NCBI RefSeq assembly: GCF_000975055.1
Contig: NZ_BBRB01000001.1
Location: 62,001-126,000 of the forward strand
Source: Demequina sediminicola
GTDB taxonomy: Bacteria; Actinomycetota; Actinomycetes; Actinomycetales; Demequinaceae
Direction: 5' to 3'
DNA: 64,000 bases
Both the position numbers and the translations under genes were made by a program. Shown piece by piece: positions 1-64,000 of the stretch (its first letter is position 1; every line of letters starts with the position of its first letter). The notes under the pieces are model-generated. The model made no database searches, was not told the DNA's origin, and saw only the letters and a list, made by a program, of their open reading frames with translations.

Positions 1-1
1 C

Positions 2-1345
2 AGCCACGGCAATGCGACGCTCGCGCACTTCCTCGTGGAACTCAGTGCAGCCGCGGATCAAGACCTCACGGAGTGGGCCGATGCGTGGCTGGAAACTCCG
101 GGGCCGTCCACCCTGCACACCGACATTACTCTGACCGACGGCTCTGCTACTGGCAGTGGAGCCGAGGCCACGGTCGCCTCGCTGCACGTGGACCAGCAAG
201 TACCGGCAGCCCACCCGCAGCACCGCCCACACCAGATCGTTGTGTCCGGGTTCATCGTCGACACGTCGAGTTCGGGAGAGTCGACGCTCGCCCGGGCCTG
301 GGAGGTTGCTGCGACCGTCGCGGGGCCACGCACAGAAATTGAAGGTGCTCGCGGCCTCATCGCACCGGACTTGGTAGTGCTCAACGACCGTGACCTCACC
401 TACGCGAAGTTGGTGCTCGATGAGCGTTCGCTCGACACGGTCCGGCGCCACATCGGCGACCTCAAAGACCCGATGGTGGTGGGTCTCGTACTCGATGCGC
501 TGTGGCACATGGTCCGCGACGCGCTGATTCCAGCGACCCAATACATCGACGCTGTCCTTCATGCGCTGCCTCACATCACCAACTCGGAAACCGCAGCTTC
601 CCACCTGCGCACCTTGGTCACGGCCATCGGTCGCTACGTTCCTGCCGCAGCTGCCGTGGAGGTCCGCGAGGATGCTGCCGACCGCCTATGGGCGCTACTG
701 CCGTCATTGTCAGCGGGGAGCGACCTCCAACTCCAGGTGCTCTCCGGTGCGGCTCGCTTGTCCACCACTGAGCGCCACGCACATGCCATCGCATGCCTTC
801 TCGATGGCGACACCACTCTCGACGGAGTCACGATCGACACTGATCTGCGTTGGGAGTTGCTGTCAGGGATGGCGGTGGCGGGTGCCGACGTGACCGACTA
901 CGTCGAACAAGCGCTCGCCGTCGACGGTGGCGCAATGGGATTGCGCAAAGCGGCTGGAGTCAAGGCATCGGTGGCCACTCGCGCCAGCAAGGAAGAGACG
1001 TGGCAAGAACTCGTTCGACCAGAAGAGCCGATTCCCAACGCTGTCCAGTATGAGATGGGGCTCGGCCTGTCCCGCACCGCCGATGCATCGCAACTCGCTC
1101 CGCTCGTCCCCACGATCCTGGGGGAACTACGTGAGTACTACGCCGCAAACGAAGGTTTCGTGGGCAAACGCGTCGCCACCTATGTGTTCCCAACGTGGGC
1201 TGTGGGGCGCGTTGAAGGACTTGACCGGATGCTCGACCAGTGGCTCGCGGACAACACCGATGCGCCCAGCGTGCTCCGCAAGGTCGTCACCGAGGCGACG
1301 GACGAGGTGCGTCGTGCTCTGCGCGCACAGGAGGCGTGGAGCTAG
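2..1345 (+). CDS. pepN: Aminopeptidase N, C-terminal part (5' end outside window)
   Basis: Open frame entering from the left edge. The first visible residues (HGNATLAHFL, then an LTEWADAWLETPGPSTL-like block) match the stretch just after the catalytic domain of M1 zinc aminopeptidases, and the remaining ~400 residues are the helical ERAP1-like C-terminal domain. The HExxH zinc site must lie upstream of the window. The family removes N-terminal residues from peptides in the cytoplasm. The stop lies 59 bp inside the 3' end of the opposing siderophore ATPase gene, so the two genes are convergent and overlap. The GTG at 35 is an internal valine, not a start. Family assignment is firm; completeness cannot be judged. 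Confidence 0.88.
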   Translation, partial: SHGNATLAHFLVELSAAADQDLTEWADAWLETPGPSTLHTDITLTDGSATGSGAEATVASLHVDQQVPAAHPQHRPHQIVVSGFIVDTSSSGESTLARAWEVAATVAGPRTEIEGARGLIAPDLVVLNDRDLTYAKLVLDERSLDTVRRHIGDLKDPMVVGLVLDALWHMVRDALIPATQYIDAVLHALPHITNSETAASHLRTLVTAIGRYVPAAAAVEVREDAADRLWALLPSLSAGSDLQLQVLSGAARLSTTERHAHAIACLLDGDTTLDGVTIDTDLRWELLSGMAVAGADVTDYVEQALAVDGGAMGLRKAAGVKASVATRASKEETWQELVRPEEPIPNAVQYEMGLGLSRTADASQLAPLVPTILGELREYYAANEGFVGKRVATYVFPTWAVGRVEGLDRMLDQWLADNTDAPSVLRKVVTEATDEVRRALRAQEAWS

Positions 1346-2135
1346 CCGCTCGGCTCCGCGGGACCACGAGCGGGGTGCCGCTGACGGGGTCATCGATCAC
1401 GACACTGTCGAGCCCAAACACGTCCTGCACGATCTCCGCGGTCAGCACACTTGCGGGGGTTCCGGTCGCCCGAACCTCGCCGCTTTTCATGGCGATGAGG
1501 TGGTCTGCGTAACGAGCAGCCATGTTGAGGTCATGCAGCACCATCACGATGGTGGTGCCGCGAAGCGCGTTGAGTTCAGCCAAGAGGTCGAGTACCTCGA
1601 TTTGATGGCTCACGTCGAGATACGTGGTGGGCTCGTCCAGGAGCAATACGTCGGTGTCCTGGGCGAGCGCCATGGCAATCCACACACGCTGACGCTGGCC
1701 TCCGGAAAGTTCGTCGACTGAGCGTTCTGCGAGTTCCGCGGTATCGGTGGCGTTGAGTGCTTCAGCAACTGCGGCATCGTCCGCTGCGGACCACCGCGCC
1801 ACAATCTTCTGGTGTGGATGACGTCCACGACCCACGAGGTCCGCCACGGTGATCCCTTCGGGCGCGACAGGCGCTTGCGGGAGAACACCCATCACGCGGG
1901 CGAGTTGCTTGGGTGGGGTGCGGTGAACAGCACGTCCATCAAGCATCACTACACCGGCCCGCGGTTTCAGCAGGCGCGACACGGCTTTGAGCAACGTGGA
2001 CTTGCCACACGCATTTGCACCGACGATGACCGTCACTTTGCCGGACGGGATGGCGAGGTCAACGTCATGGAGCACGTCGACGTCGTGATACCCCACCGTG
2101 AGGCCGGAGATGTGCAGTTCGTGGTCGGCACTCAT
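1287..2135 (-). CDS. Ferric-siderophore ABC transporter, ATP-binding protein
   Basis: 282-residue FecE/FepC-type ATPase that would power iron-siderophore import at the inner face of the membrane. Seen: Walker A VGANACGKST near residue 40, ABC signature LSGGQRQR, Walker B VLLLDEPT, and the switch-histidine region VLHDLN. The start was set at the ATG (MSADHEL) because it overlaps the stop of the upstream permease by 4 bp (ATGA), which indicates translational coupling; a longer frame exists upstream but reads as non-coding. Last gene of a four-gene operon with both FecCD permeases and the binding lipoprotein. The C-terminal ~20 residues are Pro/Arg/Ser-rich and overlap pepN tail to tail. The exact siderophore cannot be inferred. 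Confidence 0.9.
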   Translation of the reverse strand: MSADHELHISGLTVGYHDVDVLHDVDLAIPSGKVTVIVGANACGKSTLLKAVSRLLKPRAGVVMLDGRAVHRTPPKQLARVMGVLPQAPVAPEGITVADLVGRGRHPHQKIVARWSAADDAAVAEALNATDTAELAERSVDELSGGQRQRVWIAMALAQDTDVLLLDEPTTYLDVSHQIEVLDLLAELNALRGTTIVMVLHDLNMAARYADHLIAMKSGEVRATGTPASVLTAEIVQDVFGLDSVVIDDPVSGTPLVVPRSRAASSTPPVRAEHDAPRPSPR

Positions 2136-3244
2136 AGCGATCCACCCTTTCGGTGAATGGACACAATCAGGTACAAGAGGAACGGCGCTCCCACGGCGCC
2201 GGTGACAACGCCCACCGGGTAGCGGGTGTCGAAGACCCATTGGCCCACCAGATCGGCGCTCAAGACCAGCACCGCGCCCACCAGCGCTGCTGGAATCACT
2301 GGCGATCCGTGAGCCCCGATAAGGCGTACGGCGATGGGACCTGCAAGAAACGCAACGAAGGCGATGGGTCCGGCCGCAGACGTCGCGACGGACACCAAAG
2401 CGACCGCACCCATCACCACGGCGATACGCATCAACGGGACGCGGACACCCAGTCCCACGGCTGCTTCATCACCCATTTGCGCGAGACCGAGGGCCCGCGC
2501 CTGCGTCACCACGAGCGTCCCGGCGAGCACCAGGGTGACGATGACGGGAACGGTCGCCTCCCAGGTGGCACCGCCCAAACTCCCCGAGAGCCACCGCAGG
2601 GCTTCCTGGTAGTCCCACTGGCCCGCTCGCTCGAGCAAGTAGGCCACGACCGAATTCAGCATGGCGGCGACACCGATTCCGATGAGGATCAGCCTGGTGC
2701 CCGCACCCGCGCCACCGGCAGACAGCACGTAGATGGCGAAGGCAACGATCAATCCACCGGCTACAGCGACAAGCGACACCTGGGTCCGTGAGAGGTTGGC
2801 CACCACGATCGCGAAGACCGCTGCCGCTGAGGCGCCCGAAGAGATTCCAATGATGTCCGGGCTCGCGAGAGGATTTCTCAGGAGTGTTTGGAAGGCAATG
2901 CCAGCGAGCCCAAAGGAGGCGCCCGCCACAAGAGCAAGTGCCATGCGCGGAAGTCGCAGTGTGCCCACGGTGAAAGTTGCACCGTCAACGGGCCGCCCCA
3001 TGATGACGTCCCACACCTGGTCAAGGCTATAGACGGTGTGGCCCACCATCAGAGATGTCAGGCACAGTGCGAGGACGAGTACGCTCAGCGCCGCGATGAC
3101 CCACCGTCTGCGGCGGCCTCTGCGGCGGCGAGCACGCGCGACTCCAGGCCCGTCGAGCCTGGAGAAGGAGTGCGGGGAAGACTCGCCTTGAGCGGCTCCG
3201 GCGGGGAGGGTTCCCATGCTTGTCGCAGAGGATGTCTCGGTCAT
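2132..3244 (-). CDS. Ferric-siderophore ABC transporter, FecCD-type permease 2
   Basis: 370-residue polytopic membrane protein of the FecCD family. After an Arg-rich cytoplasmic N-terminus (residues ~38-50, RARRRRGRRRRW) come about ten hydrophobic helices, with family motifs such as RLPRMALALVAG, QTLLRNPLASPDIIG and, near the C-terminus, AGPIAFVAFLAGPIAVR. It would form the translocation pore with the neighbouring permease. The start at MTETSS was chosen for its ATGA overlap with the stop of the upstream permease; the frame is open further upstream without coding character. The long basic N-terminus is slightly unusual for the family. Confidence 0.88.
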   Translation of the reverse strand: MTETSSATSMGTLPAGAAQGESSPHSFSRLDGPGVARARRRRGRRRRWVIAALSVLVLALCLTSLMVGHTVYSLDQVWDVIMGRPVDGATFTVGTLRLPRMALALVAGASFGLAGIAFQTLLRNPLASPDIIGISSGASAAAVFAIVVANLSRTQVSLVAVAGGLIVAFAIYVLSAGGAGAGTRLILIGIGVAAMLNSVVAYLLERAGQWDYQEALRWLSGSLGGATWEATVPVIVTLVLAGTLVVTQARALGLAQMGDEAAVGLGVRVPLMRIAVVMGAVALVSVATSAAGPIAFVAFLAGPIAVRLIGAHGSPVIPAALVGAVLVLSADLVGQWVFDTRYPVGVVTGAVGAPFLLYLIVSIHRKGGSL

Positions 3245-4284
3245 AGTGCACGCATTTTCTGGCGCCGCGCGACCGCGATGAAGACCGGTGCGCCGATGAG
3301 CGCGGTTACGATGCCCACGGCAATTTCCTCGGGGCGCGCCACTACTCGTCCAATGATGTCCGCAGCGATGAGAAGCGCTGCGCCCATGAGCGCAGAGCAC
3401 GGGATGAGCCACCGGTAGTCGGTTCCTACAAGCAGGCGGCACAGGTGGGGAATGATGAGTCCAACGAACCCGATGGGACCCGCAACAGCAGTGGCCGCAC
3501 TACACAACAGCACCGCCGCGAGCGCAGCGCCACCGCGAGCCCATGCCACACGCACCCCGAGACCGGCCGCGATGTCGTCGCCCAAGGACAGCGAGTTGAG
3601 CCAACGCCCACTCACCCAGGCGAGCACTCCGCCCACCGCCAGGAATGGCACGACTGTGCCCATGGCTTCAAATGACGCTCCGCCCACACCACCGACGTGC
3701 CACGACTGGACGATGTCGGAGATGTCCGGTCGCGGCAACACCACAGCGGAGATGAGCGACGACAGCGCTGCCGCTGTGGCGGCGCCTGCGAGGGCGAGTT
3801 TCAGCGGGGTGGCGCCTCCGCGCCCGAGCGACCCCACAAAGTACACGAAGCATGCTGCGGCCCCGCCGCCGACGATCGCGGCCCAGACGTAGCTGTCGAG
3901 TTCCCACATGCCAAACCACGCGATACCGATCACGACGGCGAGCGCGGCGCCCATGTTCACACCCAAGATTCCGGGATCCGCGAGAGGGTTGCGTGTCACA
4001 CCCTGCATGACTGCTCCGGAAACCGCGAGCGCGGCACCGATGACGATGGCGAGCAGCGTTCGCGGTACCCGCACGTAAACGGCGGCCTCGCCGATGGTGT
4101 CGGTGTGCCCGGCCAGTCCCCACCACAGTTCAGCTCCGGTGACGGGGCGGGAACCGATCGCGACGGACGCGGCGGCAAGCACGAGCACTAGGGCAGCACT
4201 CGCAAGACACCACGCCACACGCACGCGAGTCGAGCGCCGTCGTCCGACGGCGCTCGACTGCGTGCTGGTGTGCTGAAGTGTCAC
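3241..4284 (-). CDS. Ferric-siderophore ABC transporter, FecCD-type permease 1
   Basis: About 347 residues with FecCD hallmarks: VRVPRTLLAIVIGAALAVSG, MQGVTRNPLADPGILG and the C-terminal AGPIGFVGLIIPHLCR block that docks with the ATPase. Partner of the downstream permease. The most likely start is a GTG five bases after the stop of the binding-protein gene (VTLQHTSTQ); no clear ribosome binding site precedes it, so it may rely on translational coupling. Longer frames upstream would overlap the binding-protein gene. The function call is firm, the start is not. Confidence 0.85.
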   Translation of the reverse strand: MTLQHTSTQSSAVGRRRSTRVRVAWCLASAALVLVLAAASVAIGSRPVTGAELWWGLAGHTDTIGEAAVYVRVPRTLLAIVIGAALAVSGAVMQGVTRNPLADPGILGVNMGAALAVVIGIAWFGMWELDSYVWAAIVGGGAAACFVYFVGSLGRGGATPLKLALAGAATAAALSSLISAVVLPRPDISDIVQSWHVGGVGGASFEAMGTVVPFLAVGGVLAWVSGRWLNSLSLGDDIAAGLGVRVAWARGGAALAAVLLCSAATAVAGPIGFVGLIIPHLCRLLVGTDYRWLIPCSALMGAALLIAADIIGRVVARPEEIAVGIVTALIGAPVFIAVARRQKMRAL

Positions 4285-4288
4285 GTGG

Positions 4289-5308
4289 TTAGGACTTTGA
4301 TGCCGCCTCAGCCAAGAGACCGACGTATTCGTCGAGTGCCCATGGCGTTGCGAGTGGCGAGGGGTTGATTGCTGCAGCAATGGGCTGCGAGCCATCGAGG
4401 AGGACGAAGGCACCGTTTTCCACGGCGGGCATCTGCGACAGAAGCGGGTCGGCCTGCAGTGCCTCGACCAACGCCTGGTCGCCGTACGCGACGATGATGT
4501 CTACGTCGTCGAGCAAGTCGATCTGCTCGGCGCTGACCGAACCGGAGAACTCGCCGGAAGCCGATGCTTCTGCAACGGTGGCGGGTTCACCCAGGCCGAG
4601 GTCACCGAAGAACGCGGTGCGAGGGTCGTTGCTGGAGTAGAAGTTCACGGTCGAGAGGTCCGTGGTATCGATGTGCGACATGAACATGGCGTTCTTGCCG
4701 TCGAGTTCGGGGTACTCGGCTACCGTCTCTGCGATCTGTGCTTCGATGTCCTCGATGAGTGCAGCACCATCGTCGGCGCGGTTCATGCCAGCGGCGTTGT
4801 AGGTAATCATGTCGCGCCAGGACGTTGCCCATGGCTCGGTCGGGTAGGCCACGACTGGTGCGATTTCGCTCAGGGTGTCGTAGTCCTCCTGTGTGAGGCC
4901 GGAGTAGGCCGCGAGGATGACGTCCGGGTTGGTGTTGGCAACAGCCTCGAAGTCGATGCCGTCTGTCTCATCGAAGAGCGCGGGCTCTCCTCCAAGGGCG
5001 TCAATCTCGTCCTGGACCCAGGGAAGGACGGCAGCTCCACCGAAGTTGGCTTCGGCCATGCCCACGGGCACAACGCCCAGTGCGAGGGGAATGTCGTGGT
5101 TCGCCCACTGAACTGTCGCGACGCGTTCGGGGGTTCCCTCAATCTCGGTGGTTCCGAATGCGTGCTCGACGGTGATGGTCGAGGCTTCAGAACCCGCGGC
5201 GGCGGTTTCGCTGGTGTCGGTGGAAGCAGAGCTGTCGGTGGCACAGCCAGCCAGAGCGGTGACCGCTACGGCAGCAGCTCCGGTAGCGAGGAATCGATGT
5301 AGCGCCAT
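4289..5308 (-). CDS. Ferric-siderophore ABC transporter, substrate-binding lipoprotein
   Basis: 339-residue exported lipoprotein of the class III (FepB/FhuD-like) binding-protein family. The signal peptide ends in a lipobox ALAGC (Cys22), so the protein should be lipid-anchored on the outer face of the membrane. A Ser/Thr/Ala-rich linker is followed by ITVEHAFGTTEIEGTPERVATV, which is the standard opening of periplasmic iron-siderophore binding domains, and by two lobes joined by a long helix. First gene of the fec-like operon, directly behind the promoter at 5413-5442. Which siderophore is bound cannot be told. Confidence 0.9.
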   Translation of the reverse strand: MALHRFLATGAAAVAVTALAGCATDSSASTDTSETAAAGSEASTITVEHAFGTTEIEGTPERVATVQWANHDIPLALGVVPVGMAEANFGGAAVLPWVQDEIDALGGEPALFDETDGIDFEAVANTNPDVILAAYSGLTQEDYDTLSEIAPVVAYPTEPWATSWRDMITYNAAGMNRADDGAALIEDIEAQIAETVAEYPELDGKNAMFMSHIDTTDLSTVNFYSSNDPRTAFFGDLGLGEPATVAEASASGEFSGSVSAEQIDLLDDVDIIVAYGDQALVEALQADPLLSQMPAVENGAFVLLDGSQPIAAAINPSPLATPWALDEYVGLLAEAASKS

Positions 5309-5394
5309 GGCGCACGTCCTTGTCGATGAGAGGGCATCGCGTGCGGGCTCGACAGCGGAGAGCTGCGGCGCTGTCGCGACGGGCTACGTCGTCT

Positions 5395-5450
5395 TTGCGC
5401 AAGCCGTGGCCGAGCATAGGTGCGCTTTACGCAACATGTCAATTGCGCAA
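5395..5450 (-). promoter_or_regulatory. Siderophore operon promoter with three TTGCGCAA-like boxes
   Basis: On the minus strand a near-consensus -35 (TTGACA, plus-strand 5437-5442) and -10 (TATGCT, 5413-5418) are separated by 18 bp, about 105 bp before the binding-protein start. Three copies of an 8-bp palindrome surround it: TTGCGCAA at 5395-5402, TTACGCAA at 5427-5434 (inside the spacer) and TTGCGCAA at 5443-5450 (abutting the -35). Placement fits a repressor operator. The boxes do not resemble the 19-bp DtxR/IdeR iron box. The promoter is seen in sequence; the operator role is inferred. Confidence 0.6.
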
Positions 5451-5491
5451 ATGCAACACGCCTGGATAGAGCGCTCTCACAGCCTCGGGGA

Positions 5492-7636
5492 CTACGCTCG
5501 CGCTTCCCGCACTGCCGCAAGAAGACGCCTCAGACGTGGGTGTTCGAACAGATCATCGAGCAGCACCGGCACCCCATTGCCGTCCGCAAGGGGAACCCGC
5601 CAGTTGGGGTACTCCGTGTGCGTACCGGGATAGTTCTGGGCACGGCGCTCACCTACGGCGTCGGTCACTGCCACCGAGGTCAGGAGAGCAGGCGACGCGA
5701 GCGCTAGCCGGTGCACACCAGCCACGAGGTCTTCTTCCTCCCAATCCTCGATCATCCAGTCACGGGAGCGCAGGTACTCCACCATGAGCTCGTGTTCGCG
5801 CTCGTTGGACGACACCTCGTCGTCCTCGGAGCCCGTCAACAGGCCCATGCCGGAGCGCACTGCGATGTGTTCTCCCCCAAGGTATGCCGCGGTTGGCGGT
5901 AGGTCATGCACTGTCACCGACACCAGGGCATCGGCCCTGTACTGCTCTGGCGCCTGAGGCGAGCCGTTGCTGTTCTTCTCAAACAACGCTACGACCGTGC
6001 CCAGAATGCCGCGCTGATTGAGGTAGTCGCTCACCCATGGCTCCAGCGTGCCAAGGTCCTCACCAATCACGACCGCACCGGCGCGTTCAGCCTCCAAAGC
6101 CAAAATGCCAATCAGCGCGGTGTGGTCAAAACTCACGTATGCGCCATTGGACGGGTCGTGTCCCTGAGGAATCCACCATTGCCGGAAGAGCCCCAGGATG
6201 TGATCGATGCGTAGCGCGCCCGAGTGGCGAACAGCCGAACGCACGAGGTCGCGGAACGGCAGGTAGGCCACCGCCTCCAAGGCGCGCGGCTGCCACGGTG
6301 GCTGCGACCAGTCCTGACCGCGCTGGTTGTACATGTCCGGCGGAGCACCCACAGAGACCCCGGTGGCCATGACGTTGCCGAGCGACCAGGTGTCGGCACC
6401 AAACGGGTGTACTCCCACCGCAAGATCGGTCATCAAACCAATCGTCATGCCAGCGTCAACGCACCGGCGCTGCGCGCGCTCCAACTGCTCATCGGCGACC
6501 CACTGCAGCCACGCGTAAAACAAAATCCGGTCCGAATGCTCATCGCGCCAGGCGTCGACGGCGGCACGGTTTCCTTGCGCCAGTTCCTCGGGCCACGGCA
6601 CGCCGCGGTGCGCCTCTGCGATCGAACTCCATGTAGCGAAATCCTCGAGCGCCTTACCTTCACGCAGACAAAACGCCTCAAACTGCGCTTCCCGCCCTGC
6701 GGAGCGCGGCGCACGGAACACCTGCTCCAGCGCTGAGGACTTGGCGCGCCACACCGCGTCGCGATCAATGTTCTCGCCACTGGCATTCGCGCGCTGGGGT
6801 TTCTCCGCTTCCCAGGCCAACACTGCACGTTGCTGCGACGGGAGATACGCCACCTCGTCGATGTCTTCGACGCGAATGTAGAGCGCGGACAGGAAGCGGC
6901 GCGAGGTTGGCAGGTACGGCGACGGCTCGAGTGGCGGCACCGGCTCTGTGGCGTGTAGCGGGTTGATTTGGAGGAACTGTGCGCCGGCGTGCACTGCGGC
7001 AAGCGACCCCAGGTCACCGAGGTCACCGAAGTCGCCGATGCCCCACGAACGTTCGGAACGAATCGAGTACAGCTGAGCCGCAAGACCCCAGGGCCGATGT
7101 TCGCGCACCCACGCGGGTACCTGGACCTTGGCGGGCGTGACAATCACGTAGCCGCGCCCACGACGGTCGGTACTCGTAGCCTCAACTCGGTGCCAGCCAA
7201 GCGGCAGGTCGCTAGAAATGGTGAACGTTGCGCGCCCGATCGCCTGAACTCCGTCGTCGTAGGGCTCAACGTAGACATCTGCCTGGTCAAGTTCGCGTTC
7301 GCCGCCGTCTTCAAGGGTGAGGCGGGCGCTGGCTGGCTCCCCGTTCCGGACGTGCACGGGAATCTGGGCGCCCTCACCCTCCTGCACCACAGTGACGGGA
7401 GGGACCACCCTGCGCCACTTGTGGTCCTCGATGGCAGCGAGCGCACGTTCGCAGCCCGCATCGTCGCGCGCGTCCATGCCCATGGAGATCAACACTGCAC
7501 GAATGGCATCCACGGTCGACGCACAGGAGTCGCCGTTCCACGCGGTGTAGGTGAGCGCGACGCCGCATTCCCGGGCCAATGCCGCCAAGGGTTCACTGAC
7601 TCGGGCCTCGTTCACGTCTTCGCCGACATCGCTCAT
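5492..7636 (-). CDS. malQ: 4-alpha-glucanotransferase (amylomaltase)
   Basis: 714-residue GH77 enzyme that transfers alpha-1,4-glucan segments between maltodextrins in the cytoplasm. Seen: an N-terminal ~150-residue beta-rich extension typical of actinobacterial MalQ, then the catalytic barrel with WGIGDFGDL, ALRIDHILGLFRQWWIP (nucleophile-region Asp) and VIGEDLGTLEPWV (acid/base-region Glu). The length matches actinobacterial homologues. Start at MSDVGED rather than the ATG 48 bp upstream, because homologues lack the extra residues; the choice is moderate. Monocistronic as far as can be seen, divergent from the MscS gene. Confidence 0.92.
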   Translation of the reverse strand: MSDVGEDVNEARVSEPLAALARECGVALTYTAWNGDSCASTVDAIRAVLISMGMDARDDAGCERALAAIEDHKWRRVVPPVTVVQEGEGAQIPVHVRNGEPASARLTLEDGGERELDQADVYVEPYDDGVQAIGRATFTISSDLPLGWHRVEATSTDRRGRGYVIVTPAKVQVPAWVREHRPWGLAAQLYSIRSERSWGIGDFGDLGDLGSLAAVHAGAQFLQINPLHATEPVPPLEPSPYLPTSRRFLSALYIRVEDIDEVAYLPSQQRAVLAWEAEKPQRANASGENIDRDAVWRAKSSALEQVFRAPRSAGREAQFEAFCLREGKALEDFATWSSIAEAHRGVPWPEELAQGNRAAVDAWRDEHSDRILFYAWLQWVADEQLERAQRRCVDAGMTIGLMTDLAVGVHPFGADTWSLGNVMATGVSVGAPPDMYNQRGQDWSQPPWQPRALEAVAYLPFRDLVRSAVRHSGALRIDHILGLFRQWWIPQGHDPSNGAYVSFDHTALIGILALEAERAGAVVIGEDLGTLEPWVSDYLNQRGILGTVVALFEKNSNGSPQAPEQYRADALVSVTVHDLPPTAAYLGGEHIAVRSGMGLLTGSEDDEVSSNEREHELMVEYLRSRDWMIEDWEEEDLVAGVHRLALASPALLTSVAVTDAVGERRAQNYPGTHTEYPNWRVPLADGNGVPVLLDDLFEHPRLRRLLAAVREARA

Positions 7637-7737
7637 GCCCCTATCTTGCCAGGCACTGGCCCCAACGGAGCGCGGCACCGACACGGGTTCGCCGGTAGTC
7701 GTTTCCGTTCTTGACGGGGTTGGATAGCCTGGAGGGC

Positions 7738-8931
7738 GTGTTCACCTACCTTGGCTCTCTCATATCCGTAGCCATCACCACCTCGGCCTCGGCGGATCCG
7801 TCGGCGTCCTCGACGCCGTCCGCGACCACCACGACGTCGACCACGGCCACCACCTCCCCTACGGAGGACTCGCTCGACGTCCCCACGACCGAGGACTTCG
7901 GCAAGTGGTTCGATGGTGTTGAAGATCGTGCTGGCGACCTTGGCGCCGTCATCATTCTGGCGCTAGTGATTTGGCTGATCTTCCACTGGATCATCAAGGG
8001 GTTCGTCCGCGGCATTGAAAAGGGCACCGCCATTGCGGACCCCAAGACGCTTGCGGCGCTGAAGAAGGCCAAGATCCGGCTCCCGCAACAGGACGAGATC
8101 GATGCGCGCCTTGAGGCGGAACGCCGGCGGCAGCGAGCGAAGACCCTGAAGCGGGTCCTCGACTCTGCGTTGTTGGTGGTCATTTTCATCATCGTGGCGA
8201 TGGGTGTGCTGGGAGTCCTCGGTGTCCCGGTAGGGCCGATGCTCGCCTCCGCTGGAATTTTGGGTGTCGCCCTAGGTTTTGGTGCTCAGTCGCTGGTGAA
8301 GGACATCCTCGCGGGCATCTTCATGCTGATCGAAGACCAGTACGGCGTGGGTGACGTCGTGGACCTGGGTGCAGCCTCCGGAAGTGTGGAGGAAGTGGGC
8401 TTGCGGTGCACGCGACTCCGGGCGCTCGACGGCACCGTCTGGTACGTCCCTAACGGTGAGATCACACGAGTGGGCAACATGACGCGCCTGTGGAGCCGCG
8501 TCATGATCGAAGTGCGCTTCGCCTATGACACGGACATTGAAGCCGCACGCGACGCCATGATGGATGCGGTCAAGGACGCTGCACGCGAATCCGACATGGT
8601 GTCGACGTCGCTCCTCGGCGAGCCCGAGGTGGCCGGAATTGAATCGCTCGAATACAACGCCGTCATGCTGCGCCTCATGTGCCAGGTCAATCCTGCGATG
8701 CAATGGGACGTGCAGCGCGAGGTGCGCCGCGAGATGCGCCGCATCTTTGCTGAGCGCAACATCCGTCTCGCTGTGCCAGGTGACGCCATCATGGTCGACG
8801 AGAAGCCGTCCAAGCGTGCCCCCAAGATTCATGACACTCGCCGTGCGACAACGGAAACACCCACCGATGATGCCGGCCGCCCCCTTCCCCCTGACTCCGG
8901 AGATCTCGACGGAGACGGCGAGGCGGACTGA
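7738..8931 (+). CDS. MscS-family mechanosensitive ion channel
   Basis: About 397 residues. After a short hydrophobic start and a Ser/Thr/Ala/Asp-rich stretch (~residues 15-55) there are transmembrane helices near residues 70-90 and 145-170, then the pore helix and beta domain: ILGVALGFGAQSLVKDILAGIFMLIEDQYGVGDVV is reduced here to its diagnostic cores GVALGFGAQSLVKD and EDQYGVGD. Such channels open under hypo-osmotic stress and release solutes, which fits the nearby osmolyte importers. The start is uncertain: GTG 7738 has GGAGG only 2 bases upstream, and in-frame TTG codons at 7711 and 7720 are alternatives. Followed 2 bp later by the globin gene. Confidence 0.87.
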   Translation: MFTYLGSLISVAITTSASADPSASSTPSATTTTSTTATTSPTEDSLDVPTTEDFGKWFDGVEDRAGDLGAVIILALVIWLIFHWIIKGFVRGIEKGTAIADPKTLAALKKAKIRLPQQDEIDARLEAERRRQRAKTLKRVLDSALLVVIFIIVAMGVLGVLGVPVGPMLASAGILGVALGFGAQSLVKDILAGIFMLIEDQYGVGDVVDLGAASGSVEEVGLRCTRLRALDGTVWYVPNGEITRVGNMTRLWSRVMIEVRFAYDTDIEAARDAMMDAVKDAARESDMVSTSLLGEPEVAGIESLEYNAVMLRLMCQVNPAMQWDVQREVRREMRRIFAERNIRLAVPGDAIMVDEKPSKRAPKIHDTRRATTETPTDDAGRPLPPDSGDLDGDGEAD

Positions 8932-8933
8932 AA

Positions 8934-9371
8934 GTGACTACTCCAGGCATGAACATCGGCTCTGGGCCTACTCAGGAACCGGAGCAGAGCTTCTACGAGG
9001 CGATCGGCGGCCACGAACGGTTCGCCAGCATCGTCCACCGGTTCTATCAAGGCGTGGCGACGGATCCGATTTTGGGACCCATGTACCCGAGCCACGACAT
9101 GGAGGGTGCCGAATGGCGCCTCATGGCATTCCTCGAGCAGTACTGGGGTGGGCCAACGACGTACTCCGACCAGCGCGGCCACCCGCGACTACGGATGCGA
9201 CACCACGGCTTTCACGTCAACCCTGAAGCGCGCGACCATTGGGTCGCGCTCATGCGGGACGCGGTGGCGGAAGAGGGCCTGTCGCCCCTGCACGCGACTA
9301 CGCTGATGGATTATCTTGAGCGCGCCGCTCACTCCATGATCAATACGTTTGAACCCACGCCAGGCTCATAG
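8934..9371 (+). CDS. glbO: Truncated haemoglobin, group II (trHbO-like)
   Basis: 145 residues, the usual size of 2-on-2 globins plus a short N-terminal extension. Seen: SFYEAIGGHERFASIVHRFYQ opening helices (cores YEAIGG and HRFYQ), FLEQYWGGP, the proximal-His segment RMRHHGFHV and the G-helix Trp in DHWVALM, which is characteristic of group II. Such proteins bind O2/NO-type ligands in the cytoplasm. GTG start 2 bp after the MscS stop; ATG five codons later is an alternative. Co-transcribed with mscS and probably tesB. Confidence 0.9.
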   Translation: MTTPGMNIGSGPTQEPEQSFYEAIGGHERFASIVHRFYQGVATDPILGPMYPSHDMEGAEWRLMAFLEQYWGGPTTYSDQRGHPRLRMRHHGFHVNPEARDHWVALMRDAVAEEGLSPLHATTLMDYLERAAHSMINTFEPTPGS

Positions 9372-9398
9372 GCCCGCGCCACAACTTGAGGAGCACAC

Positions 9399-10274
9399 AT
9401 GGACCACGTTGAAGACGTGTGGGCCGACGAATCGGTCGCATCCGGAATGGCAGTACTTGATCTCCGTCAGCTTTCGGACACCACTTTTGAGGGCGACTCC
9501 TTGCCGATGCCCGGAGGGCGTGCGTACGGCGGGCAGGTCCTCGCCCAGGCCCTTTTGGCCGCGGGACACACCGTTGATGCTGAACGTCAGATGCACTCGA
9601 TGCACGGGTACTTTTTGCGTCCAGGAGACGCGAGCCGCCCTATCTCCTTCGACGTCGAATTGCTCCGTGACGGACGGTCATTCTCGGCACGCCGAACCCA
9701 CGCCTTCCAAGACGGCAAGCCCATCCTGTCGATGATCGCATCGTTCCAGCTAGAACAAGAAGGCCCCGAACACTCGGTGACGATGCCCGAGGTCCCTGGA
9801 CCTGACTTCGTGCAGTCCGGCATTGACGTGCTGGCTCCATACGTCGGCCATGAGCCCGCGGACTACTGGCTCAAGCGAACCCCGTTCGACCTGCGCCACG
9901 TTGAGGGCAGCTTGCTCTTCAACGCTGACCCACAGCCCAAGCAGTACCAAACCACGTGGATTCGTCTGCGCAAGCCCATTGAGAGCTCAAGCGGCCTCAT
10001 GCACCGCGCTCTGCTCGCCTTCGCGTGCGACCAGGTCATGCTGGAGCCTTTGCTGCGCCGACACAACGCTTCGTGGCAGACCAAGGGGCTCAACTTCGCG
10101 TCGCTCGACCACGCTATGTGGTGGCACCGTCCCGCGCGTGCCGACGAGTGGCTGCTCTACGTTCAGGATGCCCCTACGGCGCAGGGCGGACGTGGGCTCG
10201 GCGGATCGTGGGTGTTCTCAGAGGATGGACGACTCGTCGCATCAGCATCGCAGGAAGGCATGTTCCGGCTCTAG
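9399..10274 (+). CDS. tesB: Acyl-CoA thioesterase II
   Basis: 291-residue double-hotdog thioesterase that hydrolyses acyl-CoA to free fatty acid and CoA. Seen: the first hotdog with GGRAYGGQVLAQAL and HGYFLRPGD, the second with HRALLAFACDQ, ASLDHAMWWHR and the C-terminal DEWLLYVQDAP...RGLGGS. Length and motif order match TesB. A GAGGAG ribosome site lies just upstream of the ATG. Last gene of the mscS-globin-tesB run. Confidence 0.92.
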   Translation: MDHVEDVWADESVASGMAVLDLRQLSDTTFEGDSLPMPGGRAYGGQVLAQALLAAGHTVDAERQMHSMHGYFLRPGDASRPISFDVELLRDGRSFSARRTHAFQDGKPILSMIASFQLEQEGPEHSVTMPEVPGPDFVQSGIDVLAPYVGHEPADYWLKRTPFDLRHVEGSLLFNADPQPKQYQTTWIRLRKPIESSSGLMHRALLAFACDQVMLEPLLRRHNASWQTKGLNFASLDHAMWWHRPARADEWLLYVQDAPTAQGGRGLGGSWVFSEDGRLVASASQEGMFRL

Positions 10275-10691
10275 GAAGTGCCCGCCGGGCCAATGACAGT
10301 CGCTGACACTCAACATCGGCTCCCTTTTCGCCACCTTTGCCAAACCGTGACACTTTCCTGGCGATAAGTCATTTACCAGGGGCGATGGTCCGGCGATTTT
10401 CCCGTGATTGCCTAAATTCCGACCGCGCGGTTTGAGTCTGACAAGCGAGCCTTGCTACGTTGGACACAGCCGCTTTGGGGTTCGCGTCAGTCACGACCAA
10501 AGCGCCTATGACAAGCCCAGGCTTCGTGGCTGCGCCCTCCCCGGCAGCGCCCGCAAGCGAATGAGGCATCATCCCGATGGTGATGTCCGTGGGCCCGTGA
10601 CTGCCGTCCGACGGCTGCGAGCCTGCCTTCGCTACGTACGGAGCCGCCAACCACGCTCTCTAACTGACGCTGAGAGCAGGCGAGGACACTA
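10275..10691. other. 417-bp non-coding stretch upstream of proV
   Basis: No convincing gene on either strand: the open frames here lack ribosome sites, family motifs and codon bias. A possible promoter (TTGAGT near 10432, then about 17 bp to CTACGT/TACGTT) would give a leader of some 220 nt before proV. The leader can form short hairpins, for example around GCATCATC/GATGGTGATG (10563-10583) and GCCGT/ACGGC (10604-10616). I could not match it to a known riboswitch class. Confidence 0.4.
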
Positions 10692-11963
10692 GTGAACGAC
10701 ATCGCTTTGAAGGCGGAAGGCCTCTACAAGGTCTTTGGCCGCAACGCACATGATGCCGTCAAGAAACTGCAAAAGGGCGCGTCCCGCGATGACCTCAACG
10801 GCGCCACCGCAGCAGTGATCGATGCATCCTTTGAAGTCAAGAAGGGTGAGATCTTTGTGGTCATGGGGCTCTCGGGCTCCGGAAAATCCACCTTGATCCG
10901 CATGCTCAACGGACTGCACCCACAAACCGCTGGCACCGTCACCATCGGCGAAGACTCCATCACCGGCGTGAGCGCGGCTGAACTGCGTGAGATCCGTCGC
11001 CACAAAATCTCGATGGTGTTCCAGCACTTCGCACTCCTCCCCCACCGCACCGTGATCGACAACGTTGCCTACGGACTCGAAATCCAGGGAATGCCCAAAG
11101 AGCAACGCATCGAGCGCGCCCTCAAGGTCACCCGCATCGTCGGACTTTCCGGATGGGAAGAGAAGTACCCCTCCGAACTGTCCGGTGGAATGCAGCAGCG
11201 CGTAGGCCTTGCCCGCGCACTCTCTGCAGACACGGAAGTGCTCCTGATGGATGAGGCGTTCTCCGCACTCGACCCACTGATCCGCCGCGAAATGCAGGAC
11301 CAGTTGCTCGAGCTCCAGTCCGAGCTCGGCAAGACCATCATCTTCATCACGCACGATCTCAATGAGGCCATGTACATCGGCGACCGCATCGCGGTCATGC
11401 GCGACGGCCGTATTGTGCAGATCGACTCACCCGAGGAAGTCCTCACGAACCCAGCCAACGAATACGTTGAACAGTTCGTTCAGGACGTTGACCGCACCAA
11501 GGTCCTCACCGCGGACTCCGTCATGCGCAAGCCTTTCGCCACGGTGCATGAGAACTCGGGTCCTCGCGCTTGCCTCCAGGCGATGCGCGAGAACGGCATC
11601 TCCGCGCTGTACGTCATCAAGCGCGACCGCACGATCGTCGGCTGGGTTCGCGACCGCGACATTCTCGACCTCGTGCGCAAGGGCGAGAAGTCCATCTCCG
11701 GCGCCATTCAGCACGATCACGGCGCTGTGTCCAAGGACACACCGCTGTCAGATCTCTTCATCCCGTCGCTGGAGGCCGCGTTAGCGCTCGCCGTGACCGA
11801 CGAGAAGGAACGCCTCGTGGGAGTAGTCCCCCGCGTCACACTACTGGCGGCCCTCGGTGGCGAGCCGGACGCCGCGCACTCCGCAGAACCCGTCGTTGAA
11901 CCCCTACCCGAGGCCGTGGTCGATAAGATCCTCGACTCCTCAGCTGAGAAGGGCGGTCTGTAA
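10692..11963 (+). CDS. proV: Glycine betaine/proline ABC transporter, ATPase with CBS pair
   Basis: 423-residue ProV/OpuAA-type ATPase. Seen: the ProV-specific N-terminal segment (residues 1-45, YKVFGRNAHDAVKKL-like), Walker A GLSGSGKST (~residue 60), signature ELSGGMQQRVGLARAL, Walker B LLMDEAFSALDP, then two CBS domains (~275-400) which in characterised homologues sense ionic strength or nucleotides. GTG start with GCGAGGA just upstream. Its stop overlaps the ATG of proW by one base (TAATG). It energises osmoprotectant uptake at the membrane. Confidence 0.93.
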   Translation: MNDIALKAEGLYKVFGRNAHDAVKKLQKGASRDDLNGATAAVIDASFEVKKGEIFVVMGLSGSGKSTLIRMLNGLHPQTAGTVTIGEDSITGVSAAELREIRRHKISMVFQHFALLPHRTVIDNVAYGLEIQGMPKEQRIERALKVTRIVGLSGWEEKYPSELSGGMQQRVGLARALSADTEVLLMDEAFSALDPLIRREMQDQLLELQSELGKTIIFITHDLNEAMYIGDRIAVMRDGRIVQIDSPEEVLTNPANEYVEQFVQDVDRTKVLTADSVMRKPFATVHENSGPRACLQAMRENGISALYVIKRDRTIVGWVRDRDILDLVRKGEKSISGAIQHDHGAVSKDTPLSDLFIPSLEAALALAVTDEKERLVGVVPRVTLLAALGGEPDAAHSAEPVVEPLPEAVVDKILDSSAEKGGL

Positions 11964-12979
11964 TGGACATCACTTTTAATCTCTTTGGTGGAACTGTCCA
12001 CCTCTGGCCTTGGCCGCCATCAATCCCGTTCGACGTCTGGATCGAAAACTTCTTTGACTGGTTCAAAGAGACCTTTGCCGCGTTCTTCGATGCGCTGAGC
12101 GTTGTCTTCGAGACGGTATTCAATGCCATCGATTGGGTACTTTCTTACCCACCGGACTGGGCCTTCATCCTGATCGCCGCTATCGCAGCATTGTTCGCAC
12201 GTGGCCGGAAGTTTGCCATTGGCACTGCAATAGCCCTGGTATTTATCGTCTCGGTAGGTCAGTGGGAGAACGCGATTGCGACGCTTGCACTGGTACTCGT
12301 CGCGACATTGGCGGCAACGCTCATTGCCATTCCCCTTGGAATTTGGGCAGCCCGCAATGACCGCGTATCAGCCTTCGTCAAGCCGCTGATGGACCTCCTG
12401 CAAACCCTGCCCGCCTTCGTGTACCTCGTGCCCGCGCTCGCCCTCTTCGGCATTGGCGTCGCACCCGGAATCCTCGCCACAGTGATCTTTGCTGTGGCGC
12501 CGGGCGTGCGTCTCACCGAGCTAGGCATCCGTGGCGTAGACAAGGAAGTCATCGAGGCTGGACAGGCCTTTGGCGCCACACCGGGGCGCATCCTGCGTCA
12601 GATCCAGATCCCCCTGGCAATGCCGTCCATCATGGCCGGTATCAACCAGGTGATCATGTTGTCGCTATCCATGGTCGTCATCGCCGGTATGGTCGGTGCG
12701 CCTGGACTGGGTGACCCGGTCACCGAAGCAGTCCTGACACTGGACGAGGGCCTCGGATTCGAAGCCGGCCTTTCTGTGGTGTTCCTGGCCATCATCCTTG
12801 ACCGCTTCACCGCGTCGGTGGGCAAGGGCATGGGCCTCTACGCCCAACTCGCCAAGGCACGCAAACAACGTCGCGAGACCGCTGAACAGGCCCGTATCGA
12901 TGCCGAGATCGTTGAGATGGAAGCCCACAGCGCCGAATCGACCATCGCCACACCTGCTGGCGACAACTCCAAGGTCTAA
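11963..12979 (+). CDS. proW: Glycine betaine/proline ABC transporter, permease
   Basis: 338-residue permease. About 55 N-terminal residues, including an amphipathic WIENFFDWFKETFAAFFD segment, precede six or so transmembrane helices; the EAA loop that contacts ProV reads EAGQAFGATPGRILRQIQIP. The tail is charged and cytoplasmic (KARKQRRETAEQARIDAE). Overlaps proV by one base, so translation is coupled. Followed by a hairpin and a 150-bp gap before proX. Confidence 0.92.
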   Translation: MDITFNLFGGTVHLWPWPPSIPFDVWIENFFDWFKETFAAFFDALSVVFETVFNAIDWVLSYPPDWAFILIAAIAALFARGRKFAIGTAIALVFIVSVGQWENAIATLALVLVATLAATLIAIPLGIWAARNDRVSAFVKPLMDLLQTLPAFVYLVPALALFGIGVAPGILATVIFAVAPGVRLTELGIRGVDKEVIEAGQAFGATPGRILRQIQIPLAMPSIMAGINQVIMLSLSMVVIAGMVGAPGLGDPVTEAVLTLDEGLGFEAGLSVVFLAIILDRFTASVGKGMGLYAQLAKARKQRRETAEQARIDAEIVEMEAHSAESTIATPAGDNSKV

Positions 12980-12995
12980 CACTCCCCTCACAACC

Positions 12996-13024
12996 GGGGG
13001 CATCGGCCCAATGTCGATTCCCCC
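12996..13024 (+). other. Hairpin between proW and proX
   Basis: GGGGG-c-ATCG pairs with CGAT-t-CCCCC across a short loop. There is no T-run after it, so it is more likely an RNA-stabilising or processing hairpin that sets the level of the binding-protein message than a full terminator. Role inferred from position. Confidence 0.4.
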
Positions 13025-13130
13025 TGCATGACTTCGCGATCCCTCACCGGATTGCGGGCGCCTCGTCTGATCCCGACGGCGAGACGCTTCCACGGCACCC
13101 GGAAATCCCTGTGCCGAGAAAGGAAGAAAT

Positions 13131-14033
13131 ATGTTCAAGCGCACCGGAACCGCACTCGCGGTGACTGCTGCTGCGGGCCTCGTGCTCGCTGGTTGCTCGT
13201 CCTCCGACGACACCGACGCCGAGGCCACCGCAAGCGGAGAAGCCGCTGCGGGAGGCGACATCACCCTCGCCGCATTCAACGGCTGGGACGAGTCCATCGC
13301 CACGTCACTGCTGTGGCAGAACATCCTCAACGACAAGGGCTACAACGCCTCGGTCGACTACGCGGATGCAGCCGTGGGATTCCAGGGAATCGCTGACGGC
13401 GACTACGACATCCTCACCGATGTCTGGCTGCCCCTGACCCACGCTGCCTACCTCGAAGAGTTCGGCGACGACATGGAAGAGGTCGGTGCATGGTTCGACA
13501 GCGCTGCCCTCACCGTGGCAGTGAACGCTGACGCTCCCATCGACTCGCTTGACGAACTCGCGGCTAACGCTGACGAATTCGACAACCGCATCGTCGGCAT
13601 CGAGGCAGGCGCCGGCCTGACCGCGACCGTCAAGGACGCGACCATTCCGGGCTACGGCCTTGAGGAGCTGGACTTCGTCACGTCGTCGACCCCCGCGATG
13701 CTCTCGGAGCTCGACAAGGCCACCACGGACGGCGAGAACATCGTCGTCACGCTGTGGGAGCCCCACTGGGCCTACGGCGCCTACGACCTCAAGAACCTTG
13801 AGGACCCTGAGGGCACGCTCGGCGAGGCTGAGAACATCGTGACCTACTCGCGCACCGGATTCGGTGAAGAGTTCCCCGAGGTCACCGGCTGGCTCGCTGA
13901 CTTCACGATGGAAGCCGACCTCCTGTACGACCTGGAGAACGAGCTCAACGGCGCCGACTCGGCAGACCGCGAGCAGATCGTGGCCGACTGGGTGGCAGCT
14001 AACCAGGAGTGGGTTGACTCCCTCACCGCATAA
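13131..14033 (+). CDS. proX: Glycine betaine ABC transporter, substrate-binding lipoprotein
   Basis: 300-residue OpuAC-type binding protein, lipobox LAGC with Cys22, then an acidic Ala/Ser linker. The mature domain opens with ITLAAFNGWDESIATSLLW and contains YDILTDVWLP and TLWEPHWAYGAYDL, which supply the aromatic residues that bind quaternary ammonium groups in this family. A GAAAGGAAG ribosome site precedes the ATG. Third gene of the proVWX operon; a strong terminator follows. Confidence 0.93.
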   Translation: MFKRTGTALAVTAAAGLVLAGCSSSDDTDAEATASGEAAAGGDITLAAFNGWDESIATSLLWQNILNDKGYNASVDYADAAVGFQGIADGDYDILTDVWLPLTHAAYLEEFGDDMEEVGAWFDSAALTVAVNADAPIDSLDELAANADEFDNRIVGIEAGAGLTATVKDATIPGYGLEELDFVTSSTPAMLSELDKATTDGENIVVTLWEPHWAYGAYDLKNLEDPEGTLGEAENIVTYSRTGFGEEFPEVTGWLADFTMEADLLYDLENELNGADSADREQIVADWVAANQEWVDSLTA

Positions 14034-14051
14034 GTAGTTTCTGCTTTACTC

Positions 14052-14085
14052 AAAGCGCCGGTCACCACAAGGTGGCCGGCGCTTT
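14052..14085 (+). terminator. Rho-independent terminator of proVWX
   Basis: AAAGCGCCGG and CCGGCGCTTT pair perfectly, extended by CACC/GGTG around an ACAA loop. The stem lies 18 bp after the proX stop and ends in a CTTT tail. Confidence 0.85.
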
Positions 14086-14146
14086 GCGCATCCCAGACCA
14101 CAGCGCATCCCATCCCGCCGCCCCGCCCCGCCTGCCGCCCTGCCCC

Positions 14147-14206
14147 GCCAAGTGGCTCCATTTCGCTGTTTTGAGGCGCCAAAACAGCGAGATGGAGCCA
14201 CTTGGC
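14147..14206. repeat. Palindromic intergenic repeat, copy A
   Basis: Two 27-bp arms (14147-14173 and 14180-14206) are reverse complements with a single mismatch, around a 6-bp loop AGGCGC. Core of the arm: TGGCTCCAT..CGCTGTTTTG. Related copies lie at 20205-20256 and 42523-42576. It sits between the proVWX terminator and the convergent thioesterase gene. Confidence 0.85.
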
Positions 14207-14245
14207 TAGGTGTGTGGTGTGTGGGGTGAGGGGGTGTGGGGTGGG

Positions 14246-14728
14246 TTAGCGAGAGCGGAACGCTATCGGTTCCTCGAGATACTCAGTCCAGGTGGAGCGC
14301 TCCGCGTCCGTCAGCCTGCGGGGACTGTTGGTCGCCACGTCGAACAGCACCAACGTGGTCGATGCCCGTGCATAAACCTCCTGCTCGGCATCATCGACGA
14401 CTGGCGAACGCACTTCATAGCAAATCTCGATGCTCGCTCCCCCAAGTCGCCCGATCCACAACTGCACGTCGAGCGGGCGGCGTCCGTAGGGTGCCGGCGC
14501 GAGATACTCGATCTGTTGTCCGGCAATCAGTGTGATGGTGTCTGCACCCGGGCCGCCCGCAATCACTGCCGTCGCGGGCGCGTCCGCATCGGCGCCCAGG
14601 CTGTCGTCGGCCCAGAAAGCCCTAATGCGTGCTTCCTCAAGGAGCCGGAGCATCTCGGCGTTGTTGACGTGCCCGTAGGCGTCGATGTCGGACCAGCGGA
14701 GCGATACGGGGACATGGATGCGTGTCAT
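14246..14728 (-). CDS. 4-hydroxybenzoyl-CoA thioesterase-like hotdog protein
   Basis: 160 residues of the YbgC/4HBT hotdog family. Seen: LRWSDIDAYGHVNNAEMLRLLEEAR, whose core WSDIDAYGHVNN carries the catalytic-site Asp/His of acyl-CoA thioesterases, and later QQIEYLAP and a LWIGRLG strand. Likely hydrolyses a small acyl-CoA; the substrate is unknown. Start set at MTRIHVPVS; the frame is open 29 codons further upstream but without coding character. Divergent from ptsH with a short shared promoter region. Confidence 0.85.
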   Translation of the reverse strand: MTRIHVPVSLRWSDIDAYGHVNNAEMLRLLEEARIRAFWADDSLGADADAPATAVIAGGPGADTITLIAGQQIEYLAPAPYGRRPLDVQLWIGRLGGASIEICYEVRSPVVDDAEQEVYARASTTLVLFDVATNSPRRLTDAERSTWTEYLEEPIAFRSR

Positions 14729-14780
14729 GTCATCACCGTAACTGTTCGTGGATGCGCTGCGCCTCAGCGCTAGACCAAGG

Positions 14781-14792
14781 TGGTCTAGACCT
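14781..14792. promoter_or_regulatory. DasR-like operator upstream of ptsH
   Basis: TGGTCTAGACCT matches the dre consensus of DasR-type GntR regulators (TGGTCTAGACCA) at 11 of 12 positions. A second half-site CTAGACCA lies just before it (14770-14777). The box lies directly upstream of a putative -10 (TACGAT, 14794-14799), a position where binding would repress ptsH. The regulator gene is at 18413. Confidence 0.75.
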
Positions 14793-14831
14793 GTACGATG
14801 GGCGTGAACATTCACACCTCAGGAGGACCCC

Positions 14832-15098
14832 ATGGAGCGCACTGTCACCATTGCCATCGAAGAAGGCCTGCACGCACGCCCTGCAGCACTGTTTGTGGCT
14901 GCCGCACAAGCCGCCCCGGCGAAGGTCACTATCAGCAAGGGTGACGCCCCTGTGCCCGCGGACTCCATCCTGTCGATCATGACGCTCGGCGCCAAGGCCG
15001 GCGACACGGTCACGCTGACCACAGAAGGCGACAGCGCGGACGACGCCGCAGCCCTGGACTCCCTCGAAAACTTCCTGCTCCAGACTGAAGTCAGCTAA
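14832..15098 (+). CDS. ptsH: PTS phosphocarrier protein HPr
   Basis: 88 residues, the standard HPr size. Active-site histidine is His14 in EEGLHARPAA; the regulatory-serine region SILSIMTLGA is present. HPr passes phosphate from enzyme I to EIIA domains in the cytoplasm. AGGAGG lies just upstream of the ATG. It is a single gene on the plus strand, convergent with ptsI and separated from it by a bidirectional terminator. Confidence 0.96.
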   Translation: MERTVTIAIEEGLHARPAALFVAAAQAAPAKVTISKGDAPVPADSILSIMTLGAKAGDTVTLTTEGDSADDAAALDSLENFLLQTEVS

Positions 15099-15118
15099 CG
15101 GCGCTCCAGAGACGATTC

Positions 15119-15150
15119 AGGGCGGCGACATCATGCGATGTCGCCGCCCT
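15119..15150. terminator. Bidirectional terminator between ptsH and ptsI
   Basis: AGGGCGGCGACATC and GATGTCGCCGCCCT form a perfect 14-bp stem around ATGC, between two convergent genes. Confidence 0.85.
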
Positions 15151-15176
15151 GATCTGTGTTCACTCCGTATCGAGAA

Positions 15177-16850
15177 CTACAGCGCCCACTCTTCAAGCGC
15201 CGGGATGCGGTCACGCACTGCCGCCCGTGCTTCATCCGCAGACGAAGCGTCACGTGCAACCTCAGCGAGTGCCCGGCATTCGTCGAGTTCCACGGTGGCG
15301 AGGATCGCCCCCACCGCTGGAAGTGAACGTGGCGTCATCGATAGCGACGCCACACCTAGCCCCACGAGCACGGCAGCGAGCGCGGGATCTGCCGCGGCCT
15401 CCCCGCAGACGCCTACCGGCCGCCCATGACGCGCCGCCCCGTCGCAAGCGGCGGCGATGAGGTCAAGCACGGCGGGTTGCCACGGCGTTGACAGCGATGC
15501 CAAGGAAGCGAGTTCGCGGTCCGAGGCCATCGCGTACTGCGTGAGGTCGTTCGTTCCGATCGACGCAAAGGATGCGACCTTGAGGAGGTCTCGCGCACGT
15601 AGGGCCGATGCGGGAATCTCGATCATGATTCCCGCCTGGCCGATGCCGTGACGAGCACAGGCGTCCACGAACGTCTCCGTCTCCGCGACAGTGGCGACCA
15701 TGGGTGCCATGACGTGGACGTCCGCCTCCGCAGCTTTCGCTGCCTGTGCGATGGCCTGGAGCTGATCTTCGAGGACATCAGGACGGTCCCACGATGTCCT
15801 GAGCCCGCGGACACCGAGTGCAGGATTGGGCTCGTCGTCGGCGGTCACGAACGGCAGTGGCTTATCTGCACCCGCGTCGAGCGTACGAATCACCACTTTC
15901 TTGCCAGGGAACGCTTCAAGAACTTTGCCGTACTGGGCGACCTGCTCCTCAACTGAGGGCGCCGTCTCCCGTCCGAGGAAGCAGAACTCGGTGCGGAACA
16001 ACCCCACGCCCTCGGCGCCGGCCTGTGCCGCAGCATCGGCTCCATCGGGATTCCCGATGTTGGCCAGCAGCGCGACGGCATGGCCGTCCTTGGTGCGGCC
16101 AGGCTCGGTCAGCGCTTCGGGAAGCGAAATCTCCAGCGAGAAGCGCTCAATCAGTTCAGCATCCGGTTCAACGTGAACCTCGCCGCTTCCACCATCGACA
16201 GCAATCACCTGGCCGTCAACGAGGTCGTCAGCACCGATGGTTGCCACAATGCACGGGATACCCAGTGAACGCGCCAGGATCGACGTGTGCGAGGTAGGGC
16301 CACCGCCGCTGGTGACAATGGCAAGGACCGATGCTGGATCGAGCGTCGCTGTGTCCGCGGGAGCCAAGTCCTCGGCAACCAGCACGAACGGCTCGTCCCG
16401 CCTCGGGACTCCAGGGCCTGGCACCCCCGTCAGGTGAGCGACGATGCGGCTACGCACATCGCGCACATCCGTGGCTCTCTCTGCGAGATTTCCACCCAAC
16501 GCCGCAAGTTGCTCAGCCAACGCATCGGCGGCGAGCCACACTGCACGCTCGGGGCTCTCCCCATCGTCGGTGACCTTGGTTGTTGCGGATGACACCAGAG
16601 CAGGGTCCGTTGCCATCGTCGACGTGACAGTGAGTATCTCTGCTGCGGTACCGGACACAGATGCCGCCGCGGCCAACAGATCCTGTTGGACCTGTTGGCT
16701 CGCGGCGACGATGGCCGCTGCCGCTGCCTCCCGCTTCGACTCATCCAGAGCCGGAGCAGGTGCAGGTTCGGCAACCGCAGCAGCCATCCGTGCGACCGGT
16801 GCCGCGCAGCGTCCAGCGCTGACCGCTACGCCACGCAGCACCTGTGTCAC
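15177..16850 (-). CDS. ptsI: PTS enzyme I (phosphoenolpyruvate-protein phosphotransferase)
   Basis: 557 residues, full enzyme I length. Takes phosphate from PEP and gives it to HPr. Seen: the phosphorylated histidine in SGGGPTSHTSILAR (His188), the N-terminal HPr-binding helices, and the PEP-binding barrel with EGVGLFRTEFCFLGR, VVIRTLDAGADKPLPF, and SFASIGTNDLTQYAMASDR; cores GLFRTEF and GTNDLTQY. GTG start overlaps the stop of the EIIC gene (GTGA), so both are translated from one message. Confidence 0.95.
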   Translation of the reverse strand: MTQVLRGVAVSAGRCAAPVARMAAAVAEPAPAPALDESKREAAAAAIVAASQQVQQDLLAAAASVSGTAAEILTVTSTMATDPALVSSATTKVTDDGESPERAVWLAADALAEQLAALGGNLAERATDVRDVRSRIVAHLTGVPGPGVPRRDEPFVLVAEDLAPADTATLDPASVLAIVTSGGGPTSHTSILARSLGIPCIVATIGADDLVDGQVIAVDGGSGEVHVEPDAELIERFSLEISLPEALTEPGRTKDGHAVALLANIGNPDGADAAAQAGAEGVGLFRTEFCFLGRETAPSVEEQVAQYGKVLEAFPGKKVVIRTLDAGADKPLPFVTADDEPNPALGVRGLRTSWDRPDVLEDQLQAIAQAAKAAEADVHVMAPMVATVAETETFVDACARHGIGQAGIMIEIPASALRARDLLKVASFASIGTNDLTQYAMASDRELASLASLSTPWQPAVLDLIAAACDGAARHGRPVGVCGEAAADPALAAVLVGLGVASLSMTPRSLPAVGAILATVELDECRALAEVARDASSADEARAAVRDRIPALEEWAL

Positions 16851-18208
16851 TTGGTGTCACCTCCAGAACTGTCGGCCCGCGCTCCGTCCGCGGCATTCAA
16901 CCGTGCCTGAGCAGCATCGGCCTCCAACTCGGAGGGCGACTCGTCGACCTTCGTCAGCGTCTCGTCAACCGAGGCCTCAGTGCCGGGTTCATCGTCTTCA
17001 CGACCCGGGGTCTTGAGGTTCCACTTCCTAATCACCCAACGGAACAGGAAGTAGTAGATCACCGCGTAGCCCAAACCGATCGGGATCAGCAGCAGCGGCA
17101 TTTCAGCGATACGGAAGTTCAACAGGTAGTCGATGGCGCCGGCAGAGAAGCCAAACCCGTCACGAATTCCGATGGCGTTGGTGAGCGCCAATGACGTACC
17201 GGTGAGCACTGCGTGCACGAGGTACAGCGGGTATGCGACATAGACGAATGCGAACTCGAGAGGCTCGGTGACACCGGTCACGAAGGCCACGAGCGCCGCA
17301 GATCCCATGATTCCTGCTGTCATCTTGCGCTTGGCAGGCTTGGCTGTGTGAACGATCGCCAGAGCGGCTGCGGGGAGCGCGAACATCATGATCGGGAAGA
17401 ATCCGGTGGTGAACAGACCGGCTGTGGGGTCGCCTGCGAGGAAGCGTGGGATGTCACCGTTGACGATCTCCCCTGCCGAGTTCTCGAACTCTCCGAACTG
17501 GAACCACGGGAAGGCGTTCAGCAGGTGGTGCAGACCGAAGGGCAGCAGGAGTCGGTTCAGCGTTCCGTAGACGAAGCCACCGATGATCGGCAGGCCAGTG
17601 ACCCAGGTACCGACGGCAGTGAAGCCGGTGTCGAACCAGGGGTAGATCAGCGACAGTGCCACGGCAATGAGCACGGAGGCACCCGCAGTGACGATCGGCA
17701 CAAAGCGGCGGCCACCGAAGAAGGCCAACCACGCCGGGAGTTTGATCCTTGAGTATTTTTGGAACAGCAACGCTGCAGTCATACCGATGACGATGCCGCC
17801 GAGGACGCCGTAGTTAATGAGCTCCTGGTCAGCGCCTTCTTCAGCGGGCAGCACCATGGGCGACATGGCGTCCGTTACGGCCGTGAAGACCAGATAGCCG
17901 ATGACGGCGGCAAGTCCCGTAGAACCGTCCGACTTTCGCGCGTATCCGACGGCAACACCGACGGCGAAGAGCAGTGCCAGGTTGGCGAACAGGGCGTTAC
18001 CGGCAGCGCCGATGACGTCTGCCACTGGCTGCATCCAGGGCCAGAACCCTGCGACGCCGTCGGCACCGAGCATGTCGGGCTGGCCGAGGCGCAACAGCAG
18101 TGCTGCAGCGGGAAGGGATGCGATGGGCAGCATGAGCGAACGGCCCATGCGTTGAAGCTGCGCGAGGCCTGGGAAGCCTCGTCGCGGGGTATCTACTGCG
18201 GTGGTCAT
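16847..18208 (-). CDS. PTS EIIC permease, glucose/N-acetylglucosamine family
   Basis: 453-residue membrane component of a glucose-superfamily PTS. About ten hydrophobic segments; motifs MLPIASLPAAALLLRLG, FGLHHLLNAFPWFQFGEF and GVTEPLEFAFVYVAYPLYLVHA, whose cores GLHHLLN and TEPLEF bind sugar in this family. It carries no fused IIB or IIA; those are encoded separately at 19192-20196. A charged 45-residue C-terminal tail follows. Start at MTTAVDTP because GGAG sits 8 bases upstream. DasR-like boxes in its promoter and the DasR-like regulator next door suggest N-acetylglucosamine, but glucose cannot be excluded. Confidence 0.9.
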   Translation of the reverse strand: MTTAVDTPRRGFPGLAQLQRMGRSLMLPIASLPAAALLLRLGQPDMLGADGVAGFWPWMQPVADVIGAAGNALFANLALLFAVGVAVGYARKSDGSTGLAAVIGYLVFTAVTDAMSPMVLPAEEGADQELINYGVLGGIVIGMTAALLFQKYSRIKLPAWLAFFGGRRFVPIVTAGASVLIAVALSLIYPWFDTGFTAVGTWVTGLPIIGGFVYGTLNRLLLPFGLHHLLNAFPWFQFGEFENSAGEIVNGDIPRFLAGDPTAGLFTTGFFPIMMFALPAAALAIVHTAKPAKRKMTAGIMGSAALVAFVTGVTEPLEFAFVYVAYPLYLVHAVLTGTSLALTNAIGIRDGFGFSAGAIDYLLNFRIAEMPLLLIPIGLGYAVIYYFLFRWVIRKWNLKTPGREDDEPGTEASVDETLTKVDESPSELEADAAQARLNAADGARADSSGGDTK

Positions 18209-18298
18209 GAAACACTCCTCGTTGCGTATTTCACCGTTATTTGGCACGGGCAAGAACTGGTAGCCCTGCCGCCTTGGACGACTCCGTTCAAGGCCGTG

Positions 18299-18390
18299 TG
18301 GTCTGGACCAGTTGCCAACAGAGTGGTCTATACCTCATGATGTTGTCAAGCACTCCGCAAGTCACCGATCGACTAATGTGGACTGGACCA
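18299..18390. promoter_or_regulatory. Divergent PTS promoter region with three DasR-like boxes
   Basis: Between the EIIC gene and the regulator gene are TGGTCTGGACCA (18299-18310), TGGTCTATACCT (18324-18335) and TGGACTGGACCA (18379-18390), all close to the dre consensus TGGTCTAGACCA. The first two would control the EIIC-ptsI operon, the third the regulator-EIIB-EIIB-EIIA operon. Confidence 0.72.
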
Positions 18391-18412
18391 CACCGAACCA
18401 CAGGGGGCACCG

Positions 18413-19195
18413 ATGCCAACCGAGACTGGCTCACAACCAACCTCACACAAGTACCTCAAGGTGCGCGACTACCTCGTCGCCCTCGCCGCCGAGGAACTCG
18501 CTGTGGGCGATCCAGTCCCCTCTGAACGCGCCCTCACCCAACGGTTCGGCGTCTCACGCATGACAGTCCGCCACGCCATCGACGCGCTCGTATCAGAAGG
18601 CGTCTTGGAGAAGGTCCAAGGGCGTGGAACATTCGTCAGCGCCCCCCGCATGGACTTCGAAGTCCGCCTCTCCACCTTTGGAGAGCAAATGCAGCGCCTT
18701 GGCCTCAGCGCCTCCACCACTGTCCTGGATTCCGGAGCTGTCGCAGCACCCGCCGAAGTCGCCGCCGTCCTCGGGGTGTCACCAGGCGCCCAAGTCCACC
18801 ATCTGCGCCGCCAGCGCCGCGCAGACGGCAAACCCATGGCCATCGAAGAAGCCTGGATTCCCGTCGCTCTCGCACCCCGCCTCTTCGACGACGGCCCACC
18901 CCCGAGCCTCTACGACGCCCTGCGCACCCACGGCCAGGACCCCCAATGGGGTGAAGAGACTCTCGCAGCAGACATCGCCACCCGCGAAGAGTGCGAGTTG
19001 CTCGACATGAGCGAGAACTCCGCAGTGCTACGCGCGACGCGGCGCACCCACGGCGACGATGGTGCCGTGATGTTCTCCCGCTCCTGCTTTCGCGGCGATC
19101 GCTACCAAGTGTGGGTGCCTCTGGCTCCCCCACATGTGCCAGAAAAGCCCAGCCGTCCCTCTCCCGCGCCAACGACGTCCAAGGAGGACTCATGA
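18413..19195 (+). CDS. GntR-family transcriptional repressor, DasR/NagR type
   Basis: 260 residues. N-terminal winged helix-turn-helix (residues ~12-80) with PVPSERALTQRFGVSRMTVRHAIDAL and the wing VQGRGTFV; cores SERALTQRF and SRMTVRHA. C-terminal UTRA/HutC effector domain (~95-240) that in DasR/NagR binds phosphorylated amino sugars. First gene of the operon that holds the two EIIB genes and EIIA; its stop overlaps the EIIB start by 4 bp. It very likely binds the four dre-like boxes in this locus. Confidence 0.88.
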   Translation: MPTETGSQPTSHKYLKVRDYLVALAAEELAVGDPVPSERALTQRFGVSRMTVRHAIDALVSEGVLEKVQGRGTFVSAPRMDFEVRLSTFGEQMQRLGLSASTTVLDSGAVAAPAEVAAVLGVSPGAQVHHLRRQRRADGKPMAIEEAWIPVALAPRLFDDGPPPSLYDALRTHGQDPQWGEETLAADIATREECELLDMSENSAVLRATRRTHGDDGAVMFSRSCFRGDRYQVWVPLAPPHVPEKPSRPSPAPTTSKEDS

Positions 19196-19434
19196 CAACA
19201 CCAGAACCGCGCGCCGCCTTGTATCTTCAGGCGCTGGGCGGTGCATCGAACATCGAAGAGATAGAGCCATGCACCACGCGGCTCAGGTCCTTGGTTCATG
19301 ACCCGGCTCAAGTCGATTCAGCCGCATTGCGCAAGCTCGGGGCCTTCGGCGTCATGATCAATGGCCGCGTCGTTCAAGTTGTGGTGGGACCCGAGGTAGA
19401 CGTGGTCGCCTCGGAGATCGACGACCTCCTCTAA
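19192..19434 (+). CDS. PTS EIIB component (first copy)
   Basis: 80-residue free-standing EIIB of the glucose superfamily. The phosphorylated cysteine lies in EIEPCTTRLRS and the C-terminal VVQVVVGPEVDVVASEI matches the fold. Coupled to the regulator gene by an ATGA overlap, with AAGGAGG before the start. A second EIIB follows 70 bp downstream. Confidence 0.9.
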   Translation: MTTPEPRAALYLQALGGASNIEEIEPCTTRLRSLVHDPAQVDSAALRKLGAFGVMINGRVVQVVVGPEVDVVASEIDDLL

Positions 19435-19504
19435 ACCCCCTTCAACGCACATTCGCACTACAGATTTTTCCCCACGTCTGCACAGCAAAGAAAAGGAAAC
19501 CATC

Positions 19505-19735
19505 ATGGCTGACCCACAAAAGATTCTCGATGGCCTCGGCGGAGATGCAAACATCATCGACCTCGAGCCCTGCATCACACGCCTCCGCGTGGAAGTCGAA
19601 GATGCCAGCGCCGTCAGCGAGCCCACCCTCAAGGCTGCAGGAGCCATCGCCGTGATGCAGCAAGGCACCGTAGTCCAGGTGATTGTGGGCCCGCAGGCCG
19701 ACACGATCGCGGCTGACATTGAGGACCTGCGTTGA
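19505..19735 (+). CDS. PTS EIIB component (second copy)
   Basis: 76 residues, clearly related to the preceding EIIB by eye (shared GG..NI..LEPC.TRLR and VVQV.VGP). Phospho-cysteine in DLEPCITRLRV. AAAGGAAACC lies before the ATG. The stop overlaps the EIIA start (TTGA). Two adjacent single-domain EIIB genes with one EIIC is unusual: they may serve different EIICs or substrates. Confidence 0.9.
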   Translation: MADPQKILDGLGGDANIIDLEPCITRLRVEVEDASAVSEPTLKAAGAIAVMQQGTVVQVIVGPQADTIAADIEDLR

Positions 19736-20196
19736 CCGCAGCGCTGCGCGTCTTGTCCCCAGTGACAGGCACCGTTGTCGCGATGGCCGATGTCCCTGAC
19801 CCGGTTTTTGCCGCGTCGCTCGTTGGCCCTGGGGTCGCTATTGAGCCCGACACGGAGCAGGGCACTGAGGTCAGGGCGCCCATCGATGGCACCGTGGTGA
19901 AACTTCACCCCCACGCCTTCGTGGTGCAAGCGGCCGACGGTCGCGGCGTGCTGGTTCACTTAGGCATCAACACCGTACAACTCGACGGCGAGGGCTTCAC
20001 CTTGCACGTTGCGGAAGGCGACGCCGTCAGCGCGGAGCAGGTTCTCATCTCATGGGATATTGCCGCGATCGCAGAGACAGGCCGCTCGACGGTCTGTCCC
20101 GTCGTGGCACTCGATGCCCGGACCGATGCAGTGGGTGACCTCGCGGAGGTCGACGCGCTCGCTGGCGCACAGACCGCGCTCTATACCTGGTCCTAA
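19732..20196 (+). CDS. crr: PTS EIIA component (Crr-like)
   Basis: 154-residue EIIA of the glucose family. Seen: LSPVTGTVVAMADVPDPVFA, IDGTVVKLHPHAFVV and GVLVHLGINTVQLDGEGF; the phospho-accepting histidine is in VLVHLGIN, with a second active-site His in KLHPHA. It takes phosphate from HPr and passes it to EIIB. TTG start overlapping the EIIB stop. The promoter-distal gene of the regulator operon. Confidence 0.92.
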   Translation: MTAALRVLSPVTGTVVAMADVPDPVFAASLVGPGVAIEPDTEQGTEVRAPIDGTVVKLHPHAFVVQAADGRGVLVHLGINTVQLDGEGFTLHVAEGDAVSAEQVLISWDIAAIAETGRSTVCPVVALDARTDAVGDLAEVDALAGAQTALYTWS

Positions 20197-20204
20197 GAAC
20201 GCCG

Positions 20205-20256
20205 AATGGCTCCATTTGACTGTTTGAGCACCTCAAAACAGGCAAATGGAGCCATT
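20205..20256. repeat. Palindromic intergenic repeat, copy B
   Basis: Left arm AATGGCTCCATTTGACTGTT and right arm AACAGGCAAATGGAGCCATT pair with one mismatch and one extra base, around AGCACCTC. It lies 9 bp after the EIIA stop and before the convergent ettA. Same family as 14147-14206. Confidence 0.82.
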
Positions 20257-20290
20257 TCGCGTGGGCTTGGTGAGCCGCACGTGGGCCGAG

Positions 20291-21973
20291 TTAGTCGCGC
20301 GTGAGCTTGCGGTAAGTCACGCGGTGAGGACGAGCGGCATCGGCACCCAAGCGCTCGACCTTGTTGGCCTCGTAGGACTCGAAGTTACCTTCAAACCAGT
20401 ACCAGTTGGCAGGGTTCTCCTCGGTGCCTTCGTAGGCCAGGATGTGAGTCGCAACGCGGTCCAGGAACCAGCGGTCGTGCGAGACCACCACAGCGCAACC
20501 GGGGAACTCGAGGAGGGCGTTCTCTAGGGATCCCAGGGTCTCAACGTCAAGGTCGTTAGTCGGCTCATCGAGCAGCAGGACGTTTCCACCCTCCTTGAGC
20601 GTCAGCGCCAGGTTGAGGCGGTTGCGCTCACCACCGGACAGTACTCCAGCGGCTTTCTGCTGGTCCGGCCCCTTGAAACCGAATGCGGAGATGTACGCAC
20701 GCGAGGGCATTTCCACGTTGCCTACATTGATGTAGTCCAGACCGTCGGAAACGACCTCCCACAGCGACTGCTTGGGGTCGATGCCGCCACGTGACTGGTC
20801 AACATAGGAGACCTTGACTGTCTCGCCAATCTTGAGGTCACCGTCGTCGAGGTCTTCGAGACCCACGATCGTCTTGAACAGCGTGGTCTTACCCACACCG
20901 TTGGGACCAATCACACCCACGATGCCGTTACGCGGCAGCGTGAACGACAAGCCATCGATGAGCACGCGCTCGCCAAAGCCCTTCTTCAGGTCCTTGGCTT
21001 CGATCACCACGTTGCCCAGACGCGGGCCCGGTGGGATCTGAATCTCTTCAAAGTCAAGCTTCTTGGTCTTCTCCGCCTCGGCGGCCATCTCCTCATAGCG
21101 AGCAAGACGCGCCTTCGACTTCACCTGACGGCCCTTGGCGTTCGAGCGCACCCACTCCAGTTCCTCCTTGAGGCGCTTGGAGAGCTTGGCGTCCTTCTTG
21201 CCCTGGACCTGCAGGCGCTCCTGCTTCTTCTCAAGGTAGGTCGAGTAGTTGCCCTCGTAGGGGTACAGGCGGCCGCGGTCGACCTCACAGATCCACTCGG
21301 CCACGTGGTCCAGGAAGTACCGGTCGTGTGTGACGGCCATGACGGCGCCGGGGTACTTCGATAGGTGCTGCTCGAGCCACAACACCGATTCAGCGTCGAG
21401 GTGGTTAGTCGGCTCGTCAAGGAGCAGCAGGTCAGGCTTCTCAAGTAGCAGCTTGCACAGTGCCACACGGCGACGTTCACCACCGGACAGCACGGAGACG
21501 TCAGCGTCCGGCGGCGGGCACTGGAGCGCGTCCATGGCCTGCTCGAGCTGAGCATCGAGATCCCAGGCGTCCGCGTGGTCCAGTTCTTCCTGGAGGGTGC
21601 CCATCTCAGTCAGCAGAGCGTCATAGTCTGCGTCGGGGTTGGCCATTTCCTCGGAGATGGCGTTGAAGCGGTCGAGCTTGCCCTTGATCTCGGCGACGCC
21701 CTCTTCGACGTTGCCGAGCACAGTCTTTTCTTCGTTCAGCGGCGGCTCCTGCAACAGGATGCCCACGGTGTATCCGGGGCTGAGGCGCGCTTCACCGTTG
21801 GAAGGCTCTTCGAGCCCCGCCATGATCTTGAGGATGGTCGACTTACCCGCGCCGTTGGGGCCAACGACACCGATCTTTGCGCCTGGATAGAACGCCATCG
21901 TGACGTCATCGAGGATGACCTTGTCGCCGTGCGCCTTGCGCGCCTTTTGCATCGTGTAGATGAACTCTGCCAC
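20291..21973 (-). CDS. ettA: Energy-dependent translational throttle protein EttA (ABC-F)
   Basis: 560 residues with two ABC domains and no membrane segment. Seen: Walker A VGPNGAGKST (~residue 40) and IGPNGVGKTT (~360), signatures LSGGERRRVAL and LSGGERNRLNL, the arm and P-site-tip linker between them, and the EttA-type N-terminus EFIYTMQKARKAHGDK. EttA binds the ribosomal E site and gates the first elongation steps by ATP/ADP ratio. GTG start. Its 3' end faces repeat copy B. Confidence 0.94.
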   Translation of the reverse strand: MAEFIYTMQKARKAHGDKVILDDVTMAFYPGAKIGVVGPNGAGKSTILKIMAGLEEPSNGEARLSPGYTVGILLQEPPLNEEKTVLGNVEEGVAEIKGKLDRFNAISEEMANPDADYDALLTEMGTLQEELDHADAWDLDAQLEQAMDALQCPPPDADVSVLSGGERRRVALCKLLLEKPDLLLLDEPTNHLDAESVLWLEQHLSKYPGAVMAVTHDRYFLDHVAEWICEVDRGRLYPYEGNYSTYLEKKQERLQVQGKKDAKLSKRLKEELEWVRSNAKGRQVKSKARLARYEEMAAEAEKTKKLDFEEIQIPPGPRLGNVVIEAKDLKKGFGERVLIDGLSFTLPRNGIVGVIGPNGVGKTTLFKTIVGLEDLDDGDLKIGETVKVSYVDQSRGGIDPKQSLWEVVSDGLDYINVGNVEMPSRAYISAFGFKGPDQQKAAGVLSGGERNRLNLALTLKEGGNVLLLDEPTNDLDVETLGSLENALLEFPGCAVVVSHDRWFLDRVATHILAYEGTEENPANWYWFEGNFESYEANKVERLGADAARPHRVTYRKLTRD

Positions 21974-22063
21974 TGCTACTCCGTCAACGTGTTCTGAAGG
22001 CGCTCCTGCGAGCGCCGGGGAATTGAGCCGCCCACCAGCCTACGCGCTTCGCGCACGCACGGC

Positions 22064-22100
22064 GGGGTCCACTCGCTATTGTCCCAGGCCAGTGGACCCC
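22064..22100. other. 10-bp perfect inverted repeat between ssb and ettA
   Basis: GGGGTCCACT (22064-22073) and AGTGGACCCC (22091-22100) with a 17-bp loop, 10 bp after the ssb-like stop. It could be a terminator of the SSB transcript or an operator of ettA; there is no clear T-run. Confidence 0.5.
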
Positions 22101-22110
22101 TCGTGCGCCA

Positions 22111-22629
22111 TTACACGGACAGCGGCTCGCGCTCGACGCTGTCCTCGGGTGCTGGTGAAGTCTCTTCGTCGACGGATGGCTCGGCCGAATCCGACGTGCT
22201 GGAAGCGGTATCGGCATGATCGCTGTCCGCGGGGCGACCCTCGGCGGCGTCACCGGCCGCAACGGTAGCCCGCGAGAACTCGGCCACACCGCGTGTCAGG
22301 TCGTGGCCAACAGCGCTGGCTTCAAGTTCGAGGCTACGGCGGGCCTCCCCTGCGCTGGTCTGCCAGTCGTGAGTGCGGAGCTTGCCCGCGACCACGACGG
22401 GCTGGCCCTTCTTGATCGACCGCTTGACGCTGAGGGCCGCATCGCCAAAGACTTTGACGTCGAACCACTCGGTCTTGCGGTCAGCCCATCTGCCCTCGGC
22501 GGAGTTGTAGTACCGCGGAGTGTGCCCAACCCGGAAGGTGCACAGGTCAACGCCGTGTTCGTCTCGGCTGAGGACCAACTGCGCGTCGGCAGCGGCCCAT
22601 CCGGTGACGGTCATGGTCATGTCGTTCAT
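22111..22629 (-). CDS. ssb: Single-stranded DNA-binding protein (SSB paralogue)
   Basis: 172 residues. N-terminal OB fold (1-110) with VTGWAAADAQLVLSRDEHGVDLCTFRVG and WFDVKVFGDAALSVKRSIKKGQPVVVAGKLRT-type strands (cores TEWFDVKVFG, KGQPVVVAGKL). The C-terminal tail is acidic but lacks the DDDIPF tip that recruits partner proteins to the main SSB, so this is probably the accessory paralogue (SsbB-like). Start MNDMTM follows AAAGGAG. It stands alone between ettA and proC. Confidence 0.85.
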   Translation of the reverse strand: MNDMTMTVTGWAAADAQLVLSRDEHGVDLCTFRVGHTPRYYNSAEGRWADRKTEWFDVKVFGDAALSVKRSIKKGQPVVVAGKLRTHDWQTSAGEARRSLELEASAVGHDLTRGVAEFSRATVAAGDAAEGRPADSDHADTASSTSDSAEPSVDEETSPAPEDSVEREPLSV

Positions 22630-22786
22630 GAATCTCCTTTGTGGCCGCACTTTGCGGCCTCCACTTCACAGTGGCGGGAGAATCATGTCGGCACCAGGCA
22701 TAGCGCCGATGCGTGGAGAAGAGCCGTCTGCCAGTCAGGCTGGGGACAACGTGCCAGGGTTCGGACGGCAGTTGACGTCCGCCGAA

Positions 22787-23599
22787 CTACGCGCCGAGCT
22801 CCACGTTCCGTACACGCGCCGCTTCCAGCGCGTCGGCAATGAGTCCAGTGAGGTTGCGCTCGTCGAAGGTGCGAATCCCTTCCGCGGTGGAGCCACCCGG
22901 GCTCGTCACTTGGCGCCGCATCTCCGTGGGCTCTTCGCCGGAATCTTCCAGAAGCGATAGGGAGCCTGCGAGCATCGCGGGAACCGTGCGAGCCGCCACG
23001 TCCGCGGGAAGACCCACTCGCTCGGCTCCTGCGCGCAGCGCCTCGACCAGGTAGTAGGCATAGGCCGGGCCGGAACCGCACACTGCAGAAAACGCATCAA
23101 TCTGCGCTTCGGGCAGAGCCTCGACCAGTCCCGTCGGGGCAAGTAACTCCACCGCACGCTCCTGAATCGCCGGGTCCGCGTCCTCCTCAATGGCGACTGC
23201 GGTGACACCCTGGCCAATCGCGGTCGGAGTGTTGGGCATCGTACGCACCAGGCCGGCGTGAGCAGGGAGGGCGGCGCGCATGGGCGCAAGGCGCACGCCC
23301 GCAGCGACCGAGATGACCACAGCGCCGTCTTTTAACGTGGGGCCAATCTCGGTGAGCAGGTCGATCACGCCGACAGGCTTGACGCCAATAATGACAAAGT
23401 CGGCACCGTCGAGCGCCCATGCAGTCGCATTCGGGTCGTTCTCGAGCGCACGATGCTCGACGTGCTCACGTCCCTCGGCCCACGCCGGGACGCGCGTGCG
23501 GGTGGTGAGACGAAGGTTCAATTCGGGGTCGGCATCGGCCAATCGCCGCGCCACTGCGCCCGCCATGTTCCCTGTCCCCAGTACCGCTACCGTCGTCAC
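22787..23599 (-). CDS. proC: Pyrroline-5-carboxylate reductase
   Basis: 270 residues; last step of proline biosynthesis, reducing pyrroline-5-carboxylate with NAD(P)H. N-terminal Rossmann motif VLGTGNMAGAVARRL, then GVKPVGVIDLL, VRTMPNTPTAIGQGVTA and the C-terminal dimer helices with GSGPAYAYYLVEAL and QVTSPGGSTAEGI. GTG start two bases after the stop of the upstream GTPase gene, so it is read with the dynamin-like pair. Confidence 0.95.
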   Translation of the reverse strand: MTTVAVLGTGNMAGAVARRLADADPELNLRLTTRTRVPAWAEGREHVEHRALENDPNATAWALDGADFVIIGVKPVGVIDLLTEIGPTLKDGAVVISVAAGVRLAPMRAALPAHAGLVRTMPNTPTAIGQGVTAVAIEEDADPAIQERAVELLAPTGLVEALPEAQIDAFSAVCGSGPAYAYYLVEALRAGAERVGLPADVAARTVPAMLAGSLSLLEDSGEEPTEMRRQVTSPGGSTAEGIRTFDERNLTGLIADALEAARVRNVELGA

Positions 23600-23601
23600 T
23601 A

Positions 23602-24966
23602 TTACTGCTCCGTTCCTGTTGCTGCAGGCTTCCCTACATCGAGTTGCGTCAATTCATCCATGGCGCGATACGCCTGGTGGATGGTCTCCGTGGGCTCAAC
23701 CACCTCCGGCACCAGTACGGCACGGACGGCGGACCTGCCCACCTCAAGGGTCTTCTTCTTTGCTCGCGAAGCGGCCCCCGCACGTGCAAACAGCGCCTTG
23801 ATTCCGGAGGGGCGGTCAATCGCGGGCCACGGGGCTTCGGCAAGCGCTATCTCCAAGTCCTGCTTCAGCGTCTCACCATTCGCGATCGCATCGGCTACGA
23901 CCTGCCGCCAGGTGGGCGGCAACCCCGCAGTGGCGGCGTCGACCCAATCGAGCCGTTCTCTCTCTGCAGCGGCAATGGTCAGTCGGAGGGGACTCGATAA
24001 ATCAGTGGAGGCACCACGCGCGCGAGCGGCAGCGGCATCGGCCCTGGCGTCTACACCGGCGGCACGCGCCAGCACGTCAACGAGCCCGTCGACGTCGGGC
24101 AACACTGGTTCAGTTCCGCGCGCAAGTGCACCAGAGAGTTGCCGTCCGGCATCCACGAGTTCAGCCCGCACGGCCTCGGCGGCAACTGAGCGCGCGGCGA
24201 CCGCACCGCCCAGTTCAGCGCGCAGCACATCAAGGCCCTGCCCGGTTCGTGCGCTCACTGGCATCACTGGCACTTGGGTCATGCCGTCGACGGCCAAGAG
24301 GCGTTGCAGGTCGCGTGAGACAGCCCACGCATCTTCGGTGGAGAGCCGGTCAACCTGATTCAGCACCACGAGCGATGGCCGCTGCTGTCGTGAGGCTGCT
24401 TCCAGATAGGCGGAGTGCAGGGCATGGTCGGCATACTTTTGGGGGTCAACGACCCACAGCAGCAAGTCGGCCATCGGCACCACGCGGTCGACAGTCTCGC
24501 GGTTGTCGGCGTTCACGGAGTCGTGGTCCGGAAGGTCCAGCAGCACCATGCCGGCCAAGTTGATCTCGTCCTCGTCGTCGAGCTCGTCAATCACCCGTTC
24601 AAAACGCCGGACAGGAGATACATCGAGCCAGTCCAGCAGTTCGGTTGCTTCAGTACCCCAGGAGGCAGCGGTCACGTGCGCGGTGGTGGGACGGGCAACA
24701 CCGGGAACCGCAAACTCGCGGCCCACGAGTGCGTTGAACAGCGTCGATTTTCCGGAGCCTGTGCCGCCTGCCAGAGCCACGATGGTGTGGTCGACGCCGA
24801 GCGCGAGCCGCTCTTCACAGCGGTCGATGGTGGTGAACACGTGGTCTCGCACGTGCGGCGGGATTGCTTCGGAAGCCCATTCCATCGCGGCTCGCAAACG
24901 CGCGACGCGTTCGCCGAGCACGACCGTCTCAGATCGCGGTGACAGCGGCACGAATTGGACGCTCAC
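23602..24966 (-). CDS. Dynamin-like / YfjP-type GTPase, partner B
   Basis: 454 residues. GTPase domain ~60-235 with G1 GGTGSGKST, switch Thr in RPTTAHVT, G3 DLPDHDS and G4 NQVD, then helical region. No clear transmembrane segment. The GTG start overlaps the stop of the next GTPase gene (GTGA), so the two are co-translated. Tandem GTPases of this kind occur in actinobacteria; membrane-remodelling dynamin-like pairs such as Streptomyces DynA/DynB are the nearest model, but the function of this pair is unknown. Confidence 0.75.
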   Translation of the reverse strand: MSVQFVPLSPRSETVVLGERVARLRAAMEWASEAIPPHVRDHVFTTIDRCEERLALGVDHTIVALAGGTGSGKSTLFNALVGREFAVPGVARPTTAHVTAASWGTEATELLDWLDVSPVRRFERVIDELDDEDEINLAGMVLLDLPDHDSVNADNRETVDRVVPMADLLLWVVDPQKYADHALHSAYLEAASRQQRPSLVVLNQVDRLSTEDAWAVSRDLQRLLAVDGMTQVPVMPVSARTGQGLDVLRAELGGAVAARSVAAEAVRAELVDAGRQLSGALARGTEPVLPDVDGLVDVLARAAGVDARADAAAARARGASTDLSSPLRLTIAAAERERLDWVDAATAGLPPTWRQVVADAIANGETLKQDLEIALAEAPWPAIDRPSGIKALFARAGAASRAKKKTLEVGRSAVRAVLVPEVVEPTETIHQAYRAMDELTQLDVGKPAATGTEQ

Positions 24967-26552
24967 ATCAGCCCCCGTAGCTCGGCGCGGCGCAAACGAA
25001 CTGTGGAGGACACTTCCGGAAGGAGCGACGGCACGTCGGTGGGCTTCATCATGTCGAGCGCCTCACGGTTGATGCAATAGCGCCTCGAGCCAGTAAGTTC
25101 GGCGCGAGCCAGGTGCACCACATCTCCCACGTTGGGGGTCACCAGAACCCCGAGGACGCTCCGCGCACCGCTAATGCCGAGTGCGGCGGACGCGAGCGCC
25201 ACGGAGAGCCCCTCTTCCCCGATGATCTCGGCGCCACGTTGCGCGCCGGGGAGAGCCATGACGTGCTCGGAGCACTTCGACATCCACGTCCGCGCGGCAT
25301 CGGCAGCACGGCGCTCGCGAACAATCCGTGCGTCTCGTGGGTCACGCTGGGCGGCTAGCCACGTTCCGGGGGAATCGTGGCCGTCCGTGAGTGCCTCGAC
25401 CATCGTGTCGGAGGCGTCGCCGGCAGCTGCGGCGAGGGTCGCCTCGACTGACGCGAGTATGTCCTTATGGATGACGTGCACGATCTCGTCGCGTTGTTCA
25501 CGCGCGGAACGGCGTTTGGTCCACATGCTGTGACGCAACTTGTAGAGCGGACCGCCCTCTGCGCAGGCACCCTCCCACCGCGCGTCAAGCACTCCGGTGG
25601 AAATCTCTTCGTACCACTGGGCGCCACCCTTGGCCTCTGCCTGAGCGGCGCAGCGACGCACTTCGGCGCGCACTTCCTTGGCCGCGGCAACCTGATCGTC
25701 CATACGCTCCGCAAGCGTCTCCAGCCACTCCTTCAGTGACTCGGTGGCACCGTGCATCGTCCGTTCCACGATGGTTCCAGCGGAGGCTGCGGCTACTGAC
25801 TCGAGCCAGCGTCCCAGACCGCCCACGACATCGGCCGGGAGGTCCTTCCCTCCCCGAATGTCTTCAGGAATGACAAAGAGCGGAAGCGAGTCCAGGTGCT
25901 CCTGTTCGAGGCGCTGCACGAGTTCGCGGCGTACCTGCGCGGCGACGTCGGTCGTCACCCGGTTGAGCACCATCGCAATCGAAGCGCCGCGCTCTGCGCC
26001 ACGCCGCAACGCATCCCATGGAACAGCGTCGCCGTAGCGGGCCGCGGTGGTCACAAAAATCCAGAGGTCGGCGGCTTCAAGGAGGTTCTCGGCGACGTCC
26101 CGGTTCTCAGCACTCACAGAGTCGAGGTCAGGGGAATCCACTAACGCGAGGCCACGCGGGACTGCGTCAGTGGCCATCACCTTGGCGTCGTCGGCAACGG
26201 AGGTCAGTACTTCCGCGTCGAGCGGGTGGTGGAAGACGTGCGGGATGCGTGTGGTGGGACGCAGGACGCCCGATGCGGTGAGCTGCTCACCGAGCAGCGC
26301 GTTGACGACGGTCGACTTTCCCGCACCAGTGGAACCTGCCACCACCACCACTGCCGGAGACGCCTCTTCCCGTACGCGCGGGATGAGGTGATGGTCAAGT
26401 TGGTCGAGCAAATGAGCGCGCAGTTCGCGGGTTTCTTCAGCGTTGCCAAGCGGGATGGGCAACTCCAAATCCACCACCACACGGCGCGTGTCCACGAGTG
26501 CGTCGAGGAGCGCGCCAGGGTACGACCACGTCTTGATCGGCCGAATCGTCAT
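24963..26552 (-). CDS. Dynamin-family GTPase, partner A
   Basis: 529 residues. GTPase domain ~65-240: G1 AGSTGAGKST, switch RPTTRIPHVFHH, G3 DSPDLDS; the G4 position reads NRVT rather than NKxD. A long helical region follows, with a Gly/Ala-rich hydrophobic stretch near residues 455-490 (SVALASAALGISGA) that could insert in membrane, as the paddle of bacterial dynamins does. Start MTIRPIK chosen for GGAGGAACC upstream. First gene of the GTPase-GTPase-proC operon. Confidence 0.75.
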   Translation of the reverse strand: MTIRPIKTWSYPGALLDALVDTRRVVVDLELPIPLGNAEETRELRAHLLDQLDHHLIPRVREEASPAVVVVAGSTGAGKSTVVNALLGEQLTASGVLRPTTRIPHVFHHPLDAEVLTSVADDAKVMATDAVPRGLALVDSPDLDSVSAENRDVAENLLEAADLWIFVTTAARYGDAVPWDALRRGAERGASIAMVLNRVTTDVAAQVRRELVQRLEQEHLDSLPLFVIPEDIRGGKDLPADVVGGLGRWLESVAAASAGTIVERTMHGATESLKEWLETLAERMDDQVAAAKEVRAEVRRCAAQAEAKGGAQWYEEISTGVLDARWEGACAEGGPLYKLRHSMWTKRRSAREQRDEIVHVIHKDILASVEATLAAAAGDASDTMVEALTDGHDSPGTWLAAQRDPRDARIVRERRAADAARTWMSKCSEHVMALPGAQRGAEIIGEEGLSVALASAALGISGARSVLGVLVTPNVGDVVHLARAELTGSRRYCINREALDMMKPTDVPSLLPEVSSTVRLRRAELRGLM

Positions 26553-26777
26553 TTCTTGTGCGGTTCCTCCCACTTGCGCTGGGTTCAGGCTACCGGCCAT
26601 CATCCCTGATGTGTACTTGGCACACGGACACCGAACCCATGCTTGCGCAGGTAAGCGCCGATGCTCATGCAGGTAGGTGCGGCACCCCACCCCTACGTGC
26701 GTACTACCCTAGGCAGGTACGCCGCCGCCATCGTCGCCTCGACCTCGTGGTGTAGATAGCGCGCGAGCTGTGCACTG

Positions 26778-26853
<76 letters not shown>

Positions 26854-26924
26854 CGATCACCACTCGTCGGGAATGACCACGCACCTCCACAGCGTTGTGA
26901 TGACACATCCCCCGAGAGGACCCC

Positions 26925-28013
26925 ATGACTTCTTCTGCCCTGTTCGCCCCCATGACAGTGGGTTCCACGACCTTCCGCAACCGCCTGTGGGTGGCGCCCA
27001 TGTGTCAGTACTCGTGCGAGGAACGCGATGGTGTCCCCACCGACTGGCACCTTGTGCATCTGGGCGGCATGGCTCGCGGAGGCGCAGGCTTGGTGCTTGC
27101 GGAGGCCACAGCAGTGGTCCCCGAAGGTCGCATCTCTCCGTGGGACACGGGGATCTGGAATGACGAACAGGCCGATGCTTGGACGAAGATCGTTTCCTTC
27201 CTTCACTCTCAAGGGGCGACGGCTGGCATTCAGTTGGCACATGCGGGACGCAAAGCCTCGACGTACCGCTCGTGGTCAGGGCGAGGCGTGGTTCCGCACG
27301 ACGACGGCGGATGGACTCCGGTGGGTCCATCGGAGTTGGCGTTCCGCGGACTCGCAGACCCCCAACCCCTCACTCATCAACAGATTGCGGACATCGTCGA
27401 GGCATTCGCTGAGGCCGCACACAGGTCCGTGGAAGCCGGCTTTGACGTGCTCGAAGTCCACGCAGCACACGGCTATCTCCTGCACGAGTTCCTCTCCCCT
27501 GCGTCGAACGATCGCACCGATGAGTACGGCGGCTCCCTCGAGAATCGCGCGCGCCTCATGCTCGACGTCATCCGCGCTGTCCGCGAAGCAGCACCGGAGG
27601 CCGTCGTGTTCGTGCGCCTGTCAGCAACGGACTGGATCGAACCCGAGGGTTGGACGCTTGAGCAGACGGTGGAGGTCTCCCGTTGGGCTCGCGATGCTGG
27701 TGCCGACCTGATTGACATCTCCTCCGGTGGCAACCTGCCCGATGCGCGCATCACGGTAGGCCCCGGATATCAGGTGCCTTTCGCGGCGGCCGTTCGCGAG
27801 GGTGCTGAAGTTCCCGTGGCGGCAGTGGGGCTCATCACGGATCCGCACCAGGCAGAGGCCATCGTGGCGAGGGGCGAGGCCGACGCGGTGATGGCGGGAC
27901 GCGAATTCTTGCGTGATCCACACTTCCCGTTGCGTGCAGCGCACGAATTGGGTGTCGACGTGAACTACTGGCCGGCTCAGTACGATCGCGGGACTTTCGC
28001 TGACCGACCGTAA
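26925..28013 (+). CDS. NADH:flavin oxidoreductase, old yellow enzyme (YqjM-like)
   Basis: 362-residue FMN barrel enzyme. Seen: PMCQYS with the Cys27 that tunes FMN in the thermophilic-like/YqjM subclass, HLGGMARGGAGLVL, QLAHAGRKAS, EVHAAHGYLLHEFLSP and NDRTDEYGGS. Such enzymes reduce activated C=C bonds with NAD(P)H. GAGAGGA before the ATG. The physiological substrate is unknown. A small gene follows 92 bp later. Confidence 0.92.
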   Translation: MTSSALFAPMTVGSTTFRNRLWVAPMCQYSCEERDGVPTDWHLVHLGGMARGGAGLVLAEATAVVPEGRISPWDTGIWNDEQADAWTKIVSFLHSQGATAGIQLAHAGRKASTYRSWSGRGVVPHDDGGWTPVGPSELAFRGLADPQPLTHQQIADIVEAFAEAAHRSVEAGFDVLEVHAAHGYLLHEFLSPASNDRTDEYGGSLENRARLMLDVIRAVREAAPEAVVFVRLSATDWIEPEGWTLEQTVEVSRWARDAGADLIDISSGGNLPDARITVGPGYQVPFAAAVREGAEVPVAAVGLITDPHQAEAIVARGEADAVMAGREFLRDPHFPLRAAHELGVDVNYWPAQYDRGTFADRP

Positions 28014-28105
28014 GCCGCGTGCGCTCTCCACAGACGCGAAGGCACGGGAACAGTCGCAGAACGCCGCACGTTTGCCAGGCAACGCCTAGTCGTCGAGGAG
28101 GATGC

Positions 28106-28552
28106 ATGCGTGCCACACCTTTACCCGCAGAGTTGCGCACCGCTTTTCAACCCAGCGGGGATGCAGAGAGTGCTTGGGGAGGCTCTACGGAGCGTGCAGC
28201 GGACCCGATGGGTGACTATGCGTCGTCATTCTTGACCTCTGCCTCCGATGTTCCGAGCGACTGGCCAGAGTCTGTCCCAGTTCCTGAATGGGGCCACACC
28301 ACAGCCGATGCCACATCGGAGGGATGGCAAGCGGCCGTCACCGGCCCTGCTCTGAGTTTCGATGACTACGTGGGCGCTCTCGAGGACGCAGGCTTCACTC
28401 CTGAAGGCACCACGCGCTCAGACGATGCGGGCCGGACTCGCCACTTCGACGATGGCGCGCTGTCAGTCACGGTGACGTGGTCGAAACAGCCCGGCCAGGG
28501 CGCCGGTCTGCTCACTGTTGAAGTGGCTTCACCTGACGTAGAGCACGGGTAG
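28106..28552 (+). CDS. Hypothetical small acidic protein
   Basis: 148 residues, not recognised. No signal peptide or membrane helix. It contains a DVPSDWPESVPVPEW segment (residues ~47-62), like a linker seen in several actinobacterial lipoproteins, followed by a ~80-residue alpha/beta region with FDDYVGALEDAGF and LSVTVTWS. Ribosome site GAGGAGG just upstream of the ATG supports it as a real gene. It ends 8 bp from the end of the convergent ABC permease gene. Confidence 0.65.
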   Translation: MRATPLPAELRTAFQPSGDAESAWGGSTERAADPMGDYASSFLTSASDVPSDWPESVPVPEWGHTTADATSEGWQAAVTGPALSFDDYVGALEDAGFTPEGTTRSDDAGRTRHFDDGALSVTVTWSKQPGQGAGLLTVEVASPDVEHG

Positions 28553-28560
28553 CGCGTCCA

Positions 28561-29334
28561 CTAGCGCGACGTCGCACGGCGGATGAGTGTGTAGCCCACG
28601 AGCGCGACGATGCCGGTGAAGGGTAGCGACCACAGTGCGAGGGCTTCGATGGACGTGCTGGTGAAGAACTCACCGACCTTTGCCCAGGAGTTGGTTGACG
28701 TGATGAGCCATCCCGCTCCGACCACGATGATCGCAAGCGCGGAGAAGAACACGTACATGCCGATGGCACGCCACCGGACCCATACGGCAGAGGTCGCGGC
28801 GCCTACAAAGAACGCTCCCAGCAGCGACGTTGCATAGAGCAGCCACACGGTACTGAGCGGGTTCTCCATGAGACCCCAGGGCTGGAAGAACGCCATGTCG
28901 ATTCCCCAGCCGTCGGTGGCTCGCTCGAGCCATGACAACAGCGTCAAGCCCGTCGCGTAGAGCACTGAGAGTCCCACGAAGTAGAGCGTCGATCCCCAGT
29001 AAAAGTCCTTGCGAGTCACGCCGAATCCCAAGGCGAACGGGAACGTCAAACTCATAGCCTGCACGCCCACCACCAGCATGAAGACCACGATCCACGTGAT
29101 GCCGCCGTTGTACTGGAATGCGTCAGCGTCCAGGTTGCTTGTGCCGCCTGCCGCGGACACCACCATCTGTGCGATGGCGATGTTGAGCCCAAAGATCACG
29201 GCGGTAATCGCCCAGGGGACTACCAGGGTGGGGTAAGGGTTGGCGACGTGGAGTCGCGAGACGTTGAACAGTCGTTGAGCTGGCGAGGGCACGTGGATGG
29301 GAGCGACCTGCTCCGTGTGGGCGACGGGATTCAT
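28561..29334 (-). CDS. ABC transporter permease of a YtrA-regulated exporter
   Basis: 257 residues with six hydrophobic helices and no family signature beyond that of ABC-2 permeases. Its ATG overlaps the ATPase stop (ATGA), and a GntR/YtrA-type regulator heads the operon, an arrangement known for cell-envelope stress responsive exporters. Substrate unknown. Confidence 0.8.
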   Translation of the reverse strand: MNPVAHTEQVAPIHVPSPAQRLFNVSRLHVANPYPTLVVPWAITAVIFGLNIAIAQMVVSAAGGTSNLDADAFQYNGGITWIVVFMLVVGVQAMSLTFPFALGFGVTRKDFYWGSTLYFVGLSVLYATGLTLLSWLERATDGWGIDMAFFQPWGLMENPLSTVWLLYATSLLGAFFVGAATSAVWVRWRAIGMYVFFSALAIIVVGAGWLITSTNSWAKVGEFFTSTSIEALALWSLPFTGIVALVGYTLIRRATSR

Positions 29335-30215
29335 GCTGCTTCCTCCGCGGGGTTGGCACCGGTGCGGCGCACGATGAGTTCTTGGAGAGACACTGTGGAG
29401 ACTTCAAGCCCGGCCGATGCGGCAAGGGCTTTGTCAGCATCGTTGAGTCCAGCGATGGTGACGGAGGCGATACCGCCGATGTGGCTGCGGTCCAGGACGT
29501 CACGGCCGGTCGCGAAGAGGTCAACGTCAGAGGCGCGGCCCACGAGGGTCGCCGCGGATCCGCGCAGGTCATCCACGTTGGCATCAATCACGAGTGATCC
29601 TTCGTGCACCACGAGGACCTGTTCCAAGAGGTGCGACGCCTCATCGATGAGGTGCGTCGACAGCACCACAGTGCGAGGAGATTCGGAGTACTGCTCGAGG
29701 AGAACGTCGTAGAAACGTTTGCGTGCCACTGCATCGAGGCCGGCGTAGGGCTCGTCGAAGAATGTCACATCGGCACGCGAGGCAAAGCCGATCACCACTC
29801 CGAGCATGCTTCGTTGTCCTCGGGACATTTTTTTGACGGGCCGGTTGGTGGGCACGCCGAAGAGGTCGACGAGCTCTTGTGCCAGCTCGACGTCCCAGCG
29901 TGGAAAGAACCACTGGGCGGAGCGAAGCACGTGCGATCCCTTGAAGGAATCGGGGTAGACCTGCGACTCCTTGATGAAGCACATGCGGCTGAGCACGGCA
30001 GCGTTCTCGACGGGGTCCTCACCCCACACACGAATGGTTCCCTGGGTGGCGAATTCCTGTGCCGTCAGCAAGGACATCAGCGTGGTCTTGCCGGCTCCGT
30101 TACGGCCGAGCAGTCCCGTGATTTTTCCTTCAGGGATGGCGAAGGACACATCGTCGACAGCGGTGACCTGGCCATAGTGTTTGGTGAGGCCAGCGACCTC
30201 GATGGCGGTGGACAT
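29331..30215 (-). CDS. ABC transporter ATP-binding protein (YtrB-like)
   Basis: 294 residues. Walker A GLLGRNGAGKTTLM, Walker B VTFFDEPYAGLD, H-loop STHLID. The signature reads KMSRGQRSMLG rather than LSGGQ, as in the YtrB/BcrA group. A ~90-residue C-terminal extension follows the ATPase core. Overlaps both neighbours (TAATG with the regulator, ATGA with the permease). Confidence 0.87.
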   Translation of the reverse strand: MSTAIEVAGLTKHYGQVTAVDDVSFAIPEGKITGLLGRNGAGKTTLMSLLTAQEFATQGTIRVWGEDPVENAAVLSRMCFIKESQVYPDSFKGSHVLRSAQWFFPRWDVELAQELVDLFGVPTNRPVKKMSRGQRSMLGVVIGFASRADVTFFDEPYAGLDAVARKRFYDVLLEQYSESPRTVVLSTHLIDEASHLLEQVLVVHEGSLVIDANVDDLRGSAATLVGRASDVDLFATGRDVLDRSHIGGIASVTIAGLNDADKALAASAGLEVSTVSLQELIVRRTGANPAEEAA

Positions 30216-30568
30216 TACGACATCTCCTTGTCAATCATGATGTGGACTTGTGCGGCGCTCAGTCCGAGTGCGCGAGCGTGCACCACGAGGGGCCGGACGT
30301 ACTCGGCCGAAAACTCCTCGCTGCGCTGCGCACGAAGGCGCTCCCGGGCGCCTGGAGCGACAAACATGCCCACTCCCCGGCGCTTGTAAAGGACTCCGGC
30401 GTCAACCAGTTGAGTGACGCCTTTGAGTGCGGTTGCCGGATTAATCCGGTGGAAGGCGGCGAGGGCGTTGATGGACGGCACCGCGGACTCCTCGGCAAGG
30501 CTGCCGTCAAGAATCTGCGCTTCGAGTTGTTCCGCGATCTGCTGAAACAACGGCCGGCTGTCGTCCAC
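30215..30568 (-). CDS. GntR-family regulator, YtrA subfamily
   Basis: 117 residues: an N-terminal winged helix (PLFQQIAEQLEAQILDGSL, then SINALAAFHRINPATALKGVTQL and a RRGVGMFV wing) followed by only two short helices, which defines the YtrA subgroup. GTG start with GGAGGG 10 bp upstream. It likely represses its own operon through the inverted repeat just upstream. Confidence 0.87.
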   Translation of the reverse strand: MDDSRPLFQQIAEQLEAQILDGSLAEESAVPSINALAAFHRINPATALKGVTQLVDAGVLYKRRGVGMFVAPGARERLRAQRSEEFSAEYVRPLVVHARALGLSAAQVHIMIDKEMS

Positions 30569-30589
30569 GCTCGCACCACCCTCCCTGTC

Positions 30590-30613
30590 GGTTAGTTACT
30601 TCACCAACTAACC
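30590..30613. promoter_or_regulatory. Inverted-repeat operator of the YtrA-type operon
   Basis: GGTTAGTT (30590-30597) and AACTAACC (30606-30613) are perfect 8-bp arms spaced by 8 bp, about 22 bp before the regulator start, where a repressor would block transcription. Confidence 0.7.
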
Positions 30614-30693
30614 AACCATGTCGCGTGCGATTCGTCAACCCCTAGGACGATGCGCCTGCACAACGGAGGCCTGGCGCGCCGTACAGTGGAGGT

Positions 30694-31314
30694 ATGCCTG
30701 ACTCTCCCCTGGTGTGGATCGACTGTGAAATGACCGGCCTCGACACCGAGCGTGACGCGCTCATCGAGGTGGCGTGCCTCGTCACCGACGCGGATCTCAA
30801 CGTCCTAGGGGATGGGGTGCAAGTCGTCATCAAGCCCGAGCCGGAAGCGCTCGAAGGCATGAACGACTTCGTCACCAAAATGCACGTCGACTCCGGCCTC
30901 CTCCCCGAACTCGAGCACGGCACCACCATGGCCGATGCCGAGGAACAGGTTCTCGCCTACGTCAAAGAGCACGTCCCCAACCCAGGCAAGGCACCCCTCG
31001 CCGGCAACACGGTAGGCATGGACCGCATTTTCTTGTCACGCGATATGCCAGCACTGACCGAGTATCTGCACTACCGCGTCGTCGATGTGAGCTCACTCAA
31101 AGAACTCGTACGGCGCTGGTACCCGCGAGTCTTCTTCAACGCTCCCCCCAAAACTGGCAACCACCGAGCTCTAGGGGACATCCGCGACTCCATCACAGAA
31201 CTGCGCTACTACCGTGAGACCGTGCTGGTCGAGTTGCCCGGCCCCGATACCGACACCGCCACTGCCGCCGCAAAGAAGGTAGGCGCAGAACACGAAGGTG
31301 GCGCACTTCCCTAA
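30694..31314 (+). CDS. orn: Oligoribonuclease
   Basis: 206 residues, DEDDh exonuclease that degrades 2-5 nt RNAs (and pGpG). Acidic residues in VWIDCEMTGLD (Asp10, Glu12), NTVGMDRIFL, and the C-terminal NHRALGDIRDS with the catalytic His/Asp. Length is slightly above the usual 180-200 because of a charged tail. It stands alone upstream of tRNA-His. Confidence 0.95.
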   Translation: MPDSPLVWIDCEMTGLDTERDALIEVACLVTDADLNVLGDGVQVVIKPEPEALEGMNDFVTKMHVDSGLLPELEHGTTMADAEEQVLAYVKEHVPNPGKAPLAGNTVGMDRIFLSRDMPALTEYLHYRVVDVSSLKELVRRWYPRVFFNAPPKTGNHRALGDIRDSITELRYYRETVLVELPGPDTDTATAAAKKVGAEHEGGALP

Positions 31315-31392
31315 AGGAAACTTCGCCTCGGTGTCACACACACCACTGCAAGCACGGTATGATTTTTCCGGTCTTGCCATGCAGGATCAATG

Positions 31393-31468
31393 GTGGCTAT
31401 AGCTCAGTTGGTAGAGCACCTCGTTGTGGTCGAGGGGGCCGCGGGTTCAAGTCCCGTTAGCCACCCCA
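31393..31468 (+). tRNA. tRNA-His (anticodon GTG)
   Basis: Acceptor GTGGCTA/TAGCCAC, anticodon loop TTGTGGT, T arm GGTTCAAGTCC. The G at 31392 can serve as the His-specific G-1 opposite the C discriminator (31465). CCA is encoded. Confidence 0.95.
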
Positions 31469-31478
31469 TTCGTAAGAG

Positions 31479-31506
31479 GCCCTCGGCAATGTGCCGGGGG
31501 CTTCTT
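31479..31506 (+). terminator. Terminator after tRNA-His
   Basis: GCCCTCGGCA and TGCCGGGGGC pair (one G-T) and are followed by TTCTT. Confidence 0.75.
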
Positions 31507-31577
31507 GCATGAGGGCCGGAAGAGGCCTCGGCGGGTACTCTTGACCAGTTGGACTAGCCCATTGACGGAGGACACAC

Positions 31578-32462
31578 ATGCTGGCAGCGCTGACCGGAGC
31601 AGGACTCTCCGCCGCCGCGGGACTGAACGCGTTCATTCCCCTACTCATGGTGGGACTGTTCGCACGCTTCACAGACTTCATCGTTCTGCCAGAGCAACTC
31701 CTGTGGCTCGAATCCTGGCCACTCATCATCGGCGCAGCCGTCCTGCTCGTGCTCGAGATGATCCTCGACAAGATCCCCGGCGTTGATCACATCAACGATC
31801 TCCTGCAAACCATCGTCCGCCCCATCGTGGGCGGCATCCTGTTTGCCGCTGCAGCCGCATCCGAAGTCATCGACGCTTCGAGCTTCTGGCAAGAGAACCC
31901 CGTCGTCGCCGGCATCGTTGGCGCTCTGATTACCCTGGCAGTTCACCTCGGCAAGGCCAGTTCACGACCTGCAGTTAACGCCACCACCGGCGGCACCGGC
32001 GCACCCTTGGCTTCCTTTGCAGAGGACGCCATCTCCGTCTTGCTGTGCATCGTCGCACTCTTCACACCAGTACTCGTCATCGTCGTGTTCATCCTCATGG
32101 GCGCTGCGGTGTACCGCATCGTCACCACCGGACGCCGACGCCGCCGTCACCGCGAAATGCGCCAGACCGAGGAGCGCCGCGAACGCGATGCCGTCGAGGC
32201 CGAGGGCGGAATGGTCGCCTGGTGGCGCTCGAAGTGGCGCGAGCCACGCGCAGCATCGGAAACCGACAAGGCTGGAAGTTCCGGCTGGACCGCACTCGTG
32301 ACCGGTCGTTCCGCGGGTTCATCCAAGAGCGCCTCGTCGTCAACGCCCACGACGCCCCCGTCAAGGACCTCCGTTGCGACACCGCCGCGTCACGCCTCAG
32401 CACGGACCGCATCGTCCGTCGTGTCAGCGCCCTCGACGCACTCCGCGCCGCGAGCCGACTAA
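31578..32462 (+). CDS. DUF4126 family membrane protein
   Basis: 294 residues. Residues 1-185 match DUF4126: a GLNAFIPLLMVGLFAR opening, four or five hydrophobic helices and LVLEMILDKIPGVDH. Then a basic region (RRRRRHREMR) and, from ~residue 232, a Ser/Thr/Pro/Ala-rich tail that may be genuine or the result of a frame change (see findings). Function unknown. GGAGGA before the ATG. The 3' end stops 10 bp from the convergent OpuC-type ATPase. Confidence 0.78.
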   Translation: MLAALTGAGLSAAAGLNAFIPLLMVGLFARFTDFIVLPEQLLWLESWPLIIGAAVLLVLEMILDKIPGVDHINDLLQTIVRPIVGGILFAAAAASEVIDASSFWQENPVVAGIVGALITLAVHLGKASSRPAVNATTGGTGAPLASFAEDAISVLLCIVALFTPVLVIVVFILMGAAVYRIVTTGRRRRRHREMRQTEERRERDAVEAEGGMVAWWRSKWREPRAASETDKAGSSGWTALVTGRSAGSSKSASSSTPTTPPSRTSVATPPRHASARTASSVVSAPSTHSAPRAD

Positions 32463-32472
32463 ACAACAGACG

Positions 32473-33213
32473 CTACGAAAAGTCGGAGACAAAGTCCGCG
32501 ACGAACTCATTCGCGGGCGACTCACTCACTTCCTCCGCGGAACCCAGCTGTTCGAGGACTCCTCCCGTGGAGAACACCGCCACACGGTCAGCCATCAGCG
32601 CCGCTTCGCGCATGTCGTGAGTCACCATCACCACAGTCAAACCCAGTTGGCGCTGCAGTTGCATGAACTCCTGCTGCAACCGCCTACGGCCCTGCGGGTC
32701 AACAGCACCAAAAGGCTCATCCATCAACATCACGGGCGGCTCTGCCGCGAGCGCACGAGCCACGCCCACACGCTGACGCTGGCCACCAGAGAGTTCATGC
32801 GGGTAGCGCACACCATGCACGTCGGGCTCCAAGCCCACCAACGACAGCAACTCATCGACTCGAGCCGCGGTGCGCTCCTTGGGCCACTTCATCAGTGAGG
32901 GCACCGTCGCCACATTGTCTGCCACACGCCGGTGCGGCAAAAGCCCCACATGCTGGATCACGTAGCCAATAGAGCGACGCAGTTCGACGGCCGGCTGCGA
33001 CATCACATCGGCACCGTCAACCGTGATAGTGCCGCTCGTGGGTTCCACCAGCCGGTTGACCATACGAAGCGTGGTCGACTTGCCACAGCCAGAGGGCCCT
33101 ACCAGGCACATGATCTCTCCAGGCCTCACCTCAAGGGTGAGATCCTCTACCGCGACCGTGCCGTCGGGGTACTCCTTGCGCACATGAGAAAACGTGATGC
33201 CGCCGTGGTCCAT
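32473..33213 (-). CDS. Osmoprotectant ABC transporter ATPase (OpuCA-like)
   Basis: 246 residues. Walker A VGPSGCGKSTTLRM, signature ELSGGQRQRVGVARAL, Walker B MLMDEPFGAVDP, and the quaternary-amine-family motif RRSIGYVIQHVGLLPHRRV. Unlike OpuCA and ProV it has no CBS domains. Transcribed away from its permease partners, which start 60 bp upstream on the other strand; the shared gap must hold both promoters. Start at MDHGGITF; the frame is open far upstream but unlike coding sequence. Confidence 0.9.
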   Translation of the reverse strand: MDHGGITFSHVRKEYPDGTVAVEDLTLEVRPGEIMCLVGPSGCGKSTTLRMVNRLVEPTSGTITVDGADVMSQPAVELRRSIGYVIQHVGLLPHRRVADNVATVPSLMKWPKERTAARVDELLSLVGLEPDVHGVRYPHELSGGQRQRVGVARALAAEPPVMLMDEPFGAVDPQGRRRLQQEFMQLQRQLGLTVVMVTHDMREAALMADRVAVFSTGGVLEQLGSAEEVSESPANEFVADFVSDFS

Positions 33214-33273
33214 TTGGCCACCGTAGCGTGCCGCTTCTCGCCTGTGGTGCGCAACGCCCTGTAGCGTCTGGGT

Positions 33274-33936
33274 ATGGACTCGGTGCCCAATCCCTGGTTT
33301 TCGTGGGATTACATCGCCAATAACTGGGGAGAAGTCTCCGAACAACTGGTGATTCACACCACGCTGACTGTTCAGGCCGTCCTCATCGCGGTCCTCATCG
33401 CGGCGCCCTTGGGCGTACTGGCGCGCCGCGTGAAGTGGCTGACCGGACCCATCGTGGGCACGGCTGGCGTCCTGTACACGATCCCCTCCTTCGCTCTTTT
33501 TGCGCTCTTGGCTCCGTTCACAGGCATTGGCCGCACCACCGTCCTCATTGGCTTGGTGGCGTACGCGCTCCTGGTGCTGGTGCGCAACCTTGTGGTCGGA
33601 CTCCAGGGTGTTGACCGCGATGTCGTTGACGCAGCGCGCGGCCAAGGCCTCACAGAGCGGCAGCTCCTGTGGCGCGTCGAACTGCCGCTGGCACTGCCCT
33701 CAATCGTCGCGGGACTTCGTATCGCGACCGTGACCACTGTTGCTCTCGTCACTGTGGGCGTGGTCGTCGGCTACGGCGGCCTGGGGCAGTTGATGTTCCG
33801 GGGCCTGGGTTCCAACTATCGCGCCCAAATCATGACGGCTACACTGCTGTGCCTTGCGCTCGCACTGATCTTTGACCTGCTCCTGATGCTCATCGGCCGC
33901 GCGCTCACTCCTTGGACACAAAGGAGGCCCACATGA
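33274..33936 (+). CDS. Osmoprotectant ABC transporter permease (OpuCB-like)
   Basis: 220 residues, five or six helices, EAA loop DVVDAARGQGLTERQLLWRVELPLALP. Family motifs VLYTIPSFALFALL and GYGGLG. Its stop overlaps the start of the next permease (ATGA). The system probably imports glycine betaine, choline or carnitine. Confidence 0.9.
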   Translation: MDSVPNPWFSWDYIANNWGEVSEQLVIHTTLTVQAVLIAVLIAAPLGVLARRVKWLTGPIVGTAGVLYTIPSFALFALLAPFTGIGRTTVLIGLVAYALLVLVRNLVVGLQGVDRDVVDAARGQGLTERQLLWRVELPLALPSIVAGLRIATVTTVALVTVGVVVGYGGLGQLMFRGLGSNYRAQIMTATLLCLALALIFDLLLMLIGRALTPWTQRRPT

Positions 33937-34661
33937 GCACCGTGTCCGACGCGTGGGACTACCTCACCACCCCCGAGAACTGGACCGGGGCGAACGGACT
34001 TACCTCCCCCACCTTTGACGGCGGCTGGACCTTCGCCCGCGACTCCATCCTGGCGCTCGGCCTCGAGCACCTCTGGCTGTCCTTCGCCTCCGTCACGCTC
34101 GCCATCATCGTCGCTCTACCCCTAGGGATCTTCCTCGGGCACGTCCGCAAAGGTGGCACCGCCACCGTCGTAGTCTCCAACGTGACCCGAGCCATGCCGA
34201 CCCTCGCGCTCCTGACACTCTTCGCGGCATCGGCCATCGGCATCGGCAATATGGCCGTCATCCTGGCCGCCGCCATCTTCGCGTTCCCACCCGTGCTCAC
34301 CAACGCCTTCACCGGAATGTCAAACGTTGACGCCGACGTACGCGACGCAGCACTCGGCCAAGGGATGACCCGCCGGCAGGTCGCACTGAAGGTCGAACTT
34401 CCCCTCGCCATCCCACTCATTGCCGCAGGGCTTCGCACCGCCACCGTGCAAACTGTTGCCACCGTCCCCCTCGCGGCGCTCGTTGCCGGCGGCGGGCTCG
34501 GAGTCATCATCAATACCGGTGTCGCGACGCAAAACTATGGGCAGGTCCTCGCCGGCGCCGTCATCATCGCCGTGCTGTCCCTCATGATCGACGGAGTCAT
34601 GTCGATCCTGCAACGTTCCGCGACCCCGCGGCCCCTCCGTGAAAGCGCCAAAGCCCACTAA
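33933..34661 (+). CDS. Osmoprotectant ABC transporter permease (OpuCD-like)
   Basis: 242 residues, paralogue of the preceding permease. EAA loop DVRDAALGQGMTRRQVALKVELPLAIP, plus RAMPTLALLTLF and GGGLGVII. Start MSTVSDAW overlaps the upstream stop. The two permeases would form a heterodimer. Confidence 0.9.
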   Translation: MSTVSDAWDYLTTPENWTGANGLTSPTFDGGWTFARDSILALGLEHLWLSFASVTLAIIVALPLGIFLGHVRKGGTATVVVSNVTRAMPTLALLTLFAASAIGIGNMAVILAAAIFAFPPVLTNAFTGMSNVDADVRDAALGQGMTRRQVALKVELPLAIPLIAAGLRTATVQTVATVPLAALVAGGGLGVIINTGVATQNYGQVLAGAVIIAVLSLMIDGVMSILQRSATPRPLRESAKAH

Positions 34662-34778
34662 TTCCCGTACCGCGTGCGCAACACCCCACAGCGGCCTAGC
34701 CTGAAGATGTCGCTGTGGGAACATTTGCGCCGTACCTGCGGTTACCCTCCATGACCGTCCCTCACACAAGGAGTTCAG

Positions 34779-35786
34779 ATGCACACCCGTACTCTCCCCC
34801 TTGCTGCGCTCGCAGCCGCCAGCCTGGTGCTGGCCGGCTGTTCCTCGGATAGCACCACCGAGTCATCCGAGTCCGCCTCAAGCGACGACACCACCATGGC
34901 TGCAGGAGCAGTGGAGTGTCTTCCCGTTCCAGGCGAACAGCTGGTAGTCCTCGACGACGACATGATGCTGCAAAACAGCGACAACATCATTCCGGCACTC
35001 AACGCGGACTCCGCCACCGACCCCATCTTGGAAGCTCTCGACGCCGTGTCTGCCGCTCTGGACACCCCGACGCTGATTGAGCTCAACAAGGCCGTCGACA
35101 TCGACCGCCAAACCTCAGAAGAAGTAGCGGAAAACTGGGTTGAAGAGTCAGGCCTCTCCATCGCAGAGACCGGCGACGGCTCATCACTGACCATCGGCGC
35201 CGCCAACTTCTCCGAGAACATCACTCTCGCCGAGATTTACAGCGAAGTCCTCGACGACGCCGGATACGACACTGAAGTCCGTGAAATCGGCACCCGCGAA
35301 ACGTACCTCCCTGCACTGCTCAACGGCGAGATCGACATCGTCCCCGAGTACGCAGCCACGTTCACCGAGTACCTCAACCTGAGCGCCAACGGCTCCGACG
35401 CCGAGCCCGTCGCGAGCGGCGACATCTCCGCCACCGTAGCCGCGCTGGAACCGCTCGCAGCGGACCAGGGCATCGTCATCGGTAGCCCAGCCGATGCTCA
35501 GGACCAGAACGCGTTCGCCGTCACCTCCGCTTTTGCACAGGAATACGAGGTCTCAACCCTCACGGACCTCGCAGAAACCTGCGGTGGAATCGCGCTGGGT
35601 GGACCTCCCGAGTGCCCCGAGCGCACCTTCTGCCAGATCGGTCTAGAAGAGACCTACGGCGTAGAAGTTGACCAGTTCCTGTCGCTCGACGCTGGTGGCC
35701 CGCTGACCAAGAACGCCATCCTCAATGGAGACGTGGCCGTTGGCCTCGTGTTCTCCTCGGACGGCCAGCTCGCAGTCACTGGCTAA
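34779..35786 (+). CDS. Osmoprotectant-binding lipoprotein, circularly permuted OpuCC type
   Basis: 335 residues. Lipobox LAGC (Cys21), Ser/Asp linker, then residues ~46-125 (LVVLDDDMMLQNSDNIIPAL, ELNKAVDIDRQTSEEVAENW) that look like the segment ending canonical QAT-family binding domains. The usual domain start, LTIGAANFSENITLAEIYSE, comes only at ~137, and the protein ends at VGLVFSSDGQLAVTG, where canonical proteins continue into that segment. Ligand residues should be preserved. Third gene of the opuBDC-like run, followed by a terminator. Confidence 0.85.
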   Translation: MHTRTLPLAALAAASLVLAGCSSDSTTESSESASSDDTTMAAGAVECLPVPGEQLVVLDDDMMLQNSDNIIPALNADSATDPILEALDAVSAALDTPTLIELNKAVDIDRQTSEEVAENWVEESGLSIAETGDGSSLTIGAANFSENITLAEIYSEVLDDAGYDTEVREIGTRETYLPALLNGEIDIVPEYAATFTEYLNLSANGSDAEPVASGDISATVAALEPLAADQGIVIGSPADAQDQNAFAVTSAFAQEYEVSTLTDLAETCGGIALGGPPECPERTFCQIGLEETYGVEVDQFLSLDAGGPLTKNAILNGDVAVGLVFSSDGQLAVTG

Positions 35787-35797
35787 CAACATTGCAC

Positions 35798-35847
35798 AAG
35801 CCCCGCCCTCGCGCCAGACATGGCGCTGAGGGCGGGGCTTTCTTTTT
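35798..35847 (+). terminator. Terminator of the OpuC-type operon
   Basis: AAGCCCCGCCCTC pairs with GAGGGCGGGGCTT, with GCGCC/GGCGC inside, followed by TCTTTTT. Confidence 0.88.
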
Positions 35848-35904
35848 GCAGAGCAGTGTGAGCAAGTGCGCACAACTCGGCAGCGTCGCCACCACCATCC
35901 AGCC

Positions 35905-36498
35905 CTAGTTCAGCGGGGTGAACGCAAACGGCTCTCCCCCTTCGCGAGAGAGTTCAGTCGGCGCGAGCCCCGAAGCAGCACCGTCTGACGCCACTACATT
36001 GGCGCGATCATCGTTCAACACAACGCGAGAGCCTTCCGCGCCTTCCCCCTGGTCTACGCCCAGATCCGAGACGATCACATCGGCTGGCAGCAAGTACACC
36101 TCGGCTGCCACACCGTCTTCGGCGCGCAGTCCAACGGCTAGCCCGCGTGCGGCAAAATCCTCTGGCGCATTGCACGACGACGCGACTGCACCCTCATCGT
36201 CGTCATCTCTCTCAACACTGACCAGCAGACAGACGAGGTCTCCCTGTCGCGCGACCCAGTACTGCATGCTCGAATCCTGCCCGGCCCAGCGCACAGACTC
36301 AGAGTCGAGGGTGTCAAAGGCTTCGGAGTTAATGTCCGCGAGGTCAAGGTCCTGATGGGTCTGCGGCAAAGCAAACGCCGGCACCAACTCATTCACGTCC
36401 GTTGAACCCTGGCCGCGAGCGACAATCACACCACCGACCGCAACGATTCCGACTACCGCACCAGCCCCCAACGCGGCGTACTTGTACTTGCGCTTCAT
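35905..36498 (-). CDS. Hypothetical membrane-anchored exported protein
   Basis: 197 residues, not recognised. MKRKYKY, one N-terminal transmembrane helix (~9-28, ALGAGAVVGIVAVGGVIVA), then an acidic extracytoplasmic domain with a Cys pair (CLL and SSCNAP). Start chosen for GGGAGGGG upstream. Stands alone, convergent with the OpuC operon. Confidence 0.7.
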   Translation of the reverse strand: MKRKYKYAALGAGAVVGIVAVGGVIVARGQGSTDVNELVPAFALPQTHQDLDLADINSEAFDTLDSESVRWAGQDSSMQYWVARQGDLVCLLVSVERDDDDEGAVASSCNAPEDFAARGLAVGLRAEDGVAAEVYLLPADVIVSDLGVDQGEGAEGSRVVLNDDRANVVASDGAASGLAPTELSREGGEPFAFTPLN

Positions 36499-36558
36499 TG
36501 CTTGCCCCTCCCACACTTCTAGGCCCCTGAGAGCGCCCGTCGATGGTCTAGAAAGCAC

Positions 36559-36583
36559 AAAAGCCGCTCCGTAGAGCGGCTTT
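36559..36583 (-). terminator. Terminator after tRNA-Lys
   Basis: On the minus strand AAAGCCGCTC and GAGCGGCTTT pair perfectly around TACG and run into TTGTG. It follows the tRNA 3' end by about 12 bp. Confidence 0.82.
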
Positions 36584-36594
36584 CATGACCGTCG

Positions 36595-36667
<73 letters not shown>

Positions 36668-36747
36668 TTGGCACGCGACTGCGCGTTGCGAAAGACAACT
36701 TTAGCAGGAACTCGCGCGCGTGTGAAATCCGTGGATGTCCACCTCCG

Positions 36748-39700
36748 TCAGCGTAGTTTGCGCAGCTTCTCCCAGGTGGCAGCGAGGGCAATGAGGAGGA
36801 TTCCCACAAGCCCAAAGGCGACCCACCGTGTCACCAGCGAGTCACTTGCACCGGCCTGGGTCAGCGCGAGCACTACCGCCGCAATCGCAGCCGCGCCCAC
36901 GGGTGCAATCCAACGCTGCAGGACACCAACGACCGCGAGTGCCACCACGCCAGCGGTCAGTGCCATCACGCGGATCAGACTGTCGGGTTCAACCACCAGC
37001 ATGACGAGCGAGGGCGTGAGCGTGAGCACCAACCCCGGCCACAATGCGCGAACGGAGCGCTGTTGTGTGTCACGCACCAGTGAGCGAATACCGTACGTCA
37101 GTGCAACGACCGCCGGGACTGCAAGGTACGCCTCCACGACGCCTACTCCGCCAGCTCCCAGCCACACACCGATTCCGAGCGACAACGAGGCATACGCGCA
37201 CCACACAAGCCGGCGATCCGACTTGAGCGCCACCAGCCACCACCCGCCAGCCATGACGACCAACACGGTTCCAGCTCCGGCGAGCGACCCAGCGGCGACG
37301 GGCATCAACACGGTCAGAATCACCGCCGTTGTCACCAAGGACACTCGTCGCGAGTCGACGGCAAGCATCCGCGGAGCCAGCGCCATGCTGAGACCCACGA
37401 TGACAGCCACCAGCGCAGCAAACTCGCGCGGAGCCCCGGCAACACTCAGGAGCGTCCATACCGCTGCCGCTGACGACAGCACCGCCACACTGAGCAGCAC
37501 CACTCGATACCGGTGGCGGCTCGTCAGCGCAATGCGTTCGGATACGAGCGCAACAGCGAGTAGCACCAAGCCCCATGCCCACCCGTCGCCTCCTGCCCAC
37601 ACCGCGCCAGAGGCCGCGAGGGCGAGTGCGGTTCGCCGCGACCACGGCAACCTCCAACCGAGCGCGTCTGCGCCCACGACGCCGATGCCGGCCACCACCA
37701 GCGAGGCCCAGGTCCACGGAGCATCGAAGCTCACTGTGGCCATCACCAGCAGCGCCGCACACACGGGGGCGTAGATCTGGCGCCACTCACGCACGCTCAC
37801 CACGCCGATGCCTACCACTCCGGCCGTCGCGGCAACCCACCAGGTGCCATCGCTCGCGTTGGCGATCGAGCCTGAGCCCCATCGTTCGATCGCTTCAAAC
37901 GTCGCCCATACCACCAGACCAGCCGTCGCGGCCAAGCCAGGAATCAAGCCAAAGCCAGCCGCAAGGCGGTCAATACGCGGGAAGATCCGCAGTACCCATG
38001 CCGCGACTGCTGTGGCGGCCGCAGTAGCCAGCAAGGCCCATTCGGCGGACGCGCCCAGATTGAACATCAGCGCCGCTGGCACAAGCGTTGCTATCGCAAC
38101 AATGGGAGCAGTCACGATCAGAGGTCGCCAGAGCCCGGCAATCACAAGGGCGGCAAGCCCCAGGATCACCACCGCAAGTCCGAGCACTGCCGACACGTCT
38201 CCCAGTGCGAGCGCCGCCACCACATTGAGCGAGGCGAGCGAGACAAGCACCGCACCCGTGATCCACACCACGGTGCGAGCCACGGGCGTGGGGGCCACGG
38301 CAAGTGCCCACCATGACGCTACCGCGAACACCACGGGAAACACCAGCAAGCTCGTATCCGTGCTGGGCTCGAGGAGGCTCTGAACTGCACTGGTGGCGGG
38401 CACGACAGCGAGTGCCGCGAGCGCAGCGCTTGCGGCCAACAGACCCTCACGTCCAGCGGAGGTAATTCTTGTCGCGGACCTGAGCGCCCACGCCAACGCG
38501 ATGAGGCACACGACACCAGTGGGCGCCCACCAGTTGTCCGCTGCGAAGGCACGGGCAGACGCCGCTGTCGCCGCACCATTGGGCACAAAACTCAGCAGCC
38601 CGAGAGCGAAAGCAGTGACGGCAATAGTCGCTCCACCCAAGAGCGCTGGTACCGCACCGAACGCGCACGCCACGCGAGACGCGCCACCCCAGGCCTCACG
38701 CACGATGCCAGCGGCCCACACCGCGAGCGCCGCCACGACCGCCGCGGCGGCAACGCCCCACAGCTCTGCTTCGGTCAGGGCAACCACGGTGGCACCGATT
38801 GCGAAAGACAACACAAAGACGATCGGGCCAGCGACGGCGGTCTGCGACCAACGACTGCCGGTCGCCAACAAAACGAGCGCCACGACGACGGCACCAACGG
38901 CAGGCCACTGCACCCCGGAGGCCAGCGCCAGCGACCCGGCCAAGCCGAGCGCGGTCACCACAACAATGGCGCCGATGCCGGCGGTCCATCGGGAGCCGTG
39001 CGTCGGCCAATAGCGCACAGTCAGTGCCGTGACGATGGCTCCCGCTGCGACCGCTCCATACACAAACCATGCCTCTGACGCGCCTGTTGCCGAGCTCGCT
39101 CCACCGGCTCCAACATCGAGGTATCCACGCAGCCCAGTGAGCGTTGCCACAGGACCCACCGTTGCTGCGACCGAGCCCGCAATCGCGGCAACCGATGCGG
39201 CATCGGCGCTTGAGACGGAACGTGCGACAGCCCACAGCACAATGGCGACGAGGCACCACGTCACCCCCGTGACAGGAACCTCGGCGGGAACGGACTCAGC
39301 GAAAATCAAAGCCGGGATAGACGGTCCAGCCAGGCCCAGCATCGTCAGGGATACCGGGATCGTCCAGACCGCAGCGCCACTCCACAGTGCCGCTTTGCGA
39401 GCACCATCCAGCACAGAACCTGTGACGACAACGGCCGCCCAGACTGCGGTCACCGACATCGCCCACGGCGCCACGAGCGCCTCAGTGCTAGTGAGCGCAA
39501 TGGCACCTGCCCACAGGGGTGCAGTGAGTGCGAAAGCGACCAGCGGCGTGCGCTTCCAGTGCCAACCAAGCCACGCCAACACCAGAAGAGCCGGCACAGC
39601 TCCCACGAGAGTCAGCCCATCAGGGGAAGCGTCCAGTGCCGCGATCACACTTGCGACGGCCACAGCCACCGCGGCCGCGCCGCTCGCACCAATACGAACC

Positions 39701-40638
39701 CAGCGACGAGTCCACACCGTGGGCCACCAGCGATGAGTAACAGCGACAGTGAGCGCACCAGCAGCACCCACAAGGCCCACCAGCCAAGCAGCCTCGGGCG
39801 CCCAGTCCAAAGTCGAAAGAACCAGCGTGATGGCAGCGGGTCCGCACAGGAACGATGCCACGGACGTCACACCAGAAACGCCGAGCTTCCCTAGACCCAC
39901 CCCCATCAGCACTGACAGCACAAGCCCTACGCTCACGACCAGAAGGACCCCATCAGGTGGTTGAAGAGCAGTGACGGCCACAAACGTGAACCCCATCGCC
40001 ACCACGCCAGCGGCACCTGACGTCGCGGGCAGGCTCTTGCGTCCCAACCACACGGCCAGAGCACCGACTCCCGCAGCCAACGTTCCCACCATGAGCGCGA
40101 CGGCCCACGGGGACAACGTCTGCCAACTGAACGCTACAAACACCAGCGCAGAAACGATCAAGAGCGCGGCGCCGCCGATGCCGAGAAGGACCGGAGCTGC
40201 GACGTGACGCTGTGGCGTTGTCTCCGGCACTGGAAAAGGGGCCGACGCTCCAGACGGGGCCGATGCCGGCGCAGGGGGCGTGGCGTGCGGCACAATCTGA
40301 GAAGCGGGACCCATCGACGCAGAACGCGTGGTGGCAGACGGTGCAGTCGCAGCAGGTACGGCGGTTGACGGCGCAGCGGAACGAGCCGGCGTTGCCATTA
40401 GCTGCGCAATGTGAGCGCGCCATTGGCGGTCAGCAACGACCCACTCCTGCCGACGAGCCGCGATGCGCTGCGTCTTCTCGTCACATTCGGCAATCGCAGC
40501 GCGAGCATCGACCAGGACCCGATACTCCTGACTTGCCTGGTCAACTCCACACCACTGGCACCACTGACTCGAAGCCCCATTGCTCGGCTCAGCCAACCGC
40601 GAATACTGACTAGCACCGCAATATGCGCACGTTTCCAT
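36748..40638 (-). CDS. Giant zinc-ribbon polytopic membrane protein (SCO7613 C-terminal-domain type)
   Basis: 1,296 residues. The N-terminus carries a zinc-ribbon (Cys4, Cys7, Cys27, Cys30: CAYC and CQWC), then a short charged helix, a Pro/Ala/Ser linker (~80-140) and some 1,150 residues of nearly continuous hydrophobic helices, by eye around 40. The arrangement matches actinobacterial proteins named after Streptomyces SCO7613. No catalytic motif is visible; function unknown. GGGGGAGAG before the ATG. Monocistronic, divergent from the peroxiredoxin gene. Confidence 0.8.
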   Translation of the reverse strand: METCAYCGASQYSRLAEPSNGASSQWCQWCGVDQASQEYRVLVDARAAIAECDEKTQRIAARRQEWVVADRQWRAHIAQLMATPARSAAPSTAVPAATAPSATTRSASMGPASQIVPHATPPAPASAPSGASAPFPVPETTPQRHVAAPVLLGIGGAALLIVSALVFVAFSWQTLSPWAVALMVGTLAAGVGALAVWLGRKSLPATSGAAGVVAMGFTFVAVTALQPPDGVLLVVSVGLVLSVLMGVGLGKLGVSGVTSVASFLCGPAAITLVLSTLDWAPEAAWLVGLVGAAGALTVAVTHRWWPTVWTRRWVRIGASGAAAVAVAVASVIAALDASPDGLTLVGAVPALLVLAWLGWHWKRTPLVAFALTAPLWAGAIALTSTEALVAPWAMSVTAVWAAVVVTGSVLDGARKAALWSGAAVWTIPVSLTMLGLAGPSIPALIFAESVPAEVPVTGVTWCLVAIVLWAVARSVSSADAASVAAIAGSVAATVGPVATLTGLRGYLDVGAGGASSATGASEAWFVYGAVAAGAIVTALTVRYWPTHGSRWTAGIGAIVVVTALGLAGSLALASGVQWPAVGAVVVALVLLATGSRWSQTAVAGPIVFVLSFAIGATVVALTEAELWGVAAAAVVAALAVWAAGIVREAWGGASRVACAFGAVPALLGGATIAVTAFALGLLSFVPNGAATAASARAFAADNWWAPTGVVCLIALAWALRSATRITSAGREGLLAASAALAALAVVPATSAVQSLLEPSTDTSLLVFPVVFAVASWWALAVAPTPVARTVVWITGAVLVSLASLNVVAALALGDVSAVLGLAVVILGLAALVIAGLWRPLIVTAPIVAIATLVPAALMFNLGASAEWALLATAAATAVAAWVLRIFPRIDRLAAGFGLIPGLAATAGLVVWATFEAIERWGSGSIANASDGTWWVAATAGVVGIGVVSVREWRQIYAPVCAALLVMATVSFDAPWTWASLVVAGIGVVGADALGWRLPWSRRTALALAASGAVWAGGDGWAWGLVLLAVALVSERIALTSRHRYRVVLLSVAVLSSAAAVWTLLSVAGAPREFAALVAVIVGLSMALAPRMLAVDSRRVSLVTTAVILTVLMPVAAGSLAGAGTVLVVMAGGWWLVALKSDRRLVWCAYASLSLGIGVWLGAGGVGVVEAYLAVPAVVALTYGIRSLVRDTQQRSVRALWPGLVLTLTPSLVMLVVEPDSLIRVMALTAGVVALAVVGVLQRWIAPVGAAAIAAVVLALTQAGASDSLVTRWVAFGLVGILLIALAATWEKLRKLR

Positions 40639-40760
40639 GACTCTCCCCCTATGCCAGAAACCCCGGTGTGGAAGCCCCTGCCCGCTGTGGTGGAGGCGAC
40701 GCTACCAAGCCGTGGGCGCCCACCGCATCGGCCCTGTGGAGAACACGTTACCGTTGGATC

Positions 40761-41228
40761 ATGAGCGAAAACCGTCTTGAAGTGGGCGACACCGCCCCCG
40801 ATTTCACCGCATCCACCGACACCGGCACATTTGCGCTGGCAGATCAGCGCGGCAAGCACGTCATCCTGTACTTCTACCCTGCCGCAATGACGCCCGGCTG
40901 CACCACTCAGGCATGCGACTTCCGCGACTCACTCGACGCACTCCAGGCCGCCGGATATGTCGTCGTCGGCGTGTCCAAGGACAACCCAGAGAAGCTCGCA
41001 AAGTTCCGCGAAAAAGAAGGCCTGACCTTCACCCTGGTCTCCGACGAGGACAAGTCCATCCAAGAGGCTTACGCCGCATGGGGTGAGAAGCAGAACTACG
41101 GCAAGACCGTCGTCGGCTCGATCCGCTCCACCGTCGTCGTAGACCCTGACGGCAAGATCGAACTTGCCCAATACAACGTCAAGGCCACCGGCCACGTCGC
41201 ACGCCTACGCAAGGCGCTCGACGTCTAA
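40761..41228 (+). CDS. bcp: Thiol peroxidase, BCP/PrxQ family
   Basis: 155-residue peroxiredoxin that reduces hydroperoxides using thioredoxin. APDFTASTDTG, then YFYPAAMTPGCTTQACDFRD with peroxidatic Cys47 and resolving Cys52. Start MSENRLEV at the ATG; the frame upstream is not coding-like. Thioredoxin, its likely reductant, is encoded 200 bp beyond tRNA-Leu. Confidence 0.94.
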   Translation: MSENRLEVGDTAPDFTASTDTGTFALADQRGKHVILYFYPAAMTPGCTTQACDFRDSLDALQAAGYVVVGVSKDNPEKLAKFREKEGLTFTLVSDEDKSIQEAYAAWGEKQNYGKTVVGSIRSTVVVDPDGKIELAQYNVKATGHVARLRKALDV

Positions 41229-41272
41229 AACGGTCACCGGGCCACCAGCGACTCCCGTATCCTGGTGCCCTC

Positions 41273-41354
<82 letters not shown>

Positions 41355-41370
41355 CGAGATCACAACACAG

Positions 41371-41410
41371 CAAAGGGCTCCCGTTCCAATCCTGGAACGG
41401 GAGCCCTTTG
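41371..41410. terminator. Bidirectional terminator between tRNA-Leu and trxA
   Basis: CAAAGGGCTCCCGTTCCA and its exact complement TGGAACGGGAGCCCTTTG form an 18-bp perfect stem with an ATCC loop. Serves tRNA-Leu on plus and thioredoxin on minus. Confidence 0.9.
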
Positions 41411-41425
41411 AACGTGTGTGAGGCT

Positions 41426-41788
41426 TTAGCCCTGCTGCTCAGCGAGCTTCGAGCGGACCTCGTCCATGTCGAGTTCCTCGACTGCGTCGACAACCTGCTG
41501 CAGCGACGGCGCGGGGAGCGCGCCTGCCTGCTGGAACACCATGATGCCGTCACGGAAAGCCATGAGGGTCGGGATCGAGGTCACACCGAACTGCTGACCA
41601 AGCTCAGGCTGGTCTTCGGTGTCGATCTTGGCGTGCACAACCTCGGGGTTGGTCTCTGAAGATGCTTCAAAGACAGGTCCGAAGCGCTTGCACGGGCCGC
41701 ACCATTCAGCCCAGAAGTCCACCAGAACGATGCCGTCCTTGGTGACTGTCTGCTCAAACGTTTCCTTGGTCAAGTCCACAGTTGCCAT
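41426..41788 (-). CDS. trxA: Thioredoxin
   Basis: 120 residues. Redox motif WCGPCK (Cys30, Cys33), FWAEWCGPCKRFGPVFE context, and cis-Pro in TSIPTLMAF. General disulfide reductase of the cytoplasm. The C-terminal ~15 residues (MDEVRSKLAEQQG) extend past the fold. Confidence 0.95.
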   Translation of the reverse strand: MATVDLTKETFEQTVTKDGIVLVDFWAEWCGPCKRFGPVFEASSETNPEVVHAKIDTEDQPELGQQFGVTSIPTLMAFRDGIMVFQQAGALPAPSLQQVVDAVEELDMDEVRSKLAEQQG

Positions 41789-41922
41789 GTGGGTATTTCC
41801 TTCCTAGTTGCGTCCCTGGATGCAGCCTTAACACTTCCTCAGGGCCGAGTATTCCGCTCTACCCTTTCAGAGGTTCGGCGCGCGCGGTTCCGTTGGCACG
41901 CCGTGGCAGACACAATGGAACT

Positions 41923-42465
41923 ATGACGGATATGGCAGAACTGCCCTCGGAACCTTCTGGATGGCTCAGCAAGAACGAACTTGAGCATGTGCGCGAGCAT
42001 TTGCCGGTGCTGTACGTGAACGTTGTTCCGGTGCGAGTCGACAGTGCTGGGCAGGTCACGGAAGTGGGCCTGCTGCTGCGTGCTGACGACAACTCGATCC
42101 ACCGGGCGCTGATTGCAGGCCGAGTGTTGTACCACGAGCGCATTCGCGACGCGCTGATCCGCCACATTGAGAAAGACCTGGGCAGTGTCGCATTGCCGCG
42201 CATTCCGGCGTCGCCAAACCCGTTCACCGTTGCCGAGTACTTCCCCACCGCTGGCGTCACGCCGTTCTTTGACTCGCGTCAGCACGCCGTGGCCTTGGCG
42301 TATGTGGTGCCGGTCGACGGCGACTGCGAGCCCAGCCAGAATGCCCTCGACATCGTGTGGATTACACCTGAAGAGGCAGCGAGCGAAGAGGTGCTCGCAG
42401 ACATGACTGGTGGGCAGGACACGTTGCTGCGGCGCGCGTTGGCGCACTGCGGCATGCTCCCTTAA
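41923..42465 (+). CDS. NUDIX-like protein, DUF4916 family
   Basis: 180 residues resembling actinobacterial DUF4916/NUDIX-fold proteins: VLYVNVVPVRVDSAGQVTEVGLLLR, VLYHERIRDALIRHIEKDLG in place of the Nudix helix, and a SRQHAVALAYVVPVDGD strand. The canonical GX5EX7REUXEEXGU box is not intact, so hydrolase activity is doubtful. ATG at MTDMAEL. Divergent from trxA. Confidence 0.78.
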   Translation: MTDMAELPSEPSGWLSKNELEHVREHLPVLYVNVVPVRVDSAGQVTEVGLLLRADDNSIHRALIAGRVLYHERIRDALIRHIEKDLGSVALPRIPASPNPFTVAEYFPTAGVTPFFDSRQHAVALAYVVPVDGDCEPSQNALDIVWITPEEAASEEVLADMTGGQDTLLRRALAHCGMLP

Positions 42466-42486
42466 ACCCACTGGCGGGCAGACACC

Positions 42487-42516
42487 ACCAGCGCTCCACC
42501 AACCAGCGCTCCACCA
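42487..42516. repeat. Tandem 15-bp repeat, two copies
   Basis: ACCAGCGCTCCACCA occurs twice in direct succession (42487-42501, 42502-42516), between the DUF4916 stop and repeat copy C. Confidence 0.8.
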
Positions 42517-42522
42517 CCTGCG

Positions 42523-42576
42523 AAGTGGCTGTTTTTCGCTGTCTAGACGCCTCAAAACAGCGAAATGGAGCCATTT
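42523..42576. repeat. Palindromic intergenic repeat, copy C (decayed left arm)
   Basis: Right arm 42551-42576 (AACAGCGAAATGGAGCCATT core) is nearly identical to copies A and B. The left arm (AAGTGGCTGTTTTTCGCTGT) is diverged. It lies between two convergent genes, as do the other copies. Confidence 0.8.
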
Positions 42577-42601
42577 GGCGGGGAAAAGGCGGGGGTGGGG
42601 A

Positions 42602-43216
42602 TTAGGGGGACGTGAGGGCTTGCGCCACGTAGGGAGCTAGCGAGCGGAACGCCGTTCCCCTGTGAGACAGCGCGTTCTTGGTGTCTGCATCGAGTTCGGC
42701 ATTCGACAGGGTCTGCCCGGCGCCCAAGAAAATCGGGTCGTAACCGAACCCATGGCTACCCCGGCGTTCGCGTAGGAGCACACCGGGCATGCGTCCCACA
42801 ACCACGTGCTCTTCCCCGCTGGGCAGCACCAGCGCAGCGGCACACACAAAGGCCGCACCGCGTTCCTCGTCGGGAACATCGGCAAGCTGGTCAAGCAGCA
42901 GCTGCAGATTCGCGCCGTCGTCGCCGTGGCGTCCAGCCCAGCGTGCGGAAAAGATTCCCGGCGCGCCACCCAACACATCCACCGCGATCCCCGAGTCGTC
43001 AGCAATGGCCGGCAGCCCTGTGGAGGCGGCGAGCGAACGCGCCTTGATCAGCGCGTTCGCCTCGAAGGTGACGCCGTCTTCCACCGGGGCCTGGGCACCG
43101 AGGTCCGCAGATGATCCGACCTCCTCGCGAGTCACGCCCGGCACCAGGGGTTCCAGGATTGCCCAGATCTCCCCGACTTTGTGCGCGTTGTGGGTCGCGA
43201 TCGCGAGGCGGAACAT
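42602..43216 (-). CDS. rdgB: XTP/dITP diphosphatase (RdgB/HAM1)
   Basis: 204 residues; removes non-canonical purine nucleoside triphosphates. N-terminal ATHNAHKVGEI, then GVTFEANALIKAR, IADDSGIAVDVLGGAPGIFSARWAG (core ADDSGIAVD) and GSHGFGYDPIF. Overlaps the stop of rph by one base region. Conserved partner of rph in actinobacteria. Confidence 0.95.
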   Translation of the reverse strand: MFRLAIATHNAHKVGEIWAILEPLVPGVTREEVGSSADLGAQAPVEDGVTFEANALIKARSLAASTGLPAIADDSGIAVDVLGGAPGIFSARWAGRHGDDGANLQLLLDQLADVPDEERGAAFVCAAALVLPSGEEHVVVGRMPGVLLRERRGSHGFGYDPIFLGAGQTLSNAELDADTKNALSHRGTAFRSLAPYVAQALTSP

Positions 43217-43968
43217 CAGCGCACCGGGCCGTCGGTGGCGTCCAGCGCCGCGATCTGCATGGCATGGAGGTCGGCGTTGCCGGAGGTAGCGAGTGCGAGG
43301 AGTTCGTCGAGCTCGGCCTTGCTGAAGGGTGCACCCTCCGCGGTGCCCTGGACTTCGACAAAGCCGCCGTCGCCGGTCATCACGACGTTCATGTCAGTCT
43401 GGGCGCGTACGTCTTCTTCGTAGGGCAGGTCCAGCATCGGGACGCCGTCGATGATGCCCACGGAGATGGCGGACACGGAACCGGTCAGCGGTGCAGCGCC
43501 GGGCTTGATGAAGCCTTGTGCGCGGCCGTAAGCGACAGCATCGGCGAGCGCCACGTAGGCACCAGTGATGGCTGCGGTACGGGTGCCACCGTCAGCATCC
43601 AGCACGTCGCAGTCCACCACGATGGTGTTCTCTCCTAGGCCCTTCACGTCAACGACGGCACGCAGTGAGCGGCCGATCAGTCGCGAGATTTCCATGGTGC
43701 GGCCACCGATCTTGCCCTTGACGGACTCGCGGGAGTTACGGGTGTCGGTAGCGCGGGGAAGCATGGCGTATTCGGCGGTGACCCATCCTTCGCCGGAACC
43801 CTTCTTCCAGCGTGGGACACCCTCGGTGAGCGATGCGGAGCACAGCACGCGCGTGTTGCCGAACGTGACGAGGCAGGAGCCTTCCGCGTTGCGCTGGAAG
43901 CCGCGTTCAAAGGTGACGGGACGGAGTTGGTCGGTCTTGCGCCCATCGGCGCGGGTGATGTCGCTCAT
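43216..43968 (-). CDS. rph: Ribonuclease PH
   Basis: 250 residues; phosphorolytic trimming of tRNA 3' ends. [58 protein letters not shown] (core [15 protein letters not shown]) and [16 protein letters not shown] with the phosphate-site residues. Overlaps rdgB. Confidence 0.96.
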
Positions 43969-43990
43969 GCTTAGAGCCTAACGGCCCTTG

Positions 43991-44764
43991 TCAGACCTCG
44001 AAGTGTTGCCCTGGATGCGCGAGGGTGGTCTTGCCTGCATAGGTGCCTACGGCTTCGGCGAGCACGTTGGCGCAGTCGGTCCACGGTGGGATGTGGGTGA
44101 GGAGTAGGTGCTCCACTCCGGCACTCTCTGCGGTGGCTCCCGCATCGGCGCCCGTCAGGTGCACGCCACGGTCGTGGTCATCGGTGCTGAGGTATGTCGC
44201 TTCGCAGACAAAGAGGTCCGCGCCGGCGGCAGCGACCTCGAGTCCGTCGCACACGTCTGTGTCACCGGAGTAGGCGATCACGGCCGATGCTCGTGTGGGC
44301 TTCGAACTTGGCCCCTCGATCCGCAGGGCGTAGGCGGGAACGGGGTGGGTGACGGCTTCACAGGTCAACAGCACAGGGCCGATGCGGGCCTCGCCTGACG
44401 CCTGCCACACGATGGGGGTGAGGACGTCGGAGTGGCTGCTGGCGCCACGGAGTTGATCGATGCGTCCGCTTGCTCCGAAGGGCGCATACACGGGCACGGT
44501 GGTGGGGCCGTCGGGGTGGTGCTTGAGGTAGACGTGCAATGCGGCGAGGTCAGCGCAGTGGTCGGGGTGCAAGTGAGTGATGGCGACGGCATCGAGTTGG
44601 CGCGGATCGCAGTAGCGCTGCAGTGCTCCTAGTGATCCGGAGCCCATGTCGAGCGCGATGCGCCACGTCTTGCCGGCATCGTCTGTGGCCTCGATGAGGT
44701 AACACGACGCCGGGGACGCAGGTCCCGGGACGGAACCTGAGCATCCCACCACGGTGAGGCGCAT
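43991..44764 (-). CDS. Metallo-beta-lactamase-fold hydrolase (RNase Z-like)
   Basis: 257 residues. LTVVGCSGSVPGP opening, metal motif THLHPDHCADL, SGDTDVCDGL and ATYLS, with LLTHIPPW supplying the last His. Conserved between rph and murI in actinobacteria; sometimes called cyclic-nucleotide or RNA phosphodiesterase, but the substrate here is unknown. Its start lies at the murI stop. Confidence 0.88.
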   Translation of the reverse strand: MRLTVVGCSGSVPGPASPASCYLIEATDDAGKTWRIALDMGSGSLGALQRYCDPRQLDAVAITHLHPDHCADLAALHVYLKHHPDGPTTVPVYAPFGASGRIDQLRGASSHSDVLTPIVWQASGEARIGPVLLTCEAVTHPVPAYALRIEGPSSKPTRASAVIAYSGDTDVCDGLEVAAAGADLFVCEATYLSTDDHDRGVHLTGADAGATAESAGVEHLLLTHIPPWTDCANVLAEAVGTYAGKTTLAHPGQHFEV

Positions 44765-45567
44765 CAGCTGAGGCGCTCCACTGACGTCACGACGGGCCCT
44801 AAGAAACGTTGCGCATGCTGTTCGAAGCGCGCTGTCTCCCCCGTTGCGGAGAAGCGATGGTCTGCGAGCCCGCGCGGTTCATGTTCGAGGCCGTGTGCGG
44901 TGAGTGCGCGGTAGACGTCGATTGCCGTCTCGGTAGCGGAGTCCACGAGCGTCACGTCGGGGCCCATGACGTAGCCGATGGCTCCGAGAAGCATCGGATA
45001 GTGAGTGCAGCCAAGAATGAGCGTGTCGACATCGGCCTGCTGCAATGGCGCCAAGTATTCACGCGCCACGTCAATGACCTCTGGCCCTGACGTAATGCCG
45101 GCCTCCACGAACTCCACAAACTTGGGGCAGGCCTGAGAGAACACGTTGACGTCGGGCGCAGCGGCGAGTGCATCGTCATAGGCGCCTGAGGTGATGGTCG
45201 CAGTGGTGCCAATCACGCCCACGCGGCCGGACTTGGTCAGCGACACGGCACGCCGGACGGCGGGCACGATGACCTCGACCACGGGGACGCCGCGCTCGCG
45301 GGAGAAGCGTTCGCGGGCGTCACGGAGAACGGCGGCGGATGCGGTGTTGCATGCAATCACCAGCATTTTGACGCCGTCGTCGACGAGGGTGTCCATGATG
45401 TCGAGCGCGTGTTTGCGTACGTCAGAGATAGGCAGGGGCCCGTATGGTCCGAACTTGGTGTCGCCCACGTAGTGGAGGGACTCGTGGGGCAATTGGTCCA
45501 TGATGGCGCGCGCCACCGTCAGACCACCTACGCCTGAGTCGAAGACTCCAATGGGTGCATCAGACAA
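44764..45567 (-). CDS. murI: Glutamate racemase
   Basis: 267 residues; makes D-glutamate for peptidoglycan. [12 protein letters not shown], catalytic cysteines in VIACNTASA (Cys73) and LILGCTHYP (Cys187). ATG overlaps the end of the DUF2017 gene by 8 bp. Confidence 0.96.
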
Positions 45568-46219
45568 CGTCGCCGCCTTCCTGGGGGTTCTCTGGTGGGA
45601 TGCGTTCGCCGGTCAAGCAATCCATGAGTGATTGTTGGAGCCATCCAAGGGACTCAAACACCATGCCCATCCAGATGCGCTCGGCACCGGGCTGGTCATC
45701 GACGTGCCCGTCGCTGCCCATGGATTCGAGGATTTCGCTGCGCAGCACCTCGGTGTCGTCGTCGCTGCGGATGTGAAGACGGCTGGCGAGCACTAGGCGC
45801 ACGTCGGTGAGGGCCGATGCCGTGGCGAGCCCGTCTTCGAATGGCACCATCCAACTGGTGGAGTCGCCGCTGAGGCCTTCCCACATGGTGTGGAGGCGGG
45901 CGATCTTGAGGTTGCGGACGTCGTTCTCGGTCAGACGGCGGAACTCTTCTGCGATTTCACGGTCGTCAAGGGACGCGGTGGGCAGTAGCGCAAGGAGTGC
46001 GGGGTCGGCGGGCTCCTGAGCGCTTTCGGTGATGTTGGCAAGGGGCGCCAAGAGGTCCTCAGCGGCGCTCGATGCCTCCCGGTCCACGGGTGGTTGCATG
46101 CCGAACTGGTCGGAGCCAAGGAGTAGTGCAACATCCGCGATCAGTCGGGCTACGACGGCACGCTCTTCCTCGTCGAGTTCCGCGACAAGGCCGTCTCCGG
46201 TGGCCGTGAATCCCTTCAC
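45560..46219 (-). CDS. DUF2017 family protein
   Basis: 219 residues, actinobacterial DUF2017, nearly always next to clpS. Helical, with [20 protein letters not shown] and a C-terminal [14 protein letters not shown]. Function unknown; the constant link to clpS suggests a role in adaptor-dependent proteolysis. GTG start (VKGFTAT) overlaps the clpS stop (GTGA), with GGAGCGG upstream. Confidence 0.85.
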
Positions 46220-46503
46220 TCGCCGCTCCGTTGGTAGGTCGCGTGGAGTCCGTAGCCGTGCATCGCTTGCACGTCGACTTCCATCTTCTCGCGAGGGCCG
46301 GAGCTGACCACGGAACGTCCGCGCTCGTGCACTTCCCACATGCGCGCTTCTGCTTCCTCGGCGGTGAACTCAAAATAGGTCTGGAAGACGTATGAGACGT
46401 AACTCATGAGGTTGACTGGATCGTTCCAGACGATGGTGACCCAGGTGTCATCGACTCGGGTCGCGACTGCGCCCTCGTGGTGGAGTTCTTCCTGGGTTGA
46501 CAC
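46216..46503 (-). CDS. clpS: ATP-dependent Clp protease adaptor
   Basis: 95 residues. WVTIVWNDPVNLMSYVSYVFQ, the ClpS fold that holds N-degron residues, and GRSVVSSGPREKMEVDVQAMH (core SGPREKMEVD). Delivers N-end-rule substrates to ClpAP/ClpCP. First gene of the clpS-DUF2017-murI-MBL-rph-rdgB run. Confidence 0.94.
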   Translation of the reverse strand: MSTQEELHHEGAVATRVDDTWVTIVWNDPVNLMSYVSYVFQTYFEFTAEEAEARMWEVHERGRSVVSSGPREKMEVDVQAMHGYGLHATYQRSGE

Positions 46504-46548
46504 GTTTCCTACCCTAGAGCGCTTGTGCTCATCTGTGGGGGAACCTGG

Positions 46549-46833
46549 TTAGTCGTCGTCGCCTTCGGAACCGAATGCGCCGTCAATGATTTCCTTGCAT
46601 GCGGGGCATACCGGGAACTTCTGAGGATCGCGGCCAGGAACCCAGACCTTGCCGCACAGAGCAATCACGGGGTCGCCGGACATTGCCGACTCCATGATCT
46701 TCTCCTTGCGCACATAGTGGGCAAAGCGTTCCGCGTCACCGGGCTCCGCCATCTCCCGGGTGTCGACCCGTTCGATCGTGGTGGTGCCACCCTGGGGGGA
46801 GGACTGTGGCTGCGCGTTGTCGGTCTCGCTCAT
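46549..46833 (-). CDS. DUF3039 zinc-ribbon-like protein
   Basis: 94 residues, actinobacterial DUF3039. One Cys in IALCGKVW and a CPAC pair (Cys60, Cys76, Cys79) suggest metal binding; AERFAHYVRKEKI is conserved. Function unknown. Adjacent to clpS, as is usual in this phylum. Confidence 0.85.
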   Translation of the reverse strand: MSETDNAQPQSSPQGGTTTIERVDTREMAEPGDAERFAHYVRKEKIMESAMSGDPVIALCGKVWVPGRDPQKFPVCPACKEIIDGAFGSEGDDD

Positions 46834-46868
46834 GGGGAACAGTCTACGACGCTCGCGCGCGTGCGTCC

Positions 46869-48467
46869 CTAAGACACTGCCCCGATCAGGGCGCCCGTGC
46901 GGCGGTTGTAAAGCGACCCCGCGGCGGAGGCCCCTCCCCACAGTCCCGCGACACCCATGGCTACGCCCGTCACGAGCGCCATCCACCCCCAGCCGGCGTG
47001 CACCGTCAGGGACAAAATGAAGGGCACGGTGACGAGCGGCAACACCATCAGCGTGGCGATGGAGGACACCAACTGGGCGGCCACGGACGCACCAAGTGAC
47101 CCCACTTCAGCACCGAACGGGCTCTCCCCTGGCGCCGCTGCACGGTATGGCAACGCCACGGAACTGAGCGCGGAGATCCCGAGCGTGACTCCTAGTGTGC
47201 CGAGGGTTGCGCCCACCAGACCTGGGGCATCGGCCCACCTGCCGGTCCATGCGAGCACCCCGATGGCTGCCAGCAGCACTGCCGGGACCGCCCAGACGGC
47301 GACTGCTTGCAGGCGTCCGTGCATGACGGCGCGGCCGTGCTTCCCAGAGACGATGTCCATCCACAGTGCGGTGGAGTCGAGGGCGACGTCGTTGTGCCGG
47401 CCCCAGCCGATCGACGATGCCAGCAGCACTGGGGCAGCAAATCCCCACCTGGGGTCAAGTTCCAGAATCGGCATCACGAGAACAAAGAACACTACCGGCA
47501 ACGCGGCCACGCCCACGGCATTGACGATGTAGCGGGCATCTGTGGCCCACGAGATCAAGAGGCGTGCGCGGACGGCACGAGTGGGGGCATCAGCCCTCCA
47601 CCATGCAGGCTCGGCGTCGCTCGCCCGGGTGAGGACAGCATCGGTCCTACGCCGCCGGCCCCCTCCCCGGTAAACCGGGTGCGTAAGCGTGTAAGCGATG
47701 GCTCTCTTCCACGCCCACATCAGTAGCACCAGGGTTGCGGCCATCAGCACCAGCCGCCACACAGCACCCGTGATGTCCCCCGCTACCCATGCGCCGGGTG
47801 CCGCAACACCGGCACCAATCGGGGTGCGGGCGAGCCATTCCCCAGCGACGGGAACAGTGGTTTCCAGTCCAGCTTCAAGTCCGTCGCGCAGAAACGCCCA
47901 GCCCGCGACGCCCACCATCACCACAGCCAGGCCGATGCTCAAGAACAGCAGAGTGCGGCTGCGACGGTTGTTGACGGCTCGCGTGCTCCACGCCACACAG
48001 ACCCGTGCGCCCACCACCATGACCGCGACTGTCAGCACCGCACCGATCACGGCCACGACCTGCGCGGCCGGCTCGTCGTAGCGCCAGCCTCGGGACAACA
48101 CGAGGAAAACAATCATGAAGAACAGTGCTGGCACGGTGAGGAATGCGGAGGCGGTGAGTCCCGGCAGCAAGGTGCGGGCCTTCACACCCCAGGTCGCAAA
48201 CTTCCCCGGGTCCAGAGTGTCTTCGAGGCCGGTGACCATGAGGGGCACCACCCACCACCCCACCACACACACCGTGGCGAGGATGACGACGATGGTGGTG
48301 CGGACATCGGCCGGTTGAAACCCCAGCCATGTTTGCGCCCACCACACGAGCGGAATCAGGGTCAGCGACCACACCGCGCCACCGATGAGAAGAAGTGCCC
48401 GCCACCATTCGCGCTGCAATTGGTGGGCGACCACGGTGTACTTCAGTCTGAGGAGTGTCGCAACCAT
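46869..48467 (-). CDS. ABC transporter membrane protein
   Basis: 532 residues, ~12 hydrophobic helices in two halves, no solute-binding domain. Overlaps the ATPase gene by 25 bp. Matches actinobacterial transporter permeases described only as hypothetical ABC exporters. Substrate unknown. Confidence 0.78.
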   Translation of the reverse strand: MVATLLRLKYTVVAHQLQREWWRALLLIGGAVWSLTLIPLVWWAQTWLGFQPADVRTTIVVILATVCVVGWWVVPLMVTGLEDTLDPGKFATWGVKARTLLPGLTASAFLTVPALFFMIVFLVLSRGWRYDEPAAQVVAVIGAVLTVAVMVVGARVCVAWSTRAVNNRRSRTLLFLSIGLAVVMVGVAGWAFLRDGLEAGLETTVPVAGEWLARTPIGAGVAAPGAWVAGDITGAVWRLVLMAATLVLLMWAWKRAIAYTLTHPVYRGGGRRRRTDAVLTRASDAEPAWWRADAPTRAVRARLLISWATDARYIVNAVGVAALPVVFFVLVMPILELDPRWGFAAPVLLASSIGWGRHNDVALDSTALWMDIVSGKHGRAVMHGRLQAVAVWAVPAVLLAAIGVLAWTGRWADAPGLVGATLGTLGVTLGISALSSVALPYRAAAPGESPFGAEVGSLGASVAAQLVSSIATLMVLPLVTVPFILSLTVHAGWGWMALVTGVAMGVAGLWGGASAAGSLYNRRTGALIGAVS

Positions 48468-49213
48468 GACAAGTCCCGCTGATCTGAGGTGTCTCCCACG
48501 AGGCCCACGAACCGGTCTTCGAGGTCTTGGCCTGCGCGCACGTCGTCCAAGGTCCCGGCCGCGAGGATGCGGCCGCCTCCCACGACGGCGACGTGGTCAC
48601 AGAGGCGTTCGACGAGCGCCATGACGTGACTGGACATGATGACCGTTCCACCGGATGCGACGAACGCCTGCAGGATGCGGCGAATCGCGCCCGCCGAGAC
48701 GGGGTCCACCGCTTCGAAAGGTTCGTCCAACACCAGGACTCGCGGGGCGTGCACGAGGGCACATGCGAGCGCGATCTTTTTGGTCATGCCCGCGGAGAAG
48801 TCCGTGACTAACGTGCTGCCCGCGGAATCCAAATCGAGGGCTGCCAGGAGGTCATCGCGCCGCTCGCGCACCGTCTCTTTGGCCATGCCCCGCATCAGTC
48901 CGGCATAGCTAATCAGTTCGCTGCCGGTGAGCCGGTCAAAGGTATGCAGTCCGTCCGGTAGCACTCCCACTAGCGGCTTGGCACGTGCGGGCTCGGCCCA
49001 CAGATCGATGCCGTGCACGAGGGCCTGGCCGGAATCAGGGGTGAGGAGGCCGGTGGCCATCGACAACGTGGTGGTCTTCCCGGCACCGTTGGGTCCCACT
49101 ACGCCGTAAAACGAGTGAGTGGGGATCGTCAGGTCGATGCCGGCGACGGCCTCGGTGGCTCCGAACCTTTTGCGTAGCCCACGGAGTTCAAGTGCGGGTG
49201 TCGGGGTGGACAT
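48443..49213 (-). CDS. ABC transporter ATP-binding protein
   Basis: 256 residues. Walker A VGPNGAGKTTTL, signature DFSAGMTKKIAL (variant of LSGG), Walker B VLVLDEPFEAVDP, H-loop MSSHVM. Start MSTPTPALEL. Partner of the downstream permease. Confidence 0.88.
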   Translation of the reverse strand: MSTPTPALELRGLRKRFGATEAVAGIDLTIPTHSFYGVVGPNGAGKTTTLSMATGLLTPDSGQALVHGIDLWAEPARAKPLVGVLPDGLHTFDRLTGSELISYAGLMRGMAKETVRERRDDLLAALDLDSAGSTLVTDFSAGMTKKIALACALVHAPRVLVLDEPFEAVDPVSAGAIRRILQAFVASGGTVIMSSHVMALVERLCDHVAVVGGGRILAAGTLDDVRAGQDLEDRFVGLVGDTSDQRDLSWLRHSSD

Positions 49214-49220
49214 TGGCCAG

Positions 49221-50186
49221 TTATCCCGCAGTCGCGACGAGGAACACGGTGTACCCGAGCCACAGTGCGAGCAGAACAGAGCCCTCAAGCCGGTTGATTC
49301 GTCCGTCGGACTTCCAACGGAAGCCAAAGATGACCACCAAGAGGGTCAACCCCATGAGGAACGGGAAGTCGCGATTCAGCAGGTCGGGCGTGACGACAGC
49401 GGGGTGGATCAGGCCGGCGATGCCCACCACACCGAGGGTGTTGAAGAGGTTGGAGCCGATGACGTTGCCGAGCGCGAGGTCGTTCTCGCCCTTGCGGGCG
49501 GCCGCGAGAGCCGCGGCGAGTTCCGGTGCGGAGGTACCGATCGCGACGACGGTCAGGCCGATGACCAGGTCAGACCAGCCCAGCGATTCCGCGATTTCGA
49601 CGGCTCCCCACACCAGTACGCGCGAGGACACGACCAGGAGCACAAGGCCCACGACCAACCATGTCCACGCGGCCCTTTTGCTGATGTTCTGGCTGGTGGC
49701 CTGCTGCTCCACGTCGTGCGCGAGGCCATCTCCTTGATGTTGCTTCGCTGACAGAATTTGCCACGTAATCAGCACTGCAAGCAGCAGTGCGAGCGCGCCA
49801 GCGTCGCCGCGGGACAGCTCGCCGTCGCTCATCAGCAGCCATGCGATGGCGGTGACGACAATCAACAGCGGCAGTTCCTTGCGCAGGATTCCGCGCTTCA
49901 CCGCAATGGGGAGCACGATGGCCGCGGTGCCGAGGATCAGGCCGATGTTTGCGATGTTGGAGCCCAGGGCGTTACCGAGCGCGAGCTCTGGGTCGCCGTC
50001 GGCGGCCGCGAACGCTGAGACCACCATTTCTGGTGCTGACGTGCCGAAGCCGATGACGAGCATGCCGATCAGCAGTGGAGCCATTCCCAGGAAACGGGCC
50101 ACGGCGGCGGCGCCGAGAACGAACTTGTCGGCGCTCCAGGCGAGGACGCCGAGGCCAACGAGAGTGGCGATGATGGGGACAAGCAT
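49221..50186 (-). CDS. Calcium/sodium antiporter (YrbG/CaCA family)
   Basis: 321 residues, ten helices in two inverted halves, each with the alpha-repeat: GFGTSAPEMVVSAFAA...ALGNALGSNIANI and AIGTSAPELAAALAAA...ALGNVIGSNLFNT. These carry the cation-binding acidic and polar residues of CaCA exchangers. A cytoplasmic loop of ~30 residues separates the halves. Confidence 0.93.
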   Translation of the reverse strand: MLVPIIATLVGLGVLAWSADKFVLGAAAVARFLGMAPLLIGMLVIGFGTSAPEMVVSAFAAADGDPELALGNALGSNIANIGLILGTAAIVLPIAVKRGILRKELPLLIVVTAIAWLLMSDGELSRGDAGALALLLAVLITWQILSAKQHQGDGLAHDVEQQATSQNISKRAAWTWLVVGLVLLVVSSRVLVWGAVEIAESLGWSDLVIGLTVVAIGTSAPELAAALAAARKGENDLALGNVIGSNLFNTLGVVGIAGLIHPAVVTPDLLNRDFPFLMGLTLLVVIFGFRWKSDGRINRLEGSVLLALWLGYTVFLVATAG

Positions 50187-50285
50187 GGGACGAGCGTAGT
50201 CGGCTCGTAGCCACTGAGCGTGACTGCATCAGGCGCGTGTGCTTGAGCGCAGTGCACCAAGTGAAAAAGTCCACACAAAACTAGA

Positions 50286-50311
50286 TTGCATACGCTGACG
50301 CATGTAATGTA
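50286..50311 (+). promoter_or_regulatory. Promoter box of first LAXTG surface protein
   Basis: ATAC (50290-50293), eight bases, then ATGTAATGTA (50302-50311), 31 bp before the ATG. The same ATAC-N8-ATGTAATGTA arrangement occurs at 55053-55074. TAATGT could be the -10. Confidence 0.55.
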
Positions 50312-50342
50312 CGGGAGCGTGAGAACTCTGGGAGGGGAACCC

Positions 50343-52898
50343 ATGCTTGTAGGTCAACGAGGACTGTCCGTTGCAGTACTGATCGCGCTATTCAGCGCGG
50401 TGCTCGTCAGCGTCGCGCCAGCGGCACGCGCGGCAGAGATCGGCGGGGGGCTTTCCGGACAGTGCTTCGAGGACCCTACGTCCGGAGACATCGACGGCTA
50501 CATTCAGGGCTCCGCGGACGTCACAGGGAGTGAAGACACGTCCGTCAGCGTTCCGGCCAGTTTCAACGACGGCGTGCGCACCTGCGATACCTACTGGGTC
50601 GAGCCCTATGCCCTTCGGGACAAAGGCATCACCGATCTGACGGTGGCGGCAGGTGACATCCAGTTCGCGTCCGGCGCCGCCTCAGGCAATCCGCTCGAGA
50701 CGTTCACCATTGGCACCGGGGCCAAAGTTACAGCCAGTGCCGTCGCACCCTATCGCTATGGATGGGATTTCAACGGGTGGACGTCCACACCGGGCGGCAC
50801 CACGCCGACGGCCTGGGCTTCTCCAGCGGCGGAGACCAAGACGTATTACGCCATGTGGTCAAGGACGCAGTTCACCATGAGGTTCGACTTCCGCGACGGT
50901 GGCGTCACCCCCACCCAGAGTGCGCAATACGCGTACGAGACTTCGTACCTTGACATCTCCTTCCCTGCTATTCCGGCTCGCGAACACTTCACGTCGCAGG
51001 GCTGGTACACCACGACTAACCCGTCCTTTCCGGCACAGTCCGGTGGCAAGGTTTATGGAAATGCAGATTTCCACGTCAAATGGGACGCTGCGGAATACAC
51101 CACCACGTTTGATTCCAACGGTGGCTCTGCCGTGGCACCGCAAACACTTGACTACCCAGGAGTCTTGACGGAGCCTGCGCCCACGCGCGAGCACTACACC
51201 TTGATGGGGTGGAAAACCACCGGAGGCGACTGGTGGGACTTCGCCGATGCACCCGAGTCCGACATGACGCTGACGGCCCAGTGGGAGGTCAACCAGTATC
51301 CGGTGACGTTTGACTCCAACGGAGGCTCCGCAGTGTCACCGCAGTCCGTCACGTATTTGGACACTGCCACGGAGCCCAGCGATCCGGCCCGCGAGCACTA
51401 TGCGTTCACCGGCTGGTACGACGGCGCTTCCCTGTGGGACTTTGACACGCAGATCACCGGACCGGTGGGCCTCACTGCTCACTGGGATCCCAACGTCTAT
51501 GCGGTCACTTTTGATTCTGCTGGCGGCAGCGCTGTAGCAAGCGAGGACGTCACGTACCCCGGAACGGCGAGCGAGCCCACCGCGCCCACGCGCAGCGAGT
51601 ACGTGTTCGCAGGGTGGGAGGACCCGTCCGGTGATCCGTGGTCGTTTGGCACCACGGTCACAGAGGACGTCGAGCTCACGGCCACATGGGAGTCAGCCCA
51701 CGTCAATGATACGTACTTCACCTACACCGTTGACCCGCTCACGGACTCGTTTACGGTGACGGGCCTGACCCCTGCAGGTGAGACACAGTCGCACCTCTCG
51801 CTTCCATGGAAGGTGGAAGTCGCGGGCCATACCTTTACCCTGCGAAGCATTGCCGACGGCATCTTTGAAAACTCCGATGCCATAGAGGACGTCGCGCTCC
51901 CGCAAGGTGCGTCGATCGTCATCTCAGATCTGGACCTCGGCACTCCCGTCCGCATGCATTACACGTTTGACGACTGGGCTGTCACGCTTGGCGGCGTCCG
52001 CACCCGGGACCTGAGCACCCTTCACGGCGGCGGCGTGGTGTGGCACGACGTCTACGGCACCAACGAATCTCTGGTCCCGTACTTCACACCCAACACCTAC
52101 ACGGTGACCTACGACTCAACGCACGGCAGCGCAGTTCCCAGCGAGGACGTCACGTACCCCGCGACAGCGGCAGCGCCCACCGATCCCTCAAGCGAGCACT
52201 ACACGTTCGCCGGATGGCTGGACAGCGCCGGTCAGCCATGGAGTTTCAGCACCACCGTCACATCGAACATGACCCTCACGGCGGCATGGGCTCCGTTGAC
52301 GTACACCGTCACCTTTGACCCAGCCAACGGCGATGCCGTGGAAAGCGTCGAGGCGACGTACCCGTCGCCGGCCGCTCCGGCATCGGCGCCCTTCAAAAGC
52401 GGGTACACCTTCTCGCACTGGACGGACAACGCGGACTCCACGTGGGACACCACTGCGACGGTGACGGCCGATGCGGCACTGACCGCCGTGTACACCGAGA
52501 ACGAGCGTATGGTCGCTGGCCCGCAAAGCGCACTGCCAGGAGAGACCATCACCATTGCAGGGCGCGGCTTCGACCCCGGCGAGTCCGTGGAGGTTGAGTT
52601 GCACTCGACGCCCGTCCTACTCGCCAGCACTACGGCCGATGCCTCGGGCGCCTTCTCGATAGAGGTCACCATCCCAGAGGACATCTCCCCCGGCGAGCAC
52701 ACATTGGTCTTGGCCGCAGGTACGGGAACGGCGGAAATGCCATTCACCGTGACCGCACCGACCGTGATGGCACAGGCAGGTGAGATGCTCGCGGCCACCG
52801 GTGCGCAGGCCTGGCGCTCCACCGCTGTTGTAGCGTTCGCCGTGTTCCTTCTGGGCCTGGCGCTGGCATGGCGTGGACGCCGCATCGCAGGTATTTGA
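50343..52898 (+). CDS. LAXTG-anchored surface protein with InlB B-repeats
   Basis: 851 residues. Signal peptide 1-31, then a unique ~145-residue region, then Listeria-Bacteroides (InlB B) repeats near 176-249, 251-315, 317-382 and 385-450, each with VTFDSNGGSAV...FTGW...LTA.W. A BspA-like segment (454-530) interrupts; two more repeats (585-718) follow. A Big/IPT-like domain (722-800) precedes LAATG (816-820), a hydrophobic helix and RGRR. LAXTG is the class E sortase signal. GGAGGGGAA before the chosen ATG. Adhesin-like; ligand unknown. Confidence 0.85.
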   Translation: MLVGQRGLSVAVLIALFSAVLVSVAPAARAAEIGGGLSGQCFEDPTSGDIDGYIQGSADVTGSEDTSVSVPASFNDGVRTCDTYWVEPYALRDKGITDLTVAAGDIQFASGAASGNPLETFTIGTGAKVTASAVAPYRYGWDFNGWTSTPGGTTPTAWASPAAETKTYYAMWSRTQFTMRFDFRDGGVTPTQSAQYAYETSYLDISFPAIPAREHFTSQGWYTTTNPSFPAQSGGKVYGNADFHVKWDAAEYTTTFDSNGGSAVAPQTLDYPGVLTEPAPTREHYTLMGWKTTGGDWWDFADAPESDMTLTAQWEVNQYPVTFDSNGGSAVSPQSVTYLDTATEPSDPAREHYAFTGWYDGASLWDFDTQITGPVGLTAHWDPNVYAVTFDSAGGSAVASEDVTYPGTASEPTAPTRSEYVFAGWEDPSGDPWSFGTTVTEDVELTATWESAHVNDTYFTYTVDPLTDSFTVTGLTPAGETQSHLSLPWKVEVAGHTFTLRSIADGIFENSDAIEDVALPQGASIVISDLDLGTPVRMHYTFDDWAVTLGGVRTRDLSTLHGGGVVWHDVYGTNESLVPYFTPNTYTVTYDSTHGSAVPSEDVTYPATAAAPTDPSSEHYTFAGWLDSAGQPWSFSTTVTSNMTLTAAWAPLTYTVTFDPANGDAVESVEATYPSPAAPASAPFKSGYTFSHWTDNADSTWDTTATVTADAALTAVYTENERMVAGPQSALPGETITIAGRGFDPGESVEVELHSTPVLLASTTADASGAFSIEVTIPEDISPGEHTLVLAAGTGTAEMPFTVTAPTVMAQAGEMLAATGAQAWRSTAVVAFAVFLLGLALAWRGRRIAGI

Positions 52899-52931
52899 GT
52901 GATTGCGGCACGCCCGCGAAAAAGGGGTGAC

Positions 52932-52960
52932 AACTAACCTACGGTCGCGTAGGGTGTAGT
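52932..52960. promoter_or_regulatory. Palindromic operator upstream of desaturase
   Basis: CCTACG-GTCG-CGTAGG (52938-52953) is a perfect inverted repeat, extended imperfectly by AACTA and TAGTT outside. It lies ~80 bp before the desaturase start, typical of a TetR-type operator at actinobacterial fatty-acid genes. Confidence 0.65.
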
Positions 52961-53031
52961 TATCCGCGTGAGTTCTGCTGACGCATACAGCGGCTGGGAA
53001 GTCGATACGCCCCCATGATTTTCGGAGACGC

Positions 53032-54105
53032 ATGACTCGATCGCCCAACGTTGGCAACGTCATACCCCTCAACCACGTGACGCACCGCTTTGCGGAGCTT
53101 GCGGCAACCATCCGCGACACCGGGTTGTTGCACCGCGCCTACGGCTTCTACGCCGGGTTCGGCGGCGCACTGGTTCTTGCGATGGCTGGAGTCATCACTG
53201 GGTTCATCTTGCTGGGCGACTCGTGGTTCCAGCTCCTCATTGCCGCAGCGTTGGGCATCGTGCTCACTCAGGTCGCATTCCTGGGCCACGAAGCCTCCCA
53301 CCGCACCGTATTTAAGTCAGGCCCCGCCAACGACCGCCTGGGCCGCGTGCTGAGCGCCCTCGTCGTGGGCATCAGCCACCAGTGGTGGATGAACAAGCAC
53401 TCCCGCCACCACGCCAACCCCAACAAGCTTGGCGCCGACCCCGACATCGAGAAGGACACCATCTCCTTTGTCGAGGAAGACGCCCGTGAGGCCCGCGGCA
53501 TCGTCCGCTGGATCACGCAACGCCAGGGATGGCTGTTCTTCCCCCTCCTCACCTTCGAGGGCCTCAACCTTCACTACCGTTCCGTGGCTTCGCTGTTCGC
53601 CTTCGGCACCCGCAAGCAGCGCTGGACCGAACTCCCGCTGATTGCCGGCCACTTTGTGCTGTACCTCGTACCGGTGTTCATGTTCCTGCCACTCGGACTC
53701 GCCTTCGCCTTCATTGGCGTGCAGATGGCCGTATTTGGCGTCTACATGGGCGCCTCCTTTGCCCCCAACCACAAGGGCATGGGCATTGTGGCCGAGGACG
53801 CCAAGATGGACTTCCTGTCCAAGCAGGTCCTGACCAGCCGCAACATCAGCGGCGGCTGGGGAATGAGCATCCTCACCGGTGGCCTCAACTTCCAGATCGA
53901 GCACCACCTGTTCCCCAACATGGCGCGCCCACACCTAATCCGCACCCGCGAGATTGTGCGCGAATACTGCGAACAGCACTCCGTGCCTTACACGGAGACC
54001 ACGCTCTTCGAGTCCTACGCGATCGTCATCGAATACCTCAACCAGGTAGGCCTCGCAGCACGAGACCCCTTCGACTGCCCCGAGCGGGTGTCAATGGGGC
54101 GTTAA
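53032..54105 (+). CDS. Membrane fatty acid desaturase
   Basis: 357 residues. Three histidine boxes: HEASHR (~85), HSRHH (~125) and QIEHHLFP (~305), with four hydrophobic helices, as in acyl-CoA/acyl-lipid front-end desaturases. It inserts double bonds into membrane fatty acids. ATG at MTRSPN. Monocistronic with its own terminator. Confidence 0.92.
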   Translation: MTRSPNVGNVIPLNHVTHRFAELAATIRDTGLLHRAYGFYAGFGGALVLAMAGVITGFILLGDSWFQLLIAAALGIVLTQVAFLGHEASHRTVFKSGPANDRLGRVLSALVVGISHQWWMNKHSRHHANPNKLGADPDIEKDTISFVEEDAREARGIVRWITQRQGWLFFPLLTFEGLNLHYRSVASLFAFGTRKQRWTELPLIAGHFVLYLVPVFMFLPLGLAFAFIGVQMAVFGVYMGASFAPNHKGMGIVAEDAKMDFLSKQVLTSRNISGGWGMSILTGGLNFQIEHHLFPNMARPHLIRTREIVREYCEQHSVPYTETTLFESYAIVIEYLNQVGLAARDPFDCPERVSMGR

Positions 54106-54122
54106 GCCTCCACGCCTCCACC

Positions 54123-54162
54123 AAAGACCCCTGGTGCACCTGCTGGTGCGCTGGGGGTCTTT
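54123..54162 (+). terminator. Terminator of desaturase gene
   Basis: AAAGACCCC and GGGGTCTTT pair around a GC-rich loop, followed by GCGTTT. Confidence 0.8.
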
Positions 54163-54257
54163 GCGTTTCTGGGGCCTTCGGACACACGTGGGCCTTTTGT
54201 GTGCACTCAGGGACTCCGAGGGCAAAGGGGATCGACTGTTCGAGCCGATGACGCCAC

Positions 54258-54899
54258 CTATCGAGTGCCCCAAGGCGGCCGGCGCGACTCCGAGATTGGC
54301 CTGACGAGGGAAAGGGTTTCGACCATGTCTGGCATACAGTCGCGGTCGACGTCCGCGAGCAACGCGTCGCAGTGCATCACCTGCAAGCAAAGTTGGGCTG
54401 CGATCACAATCTCATCGGCAAGACGAGGTCTGTCGATACTTTTTGGGACGCTAAGGGTCCCGTCGTCTTGCAAATCTACGTAGAACCCGCGTTGCTTGTC
54501 AGCGTCGGCCGCGCGAGCGAACCTTCGGTAGAGGTCTCTCACCTCACCGTCGCTTAGAGCGACAGTTTCGCCGAAGTTCTCGTCAGGAGGAACCGTCCAG
54601 AAGAACCGAACGATCTCCGACGCCTCGTGCGCGGTTGCAAACTTTTCTATGTGGCTTCGCCCGTGGTCGCGCAGCCGGGGCACGTTCACGGGCTCGCCTG
54701 ACCCAGACTTCCACCCCTCCCAGCACGCGTCGAAGACCCATTCGGACTTACCGAGCTCCTCCTGCGCAAGCACTATGAGCGACTGAGCGCGAGCAGGCGA
54801 GGTTGGGTACAGCACGTAGGCATCAACGATGAGGCCAGCAGCGTTGTCCACGAGCGACCGCCACAACGCGCGCCCTCGCTCTGGAGTAAACATCGTCAT
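54258..54899 (-). CDS. AbiV-family abortive infection protein (HEPN-like)
   Basis: 213 residues. The helical SPARAQSLIVLAQEELGKSEW segment (EELGK at 48-51) is characteristic of AbiV proteins, which in lactococci stop phage translation after infection. The rest is helical with KQRGFYVDL. Third codon positions look less G/C-biased by eye than its neighbours, compatible with acquisition. Lone gene; no defence partner next to it. Start ATG at 54899 (54893 possible). Confidence 0.75.
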   Translation of the reverse strand: MTMFTPERGRALWRSLVDNAAGLIVDAYVLYPTSPARAQSLIVLAQEELGKSEWVFDACWEGWKSGSGEPVNVPRLRDHGRSHIEKFATAHEASEIVRFFWTVPPDENFGETVALSDGEVRDLYRRFARAADADKQRGFYVDLQDDGTLSVPKSIDRPRLADEIVIAAQLCLQVMHCDALLADVDRDCMPDMVETLSLVRPISESRRPPWGTR

Positions 54900-54977
54900 A
54901 TCGCCAGGCTAAGGGGTCAACTGGCCAGGTTCGTAGGAGGACTGCCCAGGAGGGTGCAATCTCGAGCCACTCCGGCA

Positions 54978-55017
54978 CCACGGGGCCACGGGGCCACGGG
55001 GCCACGGGGCCACGGGG
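54978..55017. repeat. Tandem 8-bp repeat, five copies
   Basis: CCACGGGG repeated five times exactly, between the abiV-like gene and the second surface protein, 36 bp before that gene's promoter box. Confidence 0.9.
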
Positions 55018-55044
55018 CCTCAACACGGACATACCGGACATCGC

Positions 55045-55076
55045 TTGATTAGATACATGGGCGTATGTAATGTATT
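55045..55076 (+). promoter_or_regulatory. Promoter box of second LAXTG surface protein
   Basis: TTGATT (55045-55050), 17 bp, then TAATGT as -35/-10. Overlapping it is ATAC-N8-ATGTAATGTA (55053-55074), shared with the first surface gene. TACAT and ATGTA form an inverted repeat inside. Confidence 0.6.
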
Positions 55077-55130
55077 GCCTGCATCCGCACATGCCCACGT
55101 CTGACCGCAATACACCTGAGGACCACACCT

Positions 55131-57149
55131 ATGCGCACCGCCGCCAAGGCCCTATCCGCCCTCGCCGCCTCCGCCCTCGCCGGAGCCGCACTCATCGCCT
55201 CCGCTGCGCCAGCATCGGCCTCCCTTCGTGATGACGACAGCGAACTCGTTTTCACCGACAACGGCGACGGGACCGCCACCATCATTGGCTGCGCCAGTTG
55301 GTGCCCCGCAAACCTCACCATCTCTGAGGAAGTAAGCGTTGGCGGATCAACGTGGCAAGTCACCCACATTGGAGACGACGCGTTCGAAGACGAGTACATG
55401 GATTCCGTGGACCTCCCCGAAGGCATCATCTCCATCGGCAACAATGCCTTCGACGGCAACAGCTTCACCGAGATCGACCTCCCCAGCACCCTCACCTCAG
55501 TGGGTTCCAACGCATTCTCATGGAGCGAGCTCGGGGACCTCACTATCCCCGCTGCACTCACCAACATGGGCACCGATGCGTTCAACTTCGCAGGAATCAC
55601 CAGCATCACCTGGGAGGGCTCACCCACCACGATTCCCGCGGGCGCCTTCAGCTACAACGCGCTGGACACGCTCACCCTGCCAGCAACCGTGACAAGCATC
55701 GGCGACTCGGCCTTTGCGGGCGACGGCCGCCTTTCGACAGTCACGCTCCCTGCTGGACTCCAAAGCATCGGCAACGGTGCCTTCTCAGGAACGTACGGGC
55801 TGACCACCGTCACCTACCCCGGCGCACCCGCCGGCATCGCGTTCCCTCCCAACCTCACCAGCATCGGCGACTATGCATTTGAGTACAGCAGCCTCGCTGG
55901 TCGACTCACCCTCCCCACAGGGCTCACGACGTTGGGCCAAGGCGCCTTCTCCGACAACTACCTCACTCATGTCACTCTCCCCGAGACCCTGACCGTGCTA
56001 CGTAACGGCATTTTCTCCAGCAATGAGCTGATGTCAGTAACGATTCCAGCAACTGTGACGAGCATCGAACCGTTCGTGTTCGAAGGCAACCCCCTCGAAA
56101 TCATCACCTTTGAAGGGTCACAACCGACCATCGGGCAACAGGCACTCGGCACATACTCATTCAGCAACAACGGCTACTCCCCCGCCACAATCATCTACAA
56201 CCTCGCGAACTCCGGCTTCGGCCACCCCACCTGGAAGCCCTACAACACCGGATGGCCGCAGTACGACGACATCGAGCACCCCACAACCCCGTATGTCACC
56301 GTGGCCTTCATCACGGACGGACACCCCTATGGGCCCGACCCGCAGACAGTCCAGCTAGGCGGGACCCTCATGGAGCCCACACCCCTGACCGCGGCGGGCA
56401 AGACGTTCCTTGGCTGGTCCACCACTGAAGATGGGCCTGTCCTGTGGGACTTTGACGCGAACGCCGTCGATAGGGTGATGAGCCTCTACGCGCAGTGGGA
56501 CGTTGAGACGTACGACGTCACTTTCGACTTCGGTCACGGCAACTCCCCCACCGCTATCGAAGTCGAGCACGGCTCCACAGTCACGGCACCCGAGGCTCCG
56601 TTCGTGCCAGGCCACCGCTTCTCCGAGTGGCTCCACGCCGGATTACCCGCCGACCTCGACGCAGCAATCACCGGGCCCATGACCTTCACTGCCGCCTACG
56701 ACGCCAGCGTCTACACACTCACCGGTCCCGCCAGCGCCGAGCCCGGGGACACCATCACCGTCTCAGGCACCGGATTCGACCCACTCGAGCCCGTGGAGCT
56801 GGAACTGCACTCCACCCCACAAACGCTCGGCACAGTCAATGCGGACGCCAACGGTGACTTCACTACGGCCGTCACGGTGCCCACAGACGCTACGGCAGGG
56901 CAGCACACCGTGGTCGCCATCGGCGCTGCGGGCCAAGCCGAGAGTGCCCTAGACGTCACCGTCCCGGCTACCGATACAGCCGACGACAGCGATACGGATA
57001 CGGCCGATGCCGGTACAGGTGAGACGACACCCACCGGCAGCTCGCTGGCCGCCACAGGACCAGAGAACCTTGCTGGACTGGCTACGGCCGCAGGAGTTCT
57101 GCTTCTGCTCGGGCTCGCTTTGGTTCAGCGACCGCTACGCAGGAAATAG
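55131..57149 (+). CDS. LAXTG-anchored surface protein with BspA leucine-rich repeats
   Basis: 672 residues. Signal peptide 1-30. About eleven LRR_5/BspA repeats (70-345) of the form LPxxLTSIGxxAF. Two InlB-type repeats (390-523), a Big/IPT-like domain (529-610) closely related to that of the 50343 protein, an Asp/Thr linker, LAATG (639-643), a helix and RPLRRK. ATG with GAGGACCAC upstream. 3' end overlaps the convergent reductase gene by 15 bp. Probable wall adhesin. Confidence 0.86.
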   Translation: MRTAAKALSALAASALAGAALIASAAPASASLRDDDSELVFTDNGDGTATIIGCASWCPANLTISEEVSVGGSTWQVTHIGDDAFEDEYMDSVDLPEGIISIGNNAFDGNSFTEIDLPSTLTSVGSNAFSWSELGDLTIPAALTNMGTDAFNFAGITSITWEGSPTTIPAGAFSYNALDTLTLPATVTSIGDSAFAGDGRLSTVTLPAGLQSIGNGAFSGTYGLTTVTYPGAPAGIAFPPNLTSIGDYAFEYSSLAGRLTLPTGLTTLGQGAFSDNYLTHVTLPETLTVLRNGIFSSNELMSVTIPATVTSIEPFVFEGNPLEIITFEGSQPTIGQQALGTYSFSNNGYSPATIIYNLANSGFGHPTWKPYNTGWPQYDDIEHPTTPYVTVAFITDGHPYGPDPQTVQLGGTLMEPTPLTAAGKTFLGWSTTEDGPVLWDFDANAVDRVMSLYAQWDVETYDVTFDFGHGNSPTAIEVEHGSTVTAPEAPFVPGHRFSEWLHAGLPADLDAAITGPMTFTAAYDASVYTLTGPASAEPGDTITVSGTGFDPLEPVELELHSTPQTLGTVNADANGDFTTAVTVPTDATAGQHTVVAIGAAGQAESALDVTVPATDTADDSDTDTADAGTGETTPTGSSLAATGPENLAGLATAAGVLLLLGLALVQRPLRRK

Positions 57150-58091
57150 CGACTCAATGAGCCCCACCTGATCCGGGGTGGGACGCCAGTGAGACGATGC
57201 CGCATTCTGGGCTACCTGCTCAGGCTTCGTGGCACCAGCAATGACCGATGACACCCCAGGACGCGACAGGAACCATCCGAGCGTGGCCTGCAGCATCGTC
57301 ACATCCCAGTCATCACAGAGTGCTTGGAAGGCTTCCATAGCGTCCCAGTCAGCATTCTGAGCAATGTGTGGGCGCTGGCGGGCAATGCGGGAGTCCTCGG
57401 GCATGTCAGTGCGCGTGAACTTACCGGTGAAGAGGCCGTTGGCCAGCGGGAAGAACGGCAGGAAGCCTGCCCCGGCATCCTCGGCCGCGGCGAAGCGTCC
57501 ATCATTCTCGACCGCCCGGGCAATGAGACTGAGCTCATCCTGACTCGATGCCAACCCCGGGAATCCGTGGGCGCTTACCGCCGCTGCGGCCTCTCGCAAC
57601 TGCGCCGCCGTGAACTGGGAGACGCCGTACGCACGGATCTTCCCCGCCTCGACGAGTTCCGCGAGCGCACCCAAGGTGTCCTCGACGGGCACCGAGGGGT
57701 CGGGCTGGTGCTGCTGGAACAAATCGATGCAGTCGGTCTGCAAACGCTCAAGAGACGCGTCGAGCGCGGCACGCAGGTACTCGGGGGAACCCTTGGGGCC
57801 TAGGCCATCCAAGGGGGTCTCCACTTCCGTGAAACCAAACTTTGTAGCAAGAACCACCTCGTCGCGGCGCCCGCGGAGCGCGTTGCCCATCAGCGTCTCA
57901 CTGAGGCCCCACTCGCCTCCGTAGAGGTCCGCGGTGTCAAGGAAGGTCACGCCAGCATCGATAGCGGCATCGAGCACCGCAGTGGTGCCTTCCTGGGTGA
58001 CTGACACCGTTCCGGTGCGGCCAAAGTTGTTGCACCCCAGACCCATCGCGGAGACGGTGAACGGGGCGTGTCCTAAGCGTCGCTGTTCCAT
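57135..58091 (-). CDS. Aldo/keto reductase
   Basis: 318 residues. LGLGCNNFGRTG, catalytic DTADLYGGEWGLSE with Asp/Tyr, ATKFGF (Lys), and LFQQHQPDPSVP (His). NAD(P)H-dependent carbonyl reductase, substrate unknown. Start MEQRRLG. Confidence 0.92.
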   Translation of the reverse strand: MEQRRLGHAPFTVSAMGLGCNNFGRTGTVSVTQEGTTAVLDAAIDAGVTFLDTADLYGGEWGLSETLMGNALRGRRDEVVLATKFGFTEVETPLDGLGPKGSPEYLRAALDASLERLQTDCIDLFQQHQPDPSVPVEDTLGALAELVEAGKIRAYGVSQFTAAQLREAAAAVSAHGFPGLASSQDELSLIARAVENDGRFAAAEDAGAGFLPFFPLANGLFTGKFTRTDMPEDSRIARQRPHIAQNADWDAMEAFQALCDDWDVTMLQATLGWFLSRPGVSSVIAGATKPEQVAQNAASSHWRPTPDQVGLIESLFPA

Positions 58092-58272
58092 ACGCCCACG
58101 GTAACTGCTGCGCCCACTGTGCGCTTGTACCGTCCCTGACATCGGCAGGACTGGATGTGGCGCCGCACGTGCGTACTCTGGCGCCGTGCCCAGACTGAAC
58201 AGGTCAGGGGCGGTTCTGCGCTTGCTTGTCAGGCTGCTCGTTTCAGGCCTGGCCCACCTGGACGACTGCAGA

Positions 58273-58599
58273 TCAGGCTCGAGCGGCCTCTTCTGTCAGA
58301 GAAACCCGCGCTCCCAACGCATATGCAAGTTTTTCCACTGTGGAGAATGTGGGATTGCTCGCACCGCTCTCGATTCGGCTGATCTCAGCTTGCTGTACTC
58401 CGGAAAGTGCCTGCAGCTCGGGTTGAGTCAGTTCTTTCGCTCGGCGCAAACGGGCGATCTCAGCACCAAACTCAGCTCGCTGATTGATCTCTGCGCTAAA
58501 GACTTGGCGCGCCGCGGTGTTAACGCTGCGAGCCTCATCCGACCAGCCCGCGCGCGACTCTTCCGCGATGTCGCTGAATTTTCTCCCCACGATGACCAC
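58273..58599 (-). CDS. Antitoxin, HTH XRE family (HigA-like)
   Basis: 108 residues. HTH at ~50-100: IARLRRAKELTQPELQALSGVQQAEISRIESG, core LTQPELQALSG and ISRIESG. Second gene of a toxin-antitoxin pair, 45 bp after the toxin; likely neutralises it and represses the promoter. Confidence 0.85.
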   Translation of the reverse strand: MVIVGRKFSDIAEESRAGWSDEARSVNTAARQVFSAEINQRAEFGAEIARLRRAKELTQPELQALSGVQQAEISRIESGASNPTFSTVEKLAYALGARVSLTEEAARA

Positions 58600-58644
58600 C
58601 TCCTCGATCGACTTACTCAGTATGTGTCAAAAGACATAACCGTG

Positions 58645-59070
58645 TCAATGCTCAGCAATCGGCCTCGATCTCCACCGGGCTAGTCGCTTGCGCGCACGTT
58701 GAATCTCACGCTGCTGTCGCTTTGAAGACGCATCGCGCCGCTTGTCATACCCGCCGAGCAAAAGGATGACCTTCGCGCCGTAGAAGGTGCAAAAGACACG
58801 GAGGAGTACCTGACGGCCTGCGTCCACAGTGATGAAGGAATCGCTGGTGCCGTATGCGCGAAGGATTGCCGTGAGGGAGCGTCGGACTCGAAACTCATAC
58901 AGTCCGCCGCCAAGCGATTTGCCCCATTCAGTTGTGCATATGTCGATACCCAGCCGCTCCAGTACATGAGTGACGGCTGCCTCGAGAACAGCTTGCTCAT
59001 ACTCGGGCAGCTTCTTGAAGAACCTCTCAAAGTCACCGTCATCGGTGTCCTGTGCCGACCACTCGCCCAT
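58645..59070 (-). CDS. Toxin, HigB/RelE-like (phage Gp49 type)
   Basis: 141 residues. LWEFR-type strand appears as GGGLYEFRVRRSLTAILRAYG; then VLLRVFCTFYGAKVILLLGGYDKRRDASSKRQQREIQRA, core VILLLGGYDKR, typical of Gp49/HigB ribosome-dependent RNases. AAGGGGG precedes the ATG. Toxin-first order fits HigBA. Confidence 0.85.
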   Translation of the reverse strand: MGEWSAQDTDDGDFERFFKKLPEYEQAVLEAAVTHVLERLGIDICTTEWGKSLGGGLYEFRVRRSLTAILRAYGTSDSFITVDAGRQVLLRVFCTFYGAKVILLLGGYDKRRDASSKRQQREIQRARKRLARWRSRPIAEH

Positions 59071-59319
59071 AGTCCCCCTTCTGAACTGCCACCGTCGCCC
59101 GTGGACGACACATCGCAGAGGCCCAACGCTGGCAACATCGGGACCCTGACGTCCCTCGACTTGCCAACGGGTATCTAGTGGGCACGTTACCGAGCAGGTC
59201 TGACAAGCCCACCGGGCTAGCCCAAGACTAGGAAAATGGAGCACCACGCAGAAACACCTCGGTCGCCACACCCAGCGAGGGGCGTGGCGGCCGAGGGTCA
59301 CTCAACAGGGATGAATACG

Positions 59320-59684
59320 TGGAGATGGCGGGAATCGAACCCGCGTCCGCATGTACGACGACAGATCTTCTCCGGGCGCAGTCTGAATAATCAGTGTCTC
59401 GGACCCGCACGACCTTCAGACAAGCTGTGCGATAGCCCCAGCCACCTAAGAGTCCCGAGCCGCCCGGTGACGAGGCGACTCAGCAAGTTCCCTAGATGAC
59501 GCCAGGAACCAGGTCGGGAACTACCCTGGGCTGACGGACTTCGAGGCTCGCTTAAGCAGCGAGGGCGAAGTCGGTGCGCTTGGAATCGGCACCTATTGGT
59601 TTGCCACGAGCGTTAACGAGATAACGTGACGTCCTCGGCCCGCTTCCTCTGAGGAAAGCACACACGTCGAAACCGATCATCCCC
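59320..59684 (-). ncRNA. ssrA: Transfer-messenger RNA (tmRNA)
   Basis: Minus strand begins GGGGATGATCGGTTTCGAC and ends in a tRNA-like half GGTTCGATTCCCGCC with acceptor CATCTCC, discriminator A, CCA not encoded. The acceptor halves GGGGATG/CATCTCC pair. Tag frame (59590-59552) encodes ADSKRTDFALAA then TAA. Rescues stalled ribosomes with SmpB. Confidence 0.95.
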
Positions 59685-59746
59685 TGTGCAGTTGTGCTTC
59701 TAGTCTACGCGAGGATCCGGTACCGGCGATAGCCCTCTCGGGCACC

Positions 59747-60316
59747 TCACGCAGGTTCGGGTGCCGTGTCCACACCACCGGGTCCCACGAGGACGTGCCA
59801 CATCCATTGCGAGGCCACGCCCGCGTCTTCTCTGGGCTCGCGCACCAGCCATGTACCGACAACTCCCACAACTGCTCCGGCCACTCCCGCAGCCATCACC
59901 TCGGCTGGCACTTCTGTGCGTCCGGGTTCGCCGCTCTGCTCTGTTCTGAGCACCGCATCGTGAATGTGACCACGAAGGCGTGCAAGGACGATGCCGTAGC
60001 CGGGTTCGGTGAAAACGCGACGGTAGAGATCGGCGTGCTCGTCGATGTGGCCCAGGAAGGTCACGAGCGCCTGCGGCGGCTCATCCGTCAGTTCGGAAAG
60101 TTCTGGGAGTTGGGCGCCTGCTTCTTCGGCCACGAGGTCGAGGGCGTCTGCGAGAAGCACTTCTTTGTCGGAGTAGTGCTGGTAGAACGTTGAGCGATTC
60201 ACTCCAGCGGCCGCGGCGATGTCGCCCACGGTGACGTTGTCGAGACCGTGCTCGCGCGCCAGCTCAAACAAGGCACTCTGCAGGCTGCGGCGGGTCCTGG
60301 CGACTCTTGCGTCCAT
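59747..60316 (-). CDS. TetR-family transcriptional regulator
   Basis: 189 residues. N-terminal HTH: LQSALFELAREHGLDNVTVGDIAAAAGVNRSTFYQHYSDKE, core VTVGDIAAAAGVNRSTFYQHY. Divergent from the MMPL exporter it probably represses. Start MDARVART; a longer start is possible. Confidence 0.87.
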   Translation of the reverse strand: MDARVARTRRSLQSALFELAREHGLDNVTVGDIAAAAGVNRSTFYQHYSDKEVLLADALDLVAEEAGAQLPELSELTDEPPQALVTFLGHIDEHADLYRRVFTEPGYGIVLARLRGHIHDAVLRTEQSGEPGRTEVPAEVMAAGVAGAVVGVVGTWLVREPREDAGVASQWMWHVLVGPGGVDTAPEPA

Positions 60317-60469
60317 CGCACCATTGTGCCTCACCGATGGTCGGTCGAGGCTCCCAAACGCCCCGTTATCCAACACTTGTCGGTTTACTCACATGACCTG
60401 GTCTACACTGGACGCCGAGCAACACGCTCCCTGAGTTTTTCCTGTCACTCACCGTGAAAGGTCCCCTTC

Positions 60470-63127
60470 GTGGCCAACTTCCTCTTTAACCTCGGACGGT
60501 CCTCCGCCCGTCGTCCCTTTGTCGCGATCATCGCGTGGGCTGTCGCCCTCATCGCATCGGCAGGGTCGTTCCTCGCCTTCGGCGGTACCCTCACCGATTC
60601 GTTCTCCATCCCAGGCACGGAGACGCAACGAGTCACCGATCAGCTCTCCGAAGAGATCGAAGGACTGGACGGCGCCACTGGGCGTGTGGTCTTCCAAAGC
60701 ACGGACGATGCCGAACTCACCGCCGAGCAGCAGTCACAGATCAGCGCGGCACTGGCTGACGCGGCTGACGTGGACGGCGTCGCTGCAGTGATTGACCCAT
60801 TCGAGACCGAGGCACAGCTCGAGGAGCAGACCGCACAGCTGGAATCCGGTGCAACTCAAATCGACGAGGGCCGTGCGGAACTCGACGCCGGGCAGGAACA
60901 GCTCGATGCTGGCCTCACCGAGGCACAGAGTGGTCAGGAACAGCTTGACGCCGCCCAGGCCGAGCTCACAGCCCAGCAGGAAACGCTCGACGCAGGCCAA
61001 GCAGAACTCGACGCCGCCATTGAGCAGGCGCAGGACGCAGGTGTCTACGAAGCAGGCAAGGCACAGTTCGATGCGCAGCAAGCCGAGATCGATGCCGGCC
61101 AGGCTCAGATTGACGCGGCCCAGGCTGAGATCGACGCTCAGCAGGAGACACTGACCGAAGCCCTGAACACCGCAGCCGAGCAACAGTCCCAGATCGACGA
61201 GGGCTACGCAGAACTCGAAGAACAGGCCACGCAGCTCGACCTCGCCCAGCAGTTGGCAGACAATGCCTCAGAGATCCGCGCCGTGTCCGCCGACGGCACC
61301 ACTGCGCTGGGTGCTGTGAGCTTCACGGACGACTTGCTGACGCTCCCCCAGGAAGAAAAGGACGCCGTCATGGCGGCCATCGAAGGCGCAGACATCGACG
61401 GTGTCGACGTGTTCTTCTCCTCCGAACTGTCGCAGGAAGTTGCCGGAATCCTCGGCCCAGGTGAGATTGTCGGCGTGCTGCTGGCGCTCGTCGTCCTCTT
61501 CGTCATGATGCGCGTCGTCTGGCCTGCCCTCACCCCGATCATCACGTCGGTCGTGGGCGTCGGTGTGGGTGTCGCCGCATCGCTGTCGCTGTCCGGCAGC
61601 ATCACCATGTCCTCAGTGACCCCGGTCCTTGGCGTGATGCTCGCACTCGCAGTCGGCATTGACTACGCGCTGTTCATCATCAACCGCCACCGCCTCAACC
61701 TGAAGCGCGGCATGGACGTGTACGAGTCGATCGGGCTCGCCAACGGCACCGCGGGCAACGCGGTGGTGTTCGCCGGCTCCACCGTGTTGATTGCGCTGCT
61801 CGCACTCAACGTGACGGGCATCCCGTTCATCGGCGTCATGGGCAACGTGGCAGCGTTCTGCGTGTTCATCGCTGTCCTCGTCGCCGTCACCTTGGTGCCC
61901 GCGGTCATGGGCCTGGTGGGCATGCGCGCCATCTCCAAGAAGTCACGCGGCCGCGTTGGTGAAGCAGCAGAGCCCGAGGCCCCCTACACACCGATCAAGA
62001 CCGGTCGCGCATGGCTCAGAGTCATCGGCGGCGTGGCTGTCCTCGCCATCATCGCGATCCCTTCAGCCAGCATGCGCCTTGGCCTTCCCGGCGGAGACCA
62101 GGAACTGCCCGACTCGTCCGCCTACCAGGCGTACACGATCATCGATCAGAAGTTCGGTGAAGGCCTCAACGGCACCCTGCTGGTCACCGCAGACCTGCCC
62201 GAGGCAGTCGGCGAAGACGGCGTCCTTCAAGCTCAGGTGGACGTAGAAAACGCCATCATGACCAACGAGGACGTCGCCGCAGTCGCACCTGCAGGGGTCT
62301 CCGAGGACTACGACTTCCTCGCGTTCCAGGTCATCCCCAAGGAAGGCCCCAACGCGGAATCCACCGAGCAACTGGTCCACGACCTCCGCGACCAGTCCCC
62401 ACTCGAGGACGGCACCGAACTCGGTGTCGCGGGCTCCGCTTCCGGAAACATCGACATCTCAGAGAAGCTCTCGGATGCCCTGCCGCTCTACCTCGCAGTC
62501 GTCGTGGGCCTATCCCTGCTGATCCTGATCGTGGTGTTCCGCTCCCTCGTGGTGCCGCTCATCGCAACCCTGGGCTTTGTGCTGAGCCTGTTCGCGGCAT
62601 TCGGTGCAGTGACAGCGATCTACCAGTGGGGCTGGCTCTCCGACTTGTTCGGCGTCCACTCCCCTGGCCCAATCCTCAGCTTCCTGCCCATCATGCTGAC
62701 CGGAATCCTCTTCGGTCTCGCGATGGACTACCAGCTCTTCATCACCTCAGGAATGCGTGAGGCATACGTCCACGGCAGCACCGCACGTGAATCCGTGGTT
62801 GCCGGAATGCGCCACGGCAAGGCAGTGGTGACGGCAGCGGCCATCATCATGGCCTCGGTGTTCGGAGGCTTCGTGTTCTCCCACATCACCATGATCCGGC
62901 CCATGGGCTTTGGTCTCGCAGCCGGCGTGCTGTTCGACGCGTTCCTGGTCCGCATGTACATCGTTCCCGCGCTCATGACGATTGTGGGCGAAGGGGCTTG
63001 GTGGATGCCCAAGTGGCTCGACAAGATCCTGCCCAACGTGGATGTCGAGGGTTCCGCTTTGGAGCGCGAACACCCCGTCCCCACATCCACGATTGAGGCT
63101 GACAGCAAGGACTCGTCGGCCAACTAA
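60470..63127 (+). CDS. MMPL/RND-family transporter with long coiled-coil insert
   Basis: 885 residues. One N-terminal helix, then the first extracytoplasmic domain, which contains a ~160-residue coiled coil (105-265) built of DAGQAELDAAQAEIDA-like units, then five helices (GIDYALFIINRHRL), a second domain and five more helices (AMDYQLFITSGMREAY). Twelve helices in all. Exports lipids or drugs. GTG start with AAAGG upstream. Confidence 0.87.
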   Translation: MANFLFNLGRSSARRPFVAIIAWAVALIASAGSFLAFGGTLTDSFSIPGTETQRVTDQLSEEIEGLDGATGRVVFQSTDDAELTAEQQSQISAALADAADVDGVAAVIDPFETEAQLEEQTAQLESGATQIDEGRAELDAGQEQLDAGLTEAQSGQEQLDAAQAELTAQQETLDAGQAELDAAIEQAQDAGVYEAGKAQFDAQQAEIDAGQAQIDAAQAEIDAQQETLTEALNTAAEQQSQIDEGYAELEEQATQLDLAQQLADNASEIRAVSADGTTALGAVSFTDDLLTLPQEEKDAVMAAIEGADIDGVDVFFSSELSQEVAGILGPGEIVGVLLALVVLFVMMRVVWPALTPIITSVVGVGVGVAASLSLSGSITMSSVTPVLGVMLALAVGIDYALFIINRHRLNLKRGMDVYESIGLANGTAGNAVVFAGSTVLIALLALNVTGIPFIGVMGNVAAFCVFIAVLVAVTLVPAVMGLVGMRAISKKSRGRVGEAAEPEAPYTPIKTGRAWLRVIGGVAVLAIIAIPSASMRLGLPGGDQELPDSSAYQAYTIIDQKFGEGLNGTLLVTADLPEAVGEDGVLQAQVDVENAIMTNEDVAAVAPAGVSEDYDFLAFQVIPKEGPNAESTEQLVHDLRDQSPLEDGTELGVAGSASGNIDISEKLSDALPLYLAVVVGLSLLILIVVFRSLVVPLIATLGFVLSLFAAFGAVTAIYQWGWLSDLFGVHSPGPILSFLPIMLTGILFGLAMDYQLFITSGMREAYVHGSTARESVVAGMRHGKAVVTAAAIIMASVFGGFVFSHITMIRPMGFGLAAGVLFDAFLVRMYIVPALMTIVGEGAWWMPKWLDKILPNVDVEGSALEREHPVPTSTIEADSKDSSAN

Positions 63128-63137
63128 AGTCGTGGTC

Positions 63138-64000
63138 ATGGAATCTCTTCTCGATACCGTCCGGGCCTCGCTGCCACAACGCCATGAGCAGGTGATGATC
63201 GCCGTCGCAAAGGACGGCGCCACCGCCAGCAAGACCTATGGCGCGGCAGCGGGCGCGGACGGCGAGATCGGGTCCATCACCAAAGGACTCACAGGCCTGC
63301 TGTACGCCCAAGCGCTCGCACGCGACGAGATCGACTCGACCACCACACTCGGCGACCTCCTCGACCTTGGGGACTCCCCAGCATCGGCCCTGCTTCTGGG
63401 TGACGTAGCGATCCACCGCTCCGGGTTGCCACGGCTACCAGAGTTCCCCAAAGAGACCTCTATGCGGACGCGCGTGAAGGCCATGAAGCGTGACGGCACC
63501 GACCCTTACGGCGACACCCTGGACGAGTGGCTGGCCTTCACACGCAACACACGCTTGCGCCGCGCACGATTCCGCTACTCGAACCTCGGGTACTCGCTCC
63601 TGGGCCACGCCCTCGCCAAGGCCGCGGACAAGCCCTACGCGACGCTGCTGGACGAGCGGGTGCTCCGTCCCGTTGGCATGCACGATGCGTACGTGGCAGT
63701 CACACCGAGCGACCTGCGGGCGTCAGCGCTGGGAGGCAAAGCGAAAAACGGGACCAGCCAGTCCGCCTGGACCGGCGAGGGCATCGCGCCCGCGGGAATG
63801 GTCCGCGCCACCGCCAGCGATCTTGAGGCGCTGGTTCAGGGACTCGCAGGAATCACCGAACTTCCGGGGGCCGATGCTCTTGAACCCCAAGCAAAGGGAC
63901 AGCCGCCTACACAGGTGGGAGCAGCGTGGATGATCACCCCAGCTCGCGGCCGGATGGTGACGTGGCACAACGGGATGACTGGTGGCTTCGCATCGTTCGT
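63138..64000 (+). CDS. Serine hydrolase, beta-lactamase/PBP-like (3' end outside window)
   Basis: At least 287 residues visible. SxxK motif SITK (Ser46-Lys49), YSN (Y-x-N) in FRYSNLGYSLLGHAL, and HNG near the window end, the class C/esterase-type triad of the beta-lactamase superfamily. No signal peptide visible, so probably a cytoplasmic esterase/peptidase rather than a lactamase. Starts 11 bp after the MMPL stop, likely co-transcribed. Truncated by the window edge. Confidence 0.85.
   Translation, partial: MESLLDTVRASLPQRHEQVMIAVAKDGATASKTYGAAAGADGEIGSITKGLTGLLYAQALARDEIDSTTTLGDLLDLGDSPASALLLGDVAIHRSGLPRLPEFPKETSMRTRVKAMKRDGTDPYGDTLDEWLAFTRNTRLRRARFRYSNLGYSLLGHALAKAADKPYATLLDERVLRPVGMHDAYVAVTPSDLRASALGGKAKNGTSQSAWTGEGIAPAGMVRATASDLEALVQGLAGITELPGADALEPQAKGQPPTQVGAAWMITPARGRMVTWHNGMTGGFASF

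Follow-up and report, generated by a model that had tools for sequence, protein, structure and literature searches.

The production of REP repeats is ascribed to RAYT transposases, and the parallels described for such systems include a RAYT gene flanked by inverted REPs, coevolution of the gene with its repeats, and a repeat abundance that tracks the gene (Nunvar 2010, PMC2817692). REPs usually number more than 100 per genome (PMC2817692) and carry a GTAG or CGTC tag at one end (PMC3733652). AbiEi antitoxins bind inverted repeats (PMC7319586).

Here we describe a family of dispersed palindromes in Demequina sediminicola (genome G000; 2.46 Mb in 11 contigs), three copies of which lie in a 64-kb window, by which we mean the whole stretch of DNA that was analyzed (contig C11, 62001-126000). 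Our main reading, to which we give a probability of about 0.6, is that the family is REP-like and that its cognate enzyme would be a nuclease-like protein of the AbiEi-Vsr (DUF559) type, and not a RAYT. The three copies, with their covariance model scores, and their neighbouring genes are as follows:

13131-14033, plus strand: left neighbour of copy A, a choline-type ABC substrate-binding match under the curated cut-off
14117-14146, plus strand: tract before copy A, C-rich and G-poor, as is typical for type A arms
14147-14206: copy A, 60 nt, both arms of type A (TGGCTCCATTT.. and TGGCTCCATCT..), 84.0 bits
14246-14815, minus strand: right neighbour of copy A, a weak acyl-CoA thioesterase match under the curated cut-off
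19732-20196, plus strand: left neighbour of copy B, a glucose-type PTS IIA
20201-20260: copy B, both arms of type A, between the 3' ends of the PTS IIA gene and ettA, 68.0 bits
20291-21973, minus strand: right neighbour of copy B, EttA
41782-42465, plus strand: left neighbour of copy C, without an NCBIfam match
42520-42579: copy C, with an arm of type B on the left (TGGCTGTTTTT) and one of type A on the right, adjoining rdgB, 75.7 bits
42602-43216, minus strand: right neighbour of copy C, RdgB/HAM1 NTP pyrophosphatase

The original prediction had described copy A as a palindrome with 27-bp arms and one mismatch, and this holds: the arms at 14147-14173 and 14180-14206 are 27 nt long and 96% complementary (for the assignment of types, the arms were taken as 14147-14176 and 14177-14206). 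The related copies that had been placed near 20205-20256 and 42523-42576 are real and extend to full 60-nt units at 20201-20260 and 42520-42579, and all three do lie between the facing 3' ends of genes. An Rfam scan of the window returned only the tmRNA and four tRNAs and left the palindromes unmatched. The RdgB protein encoded next to copy C is closest, in named genomes, to those of Demequina sp. B12 (76%), NBRC 110056 (74%) and isolate Ww146 (67%).

The window also holds repeats of other kinds. An ordinary inverted repeat (AAAGCGCCGG..CCGGCGCTTT) is found at 14040-14097, between copy A and its left gene. The 9-mer GCATCGGCC occurs at 26 places in the 64 kb (for example 13000-13008, 15603-15611 and 40725-40733), against 1.5 expected from shuffles (maximum 5). 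It is common in the Demequina genomes G036 and G065 too, can be found in both genic and intergenic DNA, in some cases as hairpins, and presumably resembles an uptake- or HIP1-like iterated sequence.

Across the genome, the arm core TGGCTCCATTT is found 76 times without mismatch and the reversed control pattern never, so the family is not due to chance; with one mismatch allowed, the counts are 120 and 23. A covariance model built on 22 copies places the element at a minimum of 62 sites in G000 (a lower bound; 150 of the 475 first-look candidates were scored), and for 60 of these 62 no overlap with a called gene is marked. Each copy comprises 60 nt, made up of a 20-bp arm, a 20-bp centre and a second 20-bp arm. 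Type A arms contain AAATGGNNCCATTT and mostly begin with GCC, GCG or GTC before AAATGG, while type B arms (e.g. CTGAAGTGGCACAAAATGGC) retain the TGGC and GCTGT blocks without the AAATGGNNCCATTT site; 223 A and 57 B arms were counted among the 280 arms of 140 copies from three species. The arm blocks TGG..CC are near-invariant, beyond what pairing requires. Read toward the hairpin, the 15 nt just outside type A arms consist of 60% C, 10% G and 12% A, against 38% C and 30% G in the first 15 nt behind genes as a control. By eye, no GTAG foot was seen in the 22-copy alignment or in the arm consensus.

Among 84 A-A copies, the two arms covary at positions 2, 6, 10, 11, 18, 19 and 27-30 and do not covary at positions 24-26, as in a stem that would have a tolerant internal loop. 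In the first alignment of 22 copies, covariation was not above that of shuffles. Species-mean folds of A-A copies range from -36 to -39 kcal/mol, compared with -10 to -13 when shuffled, and those of A-B copies from -19 to -22, compared with about -12.5; among the most symmetric copies, one folds at -50.9 kcal/mol (z = -13). Where neighbouring copies have no called gene between them, the facing arms are of type B in 14 of 14 cases, forming [A-B]...[B-A] composites with inserts as short as 81 bp. A DUF4349 gene lies between [A-B] and [B-A] ends in G036 (L283, 2001-3306), and these ends are 90-93% like those of the nuclease-like gene described below. In G029 (L289, 1961-2060), copies overlap in an A-centre-A-centre-A array that repeats every 40 bp.

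The family had been proposed to sit only in convergent gene junctions. With the junctions of G000 classed by our own gene calls, the 62 copies fall between convergent genes in 34 cases, between tandem genes in 25 and between divergent genes in 3, so that the claim of exclusivity fails genome-wide, although the preference behind it is strong. Gaps of at least 60 bp that bear an element are convergent, tandem and divergent in 31, 22 and 3 cases (n = 56), versus 19, 83 and 54 for element-free gaps in the same DNA (n = 156), which amounts to a preference for convergent junctions (p = 6e-10) and an avoidance of divergent ones (p = 7e-6). The corresponding counts are 31, 17 and 4 in G036 (52 copies used, a subset of the places behind 128 model rows) and 13, 11 and 2 in G065 (26 copies used, a subset of those behind 63). 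In seven other species, for which the gene calls are weak and come from few kilobases, 24 copies divide into 11 convergent, 7 tandem, 5 divergent and 1 unknown. The 11 copies of the GGATCC-core species (G014, G033, G060 and G064) divide into 1, 5 and 5, and no convergent bias is thus visible in that small sample. The median distance from the stop codon to a type A arm is 20-33 nt in three species. The 62 copies of G000 show a strong bias towards the 3' ends of genes.

We dropped the notion that arm A always faces the 3' end of a gene, as the trend appears in G000 alone. In the comparison of proximal with distal arms for type A, the proximal exceeded the distal in 13 cases, equalled it in 6 and fell below it in 6 in G000 (p = 0.03), with corresponding counts of 7/4/6 in G036 and 4/3/4 in G065; the overall arm-facing comparison was 171:27 versus 52:16 (p = 0.08).

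At convergent ends without an element (27), the best hairpin has a median of -35.3 versus -20.5 when shuffled. At those with an element (60), the best hairpin outside the element is at -11.4 versus -8.3, a comparison in which less sequence is left outside the elements and one junction can count from both sides. By eye, a GC hairpin in L086 corresponds to the element at the orthologous junctions in L216 and L258, and the element alternates with another hairpin in L068 as compared with L233 and L262. Downstream of ettA, the best 50-nt fold is between -22.6 and -48.7 in all 28 species read (strand chosen by the stop codon in 28/28, values given without a shuffle baseline), and in G000 this fold is the element itself. 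Because the copies occupy places where other junctions have hairpins, it is plausible that they may act as bidirectional transcript ends. There are counter-examples: L259 of G065 carries a GC hairpin and the element together, and copy A has the ordinary inverted repeat at 14040-14097 nearby. T-runs or U-tracts beyond the hairpin are absent on either side, which places the copies outside the definition of intrinsic terminators; given outer arm tracts with 60% C and 12% A, the sequence beyond the hairpin is G-rich, not T-rich.

Copies of the family are present at orthologous junctions in different species. Between G000 and G036, orthologous convergent junctions have the element in both genomes in 8 cases, in neither in 4 and in G036 only in 3, counts that are biased upward for sharing, as the stretches of G036 and G065 were sampled at their elements only. 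Element identity at 27 orthologous junctions is 0.76 versus 0.40 in the flanks, which carries little weight as evidence, since copies in general are alike to about that degree. Strict concerted evolution was rejected in favour of a partial form, since the similarity of orthologous copies only slightly exceeds that of cross-species pairs drawn at random (0.79 vs 0.77, n = 7; 0.80 vs 0.73, n = 3; 0.82 vs 0.78, n = 7). No member of the family is found where ettA ends in G036 and G065, nor at the rdgB junction of B12. Another hairpin repeat (CCTGGCCGTACATACACGGCGGG...) can be seen 3' of ettA in G036 (L187) and G009 (L195), where G000 has the element. Tandem GGGTTGCG-type repeats occupy one convergent junction of G000 (junction 5, L067) at which G036 and G065 have the element.

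With up to three mismatches, the two-site pattern AAATGGNNCCATTT-N26-AAATGGNNCCATTT occurs in 8 of the 44 genomes of the genus (35 copies in G000, 35 in G036, 24 in G065, 22 in G029, 12 in G060, 11 in G014, 2 in G033 and 1 in G009), and a control pattern in none. Among 396 genomes of the order, searched with up to two mismatches, it is found in six, all from this genus (1 of 109 genera). An exact 22-mer gave no stretches in a set of 84,980 species genomes, from which near relatives may be missing, and an exact search of viral contigs gave no matches. The scan for further copies has located them both elsewhere in the genome and in relatives. The likeness to REP/BIME elements that had been suggested stands as regards a genome-wide family of extragenic palindromes, but not as regards the RAYT transposase: its Y1_Tnp domain (PF01797) was matched in none of the 44 Demequina genomes, versus 5 of 14 controls.

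The palindromes also bracket one gene in particular:

G000 C11:921104-922015, outside the window: nuclease-like gene, bracketed by [A-B] and [B-A]

The product of 322 aa matches DUF559 (PF04480) with scores of 26.6 and 32.1 bits, above the Pfam gathering cut-off of 20.6, and MTES_1575 with 33 bits, under the cut-off of 38.2. An AbiEi profile matches its first half (padloc, E 1e-11), and an NCBIfam search of the product gave no match. Over much of its length, the predicted structure (pLDDT 89) matches the fold of an AbiEi antitoxin (PDB 6y8q; E 2e-5, with a low TM of 0.26 by query) and that of Rv2827c (PDB 1zel; E 7e-5, with a low TM of 0.39 by query). Its C-terminal domain matches the catalytic domain of I-Bth0305I (PDB 3r3p; TM 0.73 by target, E 0.016) and the putative endonuclease NGO0050 (TM 0.78, E 0.041). 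On these profile and structure matches, the product appears to combine an AbiEi-like domain with a Vsr/homing-endonuclease-like one (DUF559). Residues invariant in seven orthologs include D235, E246, D248, R251, H253, D262, E264 and D266, and our guess at a candidate active site would be D235, E246 and D248.

Some homolog of this protein is present in 41 of the 44 genomes. Close orthologs, with at least 44% identity to the G000 protein or the query, were found in G000, G036, G065, G014, G015, G029, G031 (with one internal stop) and G033, and in G060 the gene is broken into two pieces at 50-56% identity. The gene seems to be at one locus, as judged by alignment for G000 and G036 and by eye for the other species, in which the neighbours look alike; the bracketed segment is inverted in place in G014 (L305), G015 (L306) and G060 (L331), also by eye. 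In type IV toxin-antitoxin systems, AbiEi has a DUF1814 toxin gene as its partner; the bracketed segments of L080 and L282 hold no second long ORF in the orientation of the nuclease-like gene. A plasmid search with the nuclease-like protein gave no match, and none of 80 rdgB loci carries a homolog.

Every one of the nine genomes that carry a close ortholog has palindromes as inverted flanks at the gene. An automatic search recovered flanking inverted repeats of 29-65 matching bases in 7/7 complete orthologs, the longest being a terminal inverted repeat, as in insertion sequences or MITEs, that matches at 65 of 66 nt, while none of 144 control genes reaches 20 matches (best 17; the controls leave out four genes with family copies on both flanks, which score 0, 11, 14 and 20). 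The same search found no bracket in G029, in which the gene is at a contig end; by eye, a bracket whose core is like that genome's repeats can be seen there on one side, and in G060 both brackets surround the gene piece (L331). By a two-flank palindrome score, the orthologs reach only 10-13, like the control genes.

The brackets resemble the dispersed repeats of their own genomes. Compared with their own genome's dispersed arms in seven genomes, they reach a mean of 0.85, and 2 of 5040 permutations were as good, in a test that ignores kinship; five of the seven best match their own genome, and those of G036 and G065 best match each other. The first covariance model yielded no repeat in G015 and nine rows in G031, where the brackets have the cores TTTGGCACCATTTTC and TTGGGCCCAACTC. 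A looser pattern, written to admit these two cores with one mismatch allowed, recovered 5 dispersed palindromes in G015 and 15 in G031 (control 0), and all of those listed (the 5 of G015 and 5 of the 15 of G031) have TTGGCACCATTTTC or TTGGGCCCAACT in at least one arm. By this pattern, two or more repeats occur in 9/9 genomes with a close ortholog versus 0/35 others, with the cut-off of two set after the counts were seen; the others never exceed one copy, and G009, G023 and G064 have a single copy each. An ettA tree was built from 28 of the 43 matches, 30 loci having been supplied and two dropped because their length differed. In it, both G009 and the G023/G064 pair fall inside the clade, and independent contrasts between gene and repeats, concordant in three cases and discordant in none (p = 0.25), are too few to reach significance. 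Shared ancestry explains part of the link between gene and repeats; the gene-bearing species mostly belong to one clade. The arrangement of gene and repeats suggests a repeat-spreading system without the usual transposase.

We examined the flanks of 21 of the 86 other homolog matches. Four of these paralogs (L319, L321, L323 and L330) are flanked by inverted repeats with 20 or more matches (p = 2e-4 vs 0/144), and the remaining 17 have no long flanking inverted repeat. By eye, similar palindromes can be seen on the two sides of each of L311, L315, L319 and L326, with a sequence that differs from one paralog to the next, and by either criterion 7 of the 21 have matching flanks. The palindrome of L319 (G036 C7:213596; TCGTGCACCTGAGTGCCGG...) has three further copies in the G036 DNA examined (L222 at about 110-165, L235 at about 310-365 and 9085-9140), and L315 (G000 C11:594332) has one further palindrome, in L050. 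Loose arm counts do not separate the genomes (L319 arms, 12 in G036 and 11 in G000; L315 arms, 26 in G000 and 17 in G036). An earlier count of palindromes on both flanks of 9/21 paralogs versus 0/40 controls was dropped for matching flanks only: its cut-off of 14 was set after the scores were seen, several of the nine are unlike on the two sides, and the true orthologs reach only 10-13 by this score.

A possible course of events under the main reading is as follows. The AbiEi-like half of the protein would bind the palindromic arms, a recognition proposed because AbiEi antitoxins bind inverted repeats (PMC7319586). The Vsr/homing-like half would nick or cut near the palindromes, and repair would copy a palindrome, by which copies could be seeded or restored. 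Copies just behind genes would be retained because their RNA hairpin would replace ordinary hairpins, either ending transcripts from both directions or forming a barrier at their 3' ends. Binding, cutting and movement by the protein and termination at the palindromes are steps that we infer from sequence and its arrangement. The gene's position at apparently one locus means that its brackets may be local, which counts against the main reading. A broader and more tentative extension, to which we give slightly less than an even chance, is that AbiEi-Vsr (DUF559) proteins could, next to the RAYTs, form a second class of enzymes by which palindrome populations are founded and maintained, with lineages that have their own flanking palindromes and have in some cases seeded them behind dozens of genes as two-way transcript ends.

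We consider it unlikely that the AbiEi-like protein instead binds the palindromes as operators and autoregulates, with the bound sites stopping RNA polymerase. The nuclease would then be unused or lost and nothing would move, and sites would arise and shift with the specificity of the protein. Such a regulon would accommodate the near-invariant TGG..CC blocks that exceed pairing needs, the modular 20-bp palindromes and even the A-M-A-M-A array in G029, the copies at orthologous junctions, and the autoregulation of AbiEi via inverted repeats (PMC7319586). However, covariation between the arms includes the two spacer bases NN, with which a dimer need not make contact, and this points to base pairing. 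Acidic residues in the nuclease-like domain do not vary, and the inverted brackets, near-perfect over as many as 66 nt, exceed what an operator needs.

It is quite improbable that the palindromes are plain bidirectional hairpin terminators that are mutually similar, the nuclease-like gene being merely flanked by them. Placement at 3' ends, strong hairpins and substitution for GC hairpins are consistent with this, and one of the four other genes with family copies on both flanks does reach a 20-match inverted repeat. On the other hand, identity among unlinked copies is far above pairing needs, and the brackets and dispersed copies have a species-specific core in common. Flanking repeats of 20 or more matches in 7/7 orthologs and 0/144 controls, and the presence of at most one copy where the gene is absent, likewise argue against plain terminators. 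We give very little weight to MITEs of a transposon with a lost or unrecognised transposase and the nuclease-like gene as one of several cargoes: the facing B arms in 14/14 neighbouring pairs and a cargo that varies between pairs (the DUF4349 gene, non-coding segments of 81-344 bp) would fit, but no clear target duplication or empty site was recognised at orthologous junctions (by eye only), the DUF559 gene is the single cargo that recurs across species, and copies remain at orthologous junctions.

If a nuclease-like protein does maintain these palindromes, a RAYT-like layout and gene-repeat coupling without a RAYT would mean that a kept partnership between a nuclease and a palindrome population has arisen more than once. 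DUF559 is a Pfam family of unknown function, for which an association with flanking palindromes offers a role that can be tested. The turnover of terminators in an actinobacterium would also be tied to a selfish or tamed repeat. Among the titles and abstract starts of open-access papers, we found none that deals with palindromes in Demequina or that connects DUF559 proteins to palindromic or inverted repeats.

The Demequina system is most readily compared with REP/BIME/REPIN elements and their RAYTs, as described in PMC2817692 and PMC3116915 (Bertels and Rainey 2011). Both consist of short, species-specific extragenic palindromes that form inverted flanks at one gene, and in both the repeat abundance tracks the gene and the sequences change together. 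They differ in that Demequina is without the Y1 transposase domain (0/44) and has a gene of the DUF559/AbiEi type, and in that its repeats are three-part units of 60 nt, with about 60 copies and C-rich outer tracts, whose arms are, by eye, without a GTAG tag. AbiEi and Rv2827c are alike to the N-terminal half of the Demequina protein by profile and loosely by fold, but the latter is fused to a Vsr-like nuclease domain. I-Bth0305I shares the fold of the C-terminal domain (TM 0.73 by target, E 0.016), whereas the Demequina gene is linked to dispersed palindromes. Intrinsic bidirectional terminators likewise place a hairpin between convergent 3' ends; the Demequina palindromes differ from them in being without a U-tract and in having a sequence that is conserved across unlinked copies.
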